Below are positions 1 through 64,000 of a DNA stretch of 64,000 nt, piece after piece. The position numbers were made by a program, and so were the translations under genes. Under the pieces are notes generated by a model. It was not told the origin of the DNA. It did not search any database and was given only the letters and a program-made list of their open reading frames with translations. The stretch lies in assembly GCF_001984105.1 (NCBI RefSeq), contig NZ_MTQM01000007.1, positions 186,001-250,000 on the forward strand, given 5' to 3'. The DNA is from Microbacterium sp. CSI-V. GTDB lineage: Bacteria; Actinomycetota; Actinomycetes; Actinomycetales; Microbacteriaceae. How positions within the stretch are numbered: the first letter of the stretch is position 1; each line of letters begins with the position of its first letter.

Positions 1-68
1 CGAGACAGACGCGCGATCTCGTCGGCGAGCTGCTCCAGCCCACCCCGAGGAGGTGACGGGTCAGCCAT
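1..68 (-). CDS. Minor tail protein start (partial)
   Basis: Only the first 22 codons are present; the gene leaves the window at its left edge. ATG at 68-66 overlaps the TGA of the upstream minor tail gene (shared bases TGATG), which indicates translational coupling. The visible protein begins MADPSPPRGG and continues as a probable amphipathic helix (LEQLADEIARL). Its position after the Gp37-like gene suggests another minor tail or tip protein, but this is inference from context only. Confidence 0.6.
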   Translation of the reverse strand, partial: MADPSPPRGGLEQLADEIARLS

Positions 69-1291
69 CACGCCTCCTCGTCGTACGTCGCCCCGCAGGT
101 CACCTCGATGAAGTCCGACCGCGACGACCCGGACAAGCCGACGATCCGGCGACGGTACGAGCCCGCGGGCAGGTAGTCGTAGATCGGGTCGAGTCGGGTG
201 TCACCCGTCACTACACCCGGTCCGGTGAGCGTGCCAGGGCCCGTGAGGAGCCCGAGCTTGATCTGCTGCTGCTCCGACAGGAAGAGTTCCGCCAGGTCAC
301 CGCAGCCGTACTCGTACGGGAACGGCGACTGGTCACCGGACGCGTCGAAAGACCAGAACTCCCACGGCTTCCGCGCGGTGCGGAGGGTCTCTACGTTCGC
401 CGAGTCGAGGGTGACAGCGTCCTTCGTCGTCGTGGACACGTCCGCGTCGAGATGCAGCAGCGGGAACCCGTTGTCGATGAGGTAGGGGTCGTACTGCATC
501 CGCAGCAGCGTCGTGTCCGACGACCGGCCCGCTGACGCCCACGACACAGAACCCATCCGGGTCGGGTCGAGCTGCACGCCCACACCGGTCACGTCGTTCG
601 GTTCCCACGTCAACGGGGCCTCACCCTGCAGACGGGGCTGTTCCTCCGTCCCGGACTCGTACACCCAGCCGAACGAGTCGGAGCTGGTGCGTTCGAGCCG
701 GATCCGAATGTCGGGCCCGTTTTCCTGGTTCGACAGGTCCGTGAGTGCCGCGCCGATCTTCTTCCGCTCCACGGCGGTGTACGACTGCTGACGGGTGCCG
801 GGACGGTCCGCGTGGAACCGGATGGGGATGTCCGCCCACCCGGGCCACAGGCACCCCTGCTGCACAAGCCGTTTACCGATCGTGCCGTGATCCACCCCGT
901 CGATGATCGTGTCGAAACCCTCGGCGGGCTTCCCGTCCGGGGCTAGCCAGTCCGGAGCCGCAGCGGACAGCAGCCCCGGAGGAGGCGGCAGAACCGGCAC
1001 CAGGTTGAGCATGTGACGGAACCCGCGTGCGGTGACCTTGAGCTTGCTCTCGTCCCGGTCGAAGTCCTGAGGGATGATCGGCCCGCCCAGCAGGTGCCCG
1101 CCGACGTCGACCGCGATCGAGTGCTTCCACGGGGTGAACAGGTTCCGCCAACCCCGCACACCGTCGACGAAGTGCGCGTTGATGGTCTCGGCGGTGTTCG
1201 ACTGCTCCTGCCAGTCTTGCTCGCTCGGCTCGATCTCCTCGAGCAGCGCGCCCCCGCGCGTCTCGAAGACGTAGAACCGGGTCACCACCAT
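68..1291 (-). CDS. Minor tail protein, ReqiPepy6 Gp37-like
   Basis: The 407-residue product resembles the Gp37-like minor tail proteins of actinobacterial siphoviruses, which lie just downstream of the distal tail protein and contribute to the tail tip or baseplate. Supporting features are an early segment ending WRNLFTPWKH, a Pro-rich patch PVLPPPPG near residue 100, and a C-terminal region with a Gly/Thr-rich strand (TGPGTLTGPGVVTGD) typical of tail tip beta structure. ATG at 1291 lies inside the end of the upstream gene, a 10-base overlap. The family call comes from overall sequence character and gene order rather than a catalytic motif. Confidence 0.7.
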   Translation of the reverse strand: MVVTRFYVFETRGGALLEEIEPSEQDWQEQSNTAETINAHFVDGVRGWRNLFTPWKHSIAVDVGGHLLGGPIIPQDFDRDESKLKVTARGFRHMLNLVPVLPPPPGLLSAAAPDWLAPDGKPAEGFDTIIDGVDHGTIGKRLVQQGCLWPGWADIPIRFHADRPGTRQQSYTAVERKKIGAALTDLSNQENGPDIRIRLERTSSDSFGWVYESGTEEQPRLQGEAPLTWEPNDVTGVGVQLDPTRMGSVSWASAGRSSDTTLLRMQYDPYLIDNGFPLLHLDADVSTTTKDAVTLDSANVETLRTARKPWEFWSFDASGDQSPFPYEYGCGDLAELFLSEQQQIKLGLLTGPGTLTGPGVVTGDTRLDPIYDYLPAGSYRRRIVGLSGSSRSDFIEVTCGATYDEEA

Positions 1292-2106
1292 GCGTGATCC
1301 ACCTTCCCCGCCATGCGCGGCTCACCGACCGGCTCGGTCACGTCGAACTGGAACGTGCGCGAGAACCCGCCGGGGATCTCCGTCCACTCCCGGTATCGCA
1401 ACCAGCGGGACACGTCCTGCCCGTCGAGCGTCGCCCGACCGTTCTCGATCACGACCGACGCGCCAACCGGGATCGGGCGGGCGAACCCGACCCGCGCGCC
1501 CGTCTCCACGCAGGTGATCAGCGCGGTCGAGAACCCGCCCGACAGCACGAACGACGGCGACGACGGGGCCTTCCCGTCATTCGGGAGCGTGATTCGCCCG
1601 CTCGACCCGCCACCGGGCCACACGGCCGGCCAGATGACCGGCCACACCAGACCCTGCCCCGCCGATGGTGGGGATGTCTCCACCCATTCCCCGGTCGCGT
1701 ATCGACGGGGATCGGCAGCACGAAATCGCACCTGGTAGGCGGCCGTCTGACCGAAGACCAAGATCTTCGTGTCAGGTTCACCCACTCGGCGAACCCACGC
1801 CCACCTCGGACCGTCCGCTTCCGTAACCACCAACAGTCCGAGCTCCCCGCCGGCAAGAGCGCCGGAGAGAGCGTTGAGGTCAGCTGCTTGATCGCCGGAC
1901 GAGTGGATCATCCCCTCGATGGTGATCAGCCGGCCGTTGAGACGCCCCTCGCCCTGGAACTCGCCGTGAGACTGGGGGCGCTTGGTGGTCGGGACCTCGG
2001 AGGAGACTCCCGACCACCAGCCCTTCAGCCCGTCCTCGCCGATCGTGTACGTCGCAGGACTGTCGGTGCCGTCCAGGACCAGCCCGCCCACGTAGACATG
2101 GACCAT
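1282..2106 (-). CDS. Distal tail (Dit-like) minor tail protein
   Basis: The 274-residue protein follows the tape measure gene directly, the usual place of the siphovirus distal tail protein that joins the tube to the tip. It begins MVHVYVGGLVLDG and has a central segment (YQVRFRAADPRRYA) resembling the strand that ends the N-terminal domain of Dit-type proteins. A Trp/Pro-rich linker (VWPVIWPAVWPGG) separates two beta-rich halves. The start ATG at 2106 overlaps the tape measure stop by one base. Function is inferred from position plus this two-domain layout. Confidence 0.7.
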   Translation of the reverse strand: MVHVYVGGLVLDGTDSPATYTIGEDGLKGWWSGVSSEVPTTKRPQSHGEFQGEGRLNGRLITIEGMIHSSGDQAADLNALSGALAGGELGLLVVTEADGPRWAWVRRVGEPDTKILVFGQTAAYQVRFRAADPRRYATGEWVETSPPSAGQGLVWPVIWPAVWPGGGSSGRITLPNDGKAPSSPSFVLSGGFSTALITCVETGARVGFARPIPVGASVVIENGRATLDGQDVSRWLRYREWTEIPGGFSRTFQFDVTEPVGEPRMAGKVDHAWW

Positions 2107-5100
2107 CAGCTGCTCCTCAACGCGAAGCTGATCCGCTCACCAGCGATCCGCCCCACCTCTTCCTCAGACATACCCGGAGTGGGGTAGATCTTCATGTCGA
2201 TCGGACGCTGATCCGCGACCACTGCAGCAGCCGGAGCTCCACTGGACATGTAGGAGGCGATGTACTGCGGCCGGTGGTCTACGTACCCACCGCCCGCGTA
2301 CCCACGGAGCGGGGGCATGTCGCCGCCCGCGTTCATGTGCTCCAACCACGCCCGGTTGCGGGGCTTCGCCACCACCCGGGAACGGGTCACGAACTCACCA
2401 GTCGCGAGGGCGTACACGACGTTGTCCCGATCCGACGGTGCGCCAGGGATGATGCCACCACCAGCACGCCCACCACGGATGCTCGTCGCGTCGAGCGAAT
2501 CCGTCTGCGTGTTCAGCCGGATCGTCGTCCCGTTCCACTGGTTGTAGATCGCGGTGAGCTGAGCATTGACTCCCGAGGTGTCCACCTTCAGGTACGGCGT
2601 GACGTTCTCGATGCGGAGCTTGTACTCCCTCATGATCTGCTCGACCGTGGCCTGACCGCTGGCCAACTTGCCAGCGATCTCAGATGCGGCGCCCTGGCCG
2701 AGTTGCGCCGCCGCCGCCGCCACAATCGGTGACGCATTCGTCAGGGCGCTAGTGAAAGCATCCGTACCGCTCTTCGACCGCTCACCGAAAGCTTGCTCCA
2801 TCACGGCCAGCTGTTCATCGCTGGCATTTACCAGCTCCGCGACTAGAGGAGCACCCTCCGGGCCGAGAGATGCCAGCTCAGAAAGGACACCTTCCGATAC
2901 GCGGCCGGAAAGCAGAATCATGTTCTGCTCCCACGAGGTCTGAGCATCGATCTGTGTCTGCAACTCAGTGATGTAGTCGGCCAGATTGACCGAGAATCCG
3001 TCGTAGTAGTCCTTCCAGGAGTCAGAGGAATCCTCGGTCTTGGACGCGGTGTCCTCAGCCCACTCCCGCTGCTTGTCCTGCATTTTGGTTAGCGCGTCGC
3101 CGAAATTGATGAACTGCGAGTCCCCCCCGGAGAGGGTCTCCAGGTACTTCTTCTGCGCGTCGGTCAGCTCCTCGGTCGCCCCTGCCGCGGTCTCGGCCGC
3201 GCCAGCGATACCGCTCAACGAATCTGCACCCGTGTCGCTGGTTGAGGAAAGGTCAGACGTCGCGATCTCCAGGAGAGCAGATGCCCGCGCTGCGTCGTCC
3301 ATCCCGGCCGTGTTCAGCCCCAGCTCGGTAGCCCGCTTGGTGAGCACACCCTCGAACTCGGGTCCCAAGGCAGCGAGCAGCCGGGACAGCGATTTCTGCG
3401 AACCGTCGGTCTCGGCCGCGAGCTCGTTGAACGCCCTCTGCGCCGCCGGAGCGTCGGAAGCCGCGAGCGTCGACAGCTCCTTACCGATCCGCTGGAGCGA
3501 GTCGATGGGGGCCGCCAGAGCGGCATTCTTCTGCAGGTTGAAGATGCCGCGCGCGAAGATGTTGTTGTTGAACTCGTCGATGTCGGCGAGCAGCTGATCC
3601 AGGTCCTGGAGCTGAGCCTTCGCGTCCTTGAAGAACAGGTTGAACTGGCCCGGTGCGGCGGTGTCCAGCACCTGCCGGCCGGATGCCGTCTGCAGGGAAT
3701 TCTGCATCGATTCCGAGGTCGCCTCGGTCTCCTTCATGATGCGCTGGAACTCGCCCAGACCGATGCCGGCGACGATCAGTGCCGCACCCCACGGACCGTT
3801 CAGGAACGCCGCTGTGGCGCTCAGGGCCCTTCCTGTGCGGTTGATCCCGTTCGTGGTGAGTTCCGCCGCCCGAGCCACCCCCGGCATCTCGGATGCGCGG
3901 AGGATCGTGAGTTGCGCGTTGAAGGCCGCGATCTTCGGCACCGCGATCAGGAACGCCCCGCCCGCCAGTGCAGCCCCACCAGCGACGGTAGCGAGCAACG
4001 CCACCCCGAACTGGATACCCTCGGGAAGGTCGGAGAACCCCTTCGAAAGCGTGGTGACTGCCTCGGCCACAGCCTGAACGGCCGGGAGGAATGCCGACCC
4101 GTAGTCGATCGCGGCGTCCCGTGCGGCGTTCGCTGCGATCTGCAGCTTCGCCTCGGTCGTCTCGTACCGCTTGTTGGCCTCATCGGTCAGCGCGGAGTTC
4201 TCCTCCCACGCCTTCGACTGCAGGTCGAGCGAGTCGGTGAGGAGGTCCCCGGCACCCTTGAGCTGCAGCAGCACACGCTGCTCCTCGGTCGACTTGAACC
4301 CGAGGTCGGTGAGCGTCTTCACGACGTTCCCGCCCGACGCCTCGACCCCGTTCAGTCCCTTCGTGAACGTGTCGAGCGCGCGCACCGGGTCGTTCCGGAA
4401 CTGGTCCGCGAACTCCTTCGACGTGACCCCGGAGACCTTCGCGAACGCGGCGAGCTGGTCGCCTCCCGTCTGCACGGCCGAGTACAGGTCCTGGAGCACC
4501 CGGGAAGCGACGCCACCACCGAGCTCCGCTGTGATGCCCATCGAGGCGAGGGCGTTCGCGAGACCGAGGACTTCACCCTCGGTAGCGCCGACCAGCTTCC
4601 CGGAACCCGAGATGCGCTGCGCCATCTGGACGATGTCGCGCTCCGTTGAAGCCCCCGCGTTACCGAGCGCCACGAGGGTCGCGCCGAGCCGGCCGACGTC
4701 CTCGGGCGCGGTCTGCATGACGTTCATCAGCTGCGCGATGCTCGTAGCGGCTTCGTCAGCGGAGAGGTTCGTCGTCTCCGACAGGTCGATCATCGTCTTC
4801 GTGAACGAGGCGATGTCCTGCCGCTTCACACCGAGCTGACCGGCAGCTTCCGCGACTCCCGCGATCTCCTCATGGGTGGCGGGGAGCACACCGGTCAGCG
4901 ACCGGAGCTGCTCCTCGAGCGCGCCCATCTCCTCGGCGTTCCCGTCGACGGTCTTCGTGACCCCAGCCCACGCCGACTCCCAGTCGATCGCGGCCTTCAC
5001 CGACAGAGCCGTCGCAGCCGTCGCGATCGCACCGGTCGCGAGGAGCTTGGTGCCGACCTGCTCCATCGCCTGGTGCTGCCGCTCGTAGGCGGCCATGGCG

Positions 5101-5216
5101 TCCTCGCCGGACTCCTTCAGCTTGACGTTCGCCTGGCGAGCCTTCTCGTAGTTCGCGAGGTAGTTGTTCACCTCGGCGGCGAGGACGACTTTGACGATGC
5201 GCTCCACAGTGGGCAC
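2106..5216 (-). CDS. Tape measure protein
   Basis: At 1036 residues this is the longest phage gene and follows the tail assembly chaperones, as tape measure proteins do; it sets tail length and is packed inside the tail tube. The N-terminal part (residues about 60-370) has the helical, Ala/Thr/Gly-rich pattern of the TP901-type tape measure core, for example AGQLGVKRQDIASFTK. A hydrophobic membrane-like segment lies at about residues 403-430. The C-terminal 250 residues are mixed and less repetitive. A soluble lytic or peptidase domain was not recognised. The start ATG lies 30 bases after the frameshifted chaperone stop. Confidence 0.92.
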   Translation of the reverse strand: MPTVERIVKVVLAAEVNNYLANYEKARQANVKLKESGEDAMAAYERQHQAMEQVGTKLLATGAIATAATALSVKAAIDWESAWAGVTKTVDGNAEEMGALEEQLRSLTGVLPATHEEIAGVAEAAGQLGVKRQDIASFTKTMIDLSETTNLSADEAATSIAQLMNVMQTAPEDVGRLGATLVALGNAGASTERDIVQMAQRISGSGKLVGATEGEVLGLANALASMGITAELGGGVASRVLQDLYSAVQTGGDQLAAFAKVSGVTSKEFADQFRNDPVRALDTFTKGLNGVEASGGNVVKTLTDLGFKSTEEQRVLLQLKGAGDLLTDSLDLQSKAWEENSALTDEANKRYETTEAKLQIAANAARDAAIDYGSAFLPAVQAVAEAVTTLSKGFSDLPEGIQFGVALLATVAGGAALAGGAFLIAVPKIAAFNAQLTILRASEMPGVARAAELTTNGINRTGRALSATAAFLNGPWGAALIVAGIGLGEFQRIMKETEATSESMQNSLQTASGRQVLDTAAPGQFNLFFKDAKAQLQDLDQLLADIDEFNNNIFARGIFNLQKNAALAAPIDSLQRIGKELSTLAASDAPAAQRAFNELAAETDGSQKSLSRLLAALGPEFEGVLTKRATELGLNTAGMDDAARASALLEIATSDLSSTSDTGADSLSGIAGAAETAAGATEELTDAQKKYLETLSGGDSQFINFGDALTKMQDKQREWAEDTASKTEDSSDSWKDYYDGFSVNLADYITELQTQIDAQTSWEQNMILLSGRVSEGVLSELASLGPEGAPLVAELVNASDEQLAVMEQAFGERSKSGTDAFTSALTNASPIVAAAAAQLGQGAASEIAGKLASGQATVEQIMREYKLRIENVTPYLKVDTSGVNAQLTAIYNQWNGTTIRLNTQTDSLDATSIRGGRAGGGIIPGAPSDRDNVVYALATGEFVTRSRVVAKPRNRAWLEHMNAGGDMPPLRGYAGGGYVDHRPQYIASYMSSGAPAAAVVADQRPIDMKIYPTPGMSEEEVGRIAGERISFALRSS

Positions 5217-5246
5217 CTCCGTCCTGATCGACGGCGGCGGTGATGC

Positions 5247-6220
5247 CTACCGTGTGACTCGCTGGACGTCGAAGAAGACGCCGTTGAGGTTGGCCCCGTC
5301 GCCGGATGCCTTCTTGTGCGCGTCCATCGCGTCGAGAGCGGCTCTGCGGGCGTAGTTCGTGTGCGGCCCGGTCGCGGCGTACGCGTAGTCGCTGCCGTAG
5401 CTGCTCGGCGCCGCGTCGTCCGACGTCGCCTCGGGAAGCCATTCGCCGAACTCGCCCGTGTTGCGCTCGACGATGATGAGCGCCTGCACGAGGTCTCGGG
5501 ACTCGTCGTCCCACTCGCTCTCCGTCGTCGACGACACGACGCGGCCGTGCTCGTCGTGGACGTAGACGGTGGTGGGCTGCCAGCCCCAGTACCTCCGCGG
5601 GGAGATGCCGGCGCGAACGGCGGCAGCTACTTCGTTGCGGAGCGCCGCGCTGCCCCGAAGTCTTTTACCAGTGCGTCCAGTCGGCTCGCGGGCTCTGCTT
5701 CGTTGAGGGACCAGACGGCGTTCTGGACGTCGGTGACCTCGGACCCGGAGAGAACTGCGAACAGGCGTGCCCACTGCTCGAGCGTGAGGCGGTGTTCCTC
5801 GTCATCTTCGATTCGGAAGCCGTACGCGGTGTCGGTGTCCTGGTCGACGTACGCGGCGGCCGCGAGGGAGAGGGTGGAGATGTTGTACCCGTAGTGACGG
5901 TCGACGGGCACGTCAGCGCGGACCGGGTGGTGGAGGCTAAGCTCGCTCCACGCGTGGCCGGGGATGCGGTAGAACCGCAGCGTCACGAGAGACTCCATGG
6001 CACGCTCACGGAGGTCTTCGATCTGCGTCTTCAGTTCGGTGACCTTCGGGTTCTCCCCCGATGCGAGCCGCTGGTCCGTGGCCGCCTCGGCAGCGAAGTC
6101 GGTGATCTGCGCGCGGAGGCTGCTGATGCGCTCCGCGATGTCGCCGTCGAGGCAGACGTGGACGTCCTTGAACGCGCGGGGGCGTTGTTCGGATCGGGTG
6201 AGGAGCTCGTCGAAGTTCAT
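5247..6220 (-). CDS. Tail assembly chaperone, -1 frameshift product
   Basis: Joining the short chaperone frame (from ATG 6220) to the overlapping -1 frame gives a protein of about 324 residues: 186 codons up to the Lys AAA at 5665-5663, then about 138 residues ending at 5247. This is the siphovirus G/GT arrangement, in which a few percent of ribosomes slip to make the longer chaperone that helps assemble the tape measure protein. The second frame is open through the overlap and reads as ordinary protein (GWQPTTVYVHDEHG, ending in a helical region), but it has no good independent start. The frameshift is inferred from gene position and reading frames. Confidence 0.8.
5627..6220 (-). CDS. Tail assembly chaperone, short form
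   Basis: The 197-residue unshifted product begins MNFDELLTRSEQRP and ends at TAG 5629-5627. It lies between the major tail protein and tape measure genes, the fixed position of the G-type tail chaperone. The sequence is largely helical with acidic stretches (RIEDDEEHRLTLEQW). ATG at 6220 was chosen because the frame upstream of it reads as low-quality Arg/Pro-rich sequence and runs into the preceding hairpin. It shares its first 186 codons with the longer frameshifted form. Confidence 0.85.
   Translation of the reverse strand: MNFDELLTRSEQRPRAFKDVHVCLDGDIAERISSLRAQITDFAAEAATDQRLASGENPKVTELKTQIEDLRERAMESLVTLRFYRIPGHAWSELSLHHPVRADVPVDRHYGYNISTLSLAAAAYVDQDTDTAYGFRIEDDEEHRLTLEQWARLFAVLSGSEVTDVQNAVWSLNEAEPASRLDALVKDFGAARRSATK
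5663..5669 (-). other. Candidate -1 ribosomal slippery site
   Basis: On the minus strand the heptamer reads G GTA AAA in the frame of the short chaperone, 12 codons before its stop. After a one-base back-slip the A-site Lys tRNA re-pairs perfectly (AAA to AAA); P-site re-pairing (GTA to GGT) is imperfect. The downstream -1 frame then continues RLRGSAALRN. The canonical XXXYYYZ form is therefore only partly met, and a second G-run (TTCGGGGC) just downstream is an alternative site. Confidence 0.6.
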
Positions 6221-6253
6221 GGTGTCCGCCGTTCTCCGCCGTGAAGGGGTGGA

Positions 6254-6287
6254 CCGTGGGGGCGTCCGGCGGAGAACGCCCCCACGG
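6254..6287 (-). terminator. Hairpin after major tail protein gene
   Basis: A perfect 12-base inverted repeat (CCGTGGGGGCGT with ACGCCCCCACGG, 10-base loop) lies 8 bases after the major tail protein stop. It has no clear T-run, so it may attenuate transcription or stabilise the 3' end of the upstream mRNA, lowering chaperone expression relative to the tail tube protein. The role is inferred. Confidence 0.55.
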
Positions 6288-6294
6288 GGTTGTG

Positions 6295-6807
6295 TCACGC
6301 CAGGGCGTGCTCGGCCGAGATGTAGTTCACGGCCACGGCCTGCTTCTTCGTGAACTTGCCGTCCTGGATGGGACCGGGGAGCTGCGCACCGAGGGTCACC
6401 GAGTAGGCGCGGACCTTCTGCGCCGCGGCGGCCAGGGTCGTCTGCGGCACGTTGCGACGCTCGACGAAGATCCAGTCGCCCGGGGTGAGGATGACCGAAG
6501 CCGACGACGCGTCCGTGGAGTCCACGTACGACAGGTCGGGGATCTCCTGCGTCACGGCCTGCAGCGACTGGCGCGACTGCGGCGACGTGAGGCGGGTGTC
6601 GGCGTTCTTGCCCTGCGAGGGGTTGGGGTTCCATCCACCCTGCATGAACGAGTACGTGATCCGCTTCGCGCTGGTCGCGGCGAGGTTGGCCGCGGTGATC
6701 GCGTCGGGGTTGACACCCGCGGTCGCGGCGGGGATGGCCCAGATGGTGAGGTTCCCGGTCTGGTCCACGGCGGGAGGTCCGCCGAATGCTTCTGCCACAT
6801 CGGGCAT
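6295..6807 (-). CDS. Major tail (tube) protein
   Basis: The 170-residue protein sits directly before the frameshifted chaperones and has the size and beta-rich character of siphovirus tail tube subunits, which polymerise into the tail. It starts MPDVAEAFGG with a strong ribosome binding site (AAAGGAG, 7 bases upstream), fitting a highly expressed structural gene. The internal segment IFVERRNVPQTTL and the C-terminal half are typical alternating strand pattern. A hairpin follows the gene. Confidence 0.85.
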   Translation of the reverse strand: MPDVAEAFGGPPAVDQTGNLTIWAIPAATAGVNPDAITAANLAATSAKRITYSFMQGGWNPNPSQGKNADTRLTSPQSRQSLQAVTQEIPDLSYVDSTDASSASVILTPGDWIFVERRNVPQTTLAAAAQKVRAYSVTLGAQLPGPIQDGKFTKKQAVAVNYISAEHALA

Positions 6808-6885
6808 GAGCGTTCTCCTTTCATCTCCCCGGCAACCGGGGGTTTCGGTTGACCCTCGGGGAGACCGAGGGGGTCGCTGAGACGA

Positions 6886-7299
6886 TCAGGCCGAGCGGCT
6901 GCTGACCGTCTCGAAGTAGATGTCCTGGTAGAACAGGCGCGCGTTGGAGTCGTGGCGGGCTTCGTCCATGTCGCTCGTGAACGGGGAGCACGCGCGGCCG
7001 GCGACCTCGAGCCTCTGCCCGACGAACTGGGTGCGCAGCGCATCGACGAGGTCGACGAGCCCACCCGCGTCGACGGTGACGACCCGCCACTTGACCTCGA
7101 CGCTGTAGTCACCTGCGACGTCCTCGGGGGCGGTGTTGCGTTCCCCGGCGTACCCGCGGATGGTGACGGTCAGCACGAGGTAGTTCCCAGCGACGGCCGT
7201 GGCGCCGCTGTCACGAAACACCTCGTAGACGTCGCCGGGGTCGATGTACTCGTGTCCGGCAGCGAGTGCCTTCGCGGCGTCGATGTGCGCGCGGAGCAT
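6886..7299 (-). CDS. Tail terminator / tail completion protein
   Basis: The 137-residue protein lies between the HK97-gp10-like gene and the tail tube gene, the usual position of the tail terminator that caps the tube. It shows a helical start (LRAHIDAAKALAAG), a central series of beta strands (YLVLTVTIRGYAGE) and a VDLVDALRTQF helix, the order expected of this fold. The start ATG overlaps the upstream stop by four bases (ATGA). The call is by order and size; no motif is decisive. Confidence 0.65.
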   Translation of the reverse strand: MLRAHIDAAKALAAGHEYIDPGDVYEVFRDSGATAVAGNYLVLTVTIRGYAGERNTAPEDVAGDYSVEVKWRVVTVDAGGLVDLVDALRTQFVGQRLEVAGRACSPFTSDMDEARHDSNARLFYQDIYFETVSSRSA

Positions 7300-7694
7300 C
7301 AGATGTCCGCGGCGTCGGTGCCGGCCATGAGGATGCCGCGGATGAACCCATCCTGGTTCGCCTTCGCGGCGAGGCGGGCAGCGTGTTGCGGCGACGTGCC
7401 GCGACTCGCGACGCCCTCTTCAAGGAACCCGAGCGCACCCTGACCCTTGGACGGGTCGGGACCGACCTCTGCGATCACACCGTCACCGGAAGATTCGATG
7501 TCGTAGCTCATGGAAGCGGGGTACCCGCGCGCATGCCGGCCGGATGAGGCCCGCGCGACAGCGCGCATGTCGTCGCGCACGTCCTGAGCTGACACCTGCA
7601 CGGCTTTGCGGACGTTCTGGTGCAGGTGACGCGGCACGTCGCCCATGTCGGCGATCAGGCCGTTCACGTCAGTGAAGTCGAACGAAGCGCTCAC
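7299..7694 (-). CDS. HK97 gp10-like head-tail protein
   Basis: The 131-residue product begins at GTG 7694, five bases after AAGGAG, and overlaps the upstream TGA in the GTGA form. It has the gp10-type pattern of small head-tail components: an N-terminal helix that ends in VSAQDVRDDM, a charged GRHARGYPASMSYDI loop, a short beta segment (GVIAEVGPDP) and a conserved GALGFLEEG turn before the C-terminal helices. Such proteins join the connector to the tail. Confidence 0.75.
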   Translation of the reverse strand: MSASFDFTDVNGLIADMGDVPRHLHQNVRKAVQVSAQDVRDDMRAVARASSGRHARGYPASMSYDIESSGDGVIAEVGPDPSKGQGALGFLEEGVASRGTSPQHAARLAAKANQDGFIRGILMAGTDAADI

Positions 7695-8083
7695 GTCTGC
7701 TCCTTCACGGGGTAACGGTGGGCGGTCACCTGCCCCATGTCTGGGATGCCGGTCACCTCGAACGTGAGGCCAACGAGGGCAGGGTCCGACGTCGACCCGG
7801 TGACGTCGATCTCGTCTCCGTCGGTCAGCATCGGCGCGGCCACGGGAAGGTCGACGCGGAGGTCCTGTGTGGCGACGGCCTGGCTCGCGGAGTCGCGGTC
7901 GGAGACGGCGCGGCTGGCACCGTTCGCGACGCGGGCGATGCCCGAATACTTCTCGGTCACCAACACGCGAGTCGCCTTCCCAGAGACCGTGCGCATCGCC
8001 CACGTGCCGGCGACGACCGTCTCCGTCATCCGCTGCTCCGCACGCTCACGGCCACGCTGGAGCACGGTCGGGTCGTACGGCAT
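7691..8083 (-). CDS. Head-tail stopper-like protein (DUF6093-like)
   Basis: The 130-residue protein begins MPYDPTVLQRGRERAE. The long N-terminal helix and the following beta-rich domain (ATRVLVTEKYSGIARV, TDGDEIDVTG) fit the small stopper proteins that close the connector in actinobacterial siphoviruses. It lies between the adaptor and the gp10-like gene, as expected. Its last bases overlap the next GTG start, so the head-tail genes are translationally coupled. The DUF6093 assignment is from memory of the family. Confidence 0.65.
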   Translation of the reverse strand: MPYDPTVLQRGRERAEQRMTETVVAGTWAMRTVSGKATRVLVTEKYSGIARVANGASRAVSDRDSASQAVATQDLRVDLPVAAPMLTDGDEIDVTGSTSDPALVGLTFEVTGIPDMGQVTAHRYPVKEQT

Positions 8084-8493
8084 CAGCTGCGCCCCAACCG
8101 GATCGTGAACGCCCCTGTGCGGCGCTTCACCAGTGGAACGAGCGCGTCAGCCTCCGCGTCGCTGATGAACAGCACACCCTCCTCCGACTCGCGTGCCCGC
8201 CGGCGGGTGAGGGACCAGTCGTCGAGCTGCTCCCGCTCCTCAGCCCACCCATCGGTGTTCTTGAGGAACCGTGCGACAGCGTCAGCGATCGTCGAGACGT
8301 ACCGGCGCTCCCAGTCAGCGGACTCTTCCTCGGTGGGGAGCGACGGCGGCTGGTGGATGCCGCGGAGGCGCAGCGCTGTCCGGAGCTGCGCCCCCGCGTC
8401 CTCGATGCGAGCCTCGGCCACCGGGACCTCCGCAGTGGTGAGCGGTCGCCACCGTCCCACGATGTCGGCCGCGGTGACTTCAGGCCACGCCAT
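8083..8493 (-). CDS. Head-tail adaptor protein
   Basis: The 136-residue protein is first in the connector series after the capsid genes. It starts MAWPEVTAADIVGRW and is mostly helical, with an LRTALRLRG segment and a C-terminal GAFTIRLGRS. ATG 8493 is preferred over GTG 8499 because GGTGGAG lies five bases before the ATG, whereas the GTG abuts that site. Adaptor function (first ring below the portal) is inferred from order and helical content. Confidence 0.65.
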   Translation of the reverse strand: MAWPEVTAADIVGRWRPLTTAEVPVAEARIEDAGAQLRTALRLRGIHQPPSLPTEEESADWERRYVSTIADAVARFLKNTDGWAEEREQLDDWSLTRRRARESEEGVLFISDAEADALVPLVKRRTGAFTIRLGRS

Positions 8494-8495
8494 TG

Positions 8496-8870
8496 TCACT
8501 CCACCGGGATGCCGGCGCCCTTGAGCGCGTCGATGATGTCGGTCTTCGTCGCGTCCGAGGGGATGTCGATCTCGAGACCCTGCGCCTTCGCGGCTTCGAC
8601 GCCGTACGCCCGCCAGGCGTCCGCACCCGACCCGGCACCACCACGAGGGGGCAGCGACGGTGCGGGGGCGTCAGGCGAGCCGGTGTCGCCGCCTGCGGGC
8701 GGTTCCTCGGCCTTCGAGGACTTGGTGTCTTCGCTCTTGTTCGCGAGGACGTGGTCCCCCAGGTCGACGCCGTCGGGAACCTTGTCGCCCGCGACGAGGA
8801 CGATGGGGTCGCCACCATCCGGGTCGTTGACGAGCACGGACCCGATGAGGTCCTTGCGGATCTTCGCCAT
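8496..8870 (-). CDS. Small head protein with HeH/LEM-like C-terminus
   Basis: The 124-residue protein follows the major capsid gene. Residues 1-60 form a compact beta-rich part (LIGSVLVNDPDGGDP). Residues about 60-90 are a Gly/Pro/Ser-rich linker. The last 30 residues (IPSDATKTDIIDALKGAG) look like the helix-extended-loop-helix element found at the ends of phage head proteins. It starts at ATG 8870 behind AAGGAG. A role in the head or connector is inferred; the exact function is unknown. Confidence 0.6.
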   Translation of the reverse strand: MAKIRKDLIGSVLVNDPDGGDPIVLVAGDKVPDGVDLGDHVLANKSEDTKSSKAEEPPAGGDTGSPDAPAPSLPPRGGAGSGADAWRAYGVEAAKAQGLEIDIPSDATKTDIIDALKGAGIPVE

Positions 8871-8932
8871 GATGATCTCCTTGGTTCGGAGGTGCCGGCC
8901 CGACGTGAGCCGAGCCGGCACGCTCGAATGGG

Positions 8933-9952
8933 TCAGGCCAGCACCTTCGCCGCGAGGCTCAGGTCGGCGTTGGCGAGGACGGGCATCGCGATCGCGTCCG
9001 CGATGACCTCGGCGATCATCGGCGGCTTCTCGCCCCGGTACGCGCCAGCGACGATGCCGGGCTGCTCCGACTCCTCGATGCCGTAGCGCTCGTCGGTCGA
9101 CGTGAGGGTCTGACCCCAGAACGTCGCGCCGAGCTCCGTGCCCTCCCAGTCGTCGGTGTTCTCGACCGGCGCGGGGAGCAGGAACAGCTTCGAGTCGTCG
9201 AGGACCTTGCCGGCCTTCGTACGACGGTCGTACTTGTAGATGGGCGGGAGTCCCGCTCCCTCGACGATGCCGCGGACGTCCGCCTCGGTGGCGGGACGCG
9301 AGGCGCCGTTGTTGAGCTGGATGCGGAACTGGTCCCCGGAGGCGAGCGCCGTGAACACCCGCGAGGAGAGCAGGATGGAGCCGGGCTCGACACCGTTCGT
9401 CGCGATGTACTGCTGCCGGATCGTCTCGAGGAACGCGAGGCGGTCGACGCTCGACGAAGCCCACAGCGATCCAGCGGTGACGTCGTGCGAGACGGAGCGG
9501 CCGAAAGAGTCGGCCGCGCCGATCTCCGGGATCGTAGCGATGCCGGTGCCGATGACGATGCCACGGAGGCGCTCGACACGGTCGGCGACCGCGCGGACGA
9601 CCGTGCGGGTCGTCGCGAGGATCGACTTCTCCACCGCGTCGTCGGCGGCGTTGCGGTTGCGCAGCTGCTCGTACTCGGTGACGGGGATCTCGGTACCGAC
9701 CGGCGGCAGCTCGAGGGTCGTGCGCTTGCGCGGCAGGCCCTTCGAGACCTCAATCTCGGCGTCGAACGCGCGGTAACGCGCCTCGTCGACGAGACCGGTC
9801 TGTCCCGCCATGAACCGCACGACGATGTCGGCGACCTCACGGTTGGGGAGCCAGCGGGCGAGGGTGCCGCGAGCCTGCTCGATCTCCTCGAGCGAGCGGC
9901 GGGCGTATCCGGTCAGTGTGGCCGGGTCGATGACGTCAGTCCAGAGTGCCAT
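8933..9952 (-). CDS. Major capsid protein (phage lambda gpE-like)
   Basis: The 339-residue protein follows the decoration protein and has the length and pattern of the gpE-type HK97-fold major capsid family, which builds the icosahedral shell. Features are an N-terminal segment (YARRSLEEIEQARGTL), a conserved beta/loop region (LELPPVGTEIPVTEYE), the long spine helix around residues 100-130 (AVEKSILATTRTVVRA) and a C-terminal domain ending SLAAKVLA. The gene order scaffold, decoration, capsid supports the call. Confidence 0.9.
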   Translation of the reverse strand: MALWTDVIDPATLTGYARRSLEEIEQARGTLARWLPNREVADIVVRFMAGQTGLVDEARYRAFDAEIEVSKGLPRKRTTLELPPVGTEIPVTEYEQLRNRNAADDAVEKSILATTRTVVRAVADRVERLRGIVIGTGIATIPEIGAADSFGRSVSHDVTAGSLWASSSVDRLAFLETIRQQYIATNGVEPGSILLSSRVFTALASGDQFRIQLNNGASRPATEADVRGIVEGAGLPPIYKYDRRTKAGKVLDDSKLFLLPAPVENTDDWEGTELGATFWGQTLTSTDERYGIEESEQPGIVAGAYRGEKPPMIAEVIADAIAMPVLANADLSLAAKVLA

Positions 9953-9973
9953 GTGTCAGCTCTCCTCTCTCGC

Positions 9974-10366
9974 TCAGACGAAGACGATGGTCGTGGCGGC
10001 GCGCTTGGCCGCGGCGGCGGGTGCCGCGAAACCGCCCGAGTAGGGCACCTTCGCGACGTTGACGCGACCGTGGTCGAGGATGGGCGCACCGAAGTCCGCC
10101 GTGCCCACGACCTTCTGGTCGGTGAGGAGGAACCCGGCGAGCACACCAGCGCCCGTCGTGGTTCCCTCGGTCTTGTCGTAGGGGACGTAGAGTCCGCCGA
10201 CGAGAGCGACCGGGGTGCCGGAGGGGATGTACCCGTCCGGGTAGTGCGTGCTCTGGGTGAACGCCGAGATGTCGATGATCCCGGTCCGCGCGTTGCGGAT
10301 GCCGTGAGTCGAACCGAGCCACGACATGTCACCGGAGCCGAAGGTCTCCTGCTGGAGCTTGGGCAT
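9974..10366 (-). CDS. Head decoration protein (gpD-like)
   Basis: The 130-residue protein lies between scaffold and major capsid genes. It begins MPKLQQETFGSGDMSWLGS and has the small beta-rich pattern of lambda gpD-type decoration proteins that stabilise the expanded head (GYIPSGTPVALVGGLYVPY, then GVLAGFLLTDQ). ATG 10366 has GGAAAGGA upstream. A run of Ala near residues 113-125 precedes a short C-terminal strand (TTIVFV). Confidence 0.8.
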   Translation of the reverse strand: MPKLQQETFGSGDMSWLGSTHGIRNARTGIIDISAFTQSTHYPDGYIPSGTPVALVGGLYVPYDKTEGTTTGAGVLAGFLLTDQKVVGTADFGAPILDHGRVNVAKVPYSGGFAAPAAAAKRAATTIVFV

Positions 10367-10370
10367 GATG

Positions 10371-11006
10371 TCAGTCCTTTCCAGACTTCTTCTTGTGGGT
10401 TTCGTCGTAGAGGTCACGACCCGCCGAGACGCTTCCGCCGTTCGCTTCGCCGCTTCGCTGCCCCTGTCCGGGGATGGGACGGCGGCGCGGGTCGGGGGTC
10501 TCGATCTCCTTCGAGTTCTCCTCGACCCACTTCTTCAGCGCGTCCGCGTTGACGGTCTTGCCGTCGTCGTTCACGAACTGCTTCCGGTCCAGGTCGAACA
10601 GCTTCGATGCGGAGACCGTCCGGCCATCGAGCGCCTTGTCGAGCTGATCGCTGACACGCTCGAGAGCGAGTTCGAGGCGGTCCGCTGCGCGCGCCTCCTC
10701 GATGCGCTTGTCAACGTCCGCCTGCGAGAGCGGGGTCGACTTGCCGTCGTCGTCCTTCGGCTTCGGCTGCGTCACAGCACGGAACTTCTCCGCGTCGGAC
10801 TTCAGGTCCTCGTAGTCGGCGAACTTCGCGCGCTCCTCCTCGCGAGCCTTCTGCTCGGCACGGCGGGCACGCTCAGACACGATCCGGTCGAGCTCTTCCT
10901 GCGACTCGACCGGCTTGAACTCCTTGCCGCCGCCCTTGTCGTCGTCGCCATCGGCGAACCGGAGGTAGGGGCTGCGGATGAGCTGGCCGAATGCGTTGCG
11001 CTTCAT
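10371..11006 (-). CDS. Capsid scaffolding protein
   Basis: The 211-residue protein is highly charged and predicted to be mostly helical/coiled coil, with a long acidic-basic central helix (ERARRAEQKAREEERAKF) and a polar disordered C-terminus rich in Gly, Pro and Lys. This is the usual composition of siphovirus scaffold proteins encoded just before decoration and capsid proteins; they guide procapsid assembly and are then lost. No protease domain is seen fused to it or next to it. Confidence 0.8.
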   Translation of the reverse strand: MKRNAFGQLIRSPYLRFADGDDDKGGGKEFKPVESQEELDRIVSERARRAEQKAREEERAKFADYEDLKSDAEKFRAVTQPKPKDDDGKSTPLSQADVDKRIEEARAADRLELALERVSDQLDKALDGRTVSASKLFDLDRKQFVNDDGKTVNADALKKWVEENSKEIETPDPRRRPIPGQGQRSGEANGGSVSAGRDLYDETHKKKSGKD

Positions 11007-11023
11007 GGTGGGGTGTGACCTTC

Positions 11024-11066
11024 CGTTTATCGGGCCCGTCGGCCGCCGTTTATGGCCCGTCGGCCG
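11024..11066. repeat. Tandem direct repeat upstream of scaffold gene
   Basis: Two near-identical units, CGTTTATcgGGCCCGTCGGCCG (11024-11045) and CGTTTATGGCCCGTCGGCCG (11047-11066), lie one base apart in the 159-base gap between the MuF and scaffold genes, 18-60 bases before the scaffold ATG. The spacing of about two helical turns suggests a protein binding site or a promoter element for the head genes, but this is only inference. Confidence 0.6.
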
Positions 11067-11165
11067 TACCGCGACACGCTCGCGTAGCGCCTCCACCCGG
11101 GCGGGTGGGAAGTTCGTGTGGGCGGCGCCCGTAGACCGGGGAAGATATCGGCGGACGCCGCCCTG

Positions 11166-13397
11166 TCAGATGAGCCCGAGAGCCCGCGCCAGACGCCGCA
11201 CAGACTCGGGTGTGCCGCGCTCCCCCAGCCGCCGTAACTCGCGCGCCAGATCACGCTCCAGCTCCGCGACCTTCGCCGCAGATGCCGGCAACGGTGAGGC
11301 GTACACGTCGGCGCTGCTGAGCCCGACACCGCGGGGGACGTTCCCGGTCGCCCGGACGTACTGGAGCCGGTAGTTCGCGTCGTACAGTCGCCGCTCCGCC
11401 GCGGTCATCGTCGCCCGGTTCAGCGGATCCCGCTGCCCGGATGCCGCAGCATCGAAGCGTGCGGCTCGGTTCGTGACGACCGTGCGTCCGCCGATCGTGA
11501 CCGTCCCACGCCCTCGACCCGCGGCGAGGATCTGCTGGTCAGTGCGGACACCCGGCGCCAGCGACACCGCAGTCTGGCCGCGGTCGAGGATGTACCCCTC
11601 CTGACGCATCAGCCGGATCGCGTTCGTCCGTGTCCCAGCCCGCCGGTAGATGTCATCCACCGTCAGCCGGGAAGGCGCCCCGTACCGTCGCGCGCCGGCC
11701 GCAGTCGCGAGGCCACGCTGCGAGACGTTCACGACACGGTAGATGTCGGCACCGTCCCGGATGGCACGCGCCTCACTGCGACCGAAGACCTTCTCCTGCT
11801 GCTGCTCCGACATCGCCTGGAACGTCGCGTACGGGTCTGTGCGCTCATCGCCGACGACGTTCTCCGCACCGGGGATGTGCATACAGTCGCAGTTAGATAC
11901 AATGAGACTGTTAGCTACGTGCCACCCTTCGGACGAATTGAGGCTGTACACATGCCCGGACCACTGAACGCTGCGCGCCTTGACCACGCGATCGAGCTCT
12001 ACCTGGCCGGTGAGCCGTTCGAGAAGATCACGACCGACGCTGGCGTATCCGCTAGCCGTCTCCACCGTGAACGAGTCGCCCGGGGCATCCCACCGCGACG
12101 GGAGAGGGTTCTGCCCGCCGAAACCATCGTCCGGCAGTACGTCGAAGGAGCCTCCGAGTACGGCTTGGCGCGACAGTATGGCGTCTCCCGAGGCCCCATC
12201 ACGCGCATCCTCACCGAGGCTGGAGTGCGGCGCCGCGGCATGAGCGAAGCGGGGAAGATCCGAAACGAATCGCTTACCGCTGACGAGAAACGCGCGCAGG
12301 TCCAGGCCGCCAACGCTGCCGCCCGCAAGCGTCGCATCCCGACGATCGAGAAGCTGCGCCGAGCGCTGACCGTCGAGCAGCAGGGTCGCACCGGGAGTCG
12401 CGGTGAGGAAGTGCTCCTGTCGATGCTGCGCGAGCGCGGACTCCAGCCCACCATCGAACGAGCCGTCGGCCCGTACAACGTCGACCTGGCCGTGCTGCCC
12501 GTCGCCGTGGAAGTCCTCGGAGGAGGATTCCACGCGAGCAAGGCCTCGCACGCTGAGCGCATCCCACACATCCTCGATGCGGGCTGGCACCTGGTCATGG
12601 TCTGGGACCACGACAGCGGCGGCGCCCTCGGAGCGGGTGCTGCGGACTACATAGTCACCTTCCTGGATGAGGTTCGCCGGAACCCACCCGCGACGTGTCA
12701 GTATCGGGTGATTTCCGGTGACGGGCAGCTCCTCGCCGCTCGCGGTCGTGAGGATCACGAGTTCCCCGTCGTACCAGCGTCGCGTAGCGCCCTCGGTAGC
12801 GGGACCTGAAACCACAACCCCAGCGGGGAAACAGCGCGGGTGACGCTGGAAGCCCGTGTTCCACCGGTACCAACGGCCCGCGAGGATCACGCACCGTCGG
12901 CACGAGGGCGGGTTCAGCATCCGCACGTACCCGGTGATGTCCGGGCGTTGCACGATGTCCGCGGAGTACACCTCACGCCGCGTGTCGGCCATGACCGTCA
13001 GCGACGTCATCGTGAGCCACCGGCGCCCGACCTGCAGGGCATCTACGGCGGAGGCCCCGCGGCTGACCGCGACCTTCGTCGTGATGACCGCCTCGTCCAG
13101 AAGCGTGCTCATCGACCGGCCGTCGGGAGCCGAAGACAGGAACACTGCCGGATCGAGCTCCCCCACCGGGCTGTCCGGCTGATTCGTCTCGGCGAGCACC
13201 GCGGCCGTGTACCCGACCGCGACGCCCACGGCTTCCGCTCGAGCGCCTTCGAGCGTCGACAGGATCCTCGGCTTCACCCGCGCCCAGGACGCGTCGAAGT
13301 CATCCCCCATCCGCGACCACTGCCGGCCCACGTCCGAAGCGGCCGCGACCGACAGCGCCTGCTGCTCGCGGTACTGGTCAGTTGCCGCCTGCAGCAC
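11166..13397 (-). CDS. MuF-type minor capsid protein with intein
   Basis: The 743-codon frame encodes a minor head protein interrupted by an intein. Residues 1-188 (N-extein) and 503-743 (C-extein) join to give 429 residues after splicing. Splicing restores the MuF signature RHPR|CDCMHIPG, preceded by CRRC and GRWYRW, typical of head morphogenesis proteins encoded next to the portal. The intein sits exactly before the conserved Cys. GTG 13397 overlaps the portal end by 20 bases. The C-extein continues with helical head-protein sequence and ends LARALGLI. A separate gene is nested on the opposite strand inside the intein. Confidence 0.88.
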   Translation of the reverse strand: MLQAATDQYREQQALSVAAASDVGRQWSRMGDDFDASWARVKPRILSTLEGARAEAVGVAVGYTAAVLAETNQPDSPVGELDPAVFLSSAPDGRSMSTLLDEAVITTKVAVSRGASAVDALQVGRRWLTMTSLTVMADTRREVYSADIVQRPDITGYVRMLNPPSCRRCVILAGRWYRWNTGFQRHPRCFPAGVVVSGPATEGATRRWYDGELVILTTASGEELPVTGNHPILTRRGWVPANLIQEGDYVVRSTRSEGAAAVVVPDHDQVPARIEDVWDALSVRGLARVESSSEDFHGDGQHGQVDVVRADGSFDGGLESALAQHRQEHFLTATPGATLLLDGQRSAQLLDRRDATLAGGSVGGLDLRAFLVSGKRFVSDLPRFAHAAAPHSSLGEDARDGASGDAILSRQAVLGGSFDVLPDDGFGGQNPLPSRWDAPGDSFTVETASGYASVGRDLLERLTGQVELDRVVKARSVQWSGHVYSLNSSEGWHVANSLIVSNCDCMHIPGAENVVGDERTDPYATFQAMSEQQQEKVFGRSEARAIRDGADIYRVVNVSQRGLATAAGARRYGAPSRLTVDDIYRRAGTRTNAIRLMRQEGYILDRGQTAVSLAPGVRTDQQILAAGRGRGTVTIGGRTVVTNRAARFDAAASGQRDPLNRATMTAAERRLYDANYRLQYVRATGNVPRGVGLSSADVYASPLPASAAKVAELERDLARELRRLGERGTPESVRRLARALGLI
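11898..11943 (+). promoter_or_regulatory. Promoter-like element and RBS for nested nuclease
   Basis: TACAAT (11898-11903) is a good -10 match inside the last intein codons. GAGG (11940-11943) lies 8 bases before the ATG at 11952. The stretch is visibly more AT-rich than its surroundings, and on the other strand it forces rare codons (ATT GTA TCT) in the intein C-terminus. A matching -35 box is not evident. Confidence 0.5.
11952..12809 (+). CDS. HTH + Vsr-like homing endonuclease nested in intein
   Basis: This 285-residue protein is encoded antisense to the intein and entirely within it. Residues 10-45 and 54-93 look like two helix-turn-helix units (EKITTDAGVSASRL; LARQYGVSRGPITRIL). Residues 149-225 have the core of a Vsr/EDxHD-type PD-(D/E)XK nuclease: E152/E153, YNVDLAV with D178, VAVEV with E187, GGFHASKASH, then ILDAGWHLVMVWD. 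ATG 11952 is favoured over the ATG at 11877 by its ribosome binding site. Codons align exactly with intein codons (residue k faces intein residue 295-k), so E187 is the reverse complement of intein F108. A homing role is inferred from location and domains. Confidence 0.72.
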   Translation: MPGPLNAARLDHAIELYLAGEPFEKITTDAGVSASRLHRERVARGIPPRRERVLPAETIVRQYVEGASEYGLARQYGVSRGPITRILTEAGVRRRGMSEAGKIRNESLTADEKRAQVQAANAAARKRRIPTIEKLRRALTVEQQGRTGSRGEEVLLSMLRERGLQPTIERAVGPYNVDLAVLPVAVEVLGGGFHASKASHAERIPHILDAGWHLVMVWDHDSGGALGAGAADYIVTFLDEVRRNPPATCQYRVISGDGQLLAARGREDHEFPVVPASRSALGSGT

Positions 13398-14763
13398 CCT
13401 GGACCGGCCTTCCCGCGGCCGCGATCTGCGGGTCCAGGGTCACGTTCTCATCCCAGTCCCGCATGCGGCCCTGCTCGATGTCCGTGTAGCCGAGGTCCTT
13501 CCGTGCCTGCTCGATCGGGAGGATCGAACGGCCCGTGGTGTCCTTCGTCGTGACGAGCTTCATGATCGCGTCGGCTTTCTGCGCCACCGTCGGGGTCGAC
13601 GGGTCACGCCAGATCGTCTCGATCTGCTTCGGGCGGGCGTCGACCTCTCGGCCCATGTTCATGAGCACGAGACGCTGCACCTGCTCCCACCGGGTTGACA
13701 GGGTCCGCTGCTTCCGCTCCGCACGCTTGACCAGCTGCGCCTCCGACGCGCGGATCGCGTCCGCCGAGGGCGGGTTGTCGCCCTTGAACAGCAGGTAGTC
13801 CGCGGGGATACCGAGTTGCATCGCGACGATCTGCATGAGCAGCTTGATGGACTCGTGGAAGTTAGACAGCGAAGCCTCGGGGAACTGCCCGAACGTGGCC
13901 TTGTCGTTCTCCGTCGACCACATGCGGCCGGCGATCATCGAGTACGTGTCGAGCGCCTGACCGGCCTCGTCGGTGAAGTCTTCCTCCTTGAGCCCGGTCG
14001 CGAAGCGCCGCGGCAGGGCATGGAACTCGGCCGACACCATCATGTCCGAGGCGAGCTTGTTCAGCGCGTCCAGAGGGCTGACGATCGGGTGGAACACGGA
14101 ACGTCCGAGCCGCTGGTCGAACTTCCCCGGCCGGTTACGACCCAGGATCCGCGGGTCGTTCATCAGGGGGACGAGCGAGCACAGGTTGTTCCCGTTGTCG
14201 TCCTCACGGTCATCCTCGACCCACCCGCGGCCCTGCTGGAACCGCCAGGTGACCCACCCGTTCTGGTGGTGGAACGTCATCCACCGGGTCTTGTCGAGAT
14301 CGGTCCACCGCTTCACGCCGTGCTTCACACGCTTCGTCTTCGGGTCGTCCTCGTGGATCGCGTCGAACGCGGACTCGAGCGTGATCACCGGAACGTCATC
14401 CGCGGCCTCACCGGGCCCCACGGTGGCGTAAGCGCGCCCCAGAGCGAGGCTCTCCCGGTGACCCTGCTGCGACAGGTCCGGGCCGTCGTTCTCCTGCCAC
14501 ACGTCCCACAGCTCGTCGTCGGCCTCGGCACCACGACCGATACGGAACCCTTCGACGTCGAGCCGGTTGTCGTACACGTCGACGGCGAACAGCGCCAGGT
14601 TCAGCACGATCGGCGACAGACGGTAGCCGAGCTCCTGCTGCAGCACCGGGGCGAGGAACTTCAACGGCTGCTCACCCTCGAAGTACAGGTCGTTCTTCTC
14701 GAGCATCGGCTTCTGCCGGCTGATCGCGCGGGACAGCCGCAGCGCCTCGTCGAGTTCCGTCAC
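13378..14763 (-). CDS. Portal protein (SPP1 gp6-like)
   Basis: The 461-residue protein has the size and pattern of the SPP1-type portal, the dodecameric ring through which DNA is packaged. Visible features are the N-terminal LYFEGEQPLKFL, the LSPIVLNLALFAVDVYDNRL segment, a conserved LMQIVAMQLGIPADYL helix and SADAIRASEAQLVKRAERKQ before the C-terminal stem. It begins at GTG 14763, just after the terminase nuclease region, and ends inside the MuF gene start. The C-terminal 30 residues are Gly/Ala-rich. Confidence 0.92.
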   Translation of the reverse strand: MTELDEALRLSRAISRQKPMLEKNDLYFEGEQPLKFLAPVLQQELGYRLSPIVLNLALFAVDVYDNRLDVEGFRIGRGAEADDELWDVWQENDGPDLSQQGHRESLALGRAYATVGPGEAADDVPVITLESAFDAIHEDDPKTKRVKHGVKRWTDLDKTRWMTFHHQNGWVTWRFQQGRGWVEDDREDDNGNNLCSLVPLMNDPRILGRNRPGKFDQRLGRSVFHPIVSPLDALNKLASDMMVSAEFHALPRRFATGLKEEDFTDEAGQALDTYSMIAGRMWSTENDKATFGQFPEASLSNFHESIKLLMQIVAMQLGIPADYLLFKGDNPPSADAIRASEAQLVKRAERKQRTLSTRWEQVQRLVLMNMGREVDARPKQIETIWRDPSTPTVAQKADAIMKLVTTKDTTGRSILPIEQARKDLGYTDIEQGRMRDWDENVTLDPQIAAAGRPVQGAAGGN

Positions 14764-14773
14764 GGCAGCTCTC

Positions 14774-15409
14774 CTATCTGCTGCGCCAGACGCGCACCTT
14801 CGCTCTCGGTTTCGGGGGCGACCAGCCAGCGGCGAGCGAGTCGCGCACCGCGGCGTTCGCGAGGATCGAGCACATCGCGAGGTCGATCTTCTGCGTCTCG
14901 TTCGGCTTCCCGAGGATGTACTTCTGACCGGGCTTCGCGACCTTCTTCGCGTTGCCCATGTGCAGCTCCGTGATGGGGCACCCGTCGTTCGTGATGCGCC
15001 CGTTCGCGAGGTCCGCCTCGAACCGGCGGATCTCGTCGTACATGCGGCTGACGGAGTTGGTGGGCCACTCGATCACGTGCTCATCGCCATGACGCAGCGC
15101 CCACGTCTCGATGTCGGTGTTCCAGTCCTCCGGGTCGCAGTACATGCGCACCACCACGAACCGGTCGAACAGCTCGTCGACGGCAACATCGACCTCGCTG
15201 TGCGGGATACGGTCGCCGTGCTCCTTCGGATCCCAGAACGTGGGGGTCTCGAGGTCCGGTCCCCACCGCGGGGTGAACGCATACCCGGTCATCGTCTGGG
15301 CGCGGATGCCGGTCCAGTCGTTGTTGATGCTGCCGTCTAACTAGAACCCGATGCAGATGGCAGTGCCATCCGGCGGGTTCGGCAACCACGGTCGCTTCGT
15401 CGCCTGCAT
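14774..15409 (-). pseudogene. Terminase large subunit nuclease part, interrupted by TAG
   Basis: A 212-codon frame starts at ATG 15409 with AGGAGG six bases upstream and is open to 14774 except for one amber codon (15343-15341). It begins MQATKRPWLP and reads CIGF, then TAG TTA, then DGSINNDW. Removing the six bases TAGTTA restores the RuvC-like nuclease motif GFDGS..NDW, whose Asp is catalytic. Later motifs are intact: YCDPEDWN and QKIDLAM. The part after the stop could start at ATG 15292, but that would lack the first catalytic Asp and has no good ribosome site. Readthrough would give a complete domain. Confidence 0.7.
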
Positions 15410-15440
15410 CGGGAACCTCCTCACCTGCCCGCAGGGGCAC

Positions 15441-16499
15441 TCATGCAACTACGCGCCCCAGCGAGGCGTACGCGCCTTCCCACACCCCTTCGGGCAGCCA
15501 CGTGCCCATACCGCGCACGAGCTTGTTCCCGTAGAACCGTTCCGCCTGCGCCGGGTCTTGCTCCAGCAACTCCGCGGCCTCAGCCTCGATCGAATCGAGG
15601 TCGACGTGCGCGGCACCGAAGTACACGAATGCGTGGATCTTCCGGCGGTCGCGCTTGTTCTTGTAGCTGAGGTTCTTCGGCGGCTGCCGGTAGAACTTGA
15701 ACAGGTCAGCCGCGCGCGACTCGTACGTCGACCGTGCGGTGGACTCCTCAGCGGGGTCCCACGTGTTCGTCAGCTCGATACCGCGGCCACCCATGCCAGA
15801 CGTGCCACGACGCATCGTCTGCGCCGTACCCATCAGCCCGTTCGACTTCGTGTAGATCCCCGTCTCGTCCTGAACGAATCCGGTGGTGGGGTTGCCCAGT
15901 CGGGACGACTCCGCAGAGGTGACCTTCTCGATCACGCCGTCATCGCCGATGCGCATGAATTTCTCACCCACACGGATGCGTTCGCTCAGCGGTCCCCGGA
16001 GGACCATCTGCTGCAGCGGACGCCACGTGTTGTTCACCTGATCCTCGGACGTCGCCATGAGCTGGATCAGCGGAGTCGGCCAGGGCATGCCCATCGGCTC
16101 GCCCGGCTCGTACTCGTACACGAACCCGCACTGACAGCCGTACCGCGCGCAGTCGTAGACGTCATCGTCGCCCGCCCACCCGGCGAACAGGTCCGGGCCA
16201 AGCGCCATCACCGCAGTCTCGGCCGCAGCCCACGGGCTCTTCCCGTACTTCTGCGGACCCACCACGAGAGAACGCCGGTACGCGAACGCCTGGTTCTTGA
16301 TCGGGTCCTCGGGGCGCCACGGCGTCTCCGGGCGCACTCGACCGTGGTTCGCGGTGCACCACAGCTGCCAGTCCGACAGGATGAACGGCTGCCCCTTCCG
16401 GAACCCATCAGGGATCGGAAGATGCCACGCCATCCAGTCCGCCTGCAGGTAACCCAGCGTCGGCCACGTGACCTCGAACTCAGCGATCTGCTCCGACAT
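15441..16499 (-). CDS. Terminase large subunit, ATPase part
   Basis: The 352-residue protein carries the packaging ATPase of TerL: Walker A-like GPQKYGKSPWA near residue 80, Walker B FVQDE near residue 210, and the C-terminal linker KLVRGMGTWLPEGVWEGAY that normally leads into the nuclease domain. It stops at TGA 15443-15441, 31 bases before the ATG of the separate nuclease frame, which has its own ribosome site, so the terminase may be naturally split in two genes. It overlaps the TerS gene by 20 bases at its start. Confidence 0.85.
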   Translation of the reverse strand: MSEQIAEFEVTWPTLGYLQADWMAWHLPIPDGFRKGQPFILSDWQLWCTANHGRVRPETPWRPEDPIKNQAFAYRRSLVVGPQKYGKSPWAAAETAVMALGPDLFAGWAGDDDVYDCARYGCQCGFVYEYEPGEPMGMPWPTPLIQLMATSEDQVNNTWRPLQQMVLRGPLSERIRVGEKFMRIGDDGVIEKVTSAESSRLGNPTTGFVQDETGIYTKSNGLMGTAQTMRRGTSGMGGRGIELTNTWDPAEESTARSTYESRAADLFKFYRQPPKNLSYKNKRDRRKIHAFVYFGAAHVDLDSIEAEAAELLEQDPAQAERFYGNKLVRGMGTWLPEGVWEGAYASLGRVVA

Positions 16500-16965
16500 C
16501 TGGCGACGCCTTCAGCCTTCCTCGCGATGACGGCACCTGACGCTTCGCAACCGCCGGTCGAGACGCCGACACCGTCGGGGCCTGCACCGGGTTCGTCGAG
16601 ATCCGCAGCCCCGCGCTCAGCAGGACCCGGTAGTTGAGCAGCAGTTCGTTCTCCTGCCGCATCAGCACGCTCAAGATCGCCGACTTCGAATCCGGATCCT
16701 CAGCCTTCACCGACGTCCGCACATGGAACGCGACCGGCCGGAACAGAAGCTGCTCCTCCCACACGATCGCCTGCGGTTTCCGCCACATATCCGCCCACAC
16801 CTCGAGCTCACGCTCCGACGCCTCCGACAACGGCCACTCCGGAACCGGGCCCGTCCGCTCCTTCGGCAGCGTCCGGATCGCACCTGCCTCGATACGCACT
16901 GCCTCCGACAGAGACGACGTATCAGGGGTACGCCCAGCACCCGCACGAGGACCACCACGAGGCAT
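16480..16965 (-). CDS. Terminase small subunit-like protein
   Basis: The 161-residue protein begins MPRGGPRAGAGRTPD, a start very common in phage small terminase subunits, and lies directly upstream of the large subunit. The middle is helical with a Trp-rich LEVWADMWRKPQAIVWEE stretch, and the C-terminus is basic and disordered. TerS recognises the packaging site on phage DNA and feeds it to TerL. Family assignment rests on the start motif, size and position. Confidence 0.75.
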   Translation of the reverse strand: MPRGGPRAGAGRTPDTSSLSEAVRIEAGAIRTLPKERTGPVPEWPLSEASERELEVWADMWRKPQAIVWEEQLLFRPVAFHVRTSVKAEDPDSKSAILSVLMRQENELLLNYRVLLSAGLRISTNPVQAPTVSASRPAVAKRQVPSSRGRLKASPDVGADR

Positions 16966-17124
16966 CCGGCACCCCCTCAGAAAACTCTTTGATTCCGGAA
17001 AGTTTGCGAGCCACCTCCCCGGCGGTCCTGGCTGAGGGGGGCCTTGGGGGGCCTCCCCCCACCCCCTTTGGGGTCGTCTCGGGGGCTGGTCTGGGGTGGT
17101 CGTGGGTGGGGCTGTGCGGCTGTC

Positions 17125-17367
17125 TCAGGCCGTGTCGCTCGTGGTGTGTGTGATGTGGTGTTCGAGGTCCTTCACGCGTTGTGTCCAGTGCGTGTGGCCT
17201 TGGTGGAGGCCGGGGAGTCGTTGGGTGAGGTCTTGGCCGCGTTCGGTGTTTTCGCGGTCGTGGTCGCTCATGTCGGCGTACTCGGTGAGCTGGGCTTCGA
17301 ACATGGCGACGAGCATCTTCGCGGTGACGAGCTGCTTCGCGGGGTCGCGTTCGGGCTGGGCGTTCAT
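17125..17367 (-). CDS. Small helical phage protein
   Basis: The 80-residue protein starts MNAQPERDPAKQLVTAKM at ATG 17367, overlapping the HNH gene stop by four bases. It is predicted to be helical (MLVAMFEAQLTEYADM, then RVKDLEHHI). I do not recognise a family. Upstream in-frame sequence is Arg/Pro-rich and does not look coding, which supports this start. Confidence 0.55.
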   Translation of the reverse strand: MNAQPERDPAKQLVTAKMLVAMFEAQLTEYADMSDHDRENTERGQDLTQRLPGLHQGHTHWTQRVKDLEHHITHTTSDTA

Positions 17368-17714
17368 CGGTGTGATTCTCTCTGCTGGTGAGCGGTGCGG
17401 CCGCCTTCGCTGCGGTTGCAGGCTTCGTGTTCGGGTCCGCGGTATCCGGTGCGGTCGGGGGTGTGGCCGAGGTCCCACGGCTCGCCGGGGTGGATGAACG
17501 GGTCGTCGGGTCGGGGGCAGTTCGGATTCGCGCATCGGACGCGTCCGGTTCGCACTTCGATTTCCCACGCGGCCCGGGTGCGTTCGTGTTCGGGCCCGTA
17601 CCCGCGTTGCTGTCTCGTGCCGCGGCGGCGTTCCTGCTCGCGTTGGTGGAGTGTGCAGCGTGTGCCGGTGGTGAGGTTCGGGCAGCCGGGGTGCGCGCAG
17701 ACCTTTCGGGCCAT
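17364..17714 (-). CDS. HNH endonuclease near terminase
   Basis: The 116-residue protein has an N-terminal zinc knuckle (CAHPGCPNLTTGTRCTLH) and a C-terminal HNH core (CANPNC, WDLGHTPDRTGYRGPEH, CNRSEGGR). HNH proteins next to TerS are frequent in cos-type phages, where they cooperate with the terminase in genome-end cleavage or maturation; that role is inferred from family knowledge. ATG 17714 overlaps the upstream stop by one base. Confidence 0.85.
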   Translation of the reverse strand: MARKVCAHPGCPNLTTGTRCTLHQREQERRRGTRQQRGYGPEHERTRAAWEIEVRTGRVRCANPNCPRPDDPFIHPGEPWDLGHTPDRTGYRGPEHEACNRSEGGRTAHQQRESHR

Positions 17715-18136
17715 CAGGGGCGCACCTGGTACCCGGCGCGCATCAGGCGGGCGGTGATCTGACCGGTGAGGTCGCCGATGGCGTAGGCGAGGGGTTCGTG
17801 GTCGCCGAGGAGGTAGGTCCGTGCTCGAGAGTTCCATCCCGTCACGTTGTCGGTGAGGAAGAACAGTGCGGCAGCGTGCGTGGATTCGTGCGCGATCGTG
17901 CGAGTGGTGAGCTGCTCGGTCCAGAGCCGCATGACGACGATCGGGTACGGGTCGGGCTTCGGCCACCACCACCCGCCACGGAAAGCGACGCCGCCTGCTG
18001 TGTCCTCCTGGACCGGTATGCCCCTGTGCGCGGCGTGCGCGGCGGCGAGCTCTTGGCGGTCGGAGTAAATCAGGACCTGCACCTGTCGACGGTGGCCGGT
18101 CTGGGATGTCGCGACCCGGAAGCGGTGCTCGAACAA
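17714..18136 (-). CDS. Phage protein with HExxH motif
   Basis: The 140-residue protein starts at TTG 18136, nine bases after GGAGG. Its C-terminal half contains AHESTHAAALFF, a zincin-type HExxH motif, followed by a segment ending EPLAYAIGDLTGQI that could give a third ligand. This suggests a small metallopeptidase-like fold, but the target is unknown. The N-terminal part is beta-rich (RQVQVLIYSDRQEL). It sits between the HNH gene and a row of zinc-ribbon microproteins. Confidence 0.6.
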   Translation of the reverse strand: MFEHRFRVATSQTGHRRQVQVLIYSDRQELAAAHAAHRGIPVQEDTAGGVAFRGGWWWPKPDPYPIVVMRLWTEQLTTRTIAHESTHAAALFFLTDNVTGWNSRARTYLLGDHEPLAYAIGDLTGQITARLMRAGYQVRP

Positions 18137-18154
18137 ATCGCGGCACCTCCGGGG

Positions 18155-18292
18155 TTAGTCGTAGGAGCGGACGATCGACGGGAGGTCGTACTCGTCGCGG
18201 CAGCAGAACACGAGCGCCTTCTCGGATTCCCACGTGCGCTTGCAGTGGGGGCACTGGTACAGGCCGAATGCTTCGAGCTCGTCGGCGGTCAT
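18155..18292 (-). CDS. 45-residue zinc-ribbon microprotein
   Basis: The protein starts at ATG 18292, overlapping the upstream stop (ATGA), and contains CPHCKRTW followed by FCC, a likely Zn-binding set of four cysteines. It begins MTADELEAFGLYQCPHCK. Function unknown; it is one of four consecutive small genes here. Confidence 0.55.
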   Translation of the reverse strand: MTADELEAFGLYQCPHCKRTWESEKALVFCCRDEYDLPSIVRSYD

Positions 18293-18465
18293 CAGCCCTC
18301 CAGCATGTGGGTGAGGTCGACGACAGTCGCGCCGGCGGCATGGAGGGTGGGGGTGTGCTGGTGACCGTGGTGGGCGCAGTACGAGAGTGTCCCGCCGTTG
18401 GGGAGTTGGACGTGGATGTAGGCGCGGGCGTTGCACTGGTCGCAGGACACGAACGGGTCAGTCAT
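18292..18465 (-). CDS. DUF7455-like zinc-binding microprotein
   Basis: The 57-residue product has CDQCNARAYIHVQLPNGG then LSYCAHHGHQH, the Cys/His pattern of a small actinobacterial family I recall as DUF7455, found in both hosts and phages. It probably binds one zinc ion. The start is ATG 18465, and the C-terminus overlaps the next gene by one base of coding register (ATGA). Confidence 0.65.
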   Translation of the reverse strand: MTDPFVSCDQCNARAYIHVQLPNGGTLSYCAHHGHQHTPTLHAAGATVVDLTHMLEG

Positions 18466-18553
18466 CGTCGTCACTGAGGTAGGCGGAGACGATGTCGCAG
18501 CACACGCCGATCGACACCTCACCGCAGACGGGGCAGGTGATCCAGGAGAACAT
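18458..18553 (-). CDS. 31-residue CxxC microprotein
   Basis: A very short gene from ATG 18553 encodes MFSWITCPVCGEVSI and ends in an acidic tail (LSDDDD). CPVC and the later CC could bind zinc. Both ends overlap neighbours (ATGA with the upstream gene, 8 bases with the downstream gene), the spacing expected of real coupled genes. Confidence 0.45.
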   Translation of the reverse strand: MFSWITCPVCGEVSIGVCCDIVSAYLSDDDD

Positions 18554-18912
18554 CAGCGCTTCGGCTCGATGAACCAGAACTGGCGGGCTTCGATGCCTGC
18601 CCCGGACGGGTGCGGGTCGTGGATAAGTCCGTCCGGTCCCCACACGACGACGTGCTCGACACCGCGGGGTGACATGCCGATCGCGAGGCAGAGCCCGTCG
18701 ACGTCGGCGGCACGCCGCGGGCGCACGATCAGGTCGCGGCCACCCAGCCAGAGCATGAACGCCTGATACCAGGCCCCCGGTGCGTCGAACAGGGCGAAGT
18801 GCGGGACGGCTTCGGTCGGCAGGTCGAGGAGTGACGCGACGGCGGAGCGCATGCAGTCGCCCGGGATGCCGCGCGGGTCGTTGACGAAGATCGTCTGCGT
18901 GTGGCGGATCAT
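18553..18912 (-). CDS. Papain-like fold phage protein (Cys/His pair)
   Basis: The 119-residue protein has GDCMRSAVASLLDL with Cys20 at the start of a helix, VPHF, then EHVVVWGPDGLIHDPHPSG with His87 and His98. This is the pattern of a small conserved phage family with a papain-like (NlpC/P60-type) fold, where Cys and His would be the catalytic pair. Substrate unknown. ATG 18912 overlaps the upstream stop. Confidence 0.6.
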   Translation of the reverse strand: MIRHTQTIFVNDPRGIPGDCMRSAVASLLDLPTEAVPHFALFDAPGAWYQAFMLWLGGRDLIVRPRRAADVDGLCLAIGMSPRGVEHVVVWGPDGLIHDPHPSGAGIEARQFWFIEPKR

Positions 18913-19025
18913 CAGTCGTCCCCTCGGGAGAACAGCCAGACGAGCGCGTACGGTGCCCACCGCTGCACGGTGATGGTGAGAGCAACCCCAGCGGCCAGGC
19001 CGGTCAGGGTGAGGATGGTGCGCAT
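18912..19025 (-). CDS. 37-residue single-span membrane protein
   Basis: This short gene starts at ATG 19025 with GGAG five bases upstream and encodes one hydrophobic helix (ILTLTGLAAGVALTI) with a Trp/Arg-containing C-terminal part. It is the first gene after the 0.5-kb non-coding stretch, so it may lead the late operon. Function unknown. Confidence 0.5.
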   Translation of the reverse strand: MRTILTLTGLAAGVALTITVQRWAPYALVWLFSRGDD

Positions 19026-19049
19026 GTCGACTCCGTCGTCGAAGGGTGT

Positions 19050-19094
19050 GAGAGGCGCCGCCTGTAGGCCTGAGGCCAGGGGTCGGCGCCTCTC
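19050..19094 (-). terminator. Hairpin before late operon
   Basis: Perfect 10-base arms GAGAGGCGCC and GGCGCCTCTC are separated by 25 bases that can fold further (GGCCTGAGGCC). It lies 25 bases before the start of the 37-residue membrane protein gene, so it could act as a leader structure instead of a true terminator. Confidence 0.45.
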
Positions 19095-19379
19095 GTGGGT
19101 CGGTGCAGTTGCCCCTCCGCGAGATGAGACGCGGTCCTGGGGGCACTTGAGGCCGGGAATCACGGCCCGTGAACACCGAGCGTTCGCCCGCCGGCCTGAC
19201 TCGGCCCCGTGCAAAAACTCCTGCGCCGGGTCGCGCTCCAGTACCAGGCCGCACCTTTGAGTGACTCGGTGGCGGCGGACGTTCATGGACCCAGCGGTGG
19301 GGACGAGCGGCACGGGCGGCTGTTCCAAGGCGCGCCAGGTGCATCGTCGGCTCGAACTCCCCACCGTGGGAGCGGGTGG

Positions 19380-19433
19380 CACGACAAAGGCCCCGGCGAC
19401 CTGGTCAGGGTCTCTCTCGGGGCCTTTGTCGTG
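19380..19433 (-). terminator. Strong terminator of early leftward operon
   Basis: Perfect 15-base arms CACGACAAAGGCCCC and GGGGCCTTTGTCGTG flank a 24-base loop, 96 bases after the HTH gene stop. Such a GC-rich stem ending a long operon fits an intrinsic terminator. Actinobacterial terminators often lack a T-run, as here. Confidence 0.7.
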
Positions 19434-19528
19434 TTCCTGTCCTGTTCGACAGGTTTCTCTGATCTTGAAGTTAGGGGCGGCAAACGGGAAAGAGAGTCTA
19501 GGGCCGGTAAACGCGGCGTGTCGGGGTG

Positions 19529-19780
19529 TCAGGTTGCCCCTGGCGTGTCGTGTGCGGCTTCCTCGCGGCGTTTCTCGGCGCGGATGCGTTGCTGGACGAT
19601 GGGGTCGTTCTTGAGCTTCTGACGCCACCAGGAGAGCAGCACCCGAAGCTCCACCACCCGCACCCGTTGCCCGTCCCGGAGCGCCCACATCATCGGCATG
19701 CCCTGCATCCTCCAATGGCGGATGGTTCGGCGCGACCGGTGGACGCGTTTCGCCGCTTCCCTGTAGGTGAGGAGAGGCAC
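19529..19780 (-). CDS. Excisionase/MerR-type HTH protein
   Basis: The 83-residue protein has a clear winged HTH of the excisionase type (LTYREAAKRVHRSRRTIRHW, then GQRVRVVELRVLL) followed by a basic helical tail. It is the last gene before the terminator and non-coding stretch, a position that suits a regulator of late genes or an excision factor. GTG 19780 lies three bases after the preceding stop. Confidence 0.7.
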   Translation of the reverse strand: MPLLTYREAAKRVHRSRRTIRHWRMQGMPMMWALRDGQRVRVVELRVLLSWWRQKLKNDPIVQQRIRAEKRREEAAHDTPGAT

Positions 19781-19783
19781 TGG

Positions 19784-19921
19784 CTACCCGCTCGGTTCTG
19801 GAGACGGATGCACGGGGCATTCGCGTGGGCGGACCCCGCAGACGCAGACGACAGCCGTGTGAGCCTGGCAGCCGCACCACTCGTGCGAGCAATCCCAGAC
19901 GCAGGTGCATCGCGTACTCAT
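19784..19921 (-). CDS. 45-residue Cys-rich microprotein
   Basis: The frame from ATG 19921 to TAG 19784 encodes eight cysteines in 45 residues (MSTRCTCVWDCSHEWCGC, then VVCVCG and ECPVH). It starts two bases after the upstream TGA and ends three bases before the next start, so it fits the operon exactly. It probably binds zinc or another metal. Family not recognised. Confidence 0.5.
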   Translation of the reverse strand: MSTRCTCVWDCSHEWCGCQAHTAVVCVCGVRPRECPVHPSPEPSG

Positions 19922-19923
19922 CG

Positions 19924-20298
19924 TCACGACGTACCCCCAGACGACGGAACACTCGATTCGGTCGTGACGATGCCAGACCTACCTCCGTGGTGCTCCATGC
20001 GGTGGGCGTCGGCGGCATCCAGGGCCTCACGCATCGTGGCGTAGTCCGGTTGTTCGGTCTCCGAGTCGTTCCACCAGCAACGTTCGACGGGGCAGGTGAA
20101 TCCGAATACTTCGGGTTCGGTCGGCGCGGGAGCAACCGGGGCGTCGAACCCGAACGCGAAGTAGTCGCATGCCTCTCTCGCGAGGCTGTGGATCCGGTTG
20201 AAGTGCGCCTGCGGCGATTTCGCTTTCTTCGCCATGAACACCTCCGTTGAGATCTCACTTGCGATCGCGGTGAGGCGCTCCTTGGTCTGCGGCTTCAT
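19924..20298 (-). CDS. Phage protein of unknown function, zinc-finger-like C-terminus
   Basis: The 124-residue protein begins MKPQTKERLTAIASE and has a helical N-terminal half with a SLAREACDYFAFG segment. The C-terminal half has CPVERCWW followed by a helix ending AHRMEHH, a possible C2H2-like zinc site. ATG 20298 overlaps the upstream stop. No family recognised. Confidence 0.55.
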   Translation of the reverse strand: MKPQTKERLTAIASEISTEVFMAKKAKSPQAHFNRIHSLAREACDYFAFGFDAPVAPAPTEPEVFGFTCPVERCWWNDSETEQPDYATMREALDAADAHRMEHHGGRSGIVTTESSVPSSGGTS

Positions 20299-20630
20299 CG
20301 CCGGATCCCTTCCGCTTGCTCGGGCTCCTGCACACTCGATCCGGTGCCCGACGTGACTCGCATCGACGGGCGGTCCGGGTCGGCCGTCGGACGCGGTGGG
20401 CGCGCGTCGTACGCCTGGATGTCCTCCCACGCCTGATCGAGGTCGGCCTCGGCGTGCCAGCCCAGGTCACCCGCGATGCTCGCGAGCGCCGCCAAACGAC
20501 TGTCGGCGTCGCGGGCGTTCAGCACGAGCTGGTGCGTGTCTGCCGGATTGAACGGCGAAACGTTGGCCAGGTTGTAGAGGCGGCTCGACAGCCAGTTGCA
20601 CATCTTGGCGCGAGAAGGTCGCTTGCTCAT
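20295..20630 (-). CDS. Phage protein of unknown function
   Basis: The 111-residue product begins MSKRPSRAKMCNWLSSRLYN. It is helical in its first 80 residues (LVLNARDADSRLAALASIAG) with a disordered Pro/Glu-rich tail. ATG 20630 overlaps the upstream stop in the usual ATGA form. No function can be assigned. Confidence 0.55.
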   Translation of the reverse strand: MSKRPSRAKMCNWLSSRLYNLANVSPFNPADTHQLVLNARDADSRLAALASIAGDLGWHAEADLDQAWEDIQAYDARPPRPTADPDRPSMRVTSGTGSSVQEPEQAEGIRR

Positions 20631-21043
20631 GCCGTGCTCCCGTTCGTGTGGTTCCACCCCATGCGGTCCTGGGTGCGGGACAGGGCACCCAAAGCCACCG
20701 GGTCGGGGGTGGGCTCCTGCGCACTCGACTCGAATGCGGCGATGCACGCGGCGATCGCCACGACGAGTTCACCCATGACGTCCTCGACGTCGGGGCGGAC
20801 TCCTTCTCGGATCATGTGCGCGGGTATCTCCACCGATCCGTTCCGGTAGAAGGCCGTCAGGTCGTCGCTCCGCAGCACACGCCCCCACGAGTGCGAGTCG
20901 TCGGCGTACACGGTGACGTCGTACGGCTTCACGTGGTGTGCACCGTCCTTCCCGCCGTGTACGACGAATGTCCCGCTGATCCGCCCGTGCTGGTAGGTGA
21001 AGATCCGCCAGAAGCTGCTCATGTCCTGCGCTACGCCGCTCAT
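20627..21043 (-). CDS. Phage protein of unknown function
   Basis: The 138-residue protein starts MSGVAQDMSSFWRIF. The first half looks beta-rich (ISGTFVVHGGKDGAHHVKPY) and the second half has a helix with MGELVVAIAACIAAFES. ATG 21043 is preferred because it overlaps the upstream TGA (ATGA); an internal ATG at 21022 is possible. No motif identifies it. Confidence 0.5.
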   Translation of the reverse strand: MSGVAQDMSSFWRIFTYQHGRISGTFVVHGGKDGAHHVKPYDVTVYADDSHSWGRVLRSDDLTAFYRNGSVEIPAHMIREGVRPDVEDVMGELVVAIAACIAAFESSAQEPTPDPVALGALSRTQDRMGWNHTNGSTA

Positions 21044-21342
21044 CGCGTGCCCCGTTCTTCGTGGTTGGTGAGTTCGGTCATTCCGTTGGGTGTGCGGAGC
21101 ATGCCGGCCATCCCCGCCTCGATCTGGTCGGCGAGGTCGTCGTACTCCGCAGCCCAAACGAGGTACGTGTCGGCCATGCGCATCGCGACGCTCTGACGGA
21201 CCTCGCTGTTCCCGTAGTGGTATCCGGTGAACCGGCTGGGAAGCCCGCACGTCGCAATGCGATGCAACTCCCGTAGGTAGGCCGCCTCGTCGCGGGCGGC
21301 GCGCGCACGCTCTCGCTCGAGCTCGTAGGTGTGGATCGTCAT
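21040..21342 (-). CDS. Phage protein of unknown function, helical
   Basis: The 100-residue protein starts MTIHTYELERERARAARDE at ATG 21342. It is Arg/Glu-rich and probably helical at both ends, with a short central RFTGYHYGNSEV segment. The second half (YDDLADQIEAGMAGML) is also helical. It is coupled to both neighbours by four-base overlaps. Confidence 0.5.
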   Translation of the reverse strand: MTIHTYELERERARAARDEAAYLRELHRIATCGLPSRFTGYHYGNSEVRQSVAMRMADTYLVWAAEYDDLADQIEAGMAGMLRTPNGMTELTNHEERGTR

Positions 21343-21983
21343 CGGTTCTCTCCTTCGTCCTGTCTCTCGATGAACGTCTCCCCGCACGACCGGCACAGGC
21401 CCACACGAAGCACTCCCCCGCCCTTCACGTCCGTGTAGTCCCACTCGACCCGCCGGCGCCCGCACGTGTCACACAGCGTCGGACGCGGGTGCGGGTGGAT
21501 GCCGTGAACCGCTTTGAGGCGGCGGACGGTGGAGAACAGTTCCCGTTCGTCCTCGACAAGCTGCAGGGTGTACGCGGCCGGGGTGTGGTGGATGAGCCAG
21601 CCGACAGTGAGCAACGCCGCGTCCTTCGCCGCCCCGGCGGTCGTGAGCGCCCCACCAGCGAGGTCCGGGGCATCCTCCCGGGACTCGGGTGCCTGCTCCC
21701 ACACGGTCGCCGCGTACCCCGTCAACAACCCCCACAGGTACTGGGCGTCCCTCGTGAGGGTTTCGTCGATCGTGTCGCCCAGATCCCGGTGCTCATTCCC
21801 ACCCGTGATCTGCAGGCGGTCGAACCTCGACCCACCCCTGGACACCCCGATCGTCGGCTGAGCAAGAGTGACGAGCATGGCGAGGACGTCGGGGATCTGC
21901 CCCAGGTGGTGCTCGAACTGGTGCACCCACCGGCGGTAATCGCGATCCGCCTGCTGCTCCGACGTAATACCCAGATCGGTCAC
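21339..21983 (-). CDS. Phage protein with C-terminal zinc ribbon
   Basis: The 214-residue protein starts at GTG 21983, seven bases after GAGG, in a GTGA overlap. The first 140 residues are helical (RWVHQFEHHLGQIPDVLAML). The C-terminus has CDTCGRRRVEWDY and GLCRSCGETF, a four-Cys zinc ribbon. This layout is common among uncharacterised actinophage early proteins. Nucleic acid binding is possible but unproven. Confidence 0.6.
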   Translation of the reverse strand: MTDLGITSEQQADRDYRRWVHQFEHHLGQIPDVLAMLVTLAQPTIGVSRGGSRFDRLQITGGNEHRDLGDTIDETLTRDAQYLWGLLTGYAATVWEQAPESREDAPDLAGGALTTAGAAKDAALLTVGWLIHHTPAAYTLQLVEDERELFSTVRRLKAVHGIHPHPRPTLCDTCGRRRVEWDYTDVKGGGVLRVGLCRSCGETFIERQDEGENR

Positions 21984-22174
21984 GTCAGCACCTCGCATCC
22001 GCAGGCACCGTTCAACGCCCGCTCCATGAAGCACACGCCACACACGGGACGGGGTTGCGGGCACTGCACATGCCCCCACCCACCCTCACGCTTCATCACC
22101 CTCGTACCGGCCGGGAACGTCTCCTCACACTCGGGGCAGAACCCCGGATGCTGAGCCTCGATCACCGCGCTCAT
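21980..22174 (-). CDS. 64-residue zinc-binding phage protein
   Basis: The protein begins MSAVIEAQHPGFCPECEE and has two Cys pairs (FCPEC and CGVC) plus further Cys near the end (GACGC), so it probably binds one or two zinc ions. The GWGHVQCPQP segment resembles short phage proteins that flag incoming zinc ribbons, but I cannot name the family. Coupled by ATGA to the upstream gene. Confidence 0.55.
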   Translation of the reverse strand: MSAVIEAQHPGFCPECEETFPAGTRVMKREGGWGHVQCPQPRPVCGVCFMERALNGACGCEVLT

Positions 22175-22527
22175 GCTGCGGGTCCTTCGAGGTCGAGGAG
22201 GTCGAGCAGGCCACCATCCACAGGCGTCTGCGCGATCGGGTGGAATGTGGGCACGGAGTGGAGCCACGTGACGGTGTGCGTCGGCTGCACGTCGCCGCCG
22301 GTGAAGAACACCGGGAACAGCGCCAGGACGTGCTCTACCCACGCGGGCGGGCAGCTGCGCTTGATCGTGAGCCAGTTCGGGGCGTACGCGTCGCCGTCGA
22401 GCATCTCCGCCCGGCAGAACGCGACGTCGCGGCCCGCGATCTTCTCCGACTCGGTCCAGAACTGCACGTACCGGGTCCCGCTGTCGGTGACGCCGGCGAG
22501 GATGATCGGCTGCTCGGTGGTGTTCAT
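22171..22527 (-). CDS. Phage protein of unknown function
   Basis: The 118-residue product begins MNTTEQPIILAGVTDSGTRY. Alternating strands (YVQFWTESEKIAG) and an aromatic-rich middle (FPVFFTGG) suggest a compact alpha/beta domain. ATG 22527 overlaps the stop of the WhiB gene. No function recognised. Confidence 0.5.
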   Translation of the reverse strand: MNTTEQPIILAGVTDSGTRYVQFWTESEKIAGRDVAFCRAEMLDGDAYAPNWLTIKRSCPPAWVEHVLALFPVFFTGGDVQPTHTVTWLHSVPTFHPIAQTPVDGGLLDLLDLEGPAA

Positions 22528-22979
22528 GCTCGTGCCGCCTTCCGCAGCTTCCGCAGTTCTCGTTCGGACTGGCCACCCCACACGCCGTACCGTTGGCCGG
22601 TGCGGAGGGCGTAGCCGAGGCAGTCGGCGATGACGGGGCAGTCGTTGCAGACCTGCTTCGCCGCGACGGCCCGGTCGCCGTGGCCTTTCTCGGGGAAGAA
22701 CAGGTCGGCGTCGACCTGGGCGCAAAGGCTGTCCTGCATCCACGGTTCGGGGGTGATGAGGGATGCGGTGCCGGACCATTGCACGTGCGGGTGCACGTGG
22801 GTCACAGGGATCAATCTGGTCCATCGGTCTGTTTCTCCTGCTGCTTGATCTGCTCGATACGCGGCCTGACAGTCCTCGCAGTGAACGTCGGGCCAGTCGG
22901 CGGGTTTCGTGGTCTTCCGGCCGCAGTAGCCGCGGCCAGGGGCACCGGGCGCGCACACCCGGGATGACTCCGTGGTCAC
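22524..22979 (-). CDS. WhiB-family regulator with Cys-rich extension
   Basis: Residues 85-140 are a WhiB domain: Cys86, Cys111, Cys114 and Cys120 to hold a 4Fe-4S cluster, and the GVWGG turn followed by basic SERELRKLRK. WhiB proteins act with the primary sigma factor to change transcription. The N-terminal 80 residues are unusual, with Cys9, Cys19, Cys34 and Cys37 forming a likely extra zinc site. GTG 22979 is used because it overlaps the upstream stop (GTGA); an internal ATG at codon 81 would give a WhiB-only protein. Confidence 0.85.
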   Translation of the reverse strand: MTTESSRVCAPGAPGRGYCGRKTTKPADWPDVHCEDCQAAYRADQAAGETDRWTRLIPVTHVHPHVQWSGTASLITPEPWMQDSLCAQVDADLFFPEKGHGDRAVAAKQVCNDCPVIADCLGYALRTGQRYGVWGGQSERELRKLRKAARA

Positions 22980-23266
22980 GTGCGCTCATGGGACCGGCTG
23001 TCCGGGCTGGAGGTGGCGTTGGCGGCGCGCCATGCGGCGATCACCCGGTCCACCTCGGACGGCATGAACCCCGGCACCGCGATCTGACCGAACTCCGTGA
23101 TCGGCGCCGACGAGAACCCCAGCCCCCGGAAGTGCTCCAGGTCCTTTGCTGCCTCGGGTGCGGTGAGGTCGCGTTCCTCGTACTCGACGCCCGCGGCTTC
23201 GAGACGGAACTTCACCATGCGGCACTGCTGGCAGGCGGGCTTCGTCCACACGATCACGGCGCTCAT
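22976..23266 (-). CDS. NrdH/glutaredoxin-like redox protein
   Basis: The 96-residue protein has a thioredoxin-fold start (VIVWTKPACQQCRMVKFRL) with the redox pair Cys12 and Cys15, and the FSSAPITEFG segment holding the cis-Pro-like turn. NrdH-type redoxins supply electrons to ribonucleotide reductase. In phages they may sustain dNTP synthesis or keep the neighbouring WhiB cluster reduced; no reductase gene is in the window. The C-terminal 20 residues are polar and disordered. Confidence 0.85.
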   Translation of the reverse strand: MSAVIVWTKPACQQCRMVKFRLEAAGVEYEERDLTAPEAAKDLEHFRGLGFSSAPITEFGQIAVPGFMPSEVDRVIAAWRAANATSSPDSRSHERT

Positions 23267-23685
23267 GACCGCACCCCCGGTGCTTCGAGCGGGCCAGGGC
23301 AGGCGGACACCCGAACCGCGTTGCTCGTCGCCCGGGTCCCGCAGCGCGAGCACACGGGATCTCCGATCTGCTCGCTCCATCGCCAGTTGTGACTGAGCAC
23401 GTTCGAGATGGATTCCTCAACTTGACGGCCGAGGGCATCGACCCGCTGGTCGATGTCGAACGCGTGTTGTGCGGTCCTGTGCGCCCGCTGCACGCCCGAT
23501 TCCCCCGCAGCCTTCTCCGCATCCGCCGCGGCCTGGATGAGCTGCTGTGCGAGCGCACGCGCCGTCTCAGGCAGCATGTGGGTGCAGTGACCGTCCGGGG
23601 TGGGGAACGTGAGCAGTTCCACCTCCCCGTCATCCGTCCAATCCGCCTCAGCGATCGGAACCGTCTTCGACTCCTGGAGGATCAT
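23263..23685 (-). CDS. Phage protein of unknown function, CxxC near C-terminus
   Basis: The 140-residue product begins MILQESKTVPIAEADW and has a helical middle (ALAQQLIQAAADAEKAAG) and a CSRCGT motif near residue 113. No known family recognised. The start ATG at 23685 overlaps the upstream gene by four bases. Confidence 0.5.
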   Translation of the reverse strand: MILQESKTVPIAEADWTDDGEVELLTFPTPDGHCTHMLPETARALAQQLIQAAADAEKAAGESGVQRAHRTAQHAFDIDQRVDALGRQVEESISNVLSHNWRWSEQIGDPVCSRCGTRATSNAVRVSACPGPLEAPGVRS

Positions 23686-24008
23686 GCGGACGCCTCCCCG
23701 GAGTAGACGGGGGTCGCGACGAAAGCCTCGGACTGTTCGAGCCCCAGACCTTCCGAGACGTCAGCGCGCAGTGCACCGGTCTCCGGGTTGAACACCCAGA
23801 GCGCGATCGTGCCGCCGTTCTTGAACGGCTGGGGCTGGGACATGGCGATGAGGTTGGCGATGCGCTGCTGCTCGACGAGGGCGAGCGTCGCGTGTATCTG
23901 AGCCGCTCCGATGTACAGCGCGCCGACCGCCGGATCACCGGTGTTCGGGTGCTGGCTGAGGTCGGCGAGGCGAAGAGCCTCGGTGGCGTGGTCGATTCGT
24001 TCGGTCAT
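23682..24008 (-). CDS. Phage protein of unknown function
   Basis: The 108-residue protein starts MTERIDHATEALRLADLSQH. It has a TPR-like helical first half (GALYIGAAQIHATLALVEQQ), followed by a beta hairpin region (GGTIALWVFNPETGAL). It is one of a run of small early genes. Function unknown. Confidence 0.5.
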   Translation of the reverse strand: MTERIDHATEALRLADLSQHPNTGDPAVGALYIGAAQIHATLALVEQQRIANLIAMSQPQPFKNGGTIALWVFNPETGALRADVSEGLGLEQSEAFVATPVYSGEASA

Positions 24009-24226
24009 TCCTTCGTCTCCTCGATGTCGATCCCGGCGCGCACAAAGGCACGGACGGCATTGCGGCGGTCGGCGCGGATCTGCGTCGCCGGGTTCTTGTA
24101 CTCCGTGCTGTCGTGCTCCAGCGCACTCGCGCCAAGCGACAGAGCAGCGATGTGGTTCGCCAACCGGAGTTGCGCGGTGAGGTCGTCGATCGCGTCGACC
24201 TGCGTGCGCCTCGTGTTCGTTCCCAT
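24005..24226 (-). CDS. Small helical phage protein
   Basis: The 73-residue product begins MGTNTRRTQVDAIDDLTAQL and is predicted to be almost entirely helical, ending GIDIEETKE. It starts 18 bases after the helicase gene stop, with AGGGGAT just upstream as a ribosome site. Function unknown. Confidence 0.5.
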   Translation of the reverse strand: MGTNTRRTQVDAIDDLTAQLRLANHIAALSLGASALEHDSTEYKNPATQIRADRRNAVRAFVRAGIDIEETKE

Positions 24227-24243
24227 ATCCCCTGATCCCTCTC

Positions 24244-25506
24244 CTAGAACTCGCCGGCCGGTTCCCACGGCCACTGCTGACCGCGCACCAGACGCGGCCA
24301 CGATCGGGCGTCGCGGTCACCGCGCCACCTCACGAGCGAGTAGTGCGCCCGCCCGTTCACGAACCCGTCCTTGTCGCGACGAAGACCCAGACCGAACTCC
24401 GGCCACCCGAGAAGTGCCGAGGACCCACGGGGCCGCAGCTCGCGCTCCCCCGACGTCGACCGGGCATGGCCGGCGTGGACCTCGATGAGCATCGCCACGT
24501 CCCGCTCCCGCAGGCTGTCCAGCGCACGGAGCACCGGCTGCACGTCGTCGTCGTTGTTCAACGACCCTCGCGCCATGCGGTAGAGCGGTCCGAGCACGAG
24601 GAGGTCGGGCTGCGCCTCGTCCATCCACTTGTGCACCCGGCCGAGGTCGGATGCCGTGGTCAGGTCCATGACGTTCACGCAATGGAGCGCGACGTTCCCC
24701 CGCGGATCCCGCACACCTCGTTCCAGCGCGCGCTGCGCGAGGTCGCGAGTCGCGCGCCGCCACTGCCGCTCGCTGTTCTCCGCATCGACCACCAGCACCC
24801 GAGTCGGCTTCATCGGCTTGAACGCGAACGGGTGAATGCCAGCCGCCGAGAGAACCGCGAACTGCCGCATGAACGTCGACTTCCCGACACCCTCCGCGGC
24901 CGACAGCATCAGCCGGTCCTGCCGCTCGAGCACCCCGGGGATCACCCAGTCGTACGCGTCGTCCTCCTCGGGCACGTCGAGCACGTCCTGCAACCAGCGG
25001 ACGTGGGCGTCCTCAGCGCCAACCGCAGCACGGTCGCGGAGCTCGTGAAGCTCGTTCAGAGCGGAAGCCAGGCGGACACCCGGCTCCCCTCCCCCGACCT
25101 GCAGGCGGTGCCCGATCTCCGTCAACCCGCGCACGGTCGACGCATCCTTCACGATCGCGGCGTAGTAGCCAGAGCTCGCCGCAGTCGGGACGACCGACGT
25201 GAGCAGGTGCACGTAGTCGGCGCCGCCGGCACGGGACACCTCACCCGTCTTGATCAGCTCATCGGAGACGGAGATCACGTCGACCGGCTCACCACGCCGG
25301 TGCAGTTCGGTGATCGCGTCGAAGATCAACTCGTGCTTGGGGACGTTGAAGTCCCCCGGCCGCAGCATCGTCAGCACCTCGGCGCACGCCTTCGGAGAAA
25401 GCATCATCCCGCCGAGCACCGACTGCTCCGCGAGCAGACCCGGATCTACATGGGCGGGCCCGTCGGCGTACGGATCCTCCGGCGGCATCTCGTCGAACTC
25501 GCTCAC
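24244..25506 (-). CDS. DnaB-like replicative helicase
   Basis: The 420-residue protein joins a DnaB N-terminal domain (residues about 20-125, with AEQSVLGGMMLSP and VPKHELIFDAITELH) to a RecA-type ATPase. Walker A is AEGVGKST near residues 204-211, and the Walker B region is PDLLVLGPLY. The ATPase part resembles RepA/AAA_25 enzymes more than full DnaB, so the protein is a phage hybrid helicase that should unwind DNA at the origin next door. GTG 25506 overlaps the loader-like gene (GTGA). Confidence 0.85.
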   Translation of the reverse strand: MSEFDEMPPEDPYADGPAHVDPGLLAEQSVLGGMMLSPKACAEVLTMLRPGDFNVPKHELIFDAITELHRRGEPVDVISVSDELIKTGEVSRAGGADYVHLLTSVVPTAASSGYYAAIVKDASTVRGLTEIGHRLQVGGGEPGVRLASALNELHELRDRAAVGAEDAHVRWLQDVLDVPEEDDAYDWVIPGVLERQDRLMLSAAEGVGKSTFMRQFAVLSAAGIHPFAFKPMKPTRVLVVDAENSERQWRRATRDLAQRALERGVRDPRGNVALHCVNVMDLTTASDLGRVHKWMDEAQPDLLVLGPLYRMARGSLNNDDDVQPVLRALDSLRERDVAMLIEVHAGHARSTSGERELRPRGSSALLGWPEFGLGLRRDKDGFVNGRAHYSLVRWRGDRDARSWPRLVRGQQWPWEPAGEF

Positions 25507-25826
25507 GCGGTCACCGCCCGCGTAGCCCGCGCAGCGAGTCGGCGCTGGGCGTCGAGCGCCGCACCGTCCACTGGCAGCGCGTTGCCGAACTCATCCGTCG
25601 GTGCGGCCAGCGCGGCACGGATCCGGTCGACGTTCGCGCGCACGTGCCCCGGCTCGAGATACACGCCGGGACGCTCACGGCGGTGCATTACGACCGCCTC
25701 GGACGCCTCCGCGTAGCCGAGGTCACCGATCAGCCCGTGCCAGTACCGCAGCGTCGCCTCGTCGACCCGGCGGTTGTCAATGACCTGCACCTCAGCGAGG
25801 AGCGTGCCCGTCTCCGTGACGTTCAC
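25503..25826 (-). CDS. Helicase loader-like small protein
   Basis: The 107-residue protein lies between initiator and helicase genes, the order of lambda O-P-like modules. Its VIDNRRVDEATLRYWHGLIG helix and the PGVYLEPGHVRANV motif recur in small actinophage proteins at this position. A role in loading the helicase is inferred from order; nothing in the sequence proves it. It starts at GTG 25826 in a GTGA overlap. Confidence 0.55.
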   Translation of the reverse strand: MNVTETGTLLAEVQVIDNRRVDEATLRYWHGLIGDLGYAEASEAVVMHRRERPGVYLEPGHVRANVDRIRAALAAPTDEFGNALPVDGAALDAQRRLAARATRAVTA

Positions 25827-26626
25827 GACGCACGCCCCGCGGCTTCGTCCTCAGCCTGCAGCCGACGACCTAGCTCGATCACCGAGGCCGCGCGCTCCGC
25901 CGGCGCCGGCGCCCGGGAGGCTTTCCGCTTCGCCTGAGCGACGAGGGTCGAGAACTTGTCTCGCAGGGTGGACATCGACCGGATGTTCGCCGACCAGAAC
26001 TCGTCCGACGTCGACCAGCGGATCATCCACTCGATCTGCTCGGCGGAGTACCCGTCGAGACGCATCAGCCGGTCGCATGCCGACCACCACGTCTGGCCGA
26101 CGACACTGACCTTGTGGCCGTTCGCGCGGACAGCGTCGGCGAGCATGTTGCTCAGCCGAACGACTTCACTCTCAGACGTCGGGAGGACGTCGACGACGTC
26201 CGACGTTGTTACGTCTGTTACGTCTATACGTCTATAAGAGGAGTGGTCGTCGCTGATGCCACCTTTCGACGGCTCGGATGCCACCTTTCGCGTCGCTGAT
26301 GCCACCTTTTCGACAGGTGGCAAATCGCCACCCTTGCGCCACGGGACGACGATCGCGAACTCGTTCGGCCTCGCCCGCGACCCCTTCACCTGCTCGACCA
26401 GACCCCGAGCCCGAAGCCGAGCGATCACCCGGATCGCGGTGCTCCGATCGACACGCGCCTTCCGGGCGAGACCCGAGTAGGTGAGGTCGTCGTCGTCGGT
26501 CATGAACCGGCAGCGACCCATGTCATCGGCGACGTCGGCCAACGCGAGCATCAGGATCATGTCGTTGCCCGACAGGTCTGCCGTCTCGTCACCGTGCCAT
26601 ACCCAGCTCGACACCTTGACGCTCAT
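25823..26626 (-). CDS. Replication initiator with winged HTH
   Basis: The 267-residue protein starts with a winged-helix DNA-binding domain (residues about 15-95: LTYSGLARKARVDRSTAIRV, then GLVEQVKGSRARPNEF). A low-complexity stretch in the middle is encoded by the iteron DNA. The C-terminal half (SAEQIEWMIRWS) resembles helicase- or loader-contacting domains of O/DnaD-like initiators. As in lambda O, the protein probably binds repeats inside its own gene to start replication. ATG 26626 overlaps the GIY-YIG gene. Confidence 0.75.
   Translation of the reverse strand: MSVKVSSWVWHGDETADLSGNDMILMLALADVADDMGRCRFMTDDDDLTYSGLARKARVDRSTAIRVIARLRARGLVEQVKGSRARPNEFAIVVPWRKGGDLPPVEKVASATRKVASEPSKGGISDDHSSYRRIDVTDVTTSDVVDVLPTSESEVVRLSNMLADAVRANGHKVSVVGQTWWSACDRLMRLDGYSAEQIEWMIRWSTSDEFWSANIRSMSTLRDKFSTLVAQAKRKASRAPAPAERAASVIELGRRLQAEDEAAGRAS
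26205..26312 (-). other. Candidate phage replication origin with iterons
   Basis: Three copies of GATGCCACCTTT(T)CG (plus-strand reading) lie at 26255-26268, 26277-26290 and 26298-26312, spaced 22 and 21 bases, about two helical turns. Two share the longer flank GTCGCTGATGCC. They sit in the middle of the initiator gene. Directly beside them, 26205-26240 is AT-rich with ACGTCT repeats (TTACGTCTGTTACGTCTATA), a likely unwinding element. The layout matches the lambda origin within gene O. Confidence 0.75.
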
Positions 26627-27057
26627 GAACGACCACCGCCGACGCGGTTGTAGACGGGATTCTCATCGCGGATCGCGGTGTCCTCCGCGTCGAGCGCGAG
26701 TCGCTCATTCGCGAACCACTCGACTTCCTGCCGGTGGACGTCGCTCCACCAGATCCGCTTCTCATGCTGCTTGCGCCTGGCGTCCGGGTCGATCGCCTTA
26801 CCGACGTACAGCAGCCGACCGTCTTCGTCGAAGAACCGGTAGACAGCGCAGCGGCGGGCGCGTGCCACGAGCCGATCGTTGGGAATGTCAGCCGGGATCG
26901 GCTCGTCGGGCAGGTCACGCACGCGCTGCGCCTCACGCAGAGCGGCGGCCATGTCGAAGTCGCTGTCGATCAAGTCGATCGCGACCATGATGTAGTCACG
27001 ACGGTCGAAGCCGCGGCACCAGCCGATGCCGTTCTCCCCGAATCGTCCACCACTCAT
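26623..27057 (-). CDS. GIY-YIG nuclease-like protein
   Basis: The 144-residue protein carries the GIY-YIG pattern in its C-terminal half: AVYRFFDEDGRLLYVGKA, then ARRKQHEKRIWWSDV, and a terminal ENPVYNRVGGG. The tyrosines of VYRF and LYVG match the family, and DAEDTAI supplies the Glu/Asp expected before the last Asn. It may be a free-standing homing nuclease or a repair nuclease of the early operon. Confidence 0.75.
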   Translation of the reverse strand: MSGGRFGENGIGWCRGFDRRDYIMVAIDLIDSDFDMAAALREAQRVRDLPDEPIPADIPNDRLVARARRCAVYRFFDEDGRLLYVGKAIDPDARRKQHEKRIWWSDVHRQEVEWFANERLALDAEDTAIRDENPVYNRVGGGRS

Positions 27058-27497
27058 TCGTGCGTTCCTCTCGTTGTGGCTGCCGACAGCAGCCCGATCT
27101 CTTCCGCCCACTGGTCCCACTCGGGGCCGTAGACCTCCCGCATCCGCGCGTACGCGGCATCCGCGGTGATGGGGATGAACCCGCCCGTCGACGTGAGCAG
27201 GCACCACTGGCCGCGCGCCGCGTTGAACAGCGGCACGAGCCCCGGGTCCTTCACCCACGCGCGGACCTTCCAGCCGAAGACGAGCGCCCGCGTCTGGAGG
27301 TCGCGCTCGAACCGGCGGTTGCAGGTCGAGCACGCTGTCGCGAGCTCGTGCGGCGCCGGGCGGCGCTTGTCCCCACCCATGCCGACCCGCTGCCGGTGCT
27401 GCATCTCCAGCGGTGACGTCCGGGTCGTGCATGACACGCACTGCGACCCGTCCCGCAGGAGCACCTGACCGCGGACCCGCGGCGTCGGCGCGGCCAT
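27054..27497 (-). CDS. HNH endonuclease-like protein
   Basis: The 147-residue protein has CVSCTTRTSPLEMQHRQR and ACSTCNRRFERDL, an HNH core with two CxxC knuckles, within its first 90 residues. The remaining part (GWKVRAWVKDPGLVPLF) is unlike common HNH tails and might bind DNA. It is one of several nucleases in this early block. Coupled by ATGA to both neighbours. Confidence 0.8.
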   Translation of the reverse strand: MAAPTPRVRGQVLLRDGSQCVSCTTRTSPLEMQHRQRVGMGGDKRRPAPHELATACSTCNRRFERDLQTRALVFGWKVRAWVKDPGLVPLFNAARGQWCLLTSTGGFIPITADAAYARMREVYGPEWDQWAEEIGLLSAATTRGTHE

Positions 27498-27967
27498 CAG
27501 GACCGCCCCATCTCGGCGCGGTAGGTCAGTTCGACCTGCTTCCCGATCGACTGCAGGCGACCGGTGTAATCCGCGAGGAGGTTGCCGACCCTGCGCGCCT
27601 CCTCCGCCGCGACGGTCGCACGGTCGTACGCGCGCCGCTCTTCGACGACAGCCAGCGTGACTCGCGCACTGTGCTCCCGCGAAGGATGCCCAGCGACATC
27701 GAGCACCGCCTGAGCCCGCGCCTCGTCCAGCTCACGCTTCCGCTCTCGCTTCAATGCCTCCGCCATCGCTGTGACCTTCGGCATCCGAGCTGCCCACCGT
27801 GACACCTCGACGAGCTGACCGATCACCCAGTCCGGAGTGCGGATGACCGCGTCATCCAGGGGGTGCGCGATCACACGGGCGTCCTCGGTGTAACCCTCGA
27901 TGGACTCGACGTCGACGACCTCACCGTTCGGCCATGTCAGCGTCTCCACCTCAGCGAGATCGGTCAT
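27497..27967 (-). CDS. Coiled-coil phage protein
   Basis: The 156-residue protein starts MTDLAEVETLTWPNGEVV. From residue 60 onward it is a long helical region with many Ala, Arg and Glu (KRERKRELDEARAQAVL), probably a coiled coil. No catalytic motif. Its place among recombination genes suggests DNA metabolism, but this is weak. Confidence 0.55.
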   Translation of the reverse strand: MTDLAEVETLTWPNGEVVDVESIEGYTEDARVIAHPLDDAVIRTPDWVIGQLVEVSRWAARMPKVTAMAEALKRERKRELDEARAQAVLDVAGHPSREHSARVTLAVVEERRAYDRATVAAEEARRVGNLLADYTGRLQSIGKQVELTYRAEMGRS

Positions 27968-28137
27968 GCCGTCTTCCCCTTCCGCGCTTCAAGCGCGATC
28001 TGCAACTGCCGGTCCGGGCTGACCAGCCCCGACCACTTCTCCGGCCACAGCACCCCGCCGAACGTGTCCGTCCGCCGGTGCAGCCGCACCTCGTACGACC
28101 GCAGGTACTGGGCGAACCCCGCCGCCCACCCGTTCAC
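27964..28137 (-). CDS. 57-residue phage protein
   Basis: Starts at GTG 28137 (GTGA overlap with the upstream stop) and encodes VNGWAAGFAQYLRSYE, followed by RLHRRTDTFGGVLWPEKW and a basic C-terminus. Amphipathic and Trp-rich. Family not recognised. Confidence 0.45.
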   Translation of the reverse strand: MNGWAAGFAQYLRSYEVRLHRRTDTFGGVLWPEKWSGLVSPDRQLQIALEARKGKTA

Positions 28138-28370
28138 CCGTCTCGCCTTACATCGAGGACCAGGACGGCCTCCATCTCCGGGCGCTGGTACTTGATCCGC
28201 TTGCCCGCGTCGGTCTCGACGGTGAAGCGGACGCGACCCTGATCGCCGGCGATCTCGACGACGCGGCCCTCCACGTCGGACACGCTCACTCGATCGCCGA
28301 GGCGCATCCGGCCGACGAAGATCCGACCGGGTACCGAACCGGCGAGGACCCGCCAGTCGACGTGATGCAA
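28134..28370 (-). CDS. Small beta-rich phage protein
   Basis: The 78-residue frame starts at TTG 28370, three bases after the previous stop; an internal ATG (MRLGDRVSVSD) is an alternative. The pattern GDRVSVSDVEGRVVEIAG followed by RVRFTVETD looks like a small SH3/KOW-like barrel. Function unknown. Confidence 0.45.
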   Translation of the reverse strand: MHHVDWRVLAGSVPGRIFVGRMRLGDRVSVSDVEGRVVEIAGDQGRVRFTVETDAGKRIKYQRPEMEAVLVLDVRRDG

Positions 28371-28373
28371 CGC

Positions 28374-28487
28374 TCAGTGAGCGCCCGCTTCGAACGCGGT
28401 CCGTGCCCCGTCCGCATCCGAGACGACCCGCGGACCGTACGCGTAATCGACGGACGCGTCGTCGAGCGATGCGGTCAGAGCGTTCAC
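28374..28487 (-). CDS. 37-residue phage protein
   Basis: A short frame from GTG 28487, overlapping the exonuclease stop in the GTGA form, to TGA 28374. It encodes VNALTASLDDASVDYAYG and ends AGAH. The exact coupling on both sides is the main evidence that it is translated. Confidence 0.4.
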   Translation of the reverse strand: MNALTASLDDASVDYAYGPRVVSDADGARTAFEAGAH

Positions 28488-29050
28488 GACGGCACCACCA
28501 CGGGCGCGAGCTGCACCGCGAACAGGCGCGCCTGCTCGATCGACTCGAACACGTCCGACCGGGCACGATGCGGATTCGGATTCACCGGCTTCGAGTACGG
28601 CACACCGACCGCGTCGAACAGCATCTTCACCGCGGACAGGTCCAGGTGCCGGTGGTGGATCCGCTCGAGCGCCGCCTCGAACCCGGCAGCGTCGAGGAAG
28701 CCCCGGTCGAAGTGGACGCTGAACCCCGCGAGGTGCAGCGAATCGTGGTCCGGGAGCTCGTCAATGTCGGCCGCGAGGACATCGACGACACGGTGGATGT
28801 GCACCGGGGTCCCGTACGTCATCGCGGACAGCAGCCCGCTCTTCGTGTGCATGTCCCGCAGGAACACGTCGTCGCGGACCGCGGCGAACAGGTCACCCCA
28901 CGTCTTCGGCTCGACGAGGAACGACCGCGGCGTGCCGATCACGTTGAACGCCTCGTCGGTGAACGCCCACGCCGCCTCGATGATCGAGTCGGACCCGGCA
29001 TCCAGACCCGTGGTCTCGAGGTCGAGGAACAGGAACAGTCGCCCGCTCAT
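28484..29050 (-). CDS. DEDDh 3'-5' exonuclease (DnaQ/Orn-like)
   Basis: The 188-residue protein has Exo I FLFLDLETTGLD (Asp and Glu ligands), Exo II around HLAGFSVHFDRGFL and Exo III HRARSDVFESI with the DEDDh His and Asp. The spacing resembles oligoribonuclease. It may trim ends in phage recombination together with RecT, or degrade short RNA. ATG 29050 overlaps the RecT stop. Confidence 0.85.
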   Translation of the reverse strand: MSGRLFLFLDLETTGLDAGSDSIIEAAWAFTDEAFNVIGTPRSFLVEPKTWGDLFAAVRDDVFLRDMHTKSGLLSAMTYGTPVHIHRVVDVLAADIDELPDHDSLHLAGFSVHFDRGFLDAAGFEAALERIHHRHLDLSAVKMLFDAVGVPYSKPVNPNPHRARSDVFESIEQARLFAVQLAPVVVPS

Positions 29051-30006
29051 CGCCCGGCCTCCGCTTCGATCTCGTCCTCGCACGACGGGCAGATCCCACC
29101 GTTCGGGTCGGTAGCTCCCGGCTGGCCGCACTGCACGCAGTCGTAGAGCGTCACCTCCGGCGTCACCGGCTCATTTGCCGCGCTCTCCCCGCCCTCCTGA
29201 GGTTCCGGGAGGGGGTCACGCTGAGCGGACCGCGTGCCGGGCTGCAGCGTCGGCGAGGCGCTGCCACGCGACCCGCGAGGAGCCGACTCGATGTCGAGGT
29301 GCTCCATCTCCTCCGTCACGTACAGACCCGACAGGTCCATCGGGAACGCCTTCCGCAGCGCCAGCGCCTCCGCACACTTCGCGAGCATGTTGTCGCCGCC
29401 CTTCTCCCACTGGGCGCCGAGGGTCTTCCGGCCGGTCTTCGACCCGTTCTGCCACTCGTCGTTCTCGACCTTGTAGGTGTCCCAGCGGGCGACCGCCGTC
29501 AGCGGCTCGTCGAAGTCCGCGCGGTACACCGTGACGCGGGCGGCCACGGGGTGCCCCGGTCCCACCCACACGTCGAACCACTGGTAGTCCTCGACCCAGA
29601 CGATCGACCCGTCGCCCTCACGGACGATCGACCCGTCGATGTCACGCATCGGAGTGCGCGCCTTCGTCCCGTCCGTCCACTGCGCCTTGCTCTGCCCGCG
29701 GTACAGGCCCGAGCGCTGCGCGACGAGACGCATCCCGTCGATGGACACCTGGATGGTCCACTTCCCGCCGCGCTCGATCGCGTAGATCTGACGCGCGATC
29801 GGGTCCAGCCCGGTGCGCTCGCACTGCTGCAGGAACGCGACGACCGTCGACCGCGGCGCCGGCACGGGGTCGGCGTTCCGCTTGCGGATCACCAGCCCCG
29901 CGAAGTCGAGCAGCGCCTTCTGGTCTGCGGTCCATCCCGCCGGGTCGGCCGTCGTCGGCAGGGAGATCGCCTGCGCGGGGTTCAGCACCTCCACCGCGGC
30001 GCTCAC
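29047..30006 (-). CDS. recT: RecT/Bet-type single-strand annealing protein
   Basis: The 319-residue protein matches RecT/Bet annealases: CERTGLDPIARQIYAIE, WTIQVSIDGMRLVAQRSG, and GDNMLAKCAEALALRKAFP. It promotes annealing of DNA strands resected by the exonuclease encoded next to it. GTG 30006 is chosen over GTG 30012 since GGGAGG lies seven bases before it and it overlaps the upstream TGA. The C-terminus carries a disordered linker and a CVQCG...CPSC zinc ribbon. Confidence 0.9.
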   Translation of the reverse strand: MSAAVEVLNPAQAISLPTTADPAGWTADQKALLDFAGLVIRKRNADPVPAPRSTVVAFLQQCERTGLDPIARQIYAIERGGKWTIQVSIDGMRLVAQRSGLYRGQSKAQWTDGTKARTPMRDIDGSIVREGDGSIVWVEDYQWFDVWVGPGHPVAARVTVYRADFDEPLTAVARWDTYKVENDEWQNGSKTGRKTLGAQWEKGGDNMLAKCAEALALRKAFPMDLSGLYVTEEMEHLDIESAPRGSRGSASPTLQPGTRSAQRDPLPEPQEGGESAANEPVTPEVTLYDCVQCGQPGATDPNGGICPSCEDEIEAEAGR

Positions 30007-30866
30007 AGCCACGCCTCCCCGGGTCGGTACATCTCGCCGATGACGAGCGCGTCCATCTCGGACTCACCCCGGGGCCCGTCCATCGCCTTCGCGACACCGA
30101 CCGCGTGGAGGAACGTCGACCACACGTCATCCCCGCGCTCCATCTCGAGCACGTGATACCGCTCCTCCTCCAGATGGATCACCACGTGATCCGTGATCCC
30201 CAGGGACGACATCGGCACCTCACCCCCGGCGCCGTCGACGTAGAAGTCGGCACGCGCGTAGCCCTCGAGCTGCAGCGCCGTCTCCCCGTAGATCGCCTTC
30301 GACGTCTTGATGTCCGCGAGGAACACCCGCCCGGGGAACAGAGGGGACGTGAAGATCAGGTCGAACGTCCCCCCGTACGGCACTCCGAGGTTGCAGATCG
30401 CGGCCTCCGTGACGACCGGGACGACCTGCCACTCGTTCAAGAAGTCGACGTACCGGTCGACCTTCTTCGCGACCTCGTCGGGGATCCCCTCGACACGCTC
30501 CCCGTGCGCGAGCTTCTGCCCGAACGCGTGGACCGCGGTGCCCTTCACCGCAGCGGTGTTCCGGGTGCGCTCGTGCGCTCTCGACACCGTCTGGATGAAG
30601 TCCGAGTAGTTCGCCGTGGCGAGCTCGTCCTTCCGCTCCCACGCTGCCTTCGCAGCCTCCGAAGCGGCCCAGTTGATCAGCGCCGGCTTCGGCAGCCCGA
30701 GGCTGAGAACCTTCGTGACGGAGATGATCTTCTGCCCGTCGAGGAGGTAGCCGTGGTTCCGGCCGTAGTTCCGGCGGCGGAAGCGTCCAGCGCTGACACC
30801 GGCGATCGTCGCCGCCGAGGCGCGGCCGTCGAGCTCGTCGAGCATGTCCTGCGTTGCCTCGCCCAT
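30003..30866 (-). CDS. RecE/RecB-like PD-(D/E)XK exonuclease
   Basis: The 287-residue protein shows the RecB-family nuclease core: KGTAVHAFG (His), GVPYGGTFDLIF (Asp), LADIKTSKAIYG (Asp-x-Lys) and LQLEGYARAD (Gln-Tyr motif). Together with RecT it forms a two-gene recombination module: 5'-3' resection then annealing. ATG 30866 overlaps the upstream stop by one base. Confidence 0.85.
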   Translation of the reverse strand: MGEATQDMLDELDGRASAATIAGVSAGRFRRRNYGRNHGYLLDGQKIISVTKVLSLGLPKPALINWAASEAAKAAWERKDELATANYSDFIQTVSRAHERTRNTAAVKGTAVHAFGQKLAHGERVEGIPDEVAKKVDRYVDFLNEWQVVPVVTEAAICNLGVPYGGTFDLIFTSPLFPGRVFLADIKTSKAIYGETALQLEGYARADFYVDGAGGEVPMSSLGITDHVVIHLEEERYHVLEMERGDDVWSTFLHAVGVAKAMDGPRGESEMDALVIGEMYRPGEAWL

Positions 30867-31186
30867 CAGTCCTCGTCCTCCATGTCGCCGAAGTCGAGCG
30901 CGCCCTCACCGGTCCGCGCCTTGTACTCCGCCGCCTGCAGCGCACGCGCCGCCTCCGCACGATCCGCGTCGAACAACGGCTCGATGTGCACCGGCGCGAC
31001 GATCGGGTACTTCTCGTCCGCGACCTCGTCGTGCAGCACCTTCGGCACCTCGTACGTGACGATCGCGGTAATCCGCTCCCCCGCCTTCGCCGCGTCGATG
31101 AGACGCTCCTCACTGCCGAACATCCCGTTGCGTTCCGCCTTCGGCACCCCGTTCTTGAACGCGGTCGGCTTCAGTTCAGTGGTCAT
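30866..31186 (-). CDS. Conserved recombination-operon protein
   Basis: The 106-residue protein from ATG 31186 begins MTTELKPTAFKNGVPKAERN and ends with an acidic tail (LDFGDMEDED). Beta-rich centre (ITAIVTYEVPKVLHDEV). It lies directly upstream of the exonuclease, and AAGGGA lies eight bases before its ATG, so it can be translated alone, although its frame is also the continuation of the HNH gene upstream. Function unknown; the acidic tail resembles those of ssDNA-binding proteins. Confidence 0.65.
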   Translation of the reverse strand: MTTELKPTAFKNGVPKAERNGMFGSEERLIDAAKAGERITAIVTYEVPKVLHDEVADEKYPIVAPVHIEPLFDADRAEAARALQAAEYKARTGEGALDFGDMEDED

Positions 31187-31690
31187 CGCTCTGATCCCTT
31201 CGTGGTTGGGTCGCTCGAGGTGCGACCAGTGCGTGCCACAGCGGATGCCGGACACGAGGCTTTGCGAGATGTGGAAGCGGGCCGCGATGGTCCGCTGATG
31301 GACGCCGGCGGCGAGGAGCTCGAGCACCGAGAGTGCGTCCGACTCGGTCAACCGGCTTCGTGGGTGAGCGGCGCCGCGAACATGGCGGCCGCGCGTGACT
31401 CGGTCCGCGGAGTTGTCCGCGTGCGTTCCGACGCGGAGGTGCGCGGGGTTGACACAGGGTGGGTTGTCACACGAGTGCAGGACGATGAGACCCGGCGGGA
31501 CAGGCGAGCCCGTCGCCAGCTCCCACGCCACGTGCGTCGCGATGAGCGTCCGGCCCTTAGACCCGCCTTCGCTGATTGCGCCGTAGCCGCGGCGTCGACG
31601 AGGCCCTTCCCACTCCCAGCACTCGTCGGGCGCGCCGACCGTGAACATCTCGGCGAAGCGCTCGGCCAGCGGCAGACGGACGATGGTCAT
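30866..31690 (-). CDS. HNH endonuclease fused in frame to downstream protein
   Basis: From ATG 31690 (ATGA overlap with RusA) a homing-type HNH protein is encoded: DECWEWEGPRRRRGYG, THVAWELATG, LHSCDNPPCVNPAHL, then a helix-turn-helix tail (QRTIAARFHISQSLVSG). There is no stop at the usual end of such proteins (CGTHWSHLERP); the frame runs through the next gene, giving 274 residues. The HNH part probably invaded the operon and either makes a fusion or depends on the internal start at 31186 for the second protein. Confidence 0.75.
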   Translation of the reverse strand: MTIVRLPLAERFAEMFTVGAPDECWEWEGPRRRRGYGAISEGGSKGRTLIATHVAWELATGSPVPPGLIVLHSCDNPPCVNPAHLRVGTHADNSADRVTRGRHVRGAAHPRSRLTESDALSVLELLAAGVHQRTIAARFHISQSLVSGIRCGTHWSHLERPNHEGIRAMTTELKPTAFKNGVPKAERNGMFGSEERLIDAAKAGERITAIVTYEVPKVLHDEVADEKYPIVAPVHIEPLFDADRAEAARALQAAEYKARTGEGALDFGDMEDED

Positions 31691-32097
31691 GACGCACCCC
31701 CGACCGGGGTGACGGTGACGTGCACGCCGGGCGCCTCGCCGTAGACCTTCGACGTCTGCACCTGCACGACCTGCGAGTCGTCGCCCCACACCTCACCCGA
31801 GTCGGTGATCCCGTCGAGCAGGGCACGTAGCAGCTTGTCCAGGTCTGGTCGGACGTGCGGGAACTCCCGCTTCACCGACGCCGGCCGGGCGAGCACGAAC
31901 GACGCCTCCACCCGCACCGGACCCGCCAGCGCAGGTCGGTGCACCCACGTCGCCGCCGCCGCCTGTGCCACGGCCTCACGCCACGGCTTCAACAGCGCCG
32001 GGTTCTTGTCGACGATCACCGCACGCCCACCACGGACGTACGCCGTCTTCGACCCCTGCGGCTGCGGGACACCCGCAACGAAGAACACCCCGCTCAC
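31687..32097 (-). CDS. rusA: RusA-like Holliday junction resolvase
   Basis: The 136-residue protein has the RusA pattern: PQPQGSKTAYV at the N-terminus, KPWREAV, and the catalytic stretch RPDLDKLLRALLDGITDSG followed by VWGDDSQVV with its Asp cluster. RusA enzymes resolve four-way junctions made in replication and recombination. GTG 32097 overlaps the upstream stop. Confidence 0.9.
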   Translation of the reverse strand: MSGVFFVAGVPQPQGSKTAYVRGGRAVIVDKNPALLKPWREAVAQAAAATWVHRPALAGPVRVEASFVLARPASVKREFPHVRPDLDKLLRALLDGITDSGEVWGDDSQVVQVQTSKVYGEAPGVHVTVTPVGGAS

Positions 32098-32303
32098 GGC
32101 CGCACCTCCCCGATGGGGCGGCGTCCGCGTCCCTGCTGCTCCTCACACATGTCACGAGCGAGCTGGTCCCGTTCATCCGCGATACGGAGCAGCAGGTCGA
32201 ACTCGTCGGCGGTTACGCATACGAGAGAAGACCGAGCGGCCTGGTTCCGGACGCCACGTTCGCGCAGTTCCGCGAGGGTGCGGGCGTCGCTCTCGGCGCT
32301 CAC
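32094..32303 (-). CDS. 69-residue helical phage protein
   Basis: Starts at GTG 32303 (GTGA). Mostly helical: ARTLAELRERGV, then ADEFDLLLRIADERDQLARD, with a basic tail. No function recognised. Confidence 0.5.
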   Translation of the reverse strand: MSAESDARTLAELRERGVRNQAARSSLVCVTADEFDLLLRIADERDQLARDMCEEQQGRGRRPIGEVRP

Positions 32304-32953
32304 GACCGGGCCTCCCAAGCGGCGTCATAGCCCGCATCGAACGCGGCGCGCAGGTCGTCCTCTTCCATCTCGGGATTGCGCCAGAACACTTCCCAAGCAG
32401 TGTTCTTCTCCGCGTCGGTCGGTTCGGTGAAGCGCGTGGGCTCGTAGTTCATGCCGTGCCCTTCGCGTCCACACGACGGGAGCGCCAGCCCATCGCCCTG
32501 CCACTCCGCGAAGCCGGTGTGCTGCTCAGGGCACCACTCGCACGGTTCGGTGACCGTCCCGCGCGGGTGGACCACGGCAGCGGCCGTGAGTGCGGCGCGC
32601 GTGCGGGTGCGCCAGAACTCGGCGTCGGTGGTTTCGGTGACCGTCCCGCGTAGGCGAACCTCGAGCCGGGGATCGGACAGAAGTGCTTTCCGGAATTCGC
32701 CCGGGGTTGCCACCCAGTGCCGCCGAATCACGTCGTCCAGTGCTTCGCGTACGTCGTCGGCGGGCGGGGAAGACAGGGCCACCATGAGGCCGTAGTCCGC
32801 CAGCTCAGCGATCAGCCGCTCAGCCTCGTACCGATGCCGCGTCCACCGCTGAATGCCCGCCTGAACCTCCTCAAGCGTCGCTGCCTTCGATCGCGTCTCG
32901 ACTGCGCACATCGCCTGCGCCATCCGGTCACGCACGTCCTCGACGGCGCTCAC
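32300..32953 (-). CDS. Phage early protein of unknown function
   Basis: The 217-residue protein starts at GTG 32953 in a GTGA overlap. The first 110 residues are helical (VQAGIQRWTRHRYEAERLIA). A CEWCPEQHTGF motif at about residue 138 and CGREGHG may bind zinc. The last 40 residues are acidic and aromatic (TDAEKNTAWEVFWRNPE). No family recognised. Confidence 0.5.
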   Translation of the reverse strand: MSAVEDVRDRMAQAMCAVETRSKAATLEEVQAGIQRWTRHRYEAERLIAELADYGLMVALSSPPADDVREALDDVIRRHWVATPGEFRKALLSDPRLEVRLRGTVTETTDAEFWRTRTRAALTAAAVVHPRGTVTEPCEWCPEQHTGFAEWQGDGLALPSCGREGHGMNYEPTRFTEPTDAEKNTAWEVFWRNPEMEEDDLRAAFDAGYDAAWEARS

Positions 32954-33102
32954 AGGGTCACCGCCACGGCCACACCCAGCTCCACGACCACCAGGAACCC
33001 GAGAACCCCGACGAGGAAGATCAGACCCTTCGGTGCCGGAGACTCCACCACCTCGGTAACGGCATCGTCGCGGCGGACATCGTCCACCTTCACGGGGTTC
33101 AC
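32950..33102 (-). CDS. 50-residue single-span membrane protein
   Basis: The frame from GTG 33102 to TGA 32950 encodes a charged N-terminus (VNPVKVDDVRRDDAV) and one strongly hydrophobic helix (GLIFLVGVLGFLVVVELGVA). Both ends overlap neighbouring genes in the GTGA form. Function unknown; early phage membrane proteins sometimes act in exclusion or lysogeny. Confidence 0.5.
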   Translation of the reverse strand: MNPVKVDDVRRDDAVTEVVESPAPKGLIFLVGVLGFLVVVELGVAVAVTL

Positions 33103-33275
33103 GACCGGCCACCCTTCGGCAGCACCACGAACAGGAACACGAACGGCGCCAGCAGGACCAGCAGGTCCGCACCGTTGAACCCCGGCACCGCAGCAGCCGG
33201 CGCGAGGACCACGGCAACCGCGATCACGGACAACCCACCGACCACACGGCGGATGGGGTGAGAACGAACTCTCAT
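33099..33275 (-). CDS. 58-residue two-span membrane protein
   Basis: The frame from ATG 33275 to TGA 33099 encodes MRVRSHPIRRVVGG followed by two hydrophobic helices (LSVIAVAVVLAPAAAV and LLVLLAPFVFLFVVL) and a short basic tail. It is coupled to the next membrane protein. Function unknown. Confidence 0.5.
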   Translation of the reverse strand: MRVRSHPIRRVVGGLSVIAVAVVLAPAAAVPGFNGADLLVLLAPFVFLFVVLPKGGRS

Positions 33276-33367
33276 GAGGGATTCCTTCGAACAGCGGGCG
33301 CGACGAATAACGCCCAGAACAGGCAGGGAAGATCGGGGGGATCTACAGGTGAATCAGCGGGCGGACG

Positions 33368-33874
33368 TCATACGGCCGGCTCCGGCCAGATGCGGCGCGC
33401 GGACTCGATCGCGTCGTAGGTGATCGGGTAGGCGACGCCGTCGTTGTAGTAGAACTCGTCGCCGTACACCTGCACGGCACGCTCGTCGCCGACGTTGCGA
33501 GTGACGATCACCCACACTTCGCCGGGCTTGGCGTCGTGCCACGGCTTCGGCTCCGGGTGAGCATCGAAATACGCTTCGGCTGCTGCCCGCGCGTAGGGCC
33601 AGGTGTCGCCCCCACGGTCCAGACGGAAGCTCCCGTACTGCGGCTCGTCCTCGTTGAAGACGACGACCTCGTACGTGTTCTCCGTCGGGTAGCAGGTCCA
33701 GTTCGGGCTACCAGGGACACGCCACCGTCCCAGGCGGGCATCCTCCTCAGCCCGGAAGAACTCACGCAACGCCTGTGCGTAAACGTTCTCCGCCCGGCAC
33801 GTGTCGCCGATGTAGAAGCCCCCAGCAGGCTGCTGGCACACGGTAATGCCATTGGATGCGGTGAAGTCGTTCAC
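33368..33874 (-). CDS. Phage early protein of unknown function
   Basis: The 168-residue product starts at GTG 33874 (GTGA with the antirepressor stop) and has an N-terminal FTASNGITVCQQPAGGFY, a helix FREFFRAEEDARLGRW-like region and a C-terminal YNDGVAYPITYDAIE. It is acidic and Tyr/Trp-rich. A 92-base gap follows it. No family recognised. Confidence 0.5.
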   Translation of the reverse strand: MNDFTASNGITVCQQPAGGFYIGDTCRAENVYAQALREFFRAEEDARLGRWRVPGSPNWTCYPTENTYEVVVFNEDEPQYGSFRLDRGGDTWPYARAAAEAYFDAHPEPKPWHDAKPGEVWVIVTRNVGDERAVQVYGDEFYYNDGVAYPITYDAIESARRIWPEPAV

Positions 33875-34662
33875 GACGCCACCGCCTCAAGCTCGAGCCC
33901 AACAATTTCCGGTGCCGCACCAAGCAGCTCACGCAGCGCATGGAGACCATCGACCGTTACTCGCACCTGCGGGGCGTCGAGGACCTCCTCGGCGGTACGA
34001 GGGTGACGGTGCGATCCCGCGACCTCTACCAGCAGACCGGCGTTGATCTTGTCCTGATAGCCCGTCCACACCCCGGCGCGGCGGAAGATCCACCCGGCCT
34101 CGTGCAGCTGGCCGAAAATGATCCGTGGTCCGGTCGCGGCACCACCCGATGCGAGCAGCTTCCCGGCCTCCGAGACGGTGTACGTGCCGGACGCATTCGC
34201 GAGCACATCCCACGAACGCGCCTTCGGAGCGACGATCGCTAGCTGCGCCCGAGCAGCATCCCGAGCCTCCACAGCATCCGCAGCCATCCGAAGCACGCTC
34301 GCGTGCGGCAACGCAGCGAGCATGTCCACGTCCGACCCGTACCGGCCCGTCTTGCGGATCGTGGGGAGCACGTCGTGCGTCAGCCACCACCGGAACTGCT
34401 TCGCCTCCGGACGGTCTGAGCGGAGGACGACCTGGTACATGCCCGGCTCGCTGACGATCGTCACGTTCGGGTTGCCGCGCTGATTACCCTCGGTCAGCCG
34501 TAGGGTATTCCGCTCGTCCTCGTCGAGCCGGGCAGCGACCCCGGACGGGTTCGCGATCTCGAGCACGCGGCACAGGTCCGCGAGGACGAACCAGGGCTCG
34601 CCGTCCACGAGCACGGTGCGCACCTGGTGTTCGCCGTACTGGAACACGTCGAGGGCAGTCAT
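33871..34662 (-). CDS. BRO-N/ANT phage antirepressor
   Basis: The 263-residue protein joins a BRO-N domain (residues 1-105: EPWFVLADLCRVLEI, RWWLTHDVLPTIRKTGRYG) to a KilAC/ANT C-terminal domain (PKARSWDVLANASGTYTVSE, LHEAGWIFRRAGVW). Such antirepressors inactivate the phage repressor or act as early regulators. It is the third leftward gene from the immunity region, as usual. Confidence 0.9.
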   Translation of the reverse strand: MTALDVFQYGEHQVRTVLVDGEPWFVLADLCRVLEIANPSGVAARLDEDERNTLRLTEGNQRGNPNVTIVSEPGMYQVVLRSDRPEAKQFRWWLTHDVLPTIRKTGRYGSDVDMLAALPHASVLRMAADAVEARDAARAQLAIVAPKARSWDVLANASGTYTVSEAGKLLASGGAATGPRIIFGQLHEAGWIFRRAGVWTGYQDKINAGLLVEVAGSHRHPRTAEEVLDAPQVRVTVDGLHALRELLGAAPEIVGLELEAVAS

Positions 34663-34871
34663 GATCTGAACCCCTGCACGCGCTCTTCCGGAAGCGACCG
34701 CAGGAACCGCTCGCCCTCCGTCACGGTGATCAGCGGCTTCGTGCCCGAGTAGCGAGGCACGAGTTCGTTCCGCTTGATGTGGTACCGGATCTGCTCGTCG
34801 GACAGCGACACTGCCTCCGCGAACTCCTGCAGGGTGTACGCGAGCTTCTCGAGCTTGGGAGGGTTCTTCAC
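34659..34871 (-). CDS. Small HTH protein (excisionase-like)
   Basis: The 70-residue protein starts at GTG 34871 (GTGA overlap). It shows a helix-turn-helix of the excisionase/MerR type: LQEFAEAVSLSDEQIRYHI followed by a wing (PLITVTEGERFL). It could be the excisionase or a Cro-like early regulator; position near the repressor supports either. Confidence 0.65.
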   Translation of the reverse strand: MKNPPKLEKLAYTLQEFAEAVSLSDEQIRYHIKRNELVPRYSGTKPLITVTEGERFLRSLPEERVQGFRS

Positions 34872-35041
34872 GCCGTCACCCCCGGGAACATGTCGGCGAC
34901 GGTCAGACCACGAAGGCCGCCGGCGGTCAGGGCCTCTCGCACCGACACGTCCCCATCGCCGGGGAGTGACTGTGCGGAGTCGCCCTGACGGCCGGCGGCC
35001 GAGGGGGAGATCGGAGCATCTGCTCTTCTGAAAGTGTCCAT
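34868..35041 (-). CDS. First leftward early gene, small protein
   Basis: The 57-residue frame starts at ATG 35041 without a ribosome binding site, which fits a leaderless transcript from the promoter whose -10 is at 35053-35048. It begins MDTFRRADAPISPSAAG and ends VADMFPGVTA. Mostly disordered; may serve as a leader for coupled translation of the HTH gene. Confidence 0.5.
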   Translation of the reverse strand: MDTFRRADAPISPSAAGRQGDSAQSLPGDGDVSVREALTAGGLRGLTVADMFPGVTA

Positions 35042-35135
35042 GGATGGACGGTAACACTCCACCAGTGGGCGTTGCAACCATCTGAGGGCAATTGATGCCC
35101 ACTGATGAACACCGAAATACCTAGACTGGTGTGCA
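35041..35135. promoter_or_regulatory. Divergent immunity switch: promoters and operator
   Basis: Leftward: TTGCAA (35077-35072), an 18-base spacer and TACCGT (35053-35048) place the start at about 35041, the A of the first leftward ATG. Rightward: TAGACT (35122-35127) places the start at about 35134, next to the repressor ATG. Inverted arms CAGTGGGC (35063-35070) and GCCCACTG (35097-35104) lie in the leftward spacer and near the rightward -35, so a repressor dimer could control both. All assignments are by eye. Confidence 0.55.
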
Positions 35136-35551
35136 TGCCTCGCGACAAGAAGAGCCCCCACCCGTTCGACGTTGCCCTTGGGAGCGCGATTCGGTCGGCG
35201 CGCGTTCGACGACGTGTGACGCGCGAAGTGCTCGCTCAGCGCACGGCGATTCCCCTCTCGAATCTGCGTCGACGCGAAGACGGTCTGAACGAGACCACAG
35301 TCTCGGAGCTCGCTCGCATTGCCGCGGTTCTCGACATCCCGACGCGCGAGATCGTCGATATGGCGCTTGCGGATTTCAACGGCGGAGGAACCGCGGAGGA
35401 CGGATTGCGCAAGCTCGTCGCATCGGTGTCGGAGCCCCCTCGTACGGTCGACCCCGAGGATGAGATCCCCTACATCGGACCCGTGGTGGCCGACCGCCGG
35501 CATGCGGCTTACACCGAGACCGAAGAGGCAGATCCGAGCACCGAGGACTGA
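35135..35551 (+). CDS. Phage repressor, XRE-type HTH
   Basis: The 138-residue protein has a Cro/CI HTH in residues 10-70 (VALGSAIRSARVRRRVTREV, QRTAIPLSNLRRREDG) and an acidic C-terminal tail instead of a LexA-type peptidase, so it is not self-cleaving. The ATG at 35135 is preferred over 35105 because the -10 box TAGACT ends seven bases before it, giving a leaderless mRNA. The next gene is an ImmA-type peptidase that likely inactivates it. Confidence 0.8.
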   Translation: MPRDKKSPHPFDVALGSAIRSARVRRRVTREVLAQRTAIPLSNLRRREDGLNETTVSELARIAAVLDIPTREIVDMALADFNGGGTAEDGLRKLVASVSEPPRTVDPEDEIPYIGPVVADRRHAAYTETEEADPSTED

Positions 35552-35560
35552 ACGGAACCC

Positions 35561-36010
35561 ATGCGCGAGACCTTGCGGGCACTACTTGCTCACGCTGCCG
35601 GCCTAGGCGTCAGCGTCCACGTCGCCCACGTAGCTCCACCCGATCGCGGCTTCTACGACCACGAGCACCGGCGCGTGGTCTACGACTTCGACCTCCCCCC
35701 GATCGAGCGAGATTGCGTTCTGGCGCACGAACTCGGACACGCCTTCCATGGGCATGTCGGCCGGGGGAATCAGGCCGCCGAAGACGAAGCGAACGCCTAC
35801 GCGGCGGCGCTGCTGGTCGACCCGGCCCGGTATGCGCGGCTCGAGCAGATCGGCCTGAACCCGGACGAGATCGCGGAGGAACTCGGGGTGAGCGAAAAGC
35901 TCCTCTGCGTGTTCGTCGAGACGCAGGTGACACGGATCCGGGGCGCCGCGTATTCGACGTCACGGATGGGTCAGGGGCAGTTTCGGCATGCCGCGTGGTG
36001 GGCGGTCTGA
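35561..36010 (+). CDS. ImmA/IrrE-family metallopeptidase
   Basis: The 149-residue protein carries AHELGHAFHGH (His56, Glu57, His60) and the downstream EDEANAYAAALL with the third ligand, the ImmA/IrrE zincin signature. In ICEBs1-like systems ImmA cleaves the repressor after DNA damage; its place nine bases after the repressor supports that. The C-terminal region contains a short HTH-like helix (PDEIAEELGVSEKLL). Confidence 0.85.
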   Translation: MRETLRALLAHAAGLGVSVHVAHVAPPDRGFYDHEHRRVVYDFDLPPIERDCVLAHELGHAFHGHVGRGNQAAEDEANAYAAALLVDPARYARLEQIGLNPDEIAEELGVSEKLLCVFVETQVTRIRGAAYSTSRMGQGQFRHAAWWAV

Positions 36011-36069
36011 TCGGGATGGTTGCACCGATGGTTGCACCAGAACGCTCGGAGGATCATCGATAGAACGAG

Positions 36070-36117
36070 AGAAGGGGCCGCGATCCCAGTGCGTGACTGG
36101 TGATCGCGGCCCCTTCT
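36070..36117. terminator. Bidirectional terminator between immA and tRNA
   Basis: Perfect 16-base arms AGAAGGGGCCGCGATC and GATCGCGGCCCCTTCT enclose a loop that itself folds (CCAGT/ACTGG). It would end the rightward repressor operon and also the leftward tRNA transcript. If the attachment core is in the tRNA 3' end, this terminator is phage DNA that replaces the native one. Confidence 0.75.
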
Positions 36118-36195
36118 AGCTGTGCCCCCGACACGAATCGAACGTGCGACCTCTGGTACCGGAAACCAACGCTCTATCCCCTGAGCTACGGAGGC
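36118..36195. other. Likely prophage attachment site (one end)
   Basis: Phage genes stop and host genes begin at this tRNA. The element lies on the 3' side of the tRNA, as for integrases that use tRNA 3' halves as attB and rebuild the gene. The exact core cannot be defined, because the other copy is outside the window. Confidence 0.6.
36123..36195 (-). tRNA. tRNA-Arg (CCG)
   Basis: The minus strand folds as a complete tRNA: acceptor GCCTCCG with CGGGGGC (one T-G pair), D arm GCTC/GAGC, anticodon arm TTGGT/ACCAG with loop TTCCGGT (anticodon CCG), and T arm GCACG/CGTGT with loop TTCGATT. Discriminator base A; CCA is not encoded. The prophage abuts its 3' end, so it is the likely attachment target. 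Confidence 0.95.
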
Positions 36196-36249
36196 GGACC
36201 GGTCAAGGTTAGCATCGTGGCAGACGCGCCCCCGACCGGGGAGACGGGG

Positions 36250-36423
36250 TCACTCGTCGCCGATGACCCCGATGCCGGTGGCCTGGTGGTCGGCGTCCGG
36301 GTCGTCGCCGGAGGGCGCCTTCGACTGCTCGTCCACGTCGTTCGTCTGGCTGGGCGCCACCGTCTGGTCGTCGCCGAGGTCTTCGGCGTCGTCGGCCGGG
36401 CCGGTGTTCTGCGGATCGCTCAT
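36250..36423 (-). CDS. 57-residue acidic disordered protein
   Basis: The frame from ATG 36423 (AAGGGA six bases upstream) to TGA 36250 encodes an acidic, Asp-rich, low-complexity protein beginning MSDPQNTGPADDAEDLGDDQ. It is the first chromosomal gene beyond the tRNA. Similar short acidic proteins are common in Microbacteriaceae; function unknown. Confidence 0.55.
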   Translation of the reverse strand: MSDPQNTGPADDAEDLGDDQTVAPSQTNDVDEQSKAPSGDDPDADHQATGIGVIGDE

Positions 36424-36507
36424 GGTCGTTCCCTTCGTAGACGGATCCCCAGAGTCGCAGGGTCGGCCGCACCGGCGCAGAGGCTTGACCCACCGGTGGA
36501 AGACCGT

Positions 36508-36948
36508 TCAGCGCCCGCCGCGCACCCACCCGTGGAGTCGGTCGGCGATCGGGCGGACCAACGACACGCGGCGCCCCGCGGCGGTGACGGTCAGCCGGTC
36601 GCCGTCGCTCACGGCCTCGCCGCGCACGAAGGCCGCGCCGACCGCGACGTAGGTCCGCAGCAGCATCGCCGCCTCCGCGCGCGTGGAGGTGGCGTCGTCG
36701 AGGCGCGCTCGGTGCCCGGAATCCACACGCACCGAGAACCACCGGGTGCCCGGGGTCGAGACGATCGCCCACCGTTGCCCCGCCGAAAGCCGCACGAACG
36801 CCTCTCCGTCGGACAGCCCCGTCTCCGGAGACAGGTCGGCGTACTCCGCGACCAGTTCTTCGAGAGCCGTCAGTGCCTCGGCGGCCGTGACGAAGTCCTC
36901 TCGCCCGGCGCTGAGCCCGCCCCATTCGAACTTGCGGTCGCGGGTCAT
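36508..36948 (-). CDS. Conserved hypothetical protein
   Basis: The 146-residue protein starts MTRDRKFEWGGLSAGREDF at ATG 36948. It alternates helices (AAEALTALEELVAEYADL) and strands (RWAIVSTPGTRWFSVRVDSG), suggesting a single alpha/beta domain. No motif recognised. It is followed by the small acidic protein gene on the same strand. Confidence 0.6.
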   Translation of the reverse strand: MTRDRKFEWGGLSAGREDFVTAAEALTALEELVAEYADLSPETGLSDGEAFVRLSAGQRWAIVSTPGTRWFSVRVDSGHRARLDDATSTRAEAAMLLRTYVAVGAAFVRGEAVSDGDRLTVTAAGRRVSLVRPIADRLHGWVRGGR

Positions 36949-37032
36949 GGCATCCCCCGAGAGTCGACGGTGATCGGCATGACGCGAGCGTAACCTCCGC
37001 CGCACCCCGGCGGACGCGGTCGTGCCCCTACG

Positions 37033-37434
37033 ATGAGCGGCATGCTGACCTCCTCGCCGAACACCATTTTCGACCAGACGTCGATCTTCGCGCTGAACAC
37101 CACCAACTCGCTCATCGGGCTGGCGATCTACGTCCTCGCGGTCGTCGCGCTGTGGCGCATCTTCACGAAGGCCGGATACCCGGGCTGGCTCGCGATCATC
37201 CCGATCGTCAACGCGATCTTCCTCGTGAAGATCGCCGGGTTCTCGGGCTGGATGTCGCTGCTCTACCTGATCCCGATCGTGAACATCGTCTTCCACATCA
37301 TCGTCGCCATCCGCCTCGGGCGGGCCTTCGGCCACGGCGGGTTCTTCTCGTTCTTCCTCCTGGTGGTGTTCTGGGTCATCGGCTACCTCATCGTCGGGTT
37401 CAGCGACGACAAGTACCGTCCCGAGCGCATCTGA
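37033..37434 (+). CDS. DUF5684-like membrane protein
   Basis: The 133-residue protein has four hydrophobic segments and the characteristic stretch KAGYPGWLAIIPIVNAIFL followed by IVNIVFHIIVAIRLG, a pattern I recall as DUF5684, often found near signal peptidase genes. It is predicted to be an inner-membrane protein of unknown role. The start at 37033 has only weak upstream signals. Confidence 0.7.
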   Translation: MSGMLTSSPNTIFDQTSIFALNTTNSLIGLAIYVLAVVALWRIFTKAGYPGWLAIIPIVNAIFLVKIAGFSGWMSLLYLIPIVNIVFHIIVAIRLGRAFGHGGFFSFFLLVVFWVIGYLIVGFSDDKYRPERI

Positions 37435-37444
37435 TCGCCCGGCA

Positions 37445-40057
37445 TCACCCGGCGGCCGCCGCCTTCTCGCGCGCTGACGCGCGCAGTCCCGCCGCCAGGC
37501 GTGCCGCCCGGGCGACGGTCAGCCCGGGCGCGTAGCAGCGCATCAGAGCGAGTCCGACGGCCGGGAGCTGCGCGGGGTCGGGGTACACCATCCACATCGG
37601 GGCGAACTCCGGCTGGAACTTCTTCTTGAAGTTCGCCAGCGACCGGAAGCCGTACGCGGGCTCCAGCAGGACGCTCAGCTGACGGAGGAAGCGCTCGACG
37701 GCATCCGACTCGGCATCCGCCCCGCCCCGGTGGAAAGCGAGGGGCGAACCCGACAGGCTCAGCACGGCGCACCCCTCGCCGCGAAGGCGTTCGACCACGG
37801 CGCCGATGACGAACTCCATCACGCCGTTCATCGCGTCGTGCCGGCGACGCATGACGTCCAGGGCATATCCCTGCACGAGGGATGCCGCATACACGGGGAT
37901 CCAACTCGTCACCGCGACCACGCGGTGCTGCGCGTCGCGCGCGATCATGAGGCGGACCGCGGGATCGGTCATCTGCTCGACGCCGCCGAGGGTGAACTCC
38001 ATCTCGGGAATGGTCTTGTCCGCGACCCACGCCTCCGAGATCTCGCGGATCTGCGCCCGGTCCCGGAACGAGAGCTCGGACCACCGGGTCCATTCCGCCC
38101 GCACGCCCTCCCGTGCGGCGCGGTGGGTGGCGGTGCGCACGTCCTGTCGCTTCTTGCCCGCGGGCGTCCAGGTCGCCGGGTCGAGGCGGGCCTCCTCGGC
38201 CACCTGGGTCCTCCTCCACCCGAGCTCGTCGAGGGTGGCGCTCTCGGCGTCGTCGACGCTGTAGAAGACCGGTGTCCAGCCGCGTTCGCCGCAGAAGTCC
38301 ACGAACGCGCGGGCGACCCCCGGCTCGGTGCGGTCACGGCCGAACGCGCCGCCGAGCGTCACCGCGATACGGCCGCGGACGCGGTAGGCGATCGCGGCGT
38401 CGACGCCGGGGGCGAACCAGTAGGCATTGCCGGTCCACGTCGTCATGAACGACAGCGCCCCGCCACCGCCCCGCTCGAGCACCGCGCGCGCCCGCGCGCG
38501 ATCACCCGCATGCGCCGCCGACCCGGGGCTCAGGACGAACCGCACGGAGGCGACGACGCAGACGGCCCAGAAGACCGCGGACGGCAGGTACCAGAGCGCC
38601 TGCGCCCACCCCGTCACGGGAACGAAGGCGATCGACTCGCTCGGCAGGAGCGACGGAGGGAGCAGCCGCAGGACGGTGGCGCGGAGCACGGCCCCGGCCC
38701 CGGGCTCAGGGCTGAAGTGGTGCGAGAACGCCATCGTCCCGACGAGCGACGTGACGAAGGTGCCGACACCGGCGAGACCGACGGTCCCCCGGAACAACGA
38801 CCGTGCCCCGGGAGCGGACCCGATCCGCGCGGCCCGGCGGAAGACGAAGAGCGTCACCGCGACCGCGAGCGGCACGAGCGCGCCCACCGCCACCCCGACC
38901 AGGATCTGCCACACCGCCGACGCGGCATCCGCGTCGCGAGTGACCGCGAGCGCCGCCAGCGTGTCGGGCTCGGTGACGGCGAAGACGTACATCATTCCCG
39001 CGAACACCAGCAGGTTCACCGCGATCGCGATGCCCAGCGCGCCCCGGCGCCCACGGAGGATGCCCCAGGATGCCACGAGCAGCACCGCCAGCGGGAGCGC
39101 GGCGATCCATCCGGCGTTCGCCTGCAGCGGGCCGGTCGACCATCCCGCCGGGGAGCACGCGAGGAGCTCCGACCCCACGACGCACACCTGTCCGTCCACC
39201 ACGGTGAGCGGGTCGTAGGACAGCCACCCGTAGACGGACAGCAGACCCGCCCCGCTCCCCCACAGCGTCGCGACCACCGGGCCGACGGCGGTCACCGCGG
39301 TCAGCGCGGCCAGAAGGACGCGCGTCTCGTGGTGCGAGCTGCGGTGGACGCGCAGCGTGACCGGGCGACCGCCGAGGAGGAGGCCCAGCGCGAGGCCGAC
39401 CGGGAGGGCGAGGAGCGTGTACAGGTCGCTCGCCGACGCCGCGTACAGGAACAGGGTGAGGGCGATCACGGCGCTGGCCCACCGCACGCGCCGGCGCCAC
39501 AGCGCGCCGACGAAGCCGCTCGCGGTCATCGCGACGACCAGGAGCGCCGCGATCGGAGGCGCTCCCGTGAACACCTCCGAGTTCAGCGGCAGGCCCGGAA
39601 GGACAGCGCTCTCGACGGCGCCGATCAGCAACCCCACCACGGACGTCGCCAGACCGCCGCCCACGAAGGCCACGAGCAGACGACGGGCCCCCAGGACACG
39701 CTCAGCGACACCTCCACCGACGAGGACGGCGACCAGCACGACCGGCAGCAGCACCGGCTGGTCGACCGTGAACAGACTCCGCACCAACTCCCGGACGTCG
39801 AACGGCCCGTCTCCGAGCAGGACGCTGCCGCGGAACTGCACCAGACTGACCAGCAGGATGACGGCCGCGAGCGCGGCACTGGCCCGTGGCATCCGGATGA
39901 TCCGTCGCGGAGAGGGCGGCGCGCCGGCGGGAGAGGACGCCGACGCGCGGGACGTCGAGGGCGTCGCGATGACGGGCGGTGGTGAGGCGACGGCGGTCGG
40001 CGGCATGGGGCTCCGATCGGATGAGCGTCGATCGCGGGAGACGACCGGACGACTCAT
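37445..40057 (-). CDS. Rhomboid-like/MprF-like phosphatidylglycerol synthetase fusion
   Basis: The 870-residue protein has a polar N-terminal 55 residues, a membrane part of roughly 14 helices (about residues 55-520, the first part rhomboid-like) and a soluble C-terminal domain (about 530-870) with the DUF2156/GNAT fold of MprF: RTATHRAAREGV, DVMRRRHDAMNGVMEFVIG and VLSLSGSPLAF. MprF enzymes transfer lysine or alanine to phosphatidylglycerol and flip the product, giving resistance to cationic peptides. The C-terminus extends past FKKKFQPEF, typical of the family. Confidence 0.85.
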   Translation of the reverse strand: MSRPVVSRDRRSSDRSPMPPTAVASPPPVIATPSTSRASASSPAGAPPSPRRIIRMPRASAALAAVILLVSLVQFRGSVLLGDGPFDVRELVRSLFTVDQPVLLPVVLVAVLVGGGVAERVLGARRLLVAFVGGGLATSVVGLLIGAVESAVLPGLPLNSEVFTGAPPIAALLVVAMTASGFVGALWRRRVRWASAVIALTLFLYAASASDLYTLLALPVGLALGLLLGGRPVTLRVHRSSHHETRVLLAALTAVTAVGPVVATLWGSGAGLLSVYGWLSYDPLTVVDGQVCVVGSELLACSPAGWSTGPLQANAGWIAALPLAVLLVASWGILRGRRGALGIAIAVNLLVFAGMMYVFAVTEPDTLAALAVTRDADAASAVWQILVGVAVGALVPLAVAVTLFVFRRAARIGSAPGARSLFRGTVGLAGVGTFVTSLVGTMAFSHHFSPEPGAGAVLRATVLRLLPPSLLPSESIAFVPVTGWAQALWYLPSAVFWAVCVVASVRFVLSPGSAAHAGDRARARAVLERGGGGALSFMTTWTGNAYWFAPGVDAAIAYRVRGRIAVTLGGAFGRDRTEPGVARAFVDFCGERGWTPVFYSVDDAESATLDELGWRRTQVAEEARLDPATWTPAGKKRQDVRTATHRAAREGVRAEWTRWSELSFRDRAQIREISEAWVADKTIPEMEFTLGGVEQMTDPAVRLMIARDAQHRVVAVTSWIPVYAASLVQGYALDVMRRRHDAMNGVMEFVIGAVVERLRGEGCAVLSLSGSPLAFHRGGADAESDAVERFLRQLSVLLEPAYGFRSLANFKKKFQPEFAPMWMVYPDPAQLPAVGLALMRCYAPGLTVARAARLAAGLRASAREKAAAAG

Positions 40058-40103
40058 CGTCTCTTCGGCACCGGGCGGGCGTCATCCACCCCGGGGTGTA
40101 TCC

Positions 40104-40125
40104 GCCCCCGCTGAGCGGCGGGGGC
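40104..40125 (-). terminator. Hairpin after membrane protein gene
   Basis: Perfect eight-base arms GCCCCCGC and GCGGGGGC with a six-base loop lie 16 bases after the stop of the 210-residue membrane protein gene, between it and the MprF-like gene on the same strand. A GC-rich stem without a T-run; probably limits read-through. Confidence 0.5.
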
Positions 40126-40140
40126 CTGTCGACGGGAGCG

Positions 40141-40773
40141 TCAGGAGGAGCGGAACACCTCGACGCCCGGCGCGCGATCGGTCGCGGCGGCCAGAAGCGC
40201 GACGACGCCGAGCCCGAGCGTGGGCGCGAGGGCGCTGACCCACCCGATCATCCCCACCGCCACGAGGACCCCCTGGTCGGCACCCGCGGCGCGAAGCGCC
40301 ACCCACACGACCTGCACGAGCACGGCACCGCCCACGCTGATTCCGAGCGCCCACATCGGGGCCCAGCGCCAGCGCGCAGGCACGGCGCCCAGGCGCGCGA
40401 TCTGGGTCGCTGCGATCAGACCGGCGGCGATGGACACCGCCGATCCCGTCCAGCTCACGGCAAGGGCCAGCCACCCGGTCGACGGCTCGGACGACATGAC
40501 CTGCACCGGAGCGAGGTTGTAGGAGAGGTTCACGACGAGCGGCGCGAGGGCCAGCACGATCAGAGCGGTCAGTCCCAGTGGCCGCCGCGCGACGACGCTC
40601 CCGGCCCTGCGGAACCCGAAGGCGAACACCAGGATGCCGAGGGCCCACGCGACATCGATCAGGGTCTGGGTCAGCACCGGCGAGCCGGCCATCTGCGCGC
40701 CCCCGAGGCGCAGGACACCGCACACCCCGAGCAGGATTCCCCCGACGCGCCACGACGCGCTCCGCTTCCCCAT
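40141..40773 (-). CDS. Six/seven-helix membrane protein (DUF998-like)
   Basis: The 210-residue protein has hydrophobic segments spread over its length (ILLGVCGVLRLGG, LTALIVLALAPLVVNLSY, LGLGVVALLAAATD) and resembles DUF998-type membrane proteins. ATG 40773 is used, with GGAGG close upstream; GTG 40782 would add three residues. No catalytic residues recognised. Confidence 0.6.
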   Translation of the reverse strand: MGKRSASWRVGGILLGVCGVLRLGGAQMAGSPVLTQTLIDVAWALGILVFAFGFRRAGSVVARRPLGLTALIVLALAPLVVNLSYNLAPVQVMSSEPSTGWLALAVSWTGSAVSIAAGLIAATQIARLGAVPARWRWAPMWALGISVGGAVLVQVVWVALRAAGADQGVLVAVGMIGWVSALAPTLGLGVVALLAAATDRAPGVEVFRSS

Positions 40774-40818
40774 GCCCTCCACCCTACGGGGAGCGTCGGG
40801 GACCGTTCGCGGCGTGCG

Positions 40819-41172
40819 TCAGGCCTGCGTGGGCTGGTCGAAGTCCCAGTCCACGGGTTCGTCCTCGTCCGATGAGACCGGCTCCACCGCGCGCAGCGCC
40901 GACCGCGGGAACAGCCGGTGGTTACGGAGATCCTCCGACCACGCCGCGAAGTCGGGCTCCTCGCCCGCCCATTCCACCGGAGCGGACAACACGTCGTTGC
41001 CGACCCCGATGACGAGTTCCGCCTGCGCGACCTTCTTGTCGTCCGTGACGATGGGGATGCTGACGGCCTCGGCCTGCCCCTCCTTCGCCACCGCGGCGGT
41101 CAGCTCCACGAGGGACGACGCCACATCGTCGGTGGTGATCACGGTCTCGCCGGCGTAGGTCACACATCTCAT
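40819..41172 (-). CDS. Conserved hypothetical protein
   Basis: The 117-residue protein starts MRCVTYAGETVITTDDVASS. The first 75 residues look like a small alpha/beta domain (SLVELTAAVAKEGQAEAV, then AELVIGVGNDVL). The C-terminus is acidic (SSDEDEPVDWDFD). Seen as a conserved unknown in actinobacteria; function not assigned. Confidence 0.6.
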   Translation of the reverse strand: MRCVTYAGETVITTDDVASSLVELTAAVAKEGQAEAVSIPIVTDDKKVAQAELVIGVGNDVLSAPVEWAGEEPDFAAWSEDLRNHRLFPRSALRAVEPVSSDEDEPVDWDFDQPTQA

Positions 41173-41246
41173 GCGTCCAGCGTCGCCGTTCGCGTCGCCG
41201 CGTGGAGGCGGGTTGCGCGAGGCGCGGCGAGTGGGATACGCACCTG

Positions 41247-41426
41247 TCAGTCGCGCCGCTGCGCGGAGCGGAACATCGCGGAATCGAGCTCGAACCACAC
41301 CGCACGCACGGTGTCGAACTCGGCGAACCGCTCGGGAGCCGGTTCGTCGAGACTGAGGCGGTATCCGCGTGGGAGGTCATCCACGTGCTGTCCGTCGCGC
41401 GGTCCGCCGACGAGCACGTAGATCAC
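41247..41426 (-). CDS. 59-residue protein coupled to MarR gene
   Basis: The frame from GTG 41426, overlapping the MarR stop (GTGA), to TGA 41247 encodes VIYVLVGGPRDGQHVDDLPR, followed by a beta-rich part (VRAVWFELDSAMF). The GGPRDGQ motif recurs in short conserved actinobacterial proteins. Coupling to the regulator suggests co-expression. Confidence 0.55.
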   Translation of the reverse strand: MIYVLVGGPRDGQHVDDLPRGYRLSLDEPAPERFAEFDTVRAVWFELDSAMFRSAQRRD

Positions 41427-41977
41427 GGCGCAGCTGCGGATCCGGCGTCGACAGCGACCCCGTCGACCGCGTCGCTCATACGGTGCAGGAAGTCCACGAC
41501 GACCGCGGACTCTTCGGCCGACATGTCGATCACGGCCGAGAGCATACGGTCGTGCATGTTGCCGAGGGTCTGACGCACCTCGGCATGGGCGCGGTCGGTC
41601 GCCTGGATGAAGATGCTGCGACGGTCGTCGGGATTGGCCGTCCGCGTGATGTGACCCGATCGCTCGAGGCGGTCGAGGATCGCCGTCGTCGACGCGGTGG
41701 AGAGGCCGAGGTAGCGAGTGAGTTCGCCGGGACGCACCCGGCGGCCGGGCTCTCGCAGCAGATAGCGCAGGACGAGGAGTTCGTTCTCACCCATCGACAT
41801 CGACTCGCGCGTGCGCCGACGCATCGCGAGTTCCGCCGCCCGGTAGACGCGCAGCGCCTCGAGCACGGCCTTGCTCCGAACCCGGCGGTCGGCGGGCTCG
41901 CCTCCGTACCAGTAGGTGCCCGAGTCACGGTCTCCGCCAGGAGAGAGGCTCTGCGACACCGCACGCATGTCCGTCAT
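41423..41977 (-). CDS. MarR-family regulator
   Basis: The 184-residue protein has a MarR winged helix in residues 60-140: ENELLVLRYLLREPGRRV, LTRYLGLSTASTTAILDRLE and the wing ITRTANPDDRRSIF. The N-terminal 45 residues are an extra polar segment. It is divergent from the DUF7882-like gene, and a palindrome in between is a likely binding site, so it probably represses both directions. Ligand unknown. Confidence 0.85.
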   Translation of the reverse strand: MTDMRAVSQSLSPGGDRDSGTYWYGGEPADRRVRSKAVLEALRVYRAAELAMRRRTRESMSMGENELLVLRYLLREPGRRVRPGELTRYLGLSTASTTAILDRLERSGHITRTANPDDRRSIFIQATDRAHAEVRQTLGNMHDRMLSAVIDMSAEESAVVVDFLHRMSDAVDGVAVDAGSAAAP

Positions 41978-42024
41978 GGTGTACGCCCCTTGCTGTCGAT
42001 CCCGTCATAGTACATCGAAACAAA

Positions 42025-42039
42025 TAGTTCGACAAACTA
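42025..42039. promoter_or_regulatory. Candidate MarR operator
   Basis: TAGTT-CGACA-AACTA is a perfect 5+5+5 palindrome in the AT-rich gap between the MarR gene and the divergent 42093 gene, 48 bases from the MarR start. The spacing is that of typical MarR sites. Confidence 0.6.
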
Positions 42040-42092
42040 GTTACTAAGCGAGTATGTTCTTCATGCAGCTAAACCAACGAAGGGAGTCCCCC

Positions 42093-42461
42093 ATGGGTCA
42101 CCTCTACTACGGCACGACGCCCGAGCCCATCCGGATCCCGGATCGCCTCCTGTCGCACCTCAAGGTGGTCGTCGCCACCAAGCTCCGTCGCAGCGAGAGC
42201 TTCACCCTGAGCTGGACCCACGTCGACGGCGCCCCCGGTCGTTCCACCCTGTGGCTGCAGCCGGCCATCCCCCTGCGCTTCGTCTTCGACAGCGCGGAAC
42301 CGGAGCAGCTGAACGCGCAGACGCTCAAGGACATGGCCGACATGGCCAACTCCTCGGCCGGCCTCATGGTCGCCCTCGACGCCGAGATCCCCGCGGCGGC
42401 CGCGCCGGTGCGCACCCCCGCCCCCGCGCCCCGCCGCTCGACACTGCGAACGGCGGCCTGA
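42093..42461 (+). CDS. DUF7882-like conserved protein
   Basis: The 122-residue protein starts MGHLYYGTTPEPIRIPDRLL, with AGGGAG six bases before the ATG. Its first 85 residues (LSHLKVVVATKLRRSESFTL, LRFVFDSAEPEQL) match a family common in Microbacteriaceae that I recall as DUF7882. The last 25 residues are Pro/Ala-rich. It is divergent from MarR and probably regulated by it. Function unknown. Confidence 0.7.
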   Translation: MGHLYYGTTPEPIRIPDRLLSHLKVVVATKLRRSESFTLSWTHVDGAPGRSTLWLQPAIPLRFVFDSAEPEQLNAQTLKDMADMANSSAGLMVALDAEIPAAAAPVRTPAPAPRRSTLRTAA

Positions 42462-42475
42462 GGATGGAGACACCC

Positions 42476-42805
42476 ATGACGACAGTCGTCGCCCCGCGCA
42501 CGGGCGTGCGGGTTCTCTGGGCCAAGGTCGACTCCGGCTTCTGGGTCGCTCACCGCGGCGGCGAGTACTTCGGGTGTGTGGACAGCGTGTCCGGGGGGTT
42601 CGTCTCGCGGGACGCTCACGGTGTCCCGATCGGTCGCTATGACACGCTCGACGGCGCCAAGGCGTCGCTGCGATCGACCACCGACCCGGTCAACACGGCG
42701 CGACGGCTCCGCGCCGAGCGCGCCACCGTCGTCCTGGCCACCGCCGCCGGCAGCGCCGCGCTCGCCTTCGCCCTCACCGCCGGCGCGCTCGCGCCGTACC
42801 TGTGA
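42476..42805 (+). CDS. Small protein with C-terminal membrane helix
   Basis: The 109-residue protein (ATG 42476, GGAGA five bases upstream) has a compact N-terminal domain (VRVLWAKVDSGFWVAHRGG) and a C-terminal hydrophobic helix (VVLATAAGSAALAFAL). It follows the DUF7882-like gene by 14 bases, so the two likely form one operon. No family recognised. Confidence 0.55.
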   Translation: MTTVVAPRTGVRVLWAKVDSGFWVAHRGGEYFGCVDSVSGGFVSRDAHGVPIGRYDTLDGAKASLRSTTDPVNTARRLRAERATVVLATAAGSAALAFALTAGALAPYL

Positions 42806-42903
42806 GCGCCGCACCGATCGTCGACCTCCGCGACGAGGCCGACGACGTCGAGGATGCCGCTCGCGCCGAGTTCGCGGAACGCTACGGCGTCTCCCCCATC
42901 TGA
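42802..42903 (+). CDS. 33-residue acidic microprotein
   Basis: GTG 42802 overlaps the preceding TGA (GTGA). The product is acidic and helical (LRDEADDVEDAARAEFAERY). Coupled position is the main support. Confidence 0.4.
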   Translation: MSAAPIVDLRDEADDVEDAARAEFAERYGVSPI

Positions 42904-43021
42904 TGCGACCCGGTCGCGACGCCACGCGCGACCTCTGCTCCACCACCCCCTGGACACCGCGCCGCACGTGTGGCACCGTCGCGCGAGTCGCCGAACTCCG
43001 GCGCTGACGAGGGGAGTCACC

Positions 43022-43183
43022 ATGACCGACCACACCGCATCCGATCGTCCCGAGGACGACGCCGCGCCCGACACAGGATCCTCCGGCGCCGGATCGGAAT
43101 CGCCGGAAGAGGGCGCCGCGGCCCAGCACGACGCCGACGACGCGGCGGACACCGACGCCTCGCCCACGGGCGAGATCGGCTGA
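43022..43183 (+). CDS. 53-residue acidic disordered protein
   Basis: From ATG 43022 with GAGGGGAG upstream. The protein begins MTDHTASDRPEDDAAPDTG and is low-complexity and acidic throughout, like the small acidic protein near the tRNA. Function unknown. Confidence 0.5.
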   Translation: MTDHTASDRPEDDAAPDTGSSGAGSESPEEGAAAQHDADDAADTDASPTGEIG

Positions 43184-43234
43184 CCCGCCGGCGCGCGACC
43201 CCGCCGCGCGAGCACAGCCTCCGCTCGCGCCCGC

Positions 43235-44710
43235 CTAGGCGGGTGCGAGCTGGTCGGGGCGCGGGGCGAGGTCGGGGCGCAGGCGCGTGCCGAACTCGTG
43301 GCGGAGCGCACTGAGCGCCGCCTGCCACCCGGCGAGGCCGTGCACACCGGGGCCGGGGCTCGTCGAGGACGAGCACAGGTAGACCCCCGGAATCGGAGTG
43401 CGCCACGGTTCGGGGCTGTACACGGGACGGCCGACCAGCTGCAGCAGCGACGGCGCACCGGCCGAGATGTCGCCGCCCGGGAAGTTGGGGTTCCACGACG
43501 CGATGTCGACGGCGGTGCGCGAGGACGTCGCGAGGATCGTGTCGCGGAAGCCCGGCGCGAAGCGCTCGATCTGAGCGACGACCGCCGCCTCGCGGTCGGC
43601 CGTGCTGCCGGCCGGCACGTGCGTGTACGCCCACAGCACGTGGCGCCCCTCGGGCGCACGCGTCGAGTCGAACAGCGAGGGCTGCGACACCAGAACGTAC
43701 GGGGCGTCCGGGAGCTCCCCCCGCACGACCGCGTTCTCCGCGGCGGCGATCTCCGATCGCGTCCCGCCGACATGCACCGTTCCCGCCAGCGCGACGTCCG
43801 GGTCGGCCCACGGCACGGGTTCCGACAGGGCGAAGTCGATCTTCGCCACTCCCCCGCCGTAGCGGAATCGCTCGAGCGCGCGGCGGTAGCCGGCCGGCAT
43901 CCGTTCTCCGGCGAGGCCCACCAGGGCGCGCGGCGTGATGTCCAGGAGAACCGCCCGCGCGGCCGGAAGCTGACGGAGGTCGGTGATGTCGACGCCCGTG
44001 TGCACGACACCGCCATGCGCACGGAGGTCGGCGATCATGGCGTCGGCGATCGCCTGGCTGCCCCCGACGGGGATCGGCCATCCGCGGCCGTGCGCGTAGG
44101 TCTGCAGCACCAGGCCGGCACCGCCGGCCGGGAGGCTCGGCTGCGCGAGGATCGAGTGCGCGGACACCCCGGAGATCAGCGCGGGCGCGACCTCCTCGCG
44201 GAATCGCGCGTTCCACCACGGCCCACCCTGTTCGAGCGAGCGGATGGCGAAGAGGAAGGCCGCGAGGGGATCGCCCGGGATGCGGAGCAGAGCGTTGCCG
44301 GTGAAGTCGGCGACTCCGCGGAGGTGCGCGACGAGCGGTCCCATGAGGCGGGCGTAGGCCGCCCCGTCGCGGCCGATGGCCTCCGCCGCGCGGTCCAGGT
44401 CACGGTAGGCGAGGCCCGCTCGCCCGCCGTCCAGCGGGTGGGCGAACGAGACCTCCGGGACGACCAACGGCACGCGTCGCTCCAGACCGAACTCGCGGAA
44501 GAACCACGACTCGAGAGCGAGCGGGTGCACCGCCGATCCGAGGTCGTGATGGAAGCCGGGCAGCGTGAGCTCGCCGGTCGACGACGCGCCGCCGAGCGAC
44601 GTCTGCCGCTCGTACAGGGCCACCGACAGACCGGACCGCGCCAGGGTGACGGCGGCCGCGAGGCCGTTGGGCCCCGATCCGACCACGATCGCGTCGTATC
44701 GCTCGCTCAT
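43235..44710 (-). CDS. Phytoene-desaturase-like FAD oxidoreductase
   Basis: The 491-residue protein begins with a dinucleotide-binding motif (AIVVGSGPNGLAAAVTLARSG) and has the CrtI/FAD-dependent desaturase pattern: TSLGGASSTGELTLPGFHHD, GGSQAIADAMIADLRAHGG and a C-terminal YLCSSSTSPGPGVHGLAGW. Such enzymes desaturate or isomerise carotenoid-like polyenes, but the subfamily here is not tied to a pigment operon. It overlaps the SRPBCC gene stop in the ATGA form. Confidence 0.85.
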   Translation of the reverse strand: MSERYDAIVVGSGPNGLAAAVTLARSGLSVALYERQTSLGGASSTGELTLPGFHHDLGSAVHPLALESWFFREFGLERRVPLVVPEVSFAHPLDGGRAGLAYRDLDRAAEAIGRDGAAYARLMGPLVAHLRGVADFTGNALLRIPGDPLAAFLFAIRSLEQGGPWWNARFREEVAPALISGVSAHSILAQPSLPAGGAGLVLQTYAHGRGWPIPVGGSQAIADAMIADLRAHGGVVHTGVDITDLRQLPAARAVLLDITPRALVGLAGERMPAGYRRALERFRYGGGVAKIDFALSEPVPWADPDVALAGTVHVGGTRSEIAAAENAVVRGELPDAPYVLVSQPSLFDSTRAPEGRHVLWAYTHVPAGSTADREAAVVAQIERFAPGFRDTILATSSRTAVDIASWNPNFPGGDISAGAPSLLQLVGRPVYSPEPWRTPIPGVYLCSSSTSPGPGVHGLAGWQAALSALRHEFGTRLRPDLAPRPDQLAPA

Positions 44711-45210
44711 CGCCGGACCGGTTCCTTCTCGGCGGTGGAGGCGTGGCCGATGGCGGCCGCTCCCCCGGCGGTCCCCGGCGCGCCACCCTCGGCGAGGTAG
44801 GCGAGACGGTGCAGGGTCTCGGCGTTGCGCCAGCGCGTGATGGCGTCGAACACCACGTCGGGGAGGAGCGTGGTGGGCCCGGTCACGGGCTCCTCCTGGA
44901 GTCGGACGACGCACGCATCGCCGCGCAGCTTGACGTCGACGGCCACGCGCGCGACGCCGATCGGCCCGCCGTGCGGCTCGAGCACCGCGCGTCGAGGCGG
45001 ATCCCAGACGCGCATCACCGTCGTGTCGTTGACGAGTGCCGGCCACGAGCCGAAGGAGTGGTGGAGTTCCGCCCCCTCGTTCGGCCACTCGTCCGACACG
45101 TCGCGCATGCGCGACGCCCCGACCACCCACAGCGGATACAGCCACCCGTTCGCGAGCACACGGAAGACGTCGTCGGGCGTGCAGTGCAGCAGTCGCACGT
45201 TACGGGCCAT
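44707..45210 (-). CDS. SRPBCC-family protein
   Basis: The 167-residue protein has the START/polyketide-cyclase-like pattern: CTPDDVFRVLANGWLYPLWV, an RVWDPPRRAVLEPHGG strand, and a C-terminal helix VVFDAITRWRNAETLHRLAY. Such domains bind hydrophobic ligands. It lies upstream of and coupled to the desaturase-like gene, so it may deliver or shield its substrate; this is inference. Confidence 0.75.
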   Translation of the reverse strand: MARNVRLLHCTPDDVFRVLANGWLYPLWVVGASRMRDVSDEWPNEGAELHHSFGSWPALVNDTTVMRVWDPPRRAVLEPHGGPIGVARVAVDVKLRGDACVVRLQEEPVTGPTTLLPDVVFDAITRWRNAETLHRLAYLAEGGAPGTAGGAAAIGHASTAEKEPVRR

Positions 45211-45360
45211 CGGGGAGCACCTCCTGGTCGTCGGCCGGGGGGTGTTCGGCCGGGGCCCGGACTCCCGACCGGATGCCGACAACGCTACGGGTCGCCGCCC
45301 CCGCCGGTCACGGTGGTTGCGCGGGCGCACCGCGACCATTAGGCGCACCCGGCCCGCCGG

Positions 45361-46542
45361 TCAGGCCGCGACGTCGGAAGGGAGCACGACCCAGGCCCGC
45401 GTCCCCCCGGCGGGTGACCGGTCGAGTCCGATGTGTCCGCCGTGGGCGTGCGCGATCCGCCGGCAGGTCGCCAACCCGATACCCAACCCCGGGACCTCCG
45501 CGTCGTGTCCGCGCTGCATCGGCTCGAACATGCGGTCGCGGAGCGCCGGGTCGACCGCGTCGCCGTTGTCGTCCACCAGCAGGCGCCACCCGTCCGGCAG
45601 CTCCTGCACGGTGACGAAGACGCGCGGCTCGCGGCCCGCCGCGACCGTGAATTTCACGGCGTTCGCGATGAGGTTCTGCAGGAGGACGCGCAGAAGCGTG
45701 TCGTCGGCGCGGATGAGCGTCGACGCGTCGACGACGACCTCGGCGCCCGCACCCACCACCGCACCGTCCAGGTCCTCCAGCACCTCGTCGACGATCTCGC
45801 CGACGTCGACGCTGCCGAAGTGCGGTCGCGCTCCCCCCATGCGGGCGAAGTCGAGCAGATCGGTCACCATCGAGGTCATCCTCGAGGCCGCGGCCTCGGC
45901 GCGGGCGAGAGAGCGCGACGCTCGCGGGGCGTCGATCATCTCGGGGCTGTCCGCCGCGAGCTCCAGGAATCCCGACAGCGCGGTCAGCGGGTTGCGCAGA
46001 TCGTGGCTCACCTGGGTCGCGAACTGCTCGAGCCGCGTGTTCGACTCCGCGAGACCACGCGTGAGGCGCCGGAGCTCGAGGACGTCGATGACCTGGTGCG
46101 CCAGCAGGTCGAGCGCGCGCGCGTCGGCATCCGTCAGGTCGCCGACCTCGTCGTCGAACACGCACAGCGTGCCGATCGCCACGCCCGACGGGGTGATGAG
46201 CGGACTGGACGCGTAGAAGCGCACGGATGCGATCACGCCGGTGACGAACGCGTTGTCGCGGAACCGCGGGTCTTCGCGCGCATCGGGTACGACCACGCGA
46301 CCCGGGTCGACGAGCACCGCGGCGCACATCGAGTCCTCGACGGAACAGGATGCCGCCTGCACCCCCACGGCGGCGACCTGGTGCTGGGCGCGGTCGTCGA
46401 TGATGTTGATGACGGCGGTCGACACGCCGCAGATGGTCGCCGCCAACTCGACCAGCCCCTGGAGATCCGGTTCGGGCAGCGCCCCCACGATGCGGTACTG
46501 GTCGATGGCTTCGCGGCGCGTCACCTCGTGGGCTGTGGACAC
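45361..46542 (-). CDS. GAF-domain sensor histidine kinase
   Basis: The 393-residue soluble kinase has a GAF domain (residues about 25-150, ICGVSTAVINIIDDRAQHQV), a HisKA dimerisation domain with the phospho-acceptor in QVSHDLRNPLTAL (His180) and an HATPase_c domain (N box LLQNLIANAVKF, G1 DDNGDAV, G2 GLGIGLATCRRI). No membrane segment and no response regulator adjacent, so it is an orphan here. G1 reads DDNGDAV rather than the usual DNGxG. Confidence 0.9.
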   Translation of the reverse strand: MSTAHEVTRREAIDQYRIVGALPEPDLQGLVELAATICGVSTAVINIIDDRAQHQVAAVGVQAASCSVEDSMCAAVLVDPGRVVVPDAREDPRFRDNAFVTGVIASVRFYASSPLITPSGVAIGTLCVFDDEVGDLTDADARALDLLAHQVIDVLELRRLTRGLAESNTRLEQFATQVSHDLRNPLTALSGFLELAADSPEMIDAPRASRSLARAEAAASRMTSMVTDLLDFARMGGARPHFGSVDVGEIVDEVLEDLDGAVVGAGAEVVVDASTLIRADDTLLRVLLQNLIANAVKFTVAAGREPRVFVTVQELPDGWRLLVDDNGDAVDPALRDRMFEPMQRGHDAEVPGLGIGLATCRRIAHAHGGHIGLDRSPAGGTRAWVVLPSDVAA

Positions 46543-46653
46543 GGCATCCCCTTGCGATCGGCTCCCCGAACGAGCCTATCCCGGCCGCTACACCCTGGCG
46601 CCGCGGATCGGTAGGCCCTCGCGGGACACGCGCACACCGCGAACCCTGGTCCC

Positions 46654-46929
46654 ATGTCTCTCCCCACGCCTGAACCCATGGACCCGCCCACCGCCCCCGG
46701 CACGCCGGACCTCCCCACCATCCCGGGGGAACCGTCGCCCGACTTCCCGGCAGAACCCCTGGCCCCGGCCCCGGACGAGCCGATGGTGCCTCTCCCGCCC
46801 GAGCCCTCCCCCGACCCCTCCGGCGCCGACGAGGTCGACGGGCCGACGGGGACCGCCGAGCTCGAGGCGGACAACGACGTCGAACAGGACATGGTGGATG
46901 CCGTCGACCCGGGCGGTCGTCCCGACTGA
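46654..46929 (+). CDS. 91-residue Pro-rich disordered protein
   Basis: Begins MSLPTPEPMDPPTAPGTP and is dominated by Pro, Glu and Ala in its first 60 residues, with an acidic C-terminal part (ELEADNDVEQDMVDAV). No folded domain is apparent. A strong palindromic terminator follows 17 bases after the stop. Confidence 0.5.
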   Translation: MSLPTPEPMDPPTAPGTPDLPTIPGEPSPDFPAEPLAPAPDEPMVPLPPEPSPDPSGADEVDGPTGTAELEADNDVEQDMVDAVDPGGRPD

Positions 46930-46946
46930 GGTCGCCGCGACCGGAC

Positions 46947-46984
46947 GACGAAGGGGCGGGCACACGTGTGCCCGCCCCTTCGTC
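46947..46984. terminator. Bidirectional palindromic terminator
   Basis: A perfect 38-base palindrome (arms GACGAAGGGGCGGGCACAC) between the convergent genes at 46929 and 46997. It can serve both directions; on either strand it ends in CCTTCGTC. Confidence 0.8.
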
Positions 46985-46996
46985 ATGCCCGTCGGA

Positions 46997-48322
46997 TCAC
47001 GGGTTGCCGCGCGTCCAGAGCAGCAGGATCGCGACGGCCTGTAGGACCAGGCATCCGACGAGGATCGCCGTGCGACGGCGGGGGGTCGACGACAGCCGGT
47101 CGTCGCCGAGGATCGGCGCCATCGGCATGAGCAGGCGGAACGTGCTCTGCTGCGGGAGGAAGACGGCGAAGATGTACACGCCGTAGCTGAAGGTGTAGGC
47201 GACGACCATGAGGCCGAGTCGGCGCACCGGACGCGACCACAACAGGGCCGCGAACGCCACGATCAGGGCGACGACCAGGATGATCCCCACCACACCGAGG
47301 TGTGTGCCCGCCTGACGGAACCACGGGGTGAACGGCGTGAACTCGTCGTTGCCGACGTAGTCCAGCCACCAGCCGAGTTCGGTGCGGATGTACGCGTTCT
47401 TGGTTCCGGTGACGTCCTGGGCGATGTGGCTCCACGACAGACCGGCGACCGCGATGGTGAGCCCGGTCGCCATGAGGGACGCCCACTCGCGCACCGGGAA
47501 GGGATCGACCCGCCGGCGGAAGAACCGCACCAGGAACAGGATGCCGAGCGCGAGGCCGAAGGCCAGCACGCCGGGGCGCGTGTACGCCGCGATCAGCCCG
47601 AGCGGCAGGATCCACAGGTACTTCCGCTGGATGGCCAGGAGCATGCCGCTGAACACCAGCAGCATGAACAGACCCTCGCTGTAGCCGAGCGCGAAGAGGA
47701 ACGACATCGGCGCGAACGAGAAGAACACGACGGACCACCACGCGGCGCGCGGCTTCGTGACGGTGCGCATCAGGCGGAACAGCACCCACGTGGCGCCCAG
47801 GCTCGCGGCGAGGCTGATCAGGACGGCGACCGGCTGCCACCCGAGCCCCGTCGCCCCCGAGAGGGTGCGCACGAGGAACGGGAAGACGGGGAGGAACGCC
47901 CAGTTGTTGGGGAGGATGTCGCCCGACACGTTCATCGGCAACGACATCGGATAGCCCTGCGCCGCGATCTGACCGTAGCGGTCGGCATCCCAGCCCGTGA
48001 GGTAGTCGAAGAACGTCCCGAGCCGCTCGCTGTCGGGTCCGAAGCCCCAGCGCGCGGCCTTCGCGATCGAGTAGAAGCCCCAGAGCAGGCCGAAGTTCAC
48101 CACGCGCGCGATCGCCCACATCAGCAGCACGCGCGTGAACGCGCCGCGCTCGATCGGCTCGACGCCCTGCGGGGCGCGCAGCACATCCTCGCCGTAGCGG
48201 CGCAGGGCCTGCCCGAGACGGGAGTCGAGCACACGACGTCCCCCCGCCCGCAGCGGCGCGAGGCGATCGTCGGTGGGGGCGGGTCGTACCGTGGGGACCA
48301 GCTCGCTCGGCGGTGCGCTCAC
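46997..48322 (-). CDS. PIG-V-like membrane glycosyltransferase
   Basis: The 441-residue protein has about ten membrane helices and the features of the PIG-V/mannosyltransferase-type family: a first loop WDADRYGQIAAQGYP carrying the acidic WDxxxY motif, NNWAFLPVFPFLVRTL, and SYSEGLFMLL-like GYSEGLFMLLVFSG. These polyprenyl-phosphate-sugar-dependent enzymes act on the outer face of the membrane. N-terminal 60 residues are cytosolic and polar. Acceptor unknown. Confidence 0.75.
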   Translation of the reverse strand: MSAPPSELVPTVRPAPTDDRLAPLRAGGRRVLDSRLGQALRRYGEDVLRAPQGVEPIERGAFTRVLLMWAIARVVNFGLLWGFYSIAKAARWGFGPDSERLGTFFDYLTGWDADRYGQIAAQGYPMSLPMNVSGDILPNNWAFLPVFPFLVRTLSGATGLGWQPVAVLISLAASLGATWVLFRLMRTVTKPRAAWWSVVFFSFAPMSFLFALGYSEGLFMLLVFSGMLLAIQRKYLWILPLGLIAAYTRPGVLAFGLALGILFLVRFFRRRVDPFPVREWASLMATGLTIAVAGLSWSHIAQDVTGTKNAYIRTELGWWLDYVGNDEFTPFTPWFRQAGTHLGVVGIILVVALIVAFAALLWSRPVRRLGLMVVAYTFSYGVYIFAVFLPQQSTFRLLMPMAPILGDDRLSSTPRRRTAILVGCLVLQAVAILLLWTRGNP

Positions 48323-48451
48323 TCGGAACCTTTCACACAGGGAGGAAGTGGGCTGCTGACGACGGTGTCCGGCCCGGACAAGTGCATTCGCCCAGAGCGT
48401 ACCGGATGGATGCCAACGGCCTTCACGGTTGACATTCAGGAAATGCCCTGA

Positions 48452-48775
48452 TCAGTGGGTGTCACTGACGATCTTCAGTCCCACCACGCAGCCGACGAGA
48501 CCCAGGATCAGCAGGATCTTCACCACCGATACCGGCTCCGCTCCCCCGACCATGGCGACGACCACGGTGAGCGCCGCTCCGATCCCGACCCAGACCGCGT
48601 ACGCCGTCCCCGTCGGGATCTCTCTCATCGCCCACGCGAGCCCGCCCATGCTGGCCACCAGCGCGACAGCGAACACGACGCTCGGCCAGAGCTTCGTGAA
48701 GCCCTCCGACCGGCCGAGCGCGGTGGCCCACACCGCTTCCAGGACGCCGGAGACGGCCAGAACGATCCACGACAT
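48452..48775 (-). CDS. gdx: SMR guanidinium exporter (Gdx/SugE)
   Basis: The 107-residue protein has four membrane helices and the SMR signature: central Glu13 in GVLEAVWATAL, followed by RSEGFTKLWPS, and GTAYAVWVGIGAALTVV. The W..AL..S.GFT..WPS pattern is that of the Gdx/SugE branch, which exports guanidinium in exchange for protons, not the polyaromatic-drug EmrE branch. The guanidine-III riboswitch in its leader supports this assignment strongly. Confidence 0.88.
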   Translation of the reverse strand: MSWIVLAVSGVLEAVWATALGRSEGFTKLWPSVVFAVALVASMGGLAWAMREIPTGTAYAVWVGIGAALTVVVAMVGGAEPVSVVKILLILGLVGCVVGLKIVSDTH

Positions 48776-48789
48776 GACGAACTCCTCGG

Positions 48790-48828
48790 CCAGTCTTGTC
48801 GCAGTCCGGGTACTGATCCCTCGTCCGG
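48790..48828 (-). ncRNA. Guanidine-III (ykkC-III) riboswitch
   Basis: On the minus strand the leader of the SMR gene reads CCGGACGAGG then GTACCCGG, and further on GACAAGACTGG, the conserved pseudoknot segments of the ykkC-III class as I remember them. It lies 15 bases upstream of the ATG, with GAGGAG just 3' of it as the likely controlled ribosome site. Binding of guanidinium should expose that site. Confidence 0.8.
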
Positions 48829-48904
48829 TGGTGCCGTTCGCACGCGTTCCACACGGTAGCAATCGCCCCTGTGCAGCGGCCGTGCACGGCATCCGTCCGT
48901 CCGG

Positions 48905-49777
48905 TCAGACGAGGAAGATCGACACCAGGCCGGGGTTGTGGGCGTGGACGAGGACGCCGAAGACGACGGCGTCGAAGAGCAGGTGCACGGTGACGATGTA
49001 CCAGAGCGAGCGCGTGCGCAGGAAGAGGAAGCCCTGCACGAGCGCGAACGGGATCGTCAGCACGGGTCCCCACGCCTGATAGCCGAGCTCCCACAGGAAC
49101 GAGACGAAGACGATCGCCTGCAGCACGTTCGCCGTCAGGTCGGGGAGGTGGCGCCGCAGCAGCACGAACACCGTGCACACGAAGAACAACTCGTCCCAGA
49201 TCCCCACCGCGCCCACACCGACGAACAGGCGACCGATCAGCTCCGGAGTGTCCACGACGGGCCAGTTCATGTAGACGCCCGAGGTCACGAAGTAGAACGG
49301 CAGGATCAGCCATCCCAGCACGATGACGCCCGCGAGCCAGGCCCACTGCCACCACGCCCATCGCCCACCGCCGCGCCAGGGGAATCGGATCGCCCGATCC
49401 CGGAAGACGAACCGCGACAGGACGTAGGGCAGGACCACGGCCCCGCCGAGGCCGAGGGTGAACCGGACGAAGGCGGCGTCGTCGAGCTCGGCGTGGAGGG
49501 GGATGAGGCTCACGACGAACTGACCGAGCGCCACCAGGAAGACGTCGCGGGCGAGGCTCGGGACGGGTGCCGAGCGCGGCGCCGGAACGATCGGCGTCCC
49601 CGCGCGGAGGTCGACCAGGACCGCGGATGCCACGGCCACCGCCAGCACGATCCAGCCGAGCCACACGACCTGCGCGACGAACAGCACGGGCGCGGCCAGG
49701 CACACCAGCGCCGCCGGCACGAGCGCGGGCGTCCACGTGCGGCGGACGCGCTCGGGTGCGGCGGCGTGGGCGGTCAT
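48905..49777 (-). CDS. CPBP-family intramembrane protease-like, degenerate motifs
   Basis: The 290-residue protein has about eight membrane helices and the general layout of CPBP (CAAX-like) proteases. The catalytic motifs look altered: the EExxxR motif reads DELFFVC, and the second motif FVSFLWELGY has no His; HLLFDAVVF may represent the last motif. It may therefore be an inactive member or belong to a neighbouring subfamily. It overlaps the trmB stop in the ATGA form. Confidence 0.65.
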   Translation of the reverse strand: MTAHAAAPERVRRTWTPALVPAALVCLAAPVLFVAQVVWLGWIVLAVAVASAVLVDLRAGTPIVPAPRSAPVPSLARDVFLVALGQFVVSLIPLHAELDDAAFVRFTLGLGGAVVLPYVLSRFVFRDRAIRFPWRGGGRWAWWQWAWLAGVIVLGWLILPFYFVTSGVYMNWPVVDTPELIGRLFVGVGAVGIWDELFFVCTVFVLLRRHLPDLTANVLQAIVFVSFLWELGYQAWGPVLTIPFALVQGFLFLRTRSLWYIVTVHLLFDAVVFGVLVHAHNPGLVSIFLV

Positions 49778-50493
49778 GGAGTGGCGCGGGTGTAGGTGAG
49801 GTCGCGGATGTCGCGACCGACGCGGATGCCCTTGCGCTCGAAGGCGGTGAGGACGCGACCGTCGAACCGCTCGGCCCACTCCCCCGCGAAGGCCCGTTCG
49901 AAGGCGGGCGCGGCGTCGAGCACGGCGCGCATCTGATCGGCGTAGTCCTGCCAGTCGGTGGCAAGGCGGAGGGTCCCCCCGGGCCGCAGCGCCTGCGCGG
50001 CGACGCGCGCGAACTCGGGCGCGACGAGTCGACGCTTGGTGTGCTTCTTCTTGTGCCAGGGATCGGGGAAGAACACCCACAGCTCGTCGACGGATGCCGC
50101 CGGCAGCAGGTGCTCCAGCACTTCGGGGGCGTTGGCCTCGACCAGACGCAGGTTGCGGACGCCGGCGCGGTCCGCGTCGAGCATGGTGCGCGCGAGTCCC
50201 GCGGAGAACACCTCCACGGCGAGGAAATCGGTGTCGGGATGCGCGGCGGCCGCCGACACGATCTGGTGGCCCTGGCCCGAGCCGATCTCGACGATCAGGG
50301 GCGCGCGACGCCCGTAGACCTCGGCCGGGTCGACCGCCGTTCCGGGCCGGACGCTGGTGGCCGCGGCATCCCGCTCCACCGACAGAAGGTAGAACGGCGA
50401 CAGCTCGGCCCACGCGCGGTCCTGCGCCTCCGACATCCGGCCGCTGCGCCGGACGAACGACACCGGGCGATCGCGGTAGACGGGGGTCTCCAT
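49774..50493 (-). CDS. trmB: tRNA (guanine-N7-)-methyltransferase
   Basis: The 239-residue protein is a complete TrmB, which methylates G46 of tRNAs with S-adenosylmethionine. Motif I is VEIGSGQGHQIV, the acidic SAM-binding end is FLAVEVFSAG, and the family signature FFPDPWHKKKHTKRRL is present. RLATDWQDYADQM completes the fold. ATG 50493 is chosen because the upstream frame is Arg-rich and unlike the family. Confidence 0.95.
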   Translation of the reverse strand: METPVYRDRPVSFVRRSGRMSEAQDRAWAELSPFYLLSVERDAAATSVRPGTAVDPAEVYGRRAPLIVEIGSGQGHQIVSAAAAHPDTDFLAVEVFSAGLARTMLDADRAGVRNLRLVEANAPEVLEHLLPAASVDELWVFFPDPWHKKKHTKRRLVAPEFARVAAQALRPGGTLRLATDWQDYADQMRAVLDAAPAFERAFAGEWAERFDGRVLTAFERKGIRVGRDIRDLTYTRATP

Positions 50494-50567
50494 GGCATCC
50501 AGGGTAGGCGAGCCGTCCTCGGGCTCGCTCTGCCCGTCACGCGACTGGTCGCGGGGCTTCCGGCCGC

Positions 50568-51401
50568 TCACGGGACGGTCACGAAGTCGATCAGTTCCTC
50601 GACGCGGCCGAGCAGGGCCGGTTCGAGGTCGCGGAAGGTCGTCACGCGCGACAGGATGTGCTGCCACGCGCGGGCGAGGTCGGCCTGCTCCTCGGCCGGC
50701 CAGCCGAGCGCGCGACAGACGCCGACCTTCCATTCGATGTCGCGCGGAACCTGGGGCCACGCGGCGATCCCGAGCGCGCGCGGTGTGACGCACTGCCAGA
50801 CGTCGACGAAGGGATGGCCGACGATCCGGACGTGGGCGCCGTGGCGGCCCCGCGCGATCTTCTCGGCGATCCGCGACTCCTTCGAGTGCGGCACGAGGTG
50901 GTCGACGAGGACGCCGTACCGGCGCTCGGACGTCGGAGGCTCGGCATCCAGGGTCTGTTCGAGGAGGTCGACGCCCTCGAGGAACTCGACGACGACGCCC
51001 TCGGCGCGGAGGTCGGCCCCCCACACCTTCTCGACCAGTTCGGCGTCGTGCTTGCCCTCGACGAGGATGCGGCTCGCCCGCGCCGTGCGGGCCCGCTGGT
51101 CAGGGGCGGCGAACGACCCGGACGCCGTCCGGGTGCGCCCCTTCGGCGCCGCCGCGGGCGCGACGAGCACGACGGGCTCACCGTCGACGAGGAACCCGCC
51201 CCCGAGGGGGAACAGGCGGCGTCGGCCGAGGCGGTCCTCGAGCTCGACGTGCATGCCGTCGAGGCGGGTCACCGCTCCGCAGAATCCGTCGCCGGCGACC
51301 TCGACGACGAGATCGACGGATGCCGCGACCTCCGCCGCCTTCTTGCGCCCGGCGTCGCGCCAGCCGCGGGCGAGCACATCGGTGCCGTAGCGATCGTCCA
51401 T
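50568..51401 (-). CDS. DUF3097 family protein
   Basis: The 277-residue protein matches the actinobacterial DUF3097 family: an N-terminal small barrel (DGFCGAVTRLDGMHVELED) and a TOPRIM-like C-terminal domain with ILVEGKHDAELVEKVWG and GVLVDHLVPHSKESRI. The Glu and the Asp of these motifs match TOPRIM acidic residues. The role is unknown. ATG 51401 has GGAGG-type site upstream. Confidence 0.85.
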   Translation of the reverse strand: MDDRYGTDVLARGWRDAGRKKAAEVAASVDLVVEVAGDGFCGAVTRLDGMHVELEDRLGRRRLFPLGGGFLVDGEPVVLVAPAAAPKGRTRTASGSFAAPDQRARTARASRILVEGKHDAELVEKVWGADLRAEGVVVEFLEGVDLLEQTLDAEPPTSERRYGVLVDHLVPHSKESRIAEKIARGRHGAHVRIVGHPFVDVWQCVTPRALGIAAWPQVPRDIEWKVGVCRALGWPAEEQADLARAWQHILSRVTTFRDLEPALLGRVEELIDFVTVP

Positions 51402-51524
51402 GGGGGTACCTCCGAACGCCCGAGCCTATGCGCCGCGCGCGTGCGCTCAGGGCGGACGCGCCGAGCCTTCCCGCGTGTCCGGGGGCCTTTATAGAGTGGG
51501 GACCTCAGCGCCGAAGGGGTATGC

Positions 51525-53573
51525 ATGCGAAAGCCGAAGACGGCTGCGATCATGGCGGGTCTCGTGGTCGCGGCGGTGTCCGTCCTCGGTCTGGCGGCAC
51601 CGGCGTGGGCCGTGCCGCCTCCGCCGCTCGGATCGAGCTACGTTCTCGACCAGGCCGACGTGCTGACCAACGCGCAAGAGGCCGAGGTGCAGTCGCGACT
51701 GCTGCGACTCTCGGAGCAGACCGGGCTCGACCTGTGGGTCGTCTTCGTCGACGACTTCACCGAGCCGACCTCCGCCGCGGACTGGGCCAACGAGACCGCC
51801 AACCGCAACAGCCTCGGCCCCCACCAGTACCTCCTCGCGGTGTCGGTCGACGGTCACGCCTACTACCTCTCGGGCGATGTCGACGACGGGACGCTGACCG
51901 CCGATCAACTGGCCGCGATCGAGCAGGAGCGCGTGCAGCCCGCGCTGTCGGCGGGCGACTGGGCCGGAGCCGCCGACGCCGCGGCCACCGGGATCACGGC
52001 CGCGGCGCAGGGCACGAAGCCCACTCCGCCCACCCCGGCCGGAGGGGGACCCGACATCGCGCTCATCGCGCTCGTGGTCTTCCTCGTGCTCGCGCTCGGC
52101 GGCGGACTGCTGTGGCTGTGGCTGCGCCGTCGACGCTCCGCCACGGCCGGTGCACCGGCGGCGGGCGAAAGCCTCGACGACCTCTCGCGCCGCGCCGGAT
52201 CGGCGCTCGTCGCCACCGACGACGCGATCAAGGCCAGCGAGCAGGAGCTCGGGTTCGCGCGCGCCCAGTTCGGCGACGAAGCCGCCGCTCCGTTCGCCGA
52301 GGCGCTCGCGCAGTCGAAAGCCGACCTCGACCGCGCCTTCACCATCTCGCAGCAGCTCGACGACGATGTGCCCGAGACCCCGGAACAGCGGCGGGCGGGC
52401 TACGTCGAGATCCTGCGCCTGTGCGCGACGGCGGACGAGTCGCTGGATGCGAGGGCCGCCGCGTTCGATCAGCTCCGCGCCCTCGAATCCGACGCGCCCG
52501 GGGCCGTGGCCCGAGCCCGTGAGCGGCACTCCGCCGCGGTCGCAGCACTGGACGGGACCGCACGCGATCTCGCGGCCCTCCGCGAACGCTACGCCGACGA
52601 GGCGCTCGCCACCGTGGCCGACAACGTGGCGCAGGCGCGCGACCGGCTCGACCTCGCCGCCCGGCAGTTCTCGGCGGCGGATCAGGCGGTCGCGTCGGGA
52701 TCGACCGGGGAGGCGGCCGTCGCGATCCGCGCCGGCGAAGCCGCGGTCGCCCAGGCCGAGGGCCTGGAAAAAGCCGTCGCCTCGCTGGCCGCCGACCTCT
52801 CGACCGCCGAGCGCCGTGCCGCCGACCTCATCGCCGAGATCGAGGGCGACCTGGTCGCCGCGGCAGCCCTGCCCGATCCCGACGGGCGCATCGCGGGCGC
52901 CGTCGCCACCGCGCGCGCCCATCTCGACGCCGGGCGCGCCGCCCTCGCTCCCCCGCGCACCGCACCCCTCCGCGCACTCGCCGCGCTCGAGCAGGGCAAC
53001 ACCGCGATCGACGCGGTCCTCAGCGCCGCGCACGACGAGGCCGAGAGGCGCCGCCGCGCCTCCTCGCAGCTGGACAGCGTCCTCGTGCAGGCGCGCGCCC
53101 AGGTCTCGGCGACGGAGGACTTCATCTCCGCGCGCCGCGGCGCGGTCGGACCGACCGCACGCACCCGACTGGCAGAGGCCGGCGCCGCCCTCGTCCAGGC
53201 CGAGCAGCTGCGCGCGGCCGACCCGGCATCCGCCCTCCAGGCCGCTCAGCGCGCCGCCGACCTCGCCGGCCAAGCCTCCTCGCTCGCCCAGAACGACGTC
53301 GGAGCCTTCGGCGGGAACCGCGGCGGGGGCGGCGGGGGCGACATGATGGGCGCGATCCTCGGGGGCATCGCCGTCAACGCGATCCTCGGCGGCGGCTCAC
53401 GCTCGCGCGGAGGGTTCGGCGGAGGCGGACTCGGCGGCCTCGGCGGCATGCTCGGAGGAATGGGCGGACTCGGGGGCGGCGGGGGCGGCGGCTCGCGCTC
53501 CGGCGTGTCCCGAGGCCGTTCGGGCGGATCCTCGGCGGGATCGCGTTCGCGACGCGGAGGGGGCCGCTTCTGA
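51525..53573 (+). CDS. TPM domain-containing envelope protein
   Basis: The 682-residue protein has a signal peptide (cleavage after about AAPAWA), a TPM phosphatase-like domain (about 38-160, SYVLDQADVLTNAQEAEV), one membrane helix near 178-200 (IALIALVVFLVLALGGGLLW), a long Ala-rich coiled-coil region (about 220-590) and a Gly/Arg/Ser-rich C-terminus. TPM proteins are membrane-linked and occur with PspA, the next gene, in envelope stress or photosystem repair contexts. The coiled-coil region may contact PspA. Confidence 0.85.
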   Translation: MRKPKTAAIMAGLVVAAVSVLGLAAPAWAVPPPPLGSSYVLDQADVLTNAQEAEVQSRLLRLSEQTGLDLWVVFVDDFTEPTSAADWANETANRNSLGPHQYLLAVSVDGHAYYLSGDVDDGTLTADQLAAIEQERVQPALSAGDWAGAADAAATGITAAAQGTKPTPPTPAGGGPDIALIALVVFLVLALGGGLLWLWLRRRRSATAGAPAAGESLDDLSRRAGSALVATDDAIKASEQELGFARAQFGDEAAAPFAEALAQSKADLDRAFTISQQLDDDVPETPEQRRAGYVEILRLCATADESLDARAAAFDQLRALESDAPGAVARARERHSAAVAALDGTARDLAALRERYADEALATVADNVAQARDRLDLAARQFSAADQAVASGSTGEAAVAIRAGEAAVAQAEGLEKAVASLAADLSTAERRAADLIAEIEGDLVAAAALPDPDGRIAGAVATARAHLDAGRAALAPPRTAPLRALAALEQGNTAIDAVLSAAHDEAERRRRASSQLDSVLVQARAQVSATEDFISARRGAVGPTARTRLAEAGAALVQAEQLRAADPASALQAAQRAADLAGQASSLAQNDVGAFGGNRGGGGGGDMMGAILGGIAVNAILGGGSRSRGGFGGGGLGGLGGMLGGMGGLGGGGGGGSRSGVSRGRSGGSSAGSRSRRGGGRF

Positions 53574-53664
53574 CGCCCCGCACCCGGCCCCCGAGGGCCG
53601 TCACAGAAAACTCGTAGAAACCGGCACCAGACTCGACAGGGTCGCCTCAGGAAGGAAATCCCGC

Positions 53665-54417
53665 ATGGCCAAGCAGTCCATCTTCGGTCGGATCTCGACC
53701 CTCGTCCGCGCGAACATCAATGCGCTCCTCGACCAGGCCGAGGACCCGCAGAAGATGCTCGATCAGCTCGTCCGCGACTACTCCAACTCGATCGCCGACG
53801 CCGAGTCCGCGATCGCCGAGACCATCGGCAACCTGCGCCTGCTCGAGCGCGACCACCAGGAAGACGTCCAGGCCGCGGCGGAGTGGGGCAACAAGGCCCT
53901 CGCCGCCAGCCGCAAGGGCGACGAGCTGCGCGCCGCCGGCAACGTCGGCGAGGCCGACAAGTTCGACAACCTCGCCAAGATCGCGCTGCAGCGGCAGATC
54001 ACCGCCGAAAGCGAAGCCAAGGCCGCCGAGCCCACGATCGCCTCGCAGACCGAGGTCGTCGACAAGCTCAAGGACGGCCTGAACGGCATGAAGACCAAGC
54101 TCGAGCAGCTGAAGTCCAAGCGCAGCGAGCTGCTCGCCCGCGCCAAGGTCGCCGAAGCCCAGAACAAGGTCCACGACGCGGTCAAGTCGATCGACGTGCT
54201 CGACCCGACCAGCGAGCTCGGTCGTTTCGAAGACAAGATCCGTCGCGAGGAAGCTCTCGCCGCCGGCAAGCAGGAGCTGGCGGCATCGAGCATCGACGCG
54301 CAGTTCAACGCGCTCGAAGACGTGGGCGAGCTGACCGAGGTCGAAGCGCGCCTGGCCGCGCTCAAGACCGGCGGCCCCCAGCGCGCCGCGATCGACGCCC
54401 CGAGCCCCGACCTCTGA
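53665..54417 (+). CDS. PspA/IM30 family protein
   Basis: The 250-residue protein is almost entirely helical coiled coil, starting MAKQSIFGRISTLVRANINAL, with EDPQKMLDQLVRDYSNSI as the family signature. PspA/IM30 proteins (ESCRT-III relatives) stabilise damaged membranes. It is 91 bases after the TPM gene, and the two probably act together. No PspB, PspC or PspF gene is adjacent. Confidence 0.92.
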   Translation: MAKQSIFGRISTLVRANINALLDQAEDPQKMLDQLVRDYSNSIADAESAIAETIGNLRLLERDHQEDVQAAAEWGNKALAASRKGDELRAAGNVGEADKFDNLAKIALQRQITAESEAKAAEPTIASQTEVVDKLKDGLNGMKTKLEQLKSKRSELLARAKVAEAQNKVHDAVKSIDVLDPTSELGRFEDKIRREEALAAGKQELAASSIDAQFNALEDVGELTEVEARLAALKTGGPQRAAIDAPSPDL

Positions 54418-54426
54418 TCGACCCGG

Positions 54427-54456
54427 GAGCGCACCGTCCCCGCGGGCGGTGCGCTC
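54427..54456 (+). terminator. Terminator after PspA gene
   Basis: Ten-base arms GAGCGCACCG and CGGTGCGCTC with a ten-base loop, nine bases after the PspA stop. It separates the TPM/PspA pair from the arginase-family gene. Confidence 0.7.
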
Positions 54457-54476
54457 CCCGACCCGACAGGCATGTC

Positions 54477-55295
54477 ATGACGCGTTTCGTCATCGCCCCG
54501 CAGTGGCAGGGATCGTCGTCGTCCCGCGCGATGCAACTCATCGACGGCGCCGAAGCGATCGCGGGCGACCTGCCCCGGGCGGCCACGATCGCCCTCGACG
54601 CCCCGACCGAGGCGGGCGACGCGCAGGGGACGGCGGTGCTCCGGGCGAGCGCGCTCGCGCGCATGCGCGAGCGCATCTCCGACGCCGTCGCGTCGGCGGC
54701 ACCCGGCGAGCACGCCGTCACCGTCGGCGGCGACTGCGGTGTCGCGCTCGGCGCGGTGTCCGCGGTCTCAGGCGACGACCTCGCGATCGTCTGGATCGAC
54801 GCGCACGCCGACCTCAACACCCCCGAGTCCTCGCCGAGCGGCGCCTTCCACGGCATGGTCCTGCGCGCGATCCTCGGCGACGGCGTCGACCCTCTCCGGC
54901 TCGACCCCGGCATCCCTGCGTCCCGTGTCGTGCTCGCCGCCACCCGTTCTCTGGATGCCGAGGAGCAACGGTTCATCGACGAGCACGGCATCCGCGTGAT
55001 CCCGGCATCCGCGCTGTCCGACCCCGATGCCCTCGCTGAAGCGGTCGTGTCGACCGGCGCCGCGCGCGTCCACGTGCACGTCGACCTCGATGCGCTGGAC
55101 CCCTCCGAGATCACGGGGGTGTCCTTCGCCGAGCCCTTCGGTGCGGCCGCAGCCGATGTCGCGGCATCCATCCGCCGGCTGCGCGAACGGGTACCCCTCG
55201 CGGGTGCCACGATCGCCGAGTTCTCGCCCTCGTCGCCCGCGGCGGCCGTCGACGACCTCGGCACCATCCTGCGGCTGGTCGGAGCGCTCGCGTGA
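54477..55295 (+). CDS. Arginase/agmatinase-family hydrolase
   Basis: The 272-residue protein has all ureohydrolase metal-binding motifs: TVGGDCGVALG, WIDAHADLNTP (His, two Asp) and HVDLDALDP (Asp-x-Asp). It should hydrolyse a guanidino or formimino compound using two Mn ions. The specificity cannot be read from the sequence. It overlaps the next gene by four bases (GTGA). Confidence 0.85.
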   Translation: MTRFVIAPQWQGSSSSRAMQLIDGAEAIAGDLPRAATIALDAPTEAGDAQGTAVLRASALARMRERISDAVASAAPGEHAVTVGGDCGVALGAVSAVSGDDLAIVWIDAHADLNTPESSPSGAFHGMVLRAILGDGVDPLRLDPGIPASRVVLAATRSLDAEEQRFIDEHGIRVIPASALSDPDALAEAVVSTGAARVHVHVDLDALDPSEITGVSFAEPFGAAAADVAASIRRLRERVPLAGATIAEFSPSSPAAAVDDLGTILRLVGALA

Positions 55296-55747
55296 GCCCG
55301 CTCCCCCGCCCGCCGGCGGGCTGGCGCGAACGCGCCGACCGGGCGGTCGCCCGGGGCCGCCGGATCGACCGCCTCATCCCGCCGGTGCTCCTGGACTCGC
55401 CGATCAGCCGTGCCGGATTCTGGTACGGCCGCACGGTGGGCTGGGTATGGGGGTCGCTGTGGAGCACGGGCCGCATCGAGCGCCGGAGCGGGCTCTGGGT
55501 GTTCCGCGGGCTCCCGCCGTGGGCGTTCCCGCGCGGCGGCGTGTGCGTGGGCGACTGCTTCCTCACCGGCGACGTCCCGCCCACCGACGCCGTCCTCGGA
55601 CACGAAGCCGTCCACGTGCGCCAATGGCGCCGCTACGGCTTCCTCATGCCACTGCTGTACTTCCTCGCGGGCCGCGACCCGCTGCGCAACCGATTCGAGA
55701 TCGAGGCCGGTCTCGTCGAGGGGAACTACGTCCCGCGCGGAGCGTGA
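55292..55747 (+). CDS. HExxH-containing hypothetical protein
   Basis: The 151-residue protein contains LGHEAVHVRQWRRYG, a HExxH-type motif (His-Glu-Ala-Val-His), within an alpha/beta sequence. The following FEIEAGLVEG could give a third metal ligand. It may be a small membrane-associated metallopeptidase; similar sequences are common in actinobacteria without assigned function. GTG 55292 overlaps the arginase-family stop. Confidence 0.6.
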   Translation: MSPLPRPPAGWRERADRAVARGRRIDRLIPPVLLDSPISRAGFWYGRTVGWVWGSLWSTGRIERRSGLWVFRGLPPWAFPRGGVCVGDCFLTGDVPPTDAVLGHEAVHVRQWRRYGFLMPLLYFLAGRDPLRNRFEIEAGLVEGNYVPRGA

Positions 55748-55755
55748 CCGCCGCG

Positions 55756-56220
55756 TCAGCGGGCGGTGGTGATCCCGAAGCGTTCGGGCGTGTGGATGGC
55801 CGCCGCCTCCACGCCGTGGCGCGAGGTCAGTTCGTCGACGATTTCGGCGGTGCCGAGGTAGCCGCCCAGCAGGAAGATGCGCGTGGTGTCGTCGTCGCAG
55901 CACAGCATCTCGCCGGCCCACCCGGCGACCGCGCGCGTCAGGGCCTCGCCCGGCGCACACGCGCGACCGGTGCCGGGAGCACCGCCGCGCCGGGAGCGGT
56001 CGAGCCACGTCACCGTCATCCGGGCGGGAGCGGCGATCGGCGTGATCCACGACGCGTCGGGAACCTCGACGAAGAGGCGTCCGGTGGAGCAGATCGGCAA
56101 CGTCGACAGCAACGCCTCCAGCTCGGCGAGGGAGGTCTCGTCGGCCGTGATGAGGTGCTGCACGCGCGTGTGGCGCGAGGCGCGGCAGGCGGCGTCGTTG
56201 TGCTCGGCGGGCGTGGACAT
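55756..56220 (-). CDS. Siderophore-interacting protein domain
   Basis: The 154-residue protein corresponds to the C-terminal SIP (ferric reductase NAD-binding) domain: QHLITADETSLAELEALLS, ICSTGRLFVEVPD, and TRIFLLGGYLGTAEI. The FAD-binding half of a full SIP reductase is absent. An iron box lies 24 bases upstream. It may release iron from imported siderophores or sense them. ATG 56220 is chosen; 56226 is also possible. Confidence 0.8.
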   Translation of the reverse strand: MSTPAEHNDAACRASRHTRVQHLITADETSLAELEALLSTLPICSTGRLFVEVPDASWITPIAAPARMTVTWLDRSRRGGAPGTGRACAPGEALTRAVAGWAGEMLCCDDDTTRIFLLGGYLGTAEIVDELTSRHGVEAAAIHTPERFGITTAR

Positions 56221-56244
56221 GATGGCATCCACTATACCCGCGAT

Positions 56245-56263
56245 GAAGGGTTGCCTAACCTGT
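56245..56263 (-). promoter_or_regulatory. DtxR/IdeR-type iron box
   Basis: The minus strand reads ACAGGTTAGGCAACCCTTC, matching 13 of 19 positions of the DtxR consensus as I know it (TTAGGTTAGGCTAACCTAA). It is directly upstream of the SIP gene, where iron repression is expected. Confidence 0.7.
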
Positions 56264-56288
56264 GTAGCGCCCCAGGATGAGCCGAGCA

Positions 56289-56999
56289 TCACTCGATGAG
56301 GGCCGCCCGCAGACGATCGAGCTCGGCGTCGGTGAGGCCGTGGGACAGGAGGAAGCCGGCCGGCGATCCGTACTCCGTGTCGAGCCGTTCGAGCAGGCCG
56401 CGCATCACGGGGGCCGGCGAGCGGGTGGCGAGCTCCTCCGCGTGCCGATTCTCGGGGTGCAGCGCCCGGATGCCGGCGAGCACCTGGCGGTTGCGCTCGG
56501 CGGGGAGCAGCCCCTCGGTGCGCGCGTAGTCGTCGATCACGGCGTCGCGGTCGACCCCCGCTGCGGCGAGCGCGATGGCGACGGTGACCCCCGTGCGGTC
56601 CTTGCCGACGGTGCAGTGGATGAGGACCGGCTGGGTGTCGATGATTCCCCGTACCGCCTCGACGATGCGCGCGGCCGAGCCCTCGACCAGTTCGCCGTAC
56701 AGCTCGCCGAGGCTGACGTCGCGCTCGAAGAACGACTCCACCGACCCGAGGAAGAGCGGAACGCGCTGCACCTCGAGGTCGAGCCCGTCGATGCGGCTCG
56801 GCGCGTGGCGCACCTCGGCATCGTCGCGGAGGTCGATGATGCGGCGCAGCCCCAGGTCGTCCATCGTCCGCAGACCGTCGTCGTCGACGTGCACGAGATT
56901 GCCCGAGCGGTAGAGCACCCCGGGGCGGCTGCGCCCGGCACCGGCGGGGAGACCGCCGACATCGCGGAAGTTGGTCGCACCCGACACGAGCGAGCTCAC
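56289..56999 (-). CDS. Tyrosine-protein phosphatase (LipA/MptpB-like)
   Basis: The 236-residue enzyme has FRDVGGLPAGAG at its start, LRRIIDLRDDAE, and the P loop VLIHCTVGKDRTG with Cys129 and Arg135. The KDRTG extension is that of the PtpB/MptpB branch, dual-specificity or phosphoinositide-active enzymes. The C-terminal lid region (RNRQVLAGIRALHPEN) is present. GTG 56999 overlaps the upstream AhpD-like gene. Confidence 0.88.
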   Translation of the reverse strand: MSSLVSGATNFRDVGGLPAGAGRSRPGVLYRSGNLVHVDDDGLRTMDDLGLRRIIDLRDDAEVRHAPSRIDGLDLEVQRVPLFLGSVESFFERDVSLGELYGELVEGSAARIVEAVRGIIDTQPVLIHCTVGKDRTGVTVAIALAAAGVDRDAVIDDYARTEGLLPAERNRQVLAGIRALHPENRHAEELATRSPAPVMRGLLERLDTEYGSPAGFLLSHGLTDAELDRLRAALIE

Positions 57000-57529
57000 G
57001 CGGCGCCTCCGTGGTCGTGCCCGGCCGTGGTCGGCGGCGGAGCGCCGTCGCCCGGCGTCGCCCCCGAGCCACGGGGAGGCACCGGATAGCGTCCGGCGAT
57101 CGCCACGCGGTTGAACGCGTTGATGGCGACGAGGATCCAGCTGAGGGCGACGTACTCGTCCTGGCTCAGGATGCCGCCCGCGCGGTCGTAGACCTCGTCG
57201 GCGATGCCCTCCTCGTGGATGAACGTGAACGACTCGGTCAGCTCCAGCGCCGCGCGCTCGCGTTCGTCGAAGACGCCGGACTCGCGCCAGGTCGCGATCT
57301 GCGCGATGACATCGGCATCGACCCCGGCCTTGACCGCCCCGTCCACGTGCACGCGGACGCAGTAGGCGCAGCCGTTCAGCTGAGAAGCGTGGATCTGCAC
57401 GATCTCGCGCAGGCGCGCATCGATCCCGGCAGCGGCCGCGATCCCGCCCACGACCTTCGAGAAGGACCGCAGCGCGGCGTACGCCTCGGGAGCACTCTTC
57501 GACAGGTGCACGCGTCGTTCTTCGCCCAT
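56996..57529 (-). CDS. Carboxymuconolactone decarboxylase (AhpD-like) protein
   Basis: The 177-residue protein has the AhpD signature LNGCAYCVRVHVDGAVKAG with a CxxC pair and following His, flanked by helices (LREIVQIHASQ, ERAALELTESFT). Such proteins act as thiol peroxidase partners or decarboxylases; the CxxC favours a peroxidase/redox role. The Gly/Pro-rich C-terminus is extra. Coupled (GTGA) to the phosphatase gene. Confidence 0.85.
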   Translation of the reverse strand: MGEERRVHLSKSAPEAYAALRSFSKVVGGIAAAAGIDARLREIVQIHASQLNGCAYCVRVHVDGAVKAGVDADVIAQIATWRESGVFDERERAALELTESFTFIHEEGIADEVYDRAGGILSQDEYVALSWILVAINAFNRVAIAGRYPVPPRGSGATPGDGAPPPTTAGHDHGGAA

Positions 57530-57636
57530 GGCGACAGCCTACGGCGGACCCCGAATGCCGGGTCGGGCGGGGCGACATGTGACCGTCGGAGTCCGCCCGC
57601 TGGCGACCCCGAGGCGGCCGGTGACAGGCTGGCGTC

Positions 57637-58554
57637 ATGCCCGAGACCGACGAGTTCTCCTTCCTGCCCGCTCAGGCCGCCGCCGCCGGCGTCGACGTCC
57701 CGCGCGTCGAGCGCGTCGGGCTGACCCTCCCGGACGGGCGCGCGCTCAGCGGCCTGCGCTGGGGCGAGGGATCCCCCCGCGTGACGCTCCTCCACGGGGC
57801 GGGGTTGAACGCCCACACCTGGGACACCACGCTGCTGCACCTGGGGGTGCCGGCGCTCGCACTCGACCTCGCCGGCCACGGGGACTCGTCGTGGCGAGAG
57901 GACGCGGCGTACGTGGGCCGAGTCCTCGCACCCGACGTCGCCACCGCTCTCGAGGCGTGGACGGATGGGCCGCAGGTCCTCGTCGGGCACTCGCTGGGCG
58001 GCCTCACGGCCGCGGCCCTCGCGGCATCCCGCCCCGACCTCGTGGACATGGTCGTGATCGTCGACATCACGCCCGGGATCGACCCGAGCGGCGGCCCGGC
58101 ACAGCTGCGCGCGTTCTTCGCGGGTCCGACCGACTGGGCGAGCCGCGACGAACTGGTCGACAAGGCCCTGGCGTTCGGCCTGGGCGGTGCGCGTCCCGCC
58201 GCCGAGCGCGGGGTGTTCCTCAACACCCGGGTCCGCCCCGACGGTCGCATCGAGTGGAAGCACCACTTCGCCCACCTCGCTGCTGCCGCAGCCGCGGCGG
58301 GGGCGGACACGGCGACGCCGGATGCCGTGCGCGCGGTGCTCGCGTCGACCGGGTGGGACGACATCGCCGCCGTCCGCGCGCCGATCGTGTTGGTCCGCGC
58401 GGATCGCGGTTTCGTCAGCGCCGACGACGCGGACGAGCTCGTCCGTCGCGCCTCGGATGCGCGGGTACGGGTCGTCCCGACGGCGCACAACGTGCAGGAG
58501 GAAGACCCCGCGGGCCTCGCCTCGCTCCTGCGCGAGACCCTCGCGGCGGCGTGA
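57637..58554 (+). CDS. Alpha/beta hydrolase
   Basis: The 305-residue enzyme has the oxyanion HGAGLNAHTWD, the nucleophile elbow LVGHSLGGLTAAA (Ser), the acid region ILVRADRGFVS-like with Asp and the C-terminal His (VVPTAHNVQ). The cap insert (about residues 165-220) is of moderate size. Substrate unknown. It is on the plus strand, divergent from the AhpD-like gene. Confidence 0.88.
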   Translation: MPETDEFSFLPAQAAAAGVDVPRVERVGLTLPDGRALSGLRWGEGSPRVTLLHGAGLNAHTWDTTLLHLGVPALALDLAGHGDSSWREDAAYVGRVLAPDVATALEAWTDGPQVLVGHSLGGLTAAALAASRPDLVDMVVIVDITPGIDPSGGPAQLRAFFAGPTDWASRDELVDKALAFGLGGARPAAERGVFLNTRVRPDGRIEWKHHFAHLAAAAAAAGADTATPDAVRAVLASTGWDDIAAVRAPIVLVRADRGFVSADDADELVRRASDARVRVVPTAHNVQEEDPAGLASLLRETLAAA

Positions 58555-58609
58555 CGCCTCACGGCCGGGCGGTGTCGCCCGATGTCATGGTCGGCATCCC
58601 GCGCGCCGG

Positions 58610-58630
58610 GTGAAAGTAGGCTTTCCTCAC
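58610..58630 (+). promoter_or_regulatory. Candidate iron box of ABC importer
   Basis: GTGAAAGTAGGCTTTCCTCAC is nearly palindromic; its 19-base core matches 12 positions of the DtxR consensus. It lies 61 bases upstream of the substrate-binding protein ATG, and a -10/-35 pair is not distinct. Iron control of this operon is a suggestion. Confidence 0.4.
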
Positions 58631-58690
58631 CCCACTCCACGGCAGCACCGCACCCGGATGCCGTGGGCCTTGCGAAAGGACAACCCCGCA

Positions 58691-60202
58691 ATGCTGCGCC
58701 GAACCGCCGTCGCCACGAGCGCGCTCCTCCTCGGAGCACTCCTGTTCACCTCGTGCACCGGCACATCGACCACGCCCGGCCCGACCGGCGCGCCCGACCC
58801 GAACGCCACGCTGACCGTCGGTCTCTCCCTCGAACCGTCGAACCTCGACATCCGGCGCACCAGCGGCGCCGCCCTCGAGCAGGCGCTCATCGACAACGTC
58901 TACCAGGGCCTCGTGACCCGCAACGGCGACGACGGAAACGCCATCGTCCCCGAACTCGCCACCGACTGGACCATCTCCCCCGACGGGCTCACCTACACCT
59001 TCACGCTCCGCCAGGGCGTCACGTTCCACGACGGCACAGCGATGACCGCCGACGACGTCGTGACCTCGCTGCAGACCGCCAAGGACGACGCCACCATCCA
59101 GAACAGTGCCGACCTGGCCGGAGTGGCATCCATTTCCTCGCCCGACCCGACCACGGTCGTCGTGACGCTCAGTCAGCCCAACATCGACTTCCTGTTCGCC
59201 CTCACGGGCCGCGCGGGTCTGATCTTCAAGAACAACGACACGACGAACTTCGAGACGACGACCAACGGGACCGGCCCCTTCACCGTGTCGGCGTGGAACA
59301 CCGGCCAGAGCCTCACCCTCGCCCGCAACGACTCCTACTGGGGCGACAAGGCCGGCGTGGCCGAGGTCGTGATCGACTACATCCCCGATCGCACCGCCGC
59401 GGTCAACGCCGCCGTCAACGGCGATCTGGACGCGGCGCTCGAGGTCGATCCCGAGCTCCAGGGGCAGATCACCGGCACGGGCCGCTTCCAGATCGAATCG
59501 GGTCTGACCACCGACAAGGGCACGCTCGCGTTCAACAACGCCCGCGCACCCCTGAACGATCAGCGCGTCCGCGAGGCGTTGCGCCTGGCGATCGACCACC
59601 AGGCGCTCATCGACACCCTCGGCGGAGGGCAGCCGCTCTACGGCCCGATTCCGCCCCTCGACCCGGGGTACGAAGACCTCTCCGGCAGCATCTCGTACAA
59701 CCCCGACCGCGCGCGCGAACTCCTCGCCGAGGCCGGAGCGGAGAACCTGACCCTCACCCTCACCATCCCGAGCGTGTACCCGTCCTCGATCGCCACGTTC
59801 CTCGTGTCGTCCTTCGCCGATGTGGGGGTGACGCTGAAGGTCTCGTCGGTGGACTTCCCGACCTGGCTGACGAGCGTCTACACCAACCACGACTACGACC
59901 TCAGCTTCGTCCGGCACGTGGAGGCGCGCGACTTCGGCAACTTCGCCAACCCGTCGTACTACTTCGGCTACGACAACCCGAAGGTGCAGAGCCTGTACGC
60001 GCAGTCCCTCGCGACCACCGACGAGCAGCAGTCGTCCGACTACCTCGCCGAGGCCGCGCGCATCGTCTCCGACGAGGATGCCGCCGACTGGCTGTTCCTC
60101 TCGACCCCGCTCACGGCCGTCGCGAACAACGTCGCGAACTTCCCGAAGAACTCCCTCAACGTGCGCCTGCCGCTGGCCGGTGTGACGGTCTCGTCGGAGT
60201 GA
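58691..60202 (+). CDS. ABC substrate-binding lipoprotein (family 5)
   Basis: The 503-residue protein has a lipoprotein signal (hydrophobic ALLLGALLFTSC, Cys lipidation), then a family-5 (oligopeptide/nickel/DppA-like) fold: TVGLSLEPSNLD, PELATDWTISPDGLTYTF, GTGPFTVSAWN, VREALRLAIDHQALI. It captures peptides, chelated metals or similar ligands and delivers them to the permeases coded next. The ATG at 58691 is preferred since it starts the lipoprotein signal directly. Confidence 0.9.
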   Translation: MLRRTAVATSALLLGALLFTSCTGTSTTPGPTGAPDPNATLTVGLSLEPSNLDIRRTSGAALEQALIDNVYQGLVTRNGDDGNAIVPELATDWTISPDGLTYTFTLRQGVTFHDGTAMTADDVVTSLQTAKDDATIQNSADLAGVASISSPDPTTVVVTLSQPNIDFLFALTGRAGLIFKNNDTTNFETTTNGTGPFTVSAWNTGQSLTLARNDSYWGDKAGVAEVVIDYIPDRTAAVNAAVNGDLDAALEVDPELQGQITGTGRFQIESGLTTDKGTLAFNNARAPLNDQRVREALRLAIDHQALIDTLGGGQPLYGPIPPLDPGYEDLSGSISYNPDRARELLAEAGAENLTLTLTIPSVYPSSIATFLVSSFADVGVTLKVSSVDFPTWLTSVYTNHDYDLSFVRHVEARDFGNFANPSYYFGYDNPKVQSLYAQSLATTDEQQSSDYLAEAARIVSDEDAADWLFLSTPLTAVANNVANFPKNSLNVRLPLAGVTVSSE

Positions 60203-61149
60203 TCCGCTACACGCTGACACGGCTGGGCCTTCTCGTTCTGGGCCTGGCCGTGTCGAGCGTGCTGATCTTCGCCTCCCTGCGCGTGCTGCCGGGTGACGTC
60301 GCCCTGCTCATCGGCGGCACGCAGGCCTCGCCGGAGCAGATCGCGGCCCTGCGCGAGAGCCTCGGGCTGACCCGACCGCTGTGGCAGCAGTACCTCGACT
60401 GGATCGGCGGGGTCCTGCGGGGCGACCTCGGCACGTCCCTGGTCACGGGCGTCCCCGTGGCGACCGAGCTGGCCGACAAGGCGCGGGTCACGGTTCCGTT
60501 GGCCGCGATGTCGCTGACGGTCGCCCTGGCGATCGGTCTGCCGTTCGGCGTGCTGTCGGCGCTCCGACGCGGTCGGGCCGACGGGACGGCGCTGAGCGTC
60601 GGGTCCCAGGCCCTCGCCGCCGTCCCCGTGGTGTGGGCGGGCATGATGCTCGTCGTCGTGTTCGCCGTGTGGCTCGGTTGGCTCCCCCCGCAGGGCTTCC
60701 CGCGCGGGGGGTGGCAGGATCCGTCGGCCGCGTTCCGGGCGCTCGTGCTCCCCGCCGTCACGATCGGCGTCGTCGAGGGCGCCATGCTCCTGCGATTCGT
60801 CCGGAGCGCCACCCTGCAGGCCGTGGGACAGGACTACGTCCGCACGGCGGCCGCGAAGGGCCTCACCCGCACACGGGCGCTCCTCTCTCACGGGCTCCCC
60901 AACGTCGGCCTCTCGGTCGTCACCGTCCTGGGGCTGCAGATCGCCGGCATCATCGTCGGTGCGGTCGTGATCGAGCAGCTCTTCACCCTCCCCGGGATCG
61001 GTCGGATGCTGGTCGCCGACGTCTCCGCCCGGGACCTCCCGAAGGTCCAGGGCGAACTGCTCGCCCTCACCGGCTTCGTGCTCGTCGTCGGGTTCCTGGT
61101 CGATCTGGTGCACCGCTTCCTGGACCCCCGCCAGAGGGAGGCCGCGTGA
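60199..61149 (+). CDS. ABC permease (DppB-like)
   Basis: The 316-residue membrane protein matches DppB/OppB-type permeases: N-terminal LTRLGLLVLGLAVSSVLIF, LRESLGLTRPLWQQYLDWI, and the EAA loop DYVRTAAAKGLTRTRAL. It pairs with the next permease. GTG 60199 overlaps the binding-protein stop (GTGA). Confidence 0.92.
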   Translation: MIRYTLTRLGLLVLGLAVSSVLIFASLRVLPGDVALLIGGTQASPEQIAALRESLGLTRPLWQQYLDWIGGVLRGDLGTSLVTGVPVATELADKARVTVPLAAMSLTVALAIGLPFGVLSALRRGRADGTALSVGSQALAAVPVVWAGMMLVVVFAVWLGWLPPQGFPRGGWQDPSAAFRALVLPAVTIGVVEGAMLLRFVRSATLQAVGQDYVRTAAAKGLTRTRALLSHGLPNVGLSVVTVLGLQIAGIIVGAVVIEQLFTLPGIGRMLVADVSARDLPKVQGELLALTGFVLVVGFLVDLVHRFLDPRQREAA

Positions 61150-62011
61150 GAGCCCTGCGCCGGTTGTGGAGCATCGGCACGGGACGCTTCGGCATCCTGG
61201 TCGTCGCCGTCATCGCGCTCACCGCGCTCGTGTCGCTGTTCTGGACGCCGTTCGATCCCGCGAGCGTCGACGCCCGCGCACGCTGGAGCGACCCCTCCTG
61301 GCCGCACCTCCTCGGCACGGACGGGAACGGCCGCGACATCCTGAGCCTGCTCATGGCGGGCGCCCGCACGACCGTCGTGGTCGCCGTGGGCGCGGGGATC
61401 GTCGCCTCGCTGCTCGGGCTCGCGCTCGCGGCGCTCGGGGCCCTGACGACGCGCTGGGTGCGCGAGAGCGTCGCGGTGCTCGTCGACATCCTCGTCGCGT
61501 TCCCGGTGCTGATCATCGCCATGATGATCACCGCGGTCTGGGGCGGCTCCCTCGCCGTCGTGATCTGGTCGGTCGGCATCGGCTTCGGCGTGAACATCGC
61601 CCGCGTGACCCGGCCGGAACTCCGACGGGTGCTGCAGAGCGACTTCGTCGTGGCGGGTCGGGCGAGCGGCCTGAGCCCCGTGCAGAACCTGGTGCGCCAC
61701 CTCCTGCCCAACGTGGCGCCGGTTTTCATCGTGCAGCTGTCGTGGGGCATGGCCGTGGCGGTCCTCGCGGAGGCGGGTCTGTCGTACCTCGGGTTCGGCG
61801 CCCCGATCACCCAACCCTCCTGGGGCGTGCTCCTCGGCGATCTGCAGGCCTACATCTCCGTCCACCCCCTCGCCGTGGTGTGGCCGGGCCTGGCGATCAC
61901 GGTCACGGTGCTGGGCCTGAATCTCCTCGGCGACGCGCTGCGCGAGGCCGCCGATCCCACGCTCGCCGAGCGCACCCCGCGCGCGCGCACGCACCTGCCG
62001 GAGGTGGTCGC

Positions 62012-62015
<4 letters not shown>
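61146..62015 (+). CDS. ABC permease (DppC-like)
   Basis: The 289-residue protein matches DppC-type permeases: HLLGTDGNGRDILSLLMAGA after a first helix, the EAA loop DFVVAGRASGLSPVQNLVRH and SYLGFGAPITQPSWGVLLGD. It forms the second half of the channel. GTG 61146 overlaps the previous stop. Confidence 0.92.
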
Positions 62016-62814
<799 letters not shown>

Positions 62815-62818
<4 letters not shown>

Positions 62819-63603
62819 GCGACGTGATCGTGCACGCCCGGGGCCTCTCCCGCACGTACCTGACGCCGCGCTCCCGCGGGTTCGGCGGCCCCGAACGCAC
62901 CGCGGGACTTCAGGACGTCGACCTCTCGGTCCGCACGGGCTCCGCCGTCGGGATCATCGGCGAATCGGGGTCGGGGAAGTCCACGCTCGTGCGACTGCTG
63001 CTCGGGTTGGACTCGCCGACCTCCGGCACCGTCGAGGTCGAGGGACGCGCCGTCGACGCCCGCGGCTCGGCCCGGTCGCTGCACTGGCTGCGGCGCAGCA
63101 CCGGGATCGTGTTCCAGGATCCGTACGCGTCGCTGGATCCGCGGATGAGCGTCGGGCGCATCGTCGGCGAACCGCTGTGGGCGCTCGGGATCGAGGGCGA
63201 CCGGCGCGCGCGGGTGCGTGACGTGCTCGCGCAGGTCGGCCTGGGCCCGGATGCCGCGGACCGCTTCCCGCATCAGTTCTCGGGCGGTCAGCGTCAGCGG
63301 ATCGCGCTGGCGCGCGCGATCGTGCACCGCCCCCGCATCCTCGTCGGCGACGAGCCGCTGTCGGCCCTCGACGTCACGGTGCGCGCGCAGATCCTGCGGC
63401 TCCTCGCCGACCTCCGCGCCGAGCAGCAGCTCACCCTCGTGCTCGTCTCGCACGACATCGGGGTCGTCCAGAACGTGTGCGACGAGGTCGTGGTCATGAA
63501 GGACGGGCGCGTCGTCGAGCAGGGGCCGACCGAGAAGGTGCTCCTGCAACCCCAGGCCGCGTACACGCGGCAACTGCTGGCCTCGGTGCCGACGCTCCCC
63601 TGA
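62815..63603 (+). CDS. ABC ATPase (DppF-like)
   Basis: The 262-residue ATPase has Walker A GESGSGKS, IVFQDPYASLDPRMSVG, signature FSGGQRQRI, Walker B ILVGDEPLSALD and the switch His in SHD. It pairs with the upstream ATPase. The operon ends here; the next gene has its own start region. Confidence 0.93.
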
Positions 63604-63658
63604 AACGCGTTCTCCACAAGGGATTTCCCGTGTCGGTGGCCCGCGTTAGCCTCGCCCC

Positions 63659-64000
63659 ATGACCCCCGGCATCGTTCCCCCCTTCCTTCTCGATCGGCTC
63701 GCCTCGACCGACGATCCGCGCCTCGCGCGCGCGGCCGCCGCGGCGCGCAAGACCCTCACCGTTCCGCGCCCGGCGCGCCACGTCCGCACGCGCCTGCGCC
63801 TCTCGATCGACGAAGGGGCGCTCGTGGCCGAGGCCGTCCCCGCGCCCGACCGGGTGATCTCCGACGCCGGGAACACCGAACGGCTGCCCGGCCGCCGCGT
63901 CCGGACCGAAGACGACGGCCCCACCGGCGACCGGTCCGTCGATGAGGCGTACGACGGGCTGGGAGCGACCTTCGACTTCTTCTGGGACGCCTTCTCGCGC
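63659..64000 (+). CDS. M4-family metalloprotease start (partial)
   Basis: The first 114 codons of a gene that continues beyond the right edge. MTPGIVPPFLLDRLA resembles the short protealysin-type propeptide of M4 (thermolysin-like) proteases, with the PPxLL motif; after it, VDEAYDGLGATFDFFWDAF is the start of the catalytic domain as in protealysin (AYD..G.TYDFY). The active-site HExxH lies outside the window. Confidence 0.8.
   Translation, partial: MTPGIVPPFLLDRLASTDDPRLARAAAAARKTLTVPRPARHVRTRLRLSIDEGALVAEAVPAPDRVISDAGNTERLPGRRVRTEDDGPTGDRSVDEAYDGLGATFDFFWDAFSR

Follow-up and report, generated by a model that had tools for sequence, protein, structure and literature searches.

In homing inteins with LAGLIDADG or HNH domains, the endonuclease is a domain of the intein polypeptide. 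To our knowledge, the endonuclease of all known homing inteins either belongs to the polypeptide that is spliced or is encoded next to a split intein, and we know of no EDxHD- or Vsr-like nuclease sharing codons with an intein. The element described here resembles the LAGLIDADG and HNH inteins (e.g. the Mtu RecA intein) in the splicing blocks, the precise insertion at a conserved residue, the presence/absence polymorphism and the nesting of the endonuclease between the splicing halves. However, here the endonuclease is a separate protein encoded on the opposite strand, and the middle of the intein is predicted to be disordered. In the fractured genes of Dassa et al. 2009, a free-standing endonuclease gene reportedly lies between the halves of a split intein, and the same study is said to have introduced the I-Bth0305I family. 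The fractured genes reportedly share with our case the splicing halves and the separate endonuclease gene, but there the intein is split with the gene between its halves, whereas here the gene is antisense to the intein codons.

The nucleases I-Bth0305I, Vsr, DUF559 and MTES_1575 have the catalytic fold and a helix-turn-helix (HTH) DNA-binding part in common with the present nuclease, although, compared to the EDxHD/Vsr-like enzymes, the present family is variable at positions L189 and H194. PMC3943268 describes I-Bth0305I as multi-domain and dimerising, with a target near 60 bp. PMC11855218 presents the ShiLan domain, an HNH endonuclease hidden out of frame within methylase insertions of actinobacteriophages. 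There, too, a mobile insertion carries an endonuclease whose reading frame differs from that of the host protein. In that account, it lies on the same strand, is of the HNH type and has no detected splicing domain, whereas in our case the strand is opposite, the register exact and the host element an intein. In the group I introns of Porphyra (PMC2585584), as here, the strand complementary to a self-splicing element carries an endonuclease gene, but there it is the RNA that splices, and the gene is located in a peripheral extension, with no common protein codons. A preprint on non-canonical actinobacteriophage inteins (Gosselin et al. 2025, 10.1101/2025.01.02.630785), to judge by its title and by the way PMC11855218 cites it, concerns overlapping frames in actinobacteriophages, and it may or may not cover the present arrangement. 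PMC3744397 (overprinting) and PMC6083498 contribute no more than a list of endonuclease families. Among the titles and abstracts retrieved by searches of the open-licence PMC literature, none describes an antisense endonuclease inside an intein.

The window, that is, the entire analysed stretch of 64,000 nucleotides from Microbacterium sp. CSI-V, contains a minus-strand ORF of 743 codons (11166..13397) encoding a MuF-like head maturation or minor capsid protein with an intein. The protein matches phrog_1522 (MuF/head maturation protease) with E 1.7e-79, and each of the 19 sequences in alignment A2 likewise hits a head-protein PHROG. The intein occupies 314 codons, Cys1 to Asn314 (11892..12833, minus strand), and is supported by PF14890, by Foldseek and by comparison with L135, a close phage that lacks exactly these 942 bp, the flanks being 94.9% and 96.2% identical. 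The N-extein (12834..13397, minus strand) and the C-extein (11166..11891, minus strand), the latter starting with Cys+1, match an intein-less phage scaffold at 100% over 130 aa when joined. An intein-less MuF allele with the same boundary as the window intein exists.

On the plus strand of the same DNA lies a gene of 285 codons and a TGA stop, starting with ATG (11952..12809) and supported by homologues, selection and codon shuffles. It runs codon against codon with the intein: for every k from 1 to 285, the codon of nuclease residue k is the reverse complement of the codon of intein residue 295-k. The first-pass annotation had claimed both this overlap, which is borne out by the ORF coordinates, the start, the stop and the intein ends, and the register, which is exact throughout; its pairing of D178 with intein V117 and of E187 with F108 follows from the verified register. 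The arrangement is conserved across phages from many hosts, both frames being present on opposite strands in register 0 in 132 of the 134 fetched loci (duplicates counted). The nuclease matches 124 public phage records, and among the records listed the product is a head, structural or hypothetical protein, never a nuclease.

The nuclease has 168 homologues. Its residues 1–96 (11952..12239, plus strand) form a putative tandem HTH part: HTH_58 scores slightly under the cut-off, HTH models are found in up to 16 of 28 homologues, and the AF2 model features helices. Residues 147–265 (12390..12746, plus strand) are assigned by fold prediction to a Vsr/EDxHD-type catalytic domain, since the profile and the AF2 model give the fold seen in Vsr and in the homing endonuclease I-Bth0305I. 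Among the putative active-site residues in 88 aligned representatives, D178 (codon 12483..12485) and E187 (codon 12510..12512, facing F108 in the DFHGD motif of the intein) are invariant and E152 is retained in 84; H194 is present in 61 only, so that the full EDxHD motif is no more than putative. The PDB search with the nuclease sequence alone yielded nothing useful, so that the profile and the model were required. The models of the nuclease and the intein were built from 28 and 19 sequences with pTM 0.54 and 0.51, respectively, and neither has a Foldseek match at E 0.001; the top match of the nuclease model is a homing endonuclease. The plus-strand protein is predicted to be an endonuclease of the Vsr/EDxHD type with HTH modules.

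In some pairs of phages the intein is more similar than the exteins: 96.3% vs 74.2% identity in L096/L121, 99.2% vs 88.2% in L122/L124, and 99.4% vs 71.4% in L030/L031, where the downstream flank is near-identical too. For some pairs the blocks of identity stop at the intein borders or close to them; three of the eight profiled pairs (L006/L052, L086/L125, L084/L118) feature no identity jump there. Judging by these identities, some pairs look like recent intein transfers.

One may ask whether a real antisense nuclease serves a purpose other than homing, such as keeping out rival phages or restricting foreign DNA that enters the cell, the intein being carried along as a passenger. The catalytic fold is indeed common to restriction and repair enzymes, and the MuF site is a predicted cleavage target only. 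However, in 132 of 134 loci the gene lies almost wholly within the intein, both elements are missing from the intein-less allele, identity blocks end near the intein borders in some pairs, and the closest structural match is a homing enzyme; hence we regard this explanation as unlikely. At that, the two readings overlap, since cutting of intein-less rivals would itself be exclusion.

The intein shows features expected of class 1. In the window these are Cys1, the motifs TGNHP and GHVYSL, the C-terminal Asn314 and the following Cys+1; PF14890 matches with E 2.3e-5, short of the curated cut-off. The N-terminal splicing blocks, residues 1–66 (12636..12833, minus strand), face the nuclease C-terminus and are modelled with pLDDT 69–93 by blocks of ten. 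The C-terminal blocks F and G, residues 269–314 (11892..12029, minus strand), are supported by the AF2 model, conservation and the codon alignment. Between them, residues 118–258 (12060..12482, minus strand), the mirror of the nuclease gene, are predicted to be disordered (pLDDT below 50), and the mean pLDDT of the model is 55. Foldseek ranks 1–24 are all inteins (best E 1.1e-3, probability about 1 for most), in agreement with the Hint fold, the TM-scores being low because only the intein ends are ordered. Weak NCBIfam matches are to intein regions or to models of intein-bearing proteins. No endonuclease domain family was found in the intein polypeptide by the Pfam, PHROG and NCBIfam scans, and on this basis it does not count as a bifunctional intein.

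Among the 87 representatives with readable ends, the first residue is Cys in 76, the last is Asn in 86 and the +1 residue is Cys in 85; the non-Cys first residues look like misplaced HMM starts. Cys1 is invariant in all 81 aligned sequences. G23, H42 and G49 are invariant in 88 of 88 representatives, T39 of the block B TxxH motif is retained in 86 of 88, and block B is accompanied by block F. F108, H109, G110 and D111 of the DFHGD motif are kept in 80, 81, 86 and 85 of 88, respectively. The penultimate His is absent from the window intein, which has Ser before the last Asn; HN and SN endings each occur in 40 of the 87 representatives. Active inteins without the penultimate His exist, and therefore its absence is no bar to class 1 membership. 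We thus predict that the window element is a class 1 intein and infer its splicing from MuF.

The constraint on the two frames was assessed by overlap-aware rates in 12 close pairs. The estimates are 0.22 (95% interval 0.17–0.30) for omega_nuc and 0.39 (0.31–0.52) for omega_int, indicating purifying selection on both frames of an overlapping antisense pair, whereas a fake antisense frame in the extein, used as a control, yields 1.01 (0.84–1.24). The main pooling covers 12 of 13 pairs, with L097/L122 left out, and the control 11 of 12, as L003/L004 (extein identity 0.695) falls under the 0.70 cut; few sites are doubly synonymous (158, with 49 changes), and some pairs share branches. By parts, omega_nuc/omega_int are 0.19/0.50 in the middle (here a longer stretch than residues 118–258), 0.22/0.17 in the N block (the first 65 codons) and 0.47/0.21 in the C block; the intervals of the two omegas overlap within the N block alone and within the C block alone, and the difference between the middle and the blocks is significant (Fisher p 8e-10). 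Thus the constraint, as estimated from these pairs, is split along the element, the middle being held mainly by the nuclease and the terminal splicing blocks relatively more by the intein, and therefore the long middle of the intein is in essence the reverse side of the gene for the nuclease.

These rates also bear on the possibility that splicing has been lost and that what survives in MuF is a tolerated, nuclease-bearing insertion. The Ser before the last Asn, in the window as in 40 representatives, would agree with that. Yet the omega_int of 0.17 and 0.21 in the splicing blocks, the invariant Cys1, G23, H42 and G49, and the nearly universal terminal Asn and Cys+1 all speak for splicing, and we consider loss of splicing very improbable.

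Antisense stops in register 0 arise only from TTA, CTA and TCA. Given the extein codon usage, the overlaps of the 89 non-redundant loci would be expected to contain 571 such codons, including 399 in the 32 loci with GC content below 55%, and none is observed; this zero is partly by construction, as each stretch counted comes from a single stop-free ORF and most loci were collected via nuclease similarity. An intein-first set of 80 loci, selected by the intein N-terminal splicing block alone, is free of both biases. All 80 have a nuclease match, 55 of them are new and non-redundant, and the 17,600 codons of their intein bodies contain no antisense stop, the body being defined as residue 30 to 25 residues before block F or its stand-in (the body of L209 is short, 68 codons). 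The first-pass annotation had named two refuting outcomes, plus-frame stops in homologous inteins and a lack of purifying selection on the nuclease; neither is observed, given the 80 stop-free bodies and the omega_nuc of 0.22. By a cruder rule, stops occur in 31 of the 80 loci, at residues 10–15 or 24, where the nuclease has its own stop, or at 264–361, near the C-terminal end of the intein. The best 80 of 563 intein matches contain no MuF-site intein without the nuclease.

In 100 synonymous-codon shuffles per locus that preserve the intein, the real nuclease HMM score is the highest in 89 of 89 loci, and in 63 of 63 out of sample; 50 reciprocal shuffles preserving the nuclease give the same outcome (89/89; 53/53 out of sample). 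On reversed loci, the stop, shuffle and selection counts leave out at most one codon per locus, and the frames are set from the starts. Two loci, L092 and L117, have a free-standing nuclease without the intein frame. In the former (Acinetobacter), the C-terminal segment is still recognisable, and hence this nuclease may be an escapee from an intein rather than the ancestor. Thirteen relatives are known at the protein level.

The reading that the plus frame is open merely by chance, opposite GC-rich coding sequence, and kept only through intein conservation, can be rejected with near certainty: although the three stop-generating codons are rare at 68% GC, the frames are open in AT-rich phages, the intein-first bodies are stop-free, no intein-preserving shuffle attains the real nuclease score, omega_nuc is far from the extein control, and the nuclease also exists without the intein frame. 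The original judgement that neither frame is a chance shadow is upheld by the stops, the shuffles and the selection rates.

The signals needed to start the nuclease gene appear to be embedded in the intein codons. A -10-like box TACAAT, without a TG extension, is situated in the last codons of the intein (11898..11903, plus strand) and fits the plus-strand 5' end guessed earlier near 11910. In codon resampling at 86 of 89 loci, a -10 box is found in 49 vs 13.7 expected (sd 2.5), a perfect TATAAT in 15 vs 1.6, and an extended -10 in 23 vs 2.2; this family signal is visible only after aligning the C-terminal intein codons. Part of the excess may be general AT-richness, since codons ending in A or T are over-represented through most of the last 12 intein positions, beyond the -10 site. 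The sigma-70 scan of 11400–13400 yielded no promoter and no -35 element; in four relatives, plus-strand sites were seen in three (L066, L091, L092), with numbers near the shuffled level except in L066 (7 vs 2.7), where an extended -10 is directly upstream of the nuclease.

The candidate Shine-Dalgarno GAGG (11940..11943, plus strand) is located in block F, where the Leu codon CTC is used in 53 of 65 loci vs 14.5 expected. The ATG start (11952..11954, plus strand) faces the block F His codon, which is CAT in 41 of 53 vs 21.3 expected. These tests use the 65 loci with a recognisable block F, and as the motif definition demands His or Tyr at the start position and His always yields ATG or GTG antisense, the informative choices are confined to CAT instead of CAC for His and CTC among the Leu codons. 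The start is ATG or GTG in all 38 of 89 representatives that align to nuclease residue 1. Judged by codon choice, the nuclease start signals are thus shown to be favoured at synonymous sites of the intein.

With high confidence, we interpret the element as a homing intein of a phage MuF gene with both strands coding in exact register, the intein on the minus strand and, on the plus strand, a predicted HTH plus Vsr/EDxHD-type endonuclease that probably spreads it. This agrees with the initial interpretation of a splicing element on one strand and its mobility enzyme on the other, where we infer the splicing, cleavage and homing. The MuF protein would splice the intein out, while the plus-strand promoter, with its -10 box in the last intein codons, would produce a short leader whose Shine-Dalgarno lies in block F. 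Through its HTH modules the nuclease would bind conserved MuF sequence on either side of the insertion point and would cut intein-less MuF copies during co-infection, and repair would then copy the intein into the cut gene. The carrier would be spared, because the intein insertion would split the target.

It also seems likely, if less firmly so, that this is an ancient and widespread case of full bidirectional coding, in which an intein and a homing endonuclease of unrelated folds share about 285 codons and the splicing motifs double as the promoter (block G) and as the Shine-Dalgarno and start codon (block F). It would form a self-contained mobile cassette whose strands are unable to evolve apart, a living model for opposite-strand coding of two enzymes. 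If true, this is a homing intein whose endonuclease lies on the other strand, and DFHGD, its best-kept non-splicing motif, is explained as the back of the nuclease active site. Intein annotation practice would change, given the 124 matching phage records. Theories of double-strand coding and of overlap-aware selection could be tested on the family with good statistical power, and the Rodin-Ohno idea, which is said to derive two enzyme classes from opposite strands, would become testable on a living system.

The MuF-like head protein of the window is encoded on the minus strand (11166–13397, phrog_1522), and its reading frame is interrupted by an intein of 314 codons (11892–12833, minus strand). 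The match of the latter to Pfam Intein_splicing (E = 2.3e-5) is under the curated cut-off; the signature residues Cys1, TGNHP, GHVYSL, Asn314 and Cys+1 are present. The plus strand of the same DNA carries a nuclease ORF of 285 codons (11952–12809). The exact register proposed in the first-pass annotation, with nuclease residue k opposite intein residue 295-k, holds at all 285 positions, and both pairings singled out there, D178 with V117 and E187 with F108, are present. The adjoining genes on the minus strand have hits to portal, terminase, scaffold, decoration and major head families, and therefore constitute a phage structural module. A genome-wide nuclease search yields a single copy in the 3.7-Mb source genome, and in IMG/VR the element is present on a 46-kb contig. 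Matches to the terminase large subunit (14774–16499) are split over two minus-strand ORFs, 15441–16499 and 14774–15292, separated by a frame change and an in-frame stop, so the terminase of the window prophage looks interrupted.

For the nuclease, 168 homologues were found at E ≤ 1e-3; among the best 120 the nearest is 75% identical, and many of those named are labelled very-short-patch-repair endonuclease. The intein has 58, the full-length matches being MuF-type proteins. Separate scans with the nuclease and the intein led to the same kind of place, with 45 viral contigs and 124 named phage records for the nuclease, and 19 and 123 for the intein. Half of these records are Salmonella, followed by Gordonia, Pseudomonas, Klebsiella, Escherichia, Vibrio and others; a bacterial genome scan added 14 contigs, titled Actinomycetes, Chloroflexi and, one each, Firmicutes, PVC-group and Rhizobium. 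Overlapping nuclease and intein frames on opposite strands and in the same register were found in 132 of the 134 fetched loci, duplicates counted; 89 of the first 115 loci form the non-redundant set. Since the intein HMM was trained on inteins of the same family, its matches are not independent of the nuclease; independent evidence comes from the splicing blocks, the host reading frame and the empty sites. Two loci (L198, L203) are shorter members, with an intein of about 191 residues and an antisense nuclease frame shorter in proportion.

In Micromonospora carbonacea (P0087) and Streptomyces phaeochromogenes (P0111), public annotation names the nuclease-frame protein, the names at the locus being very-short-patch-repair endonuclease and hypothetical protein, and the MuF–intein frame may have been dropped. 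In Salmonella phage vB_StyS-sam (L081), two small hypothetical proteins are annotated within the intein (3018–3266 and 3194–3595), one of which, on the nuclease strand, probably represents part of the antisense gene; records PK1 and PK2 likewise have two. In Vibrio phage 1.266.O (MG592631.1, hit H212) a "hint domain protein" feature covers the C-extein part of a MuF-like gene, and could represent a different intein inserted at this position, accompanied by a nuclease or not.

An open frame opposite an intein could be a chance shadow. In register 0, antisense stops arise solely from TTA, CTA and TCA. Given the extein codon usage, 571 of them are expected over the overlaps of the 89 non-redundant loci, of which 399 fall in the 32 with a GC content under 55%; none was observed in either case, although the zero over 89 loci is partly built in, each counted stretch sitting in one open frame. 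As these stretches are open by construction, we chose 80 loci by intein residues 1–66 alone, the best of at least 563 relatives (55 new and non-redundant). All 80 have an opposite-strand nuclease HMM match, and the frequent plus-frame stops named beforehand as an argument against the overlap are absent from every intein body (zero in 17,600 codons). Under synonymous permutation preserving the intein, the real nuclease HMM score exceeded all 100 permutations in 89 of 89 loci, with a mean of 175 bits vs 54 for shuffled sequences in the 63 loci less than 45% identical to any HMM member. Under the nuclease-preserving permutation, the real intein score exceeded all 50 permutations in 89 of 89 loci and, out of sample, in 53 of 53. 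Thus stop counts and permutations in both directions rule out a chance shadow.

Selection was assessed in 12 close pairs, each change being scored as silent or non-silent for either frame; not every pair is independent of the others, and the class silent in both frames is small. The rate per site is 0.309 for changes silent in both frames, 0.069 for those altering only the nuclease, 0.121 for only the intein and 0.033 for both. The overlap-aware rate ratio is 0.22 (0.17–0.30) for the nuclease and 0.39 (0.31–0.52) for the intein. Lack of purifying selection on the nuclease would have spoken against the overlap; instead, its 0.22 compares with 1.01 (0.84–1.24) for an imaginary antisense frame in the flanking extein, counted in 11 of these pairs, the extein itself having 0.20. 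The nuclease is better kept in the middle of the element (0.19 vs 0.50), the intein in the N-terminal region (0.17 vs 0.22) and at the C-terminal end (0.21 vs 0.47), with overlapping intervals in the two latter cases; the contrast of the middle with the ends reaches significance (Fisher's test on the changes, p = 8e-10).

Among 88 aligned representatives, nuclease D178, E187 and N176 are invariant. The best-kept residues of the intein middle, F108 (80/88), H109 (81/88), G110 (86/88) and D111 (85/88), are opposite nuclease V184-A185-V186-E187, the strand bearing the catalytic-type Glu, and intein V117, V119 and V120 are opposite D178, N176 and Y175, respectively. To our knowledge, neither group matches a splicing motif of the intein blocks, and we read both as the opposite-strand image of the nuclease active site. 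A conserved YRV segment near nuclease residue 251 is opposite block B.

The nuclease start (in the window, ATG at 11952, plus strand) is opposite the block F motif HVYNL. In the 38 loci with the nuclease aligned to residue 1 it is ATG in 33 and GTG in 5, and 30 have a Shine-Dalgarno-like four-mer upstream (GAGG at 11940, plus strand, in the window). The ATG/GTG count is uninformative, because the block F His always gives one of the two opposite, and it is the codon choice that is telling: CAT, yielding ATG, is used for this His in 41 of 53 loci vs 21.3 expected, and CTC, yielding GAG of the Shine-Dalgarno sequence, for the Leu in 53 of 65 vs 14.5 (z = 12.5), even in AT-rich phages nearly devoid of CTC elsewhere.

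The last intein codons contain a plus-strand −10 box with at least five of six TATAAT matches in 49 of 86 loci, vs 13.7 (sd 2.5) with intein-end codons resampled from extein usage; TATAAT is perfect in 15 (1.6 expected) and a TG extension accompanies the box in 23 (2.2 expected). At 60% GC or above, 28 of 47 loci have it vs 3.4 expected. The criterion is reached by 2.8% of background 24-nt segments in the extein and 4.4% in the remaining intein. A/T-ending codons are in excess across much of the intein end, peaking at the −10 (z = 9.9 and 7.5). The window has TACAAT at 11898–11903, plus strand. An extended −10 requires no −35, any position of which would here fall in the host gene; such a promoter would be portable. 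The predicted promoter is presumably in use. In Haemophilus phage Aaphi23 (L066) a promoter-like site with TG and perfect TATAAT (2945–2972, plus strand) lies within the intein and ends 28 bp upstream of the nuclease start.

The joined exteins of the window are 100% identical, without gaps, to faecal phage scaffold MT836167.1 over 130 residues. This scaffold lacks 942 bp at the insertion point, exactly the intein length, the border being ambiguous by one base, and its identity to the window is 94.9% over 2.5 kb of one flank and 96.2% over 0.9 kb of the other. Similarly, GRNsp50 lacks 816 bp, the intein length in vB_StyS-sam. Of 1,464 phage records matching the Salmonella type, 1,110 span at least 80% of a 130-residue joined query in one place, and most likely are intein-less. 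Jersey-like Salmonella phages, intein present or absent, have an opposite-strand gene upstream of MuF, named amidase or hypothetical protein (4720–5373 in vB_StyS-sam, 3128 onwards in L119, 1656–2306 in L136).

The Escherichia and Salmonella phages L096/L121 are highly identical over the intein and less so beyond it; in L122/L124 the high identity extends about 60 bp into the upstream flank and then drops. The drop is mild in L065/L100, partial in L003/L004 and confined to the upstream border in L030/L031. The profiles of L006/L052, L086/L125 and L084/L118 have no jump at the borders; as the last two pairs demonstrate, being coded on both strands does not by itself give the intein a younger appearance. 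Intein-limited identity is the trace expected of homing with co-conversion, although ordinary recombination may account for any single pair.

Two of the 134 loci, L092 and L117, have no intein frame. In L092 (Acinetobacter phage P1068) a free-standing nuclease gene (2321–3214) abuts an apparently complete MuF gene; the two stop codons overlap. The nuclease of L117 is 97% identical, and protein relatives number 13. The L092 nuclease may have escaped from an intein or may be the older form, and its position fits a homing gene adjoining its own target.

Alongside the observed architecture, conservation, selection, start-signal codon bias, empty sites and intein-limited identity, we hold it highly probable that the element is a homing system. 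The intein would be spliced out of the MuF precursor; the nuclease, transcribed from the promoter hidden in the intein end, would bind and cut an empty MuF site, and repair would copy the intein into the cut.

Inteins, Vsr/EDxHD homing enzymes and split inteins with a separate endonuclease gene are known. Passages of PMC2585584 describe RNA introns with an endonuclease gene on the complementary strand, and passages of PMC11855218 a phage insertion with an out-of-frame endonuclease on the same strand, whereas the nuclease of the window is on the opposite one. Our literature search found no paper on an endonuclease encoded opposite an intein. The title of preprint 10.1101/2025.01.02.630785 concerns non-canonical architecture, and a passage of PMC11855218 cites it for overlapping actinobacteriophage frames; since it probably covers Gordonia phages that carry the element, it may well contain an earlier description. 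The defining feature of a homing intein is an endonuclease in the same polypeptide; here the intein polypeptide was found to lack one, and the nuclease is on the other strand. The element very likely works like a homing intein, and we file it as a variant of the homing intein, apparently a new one.
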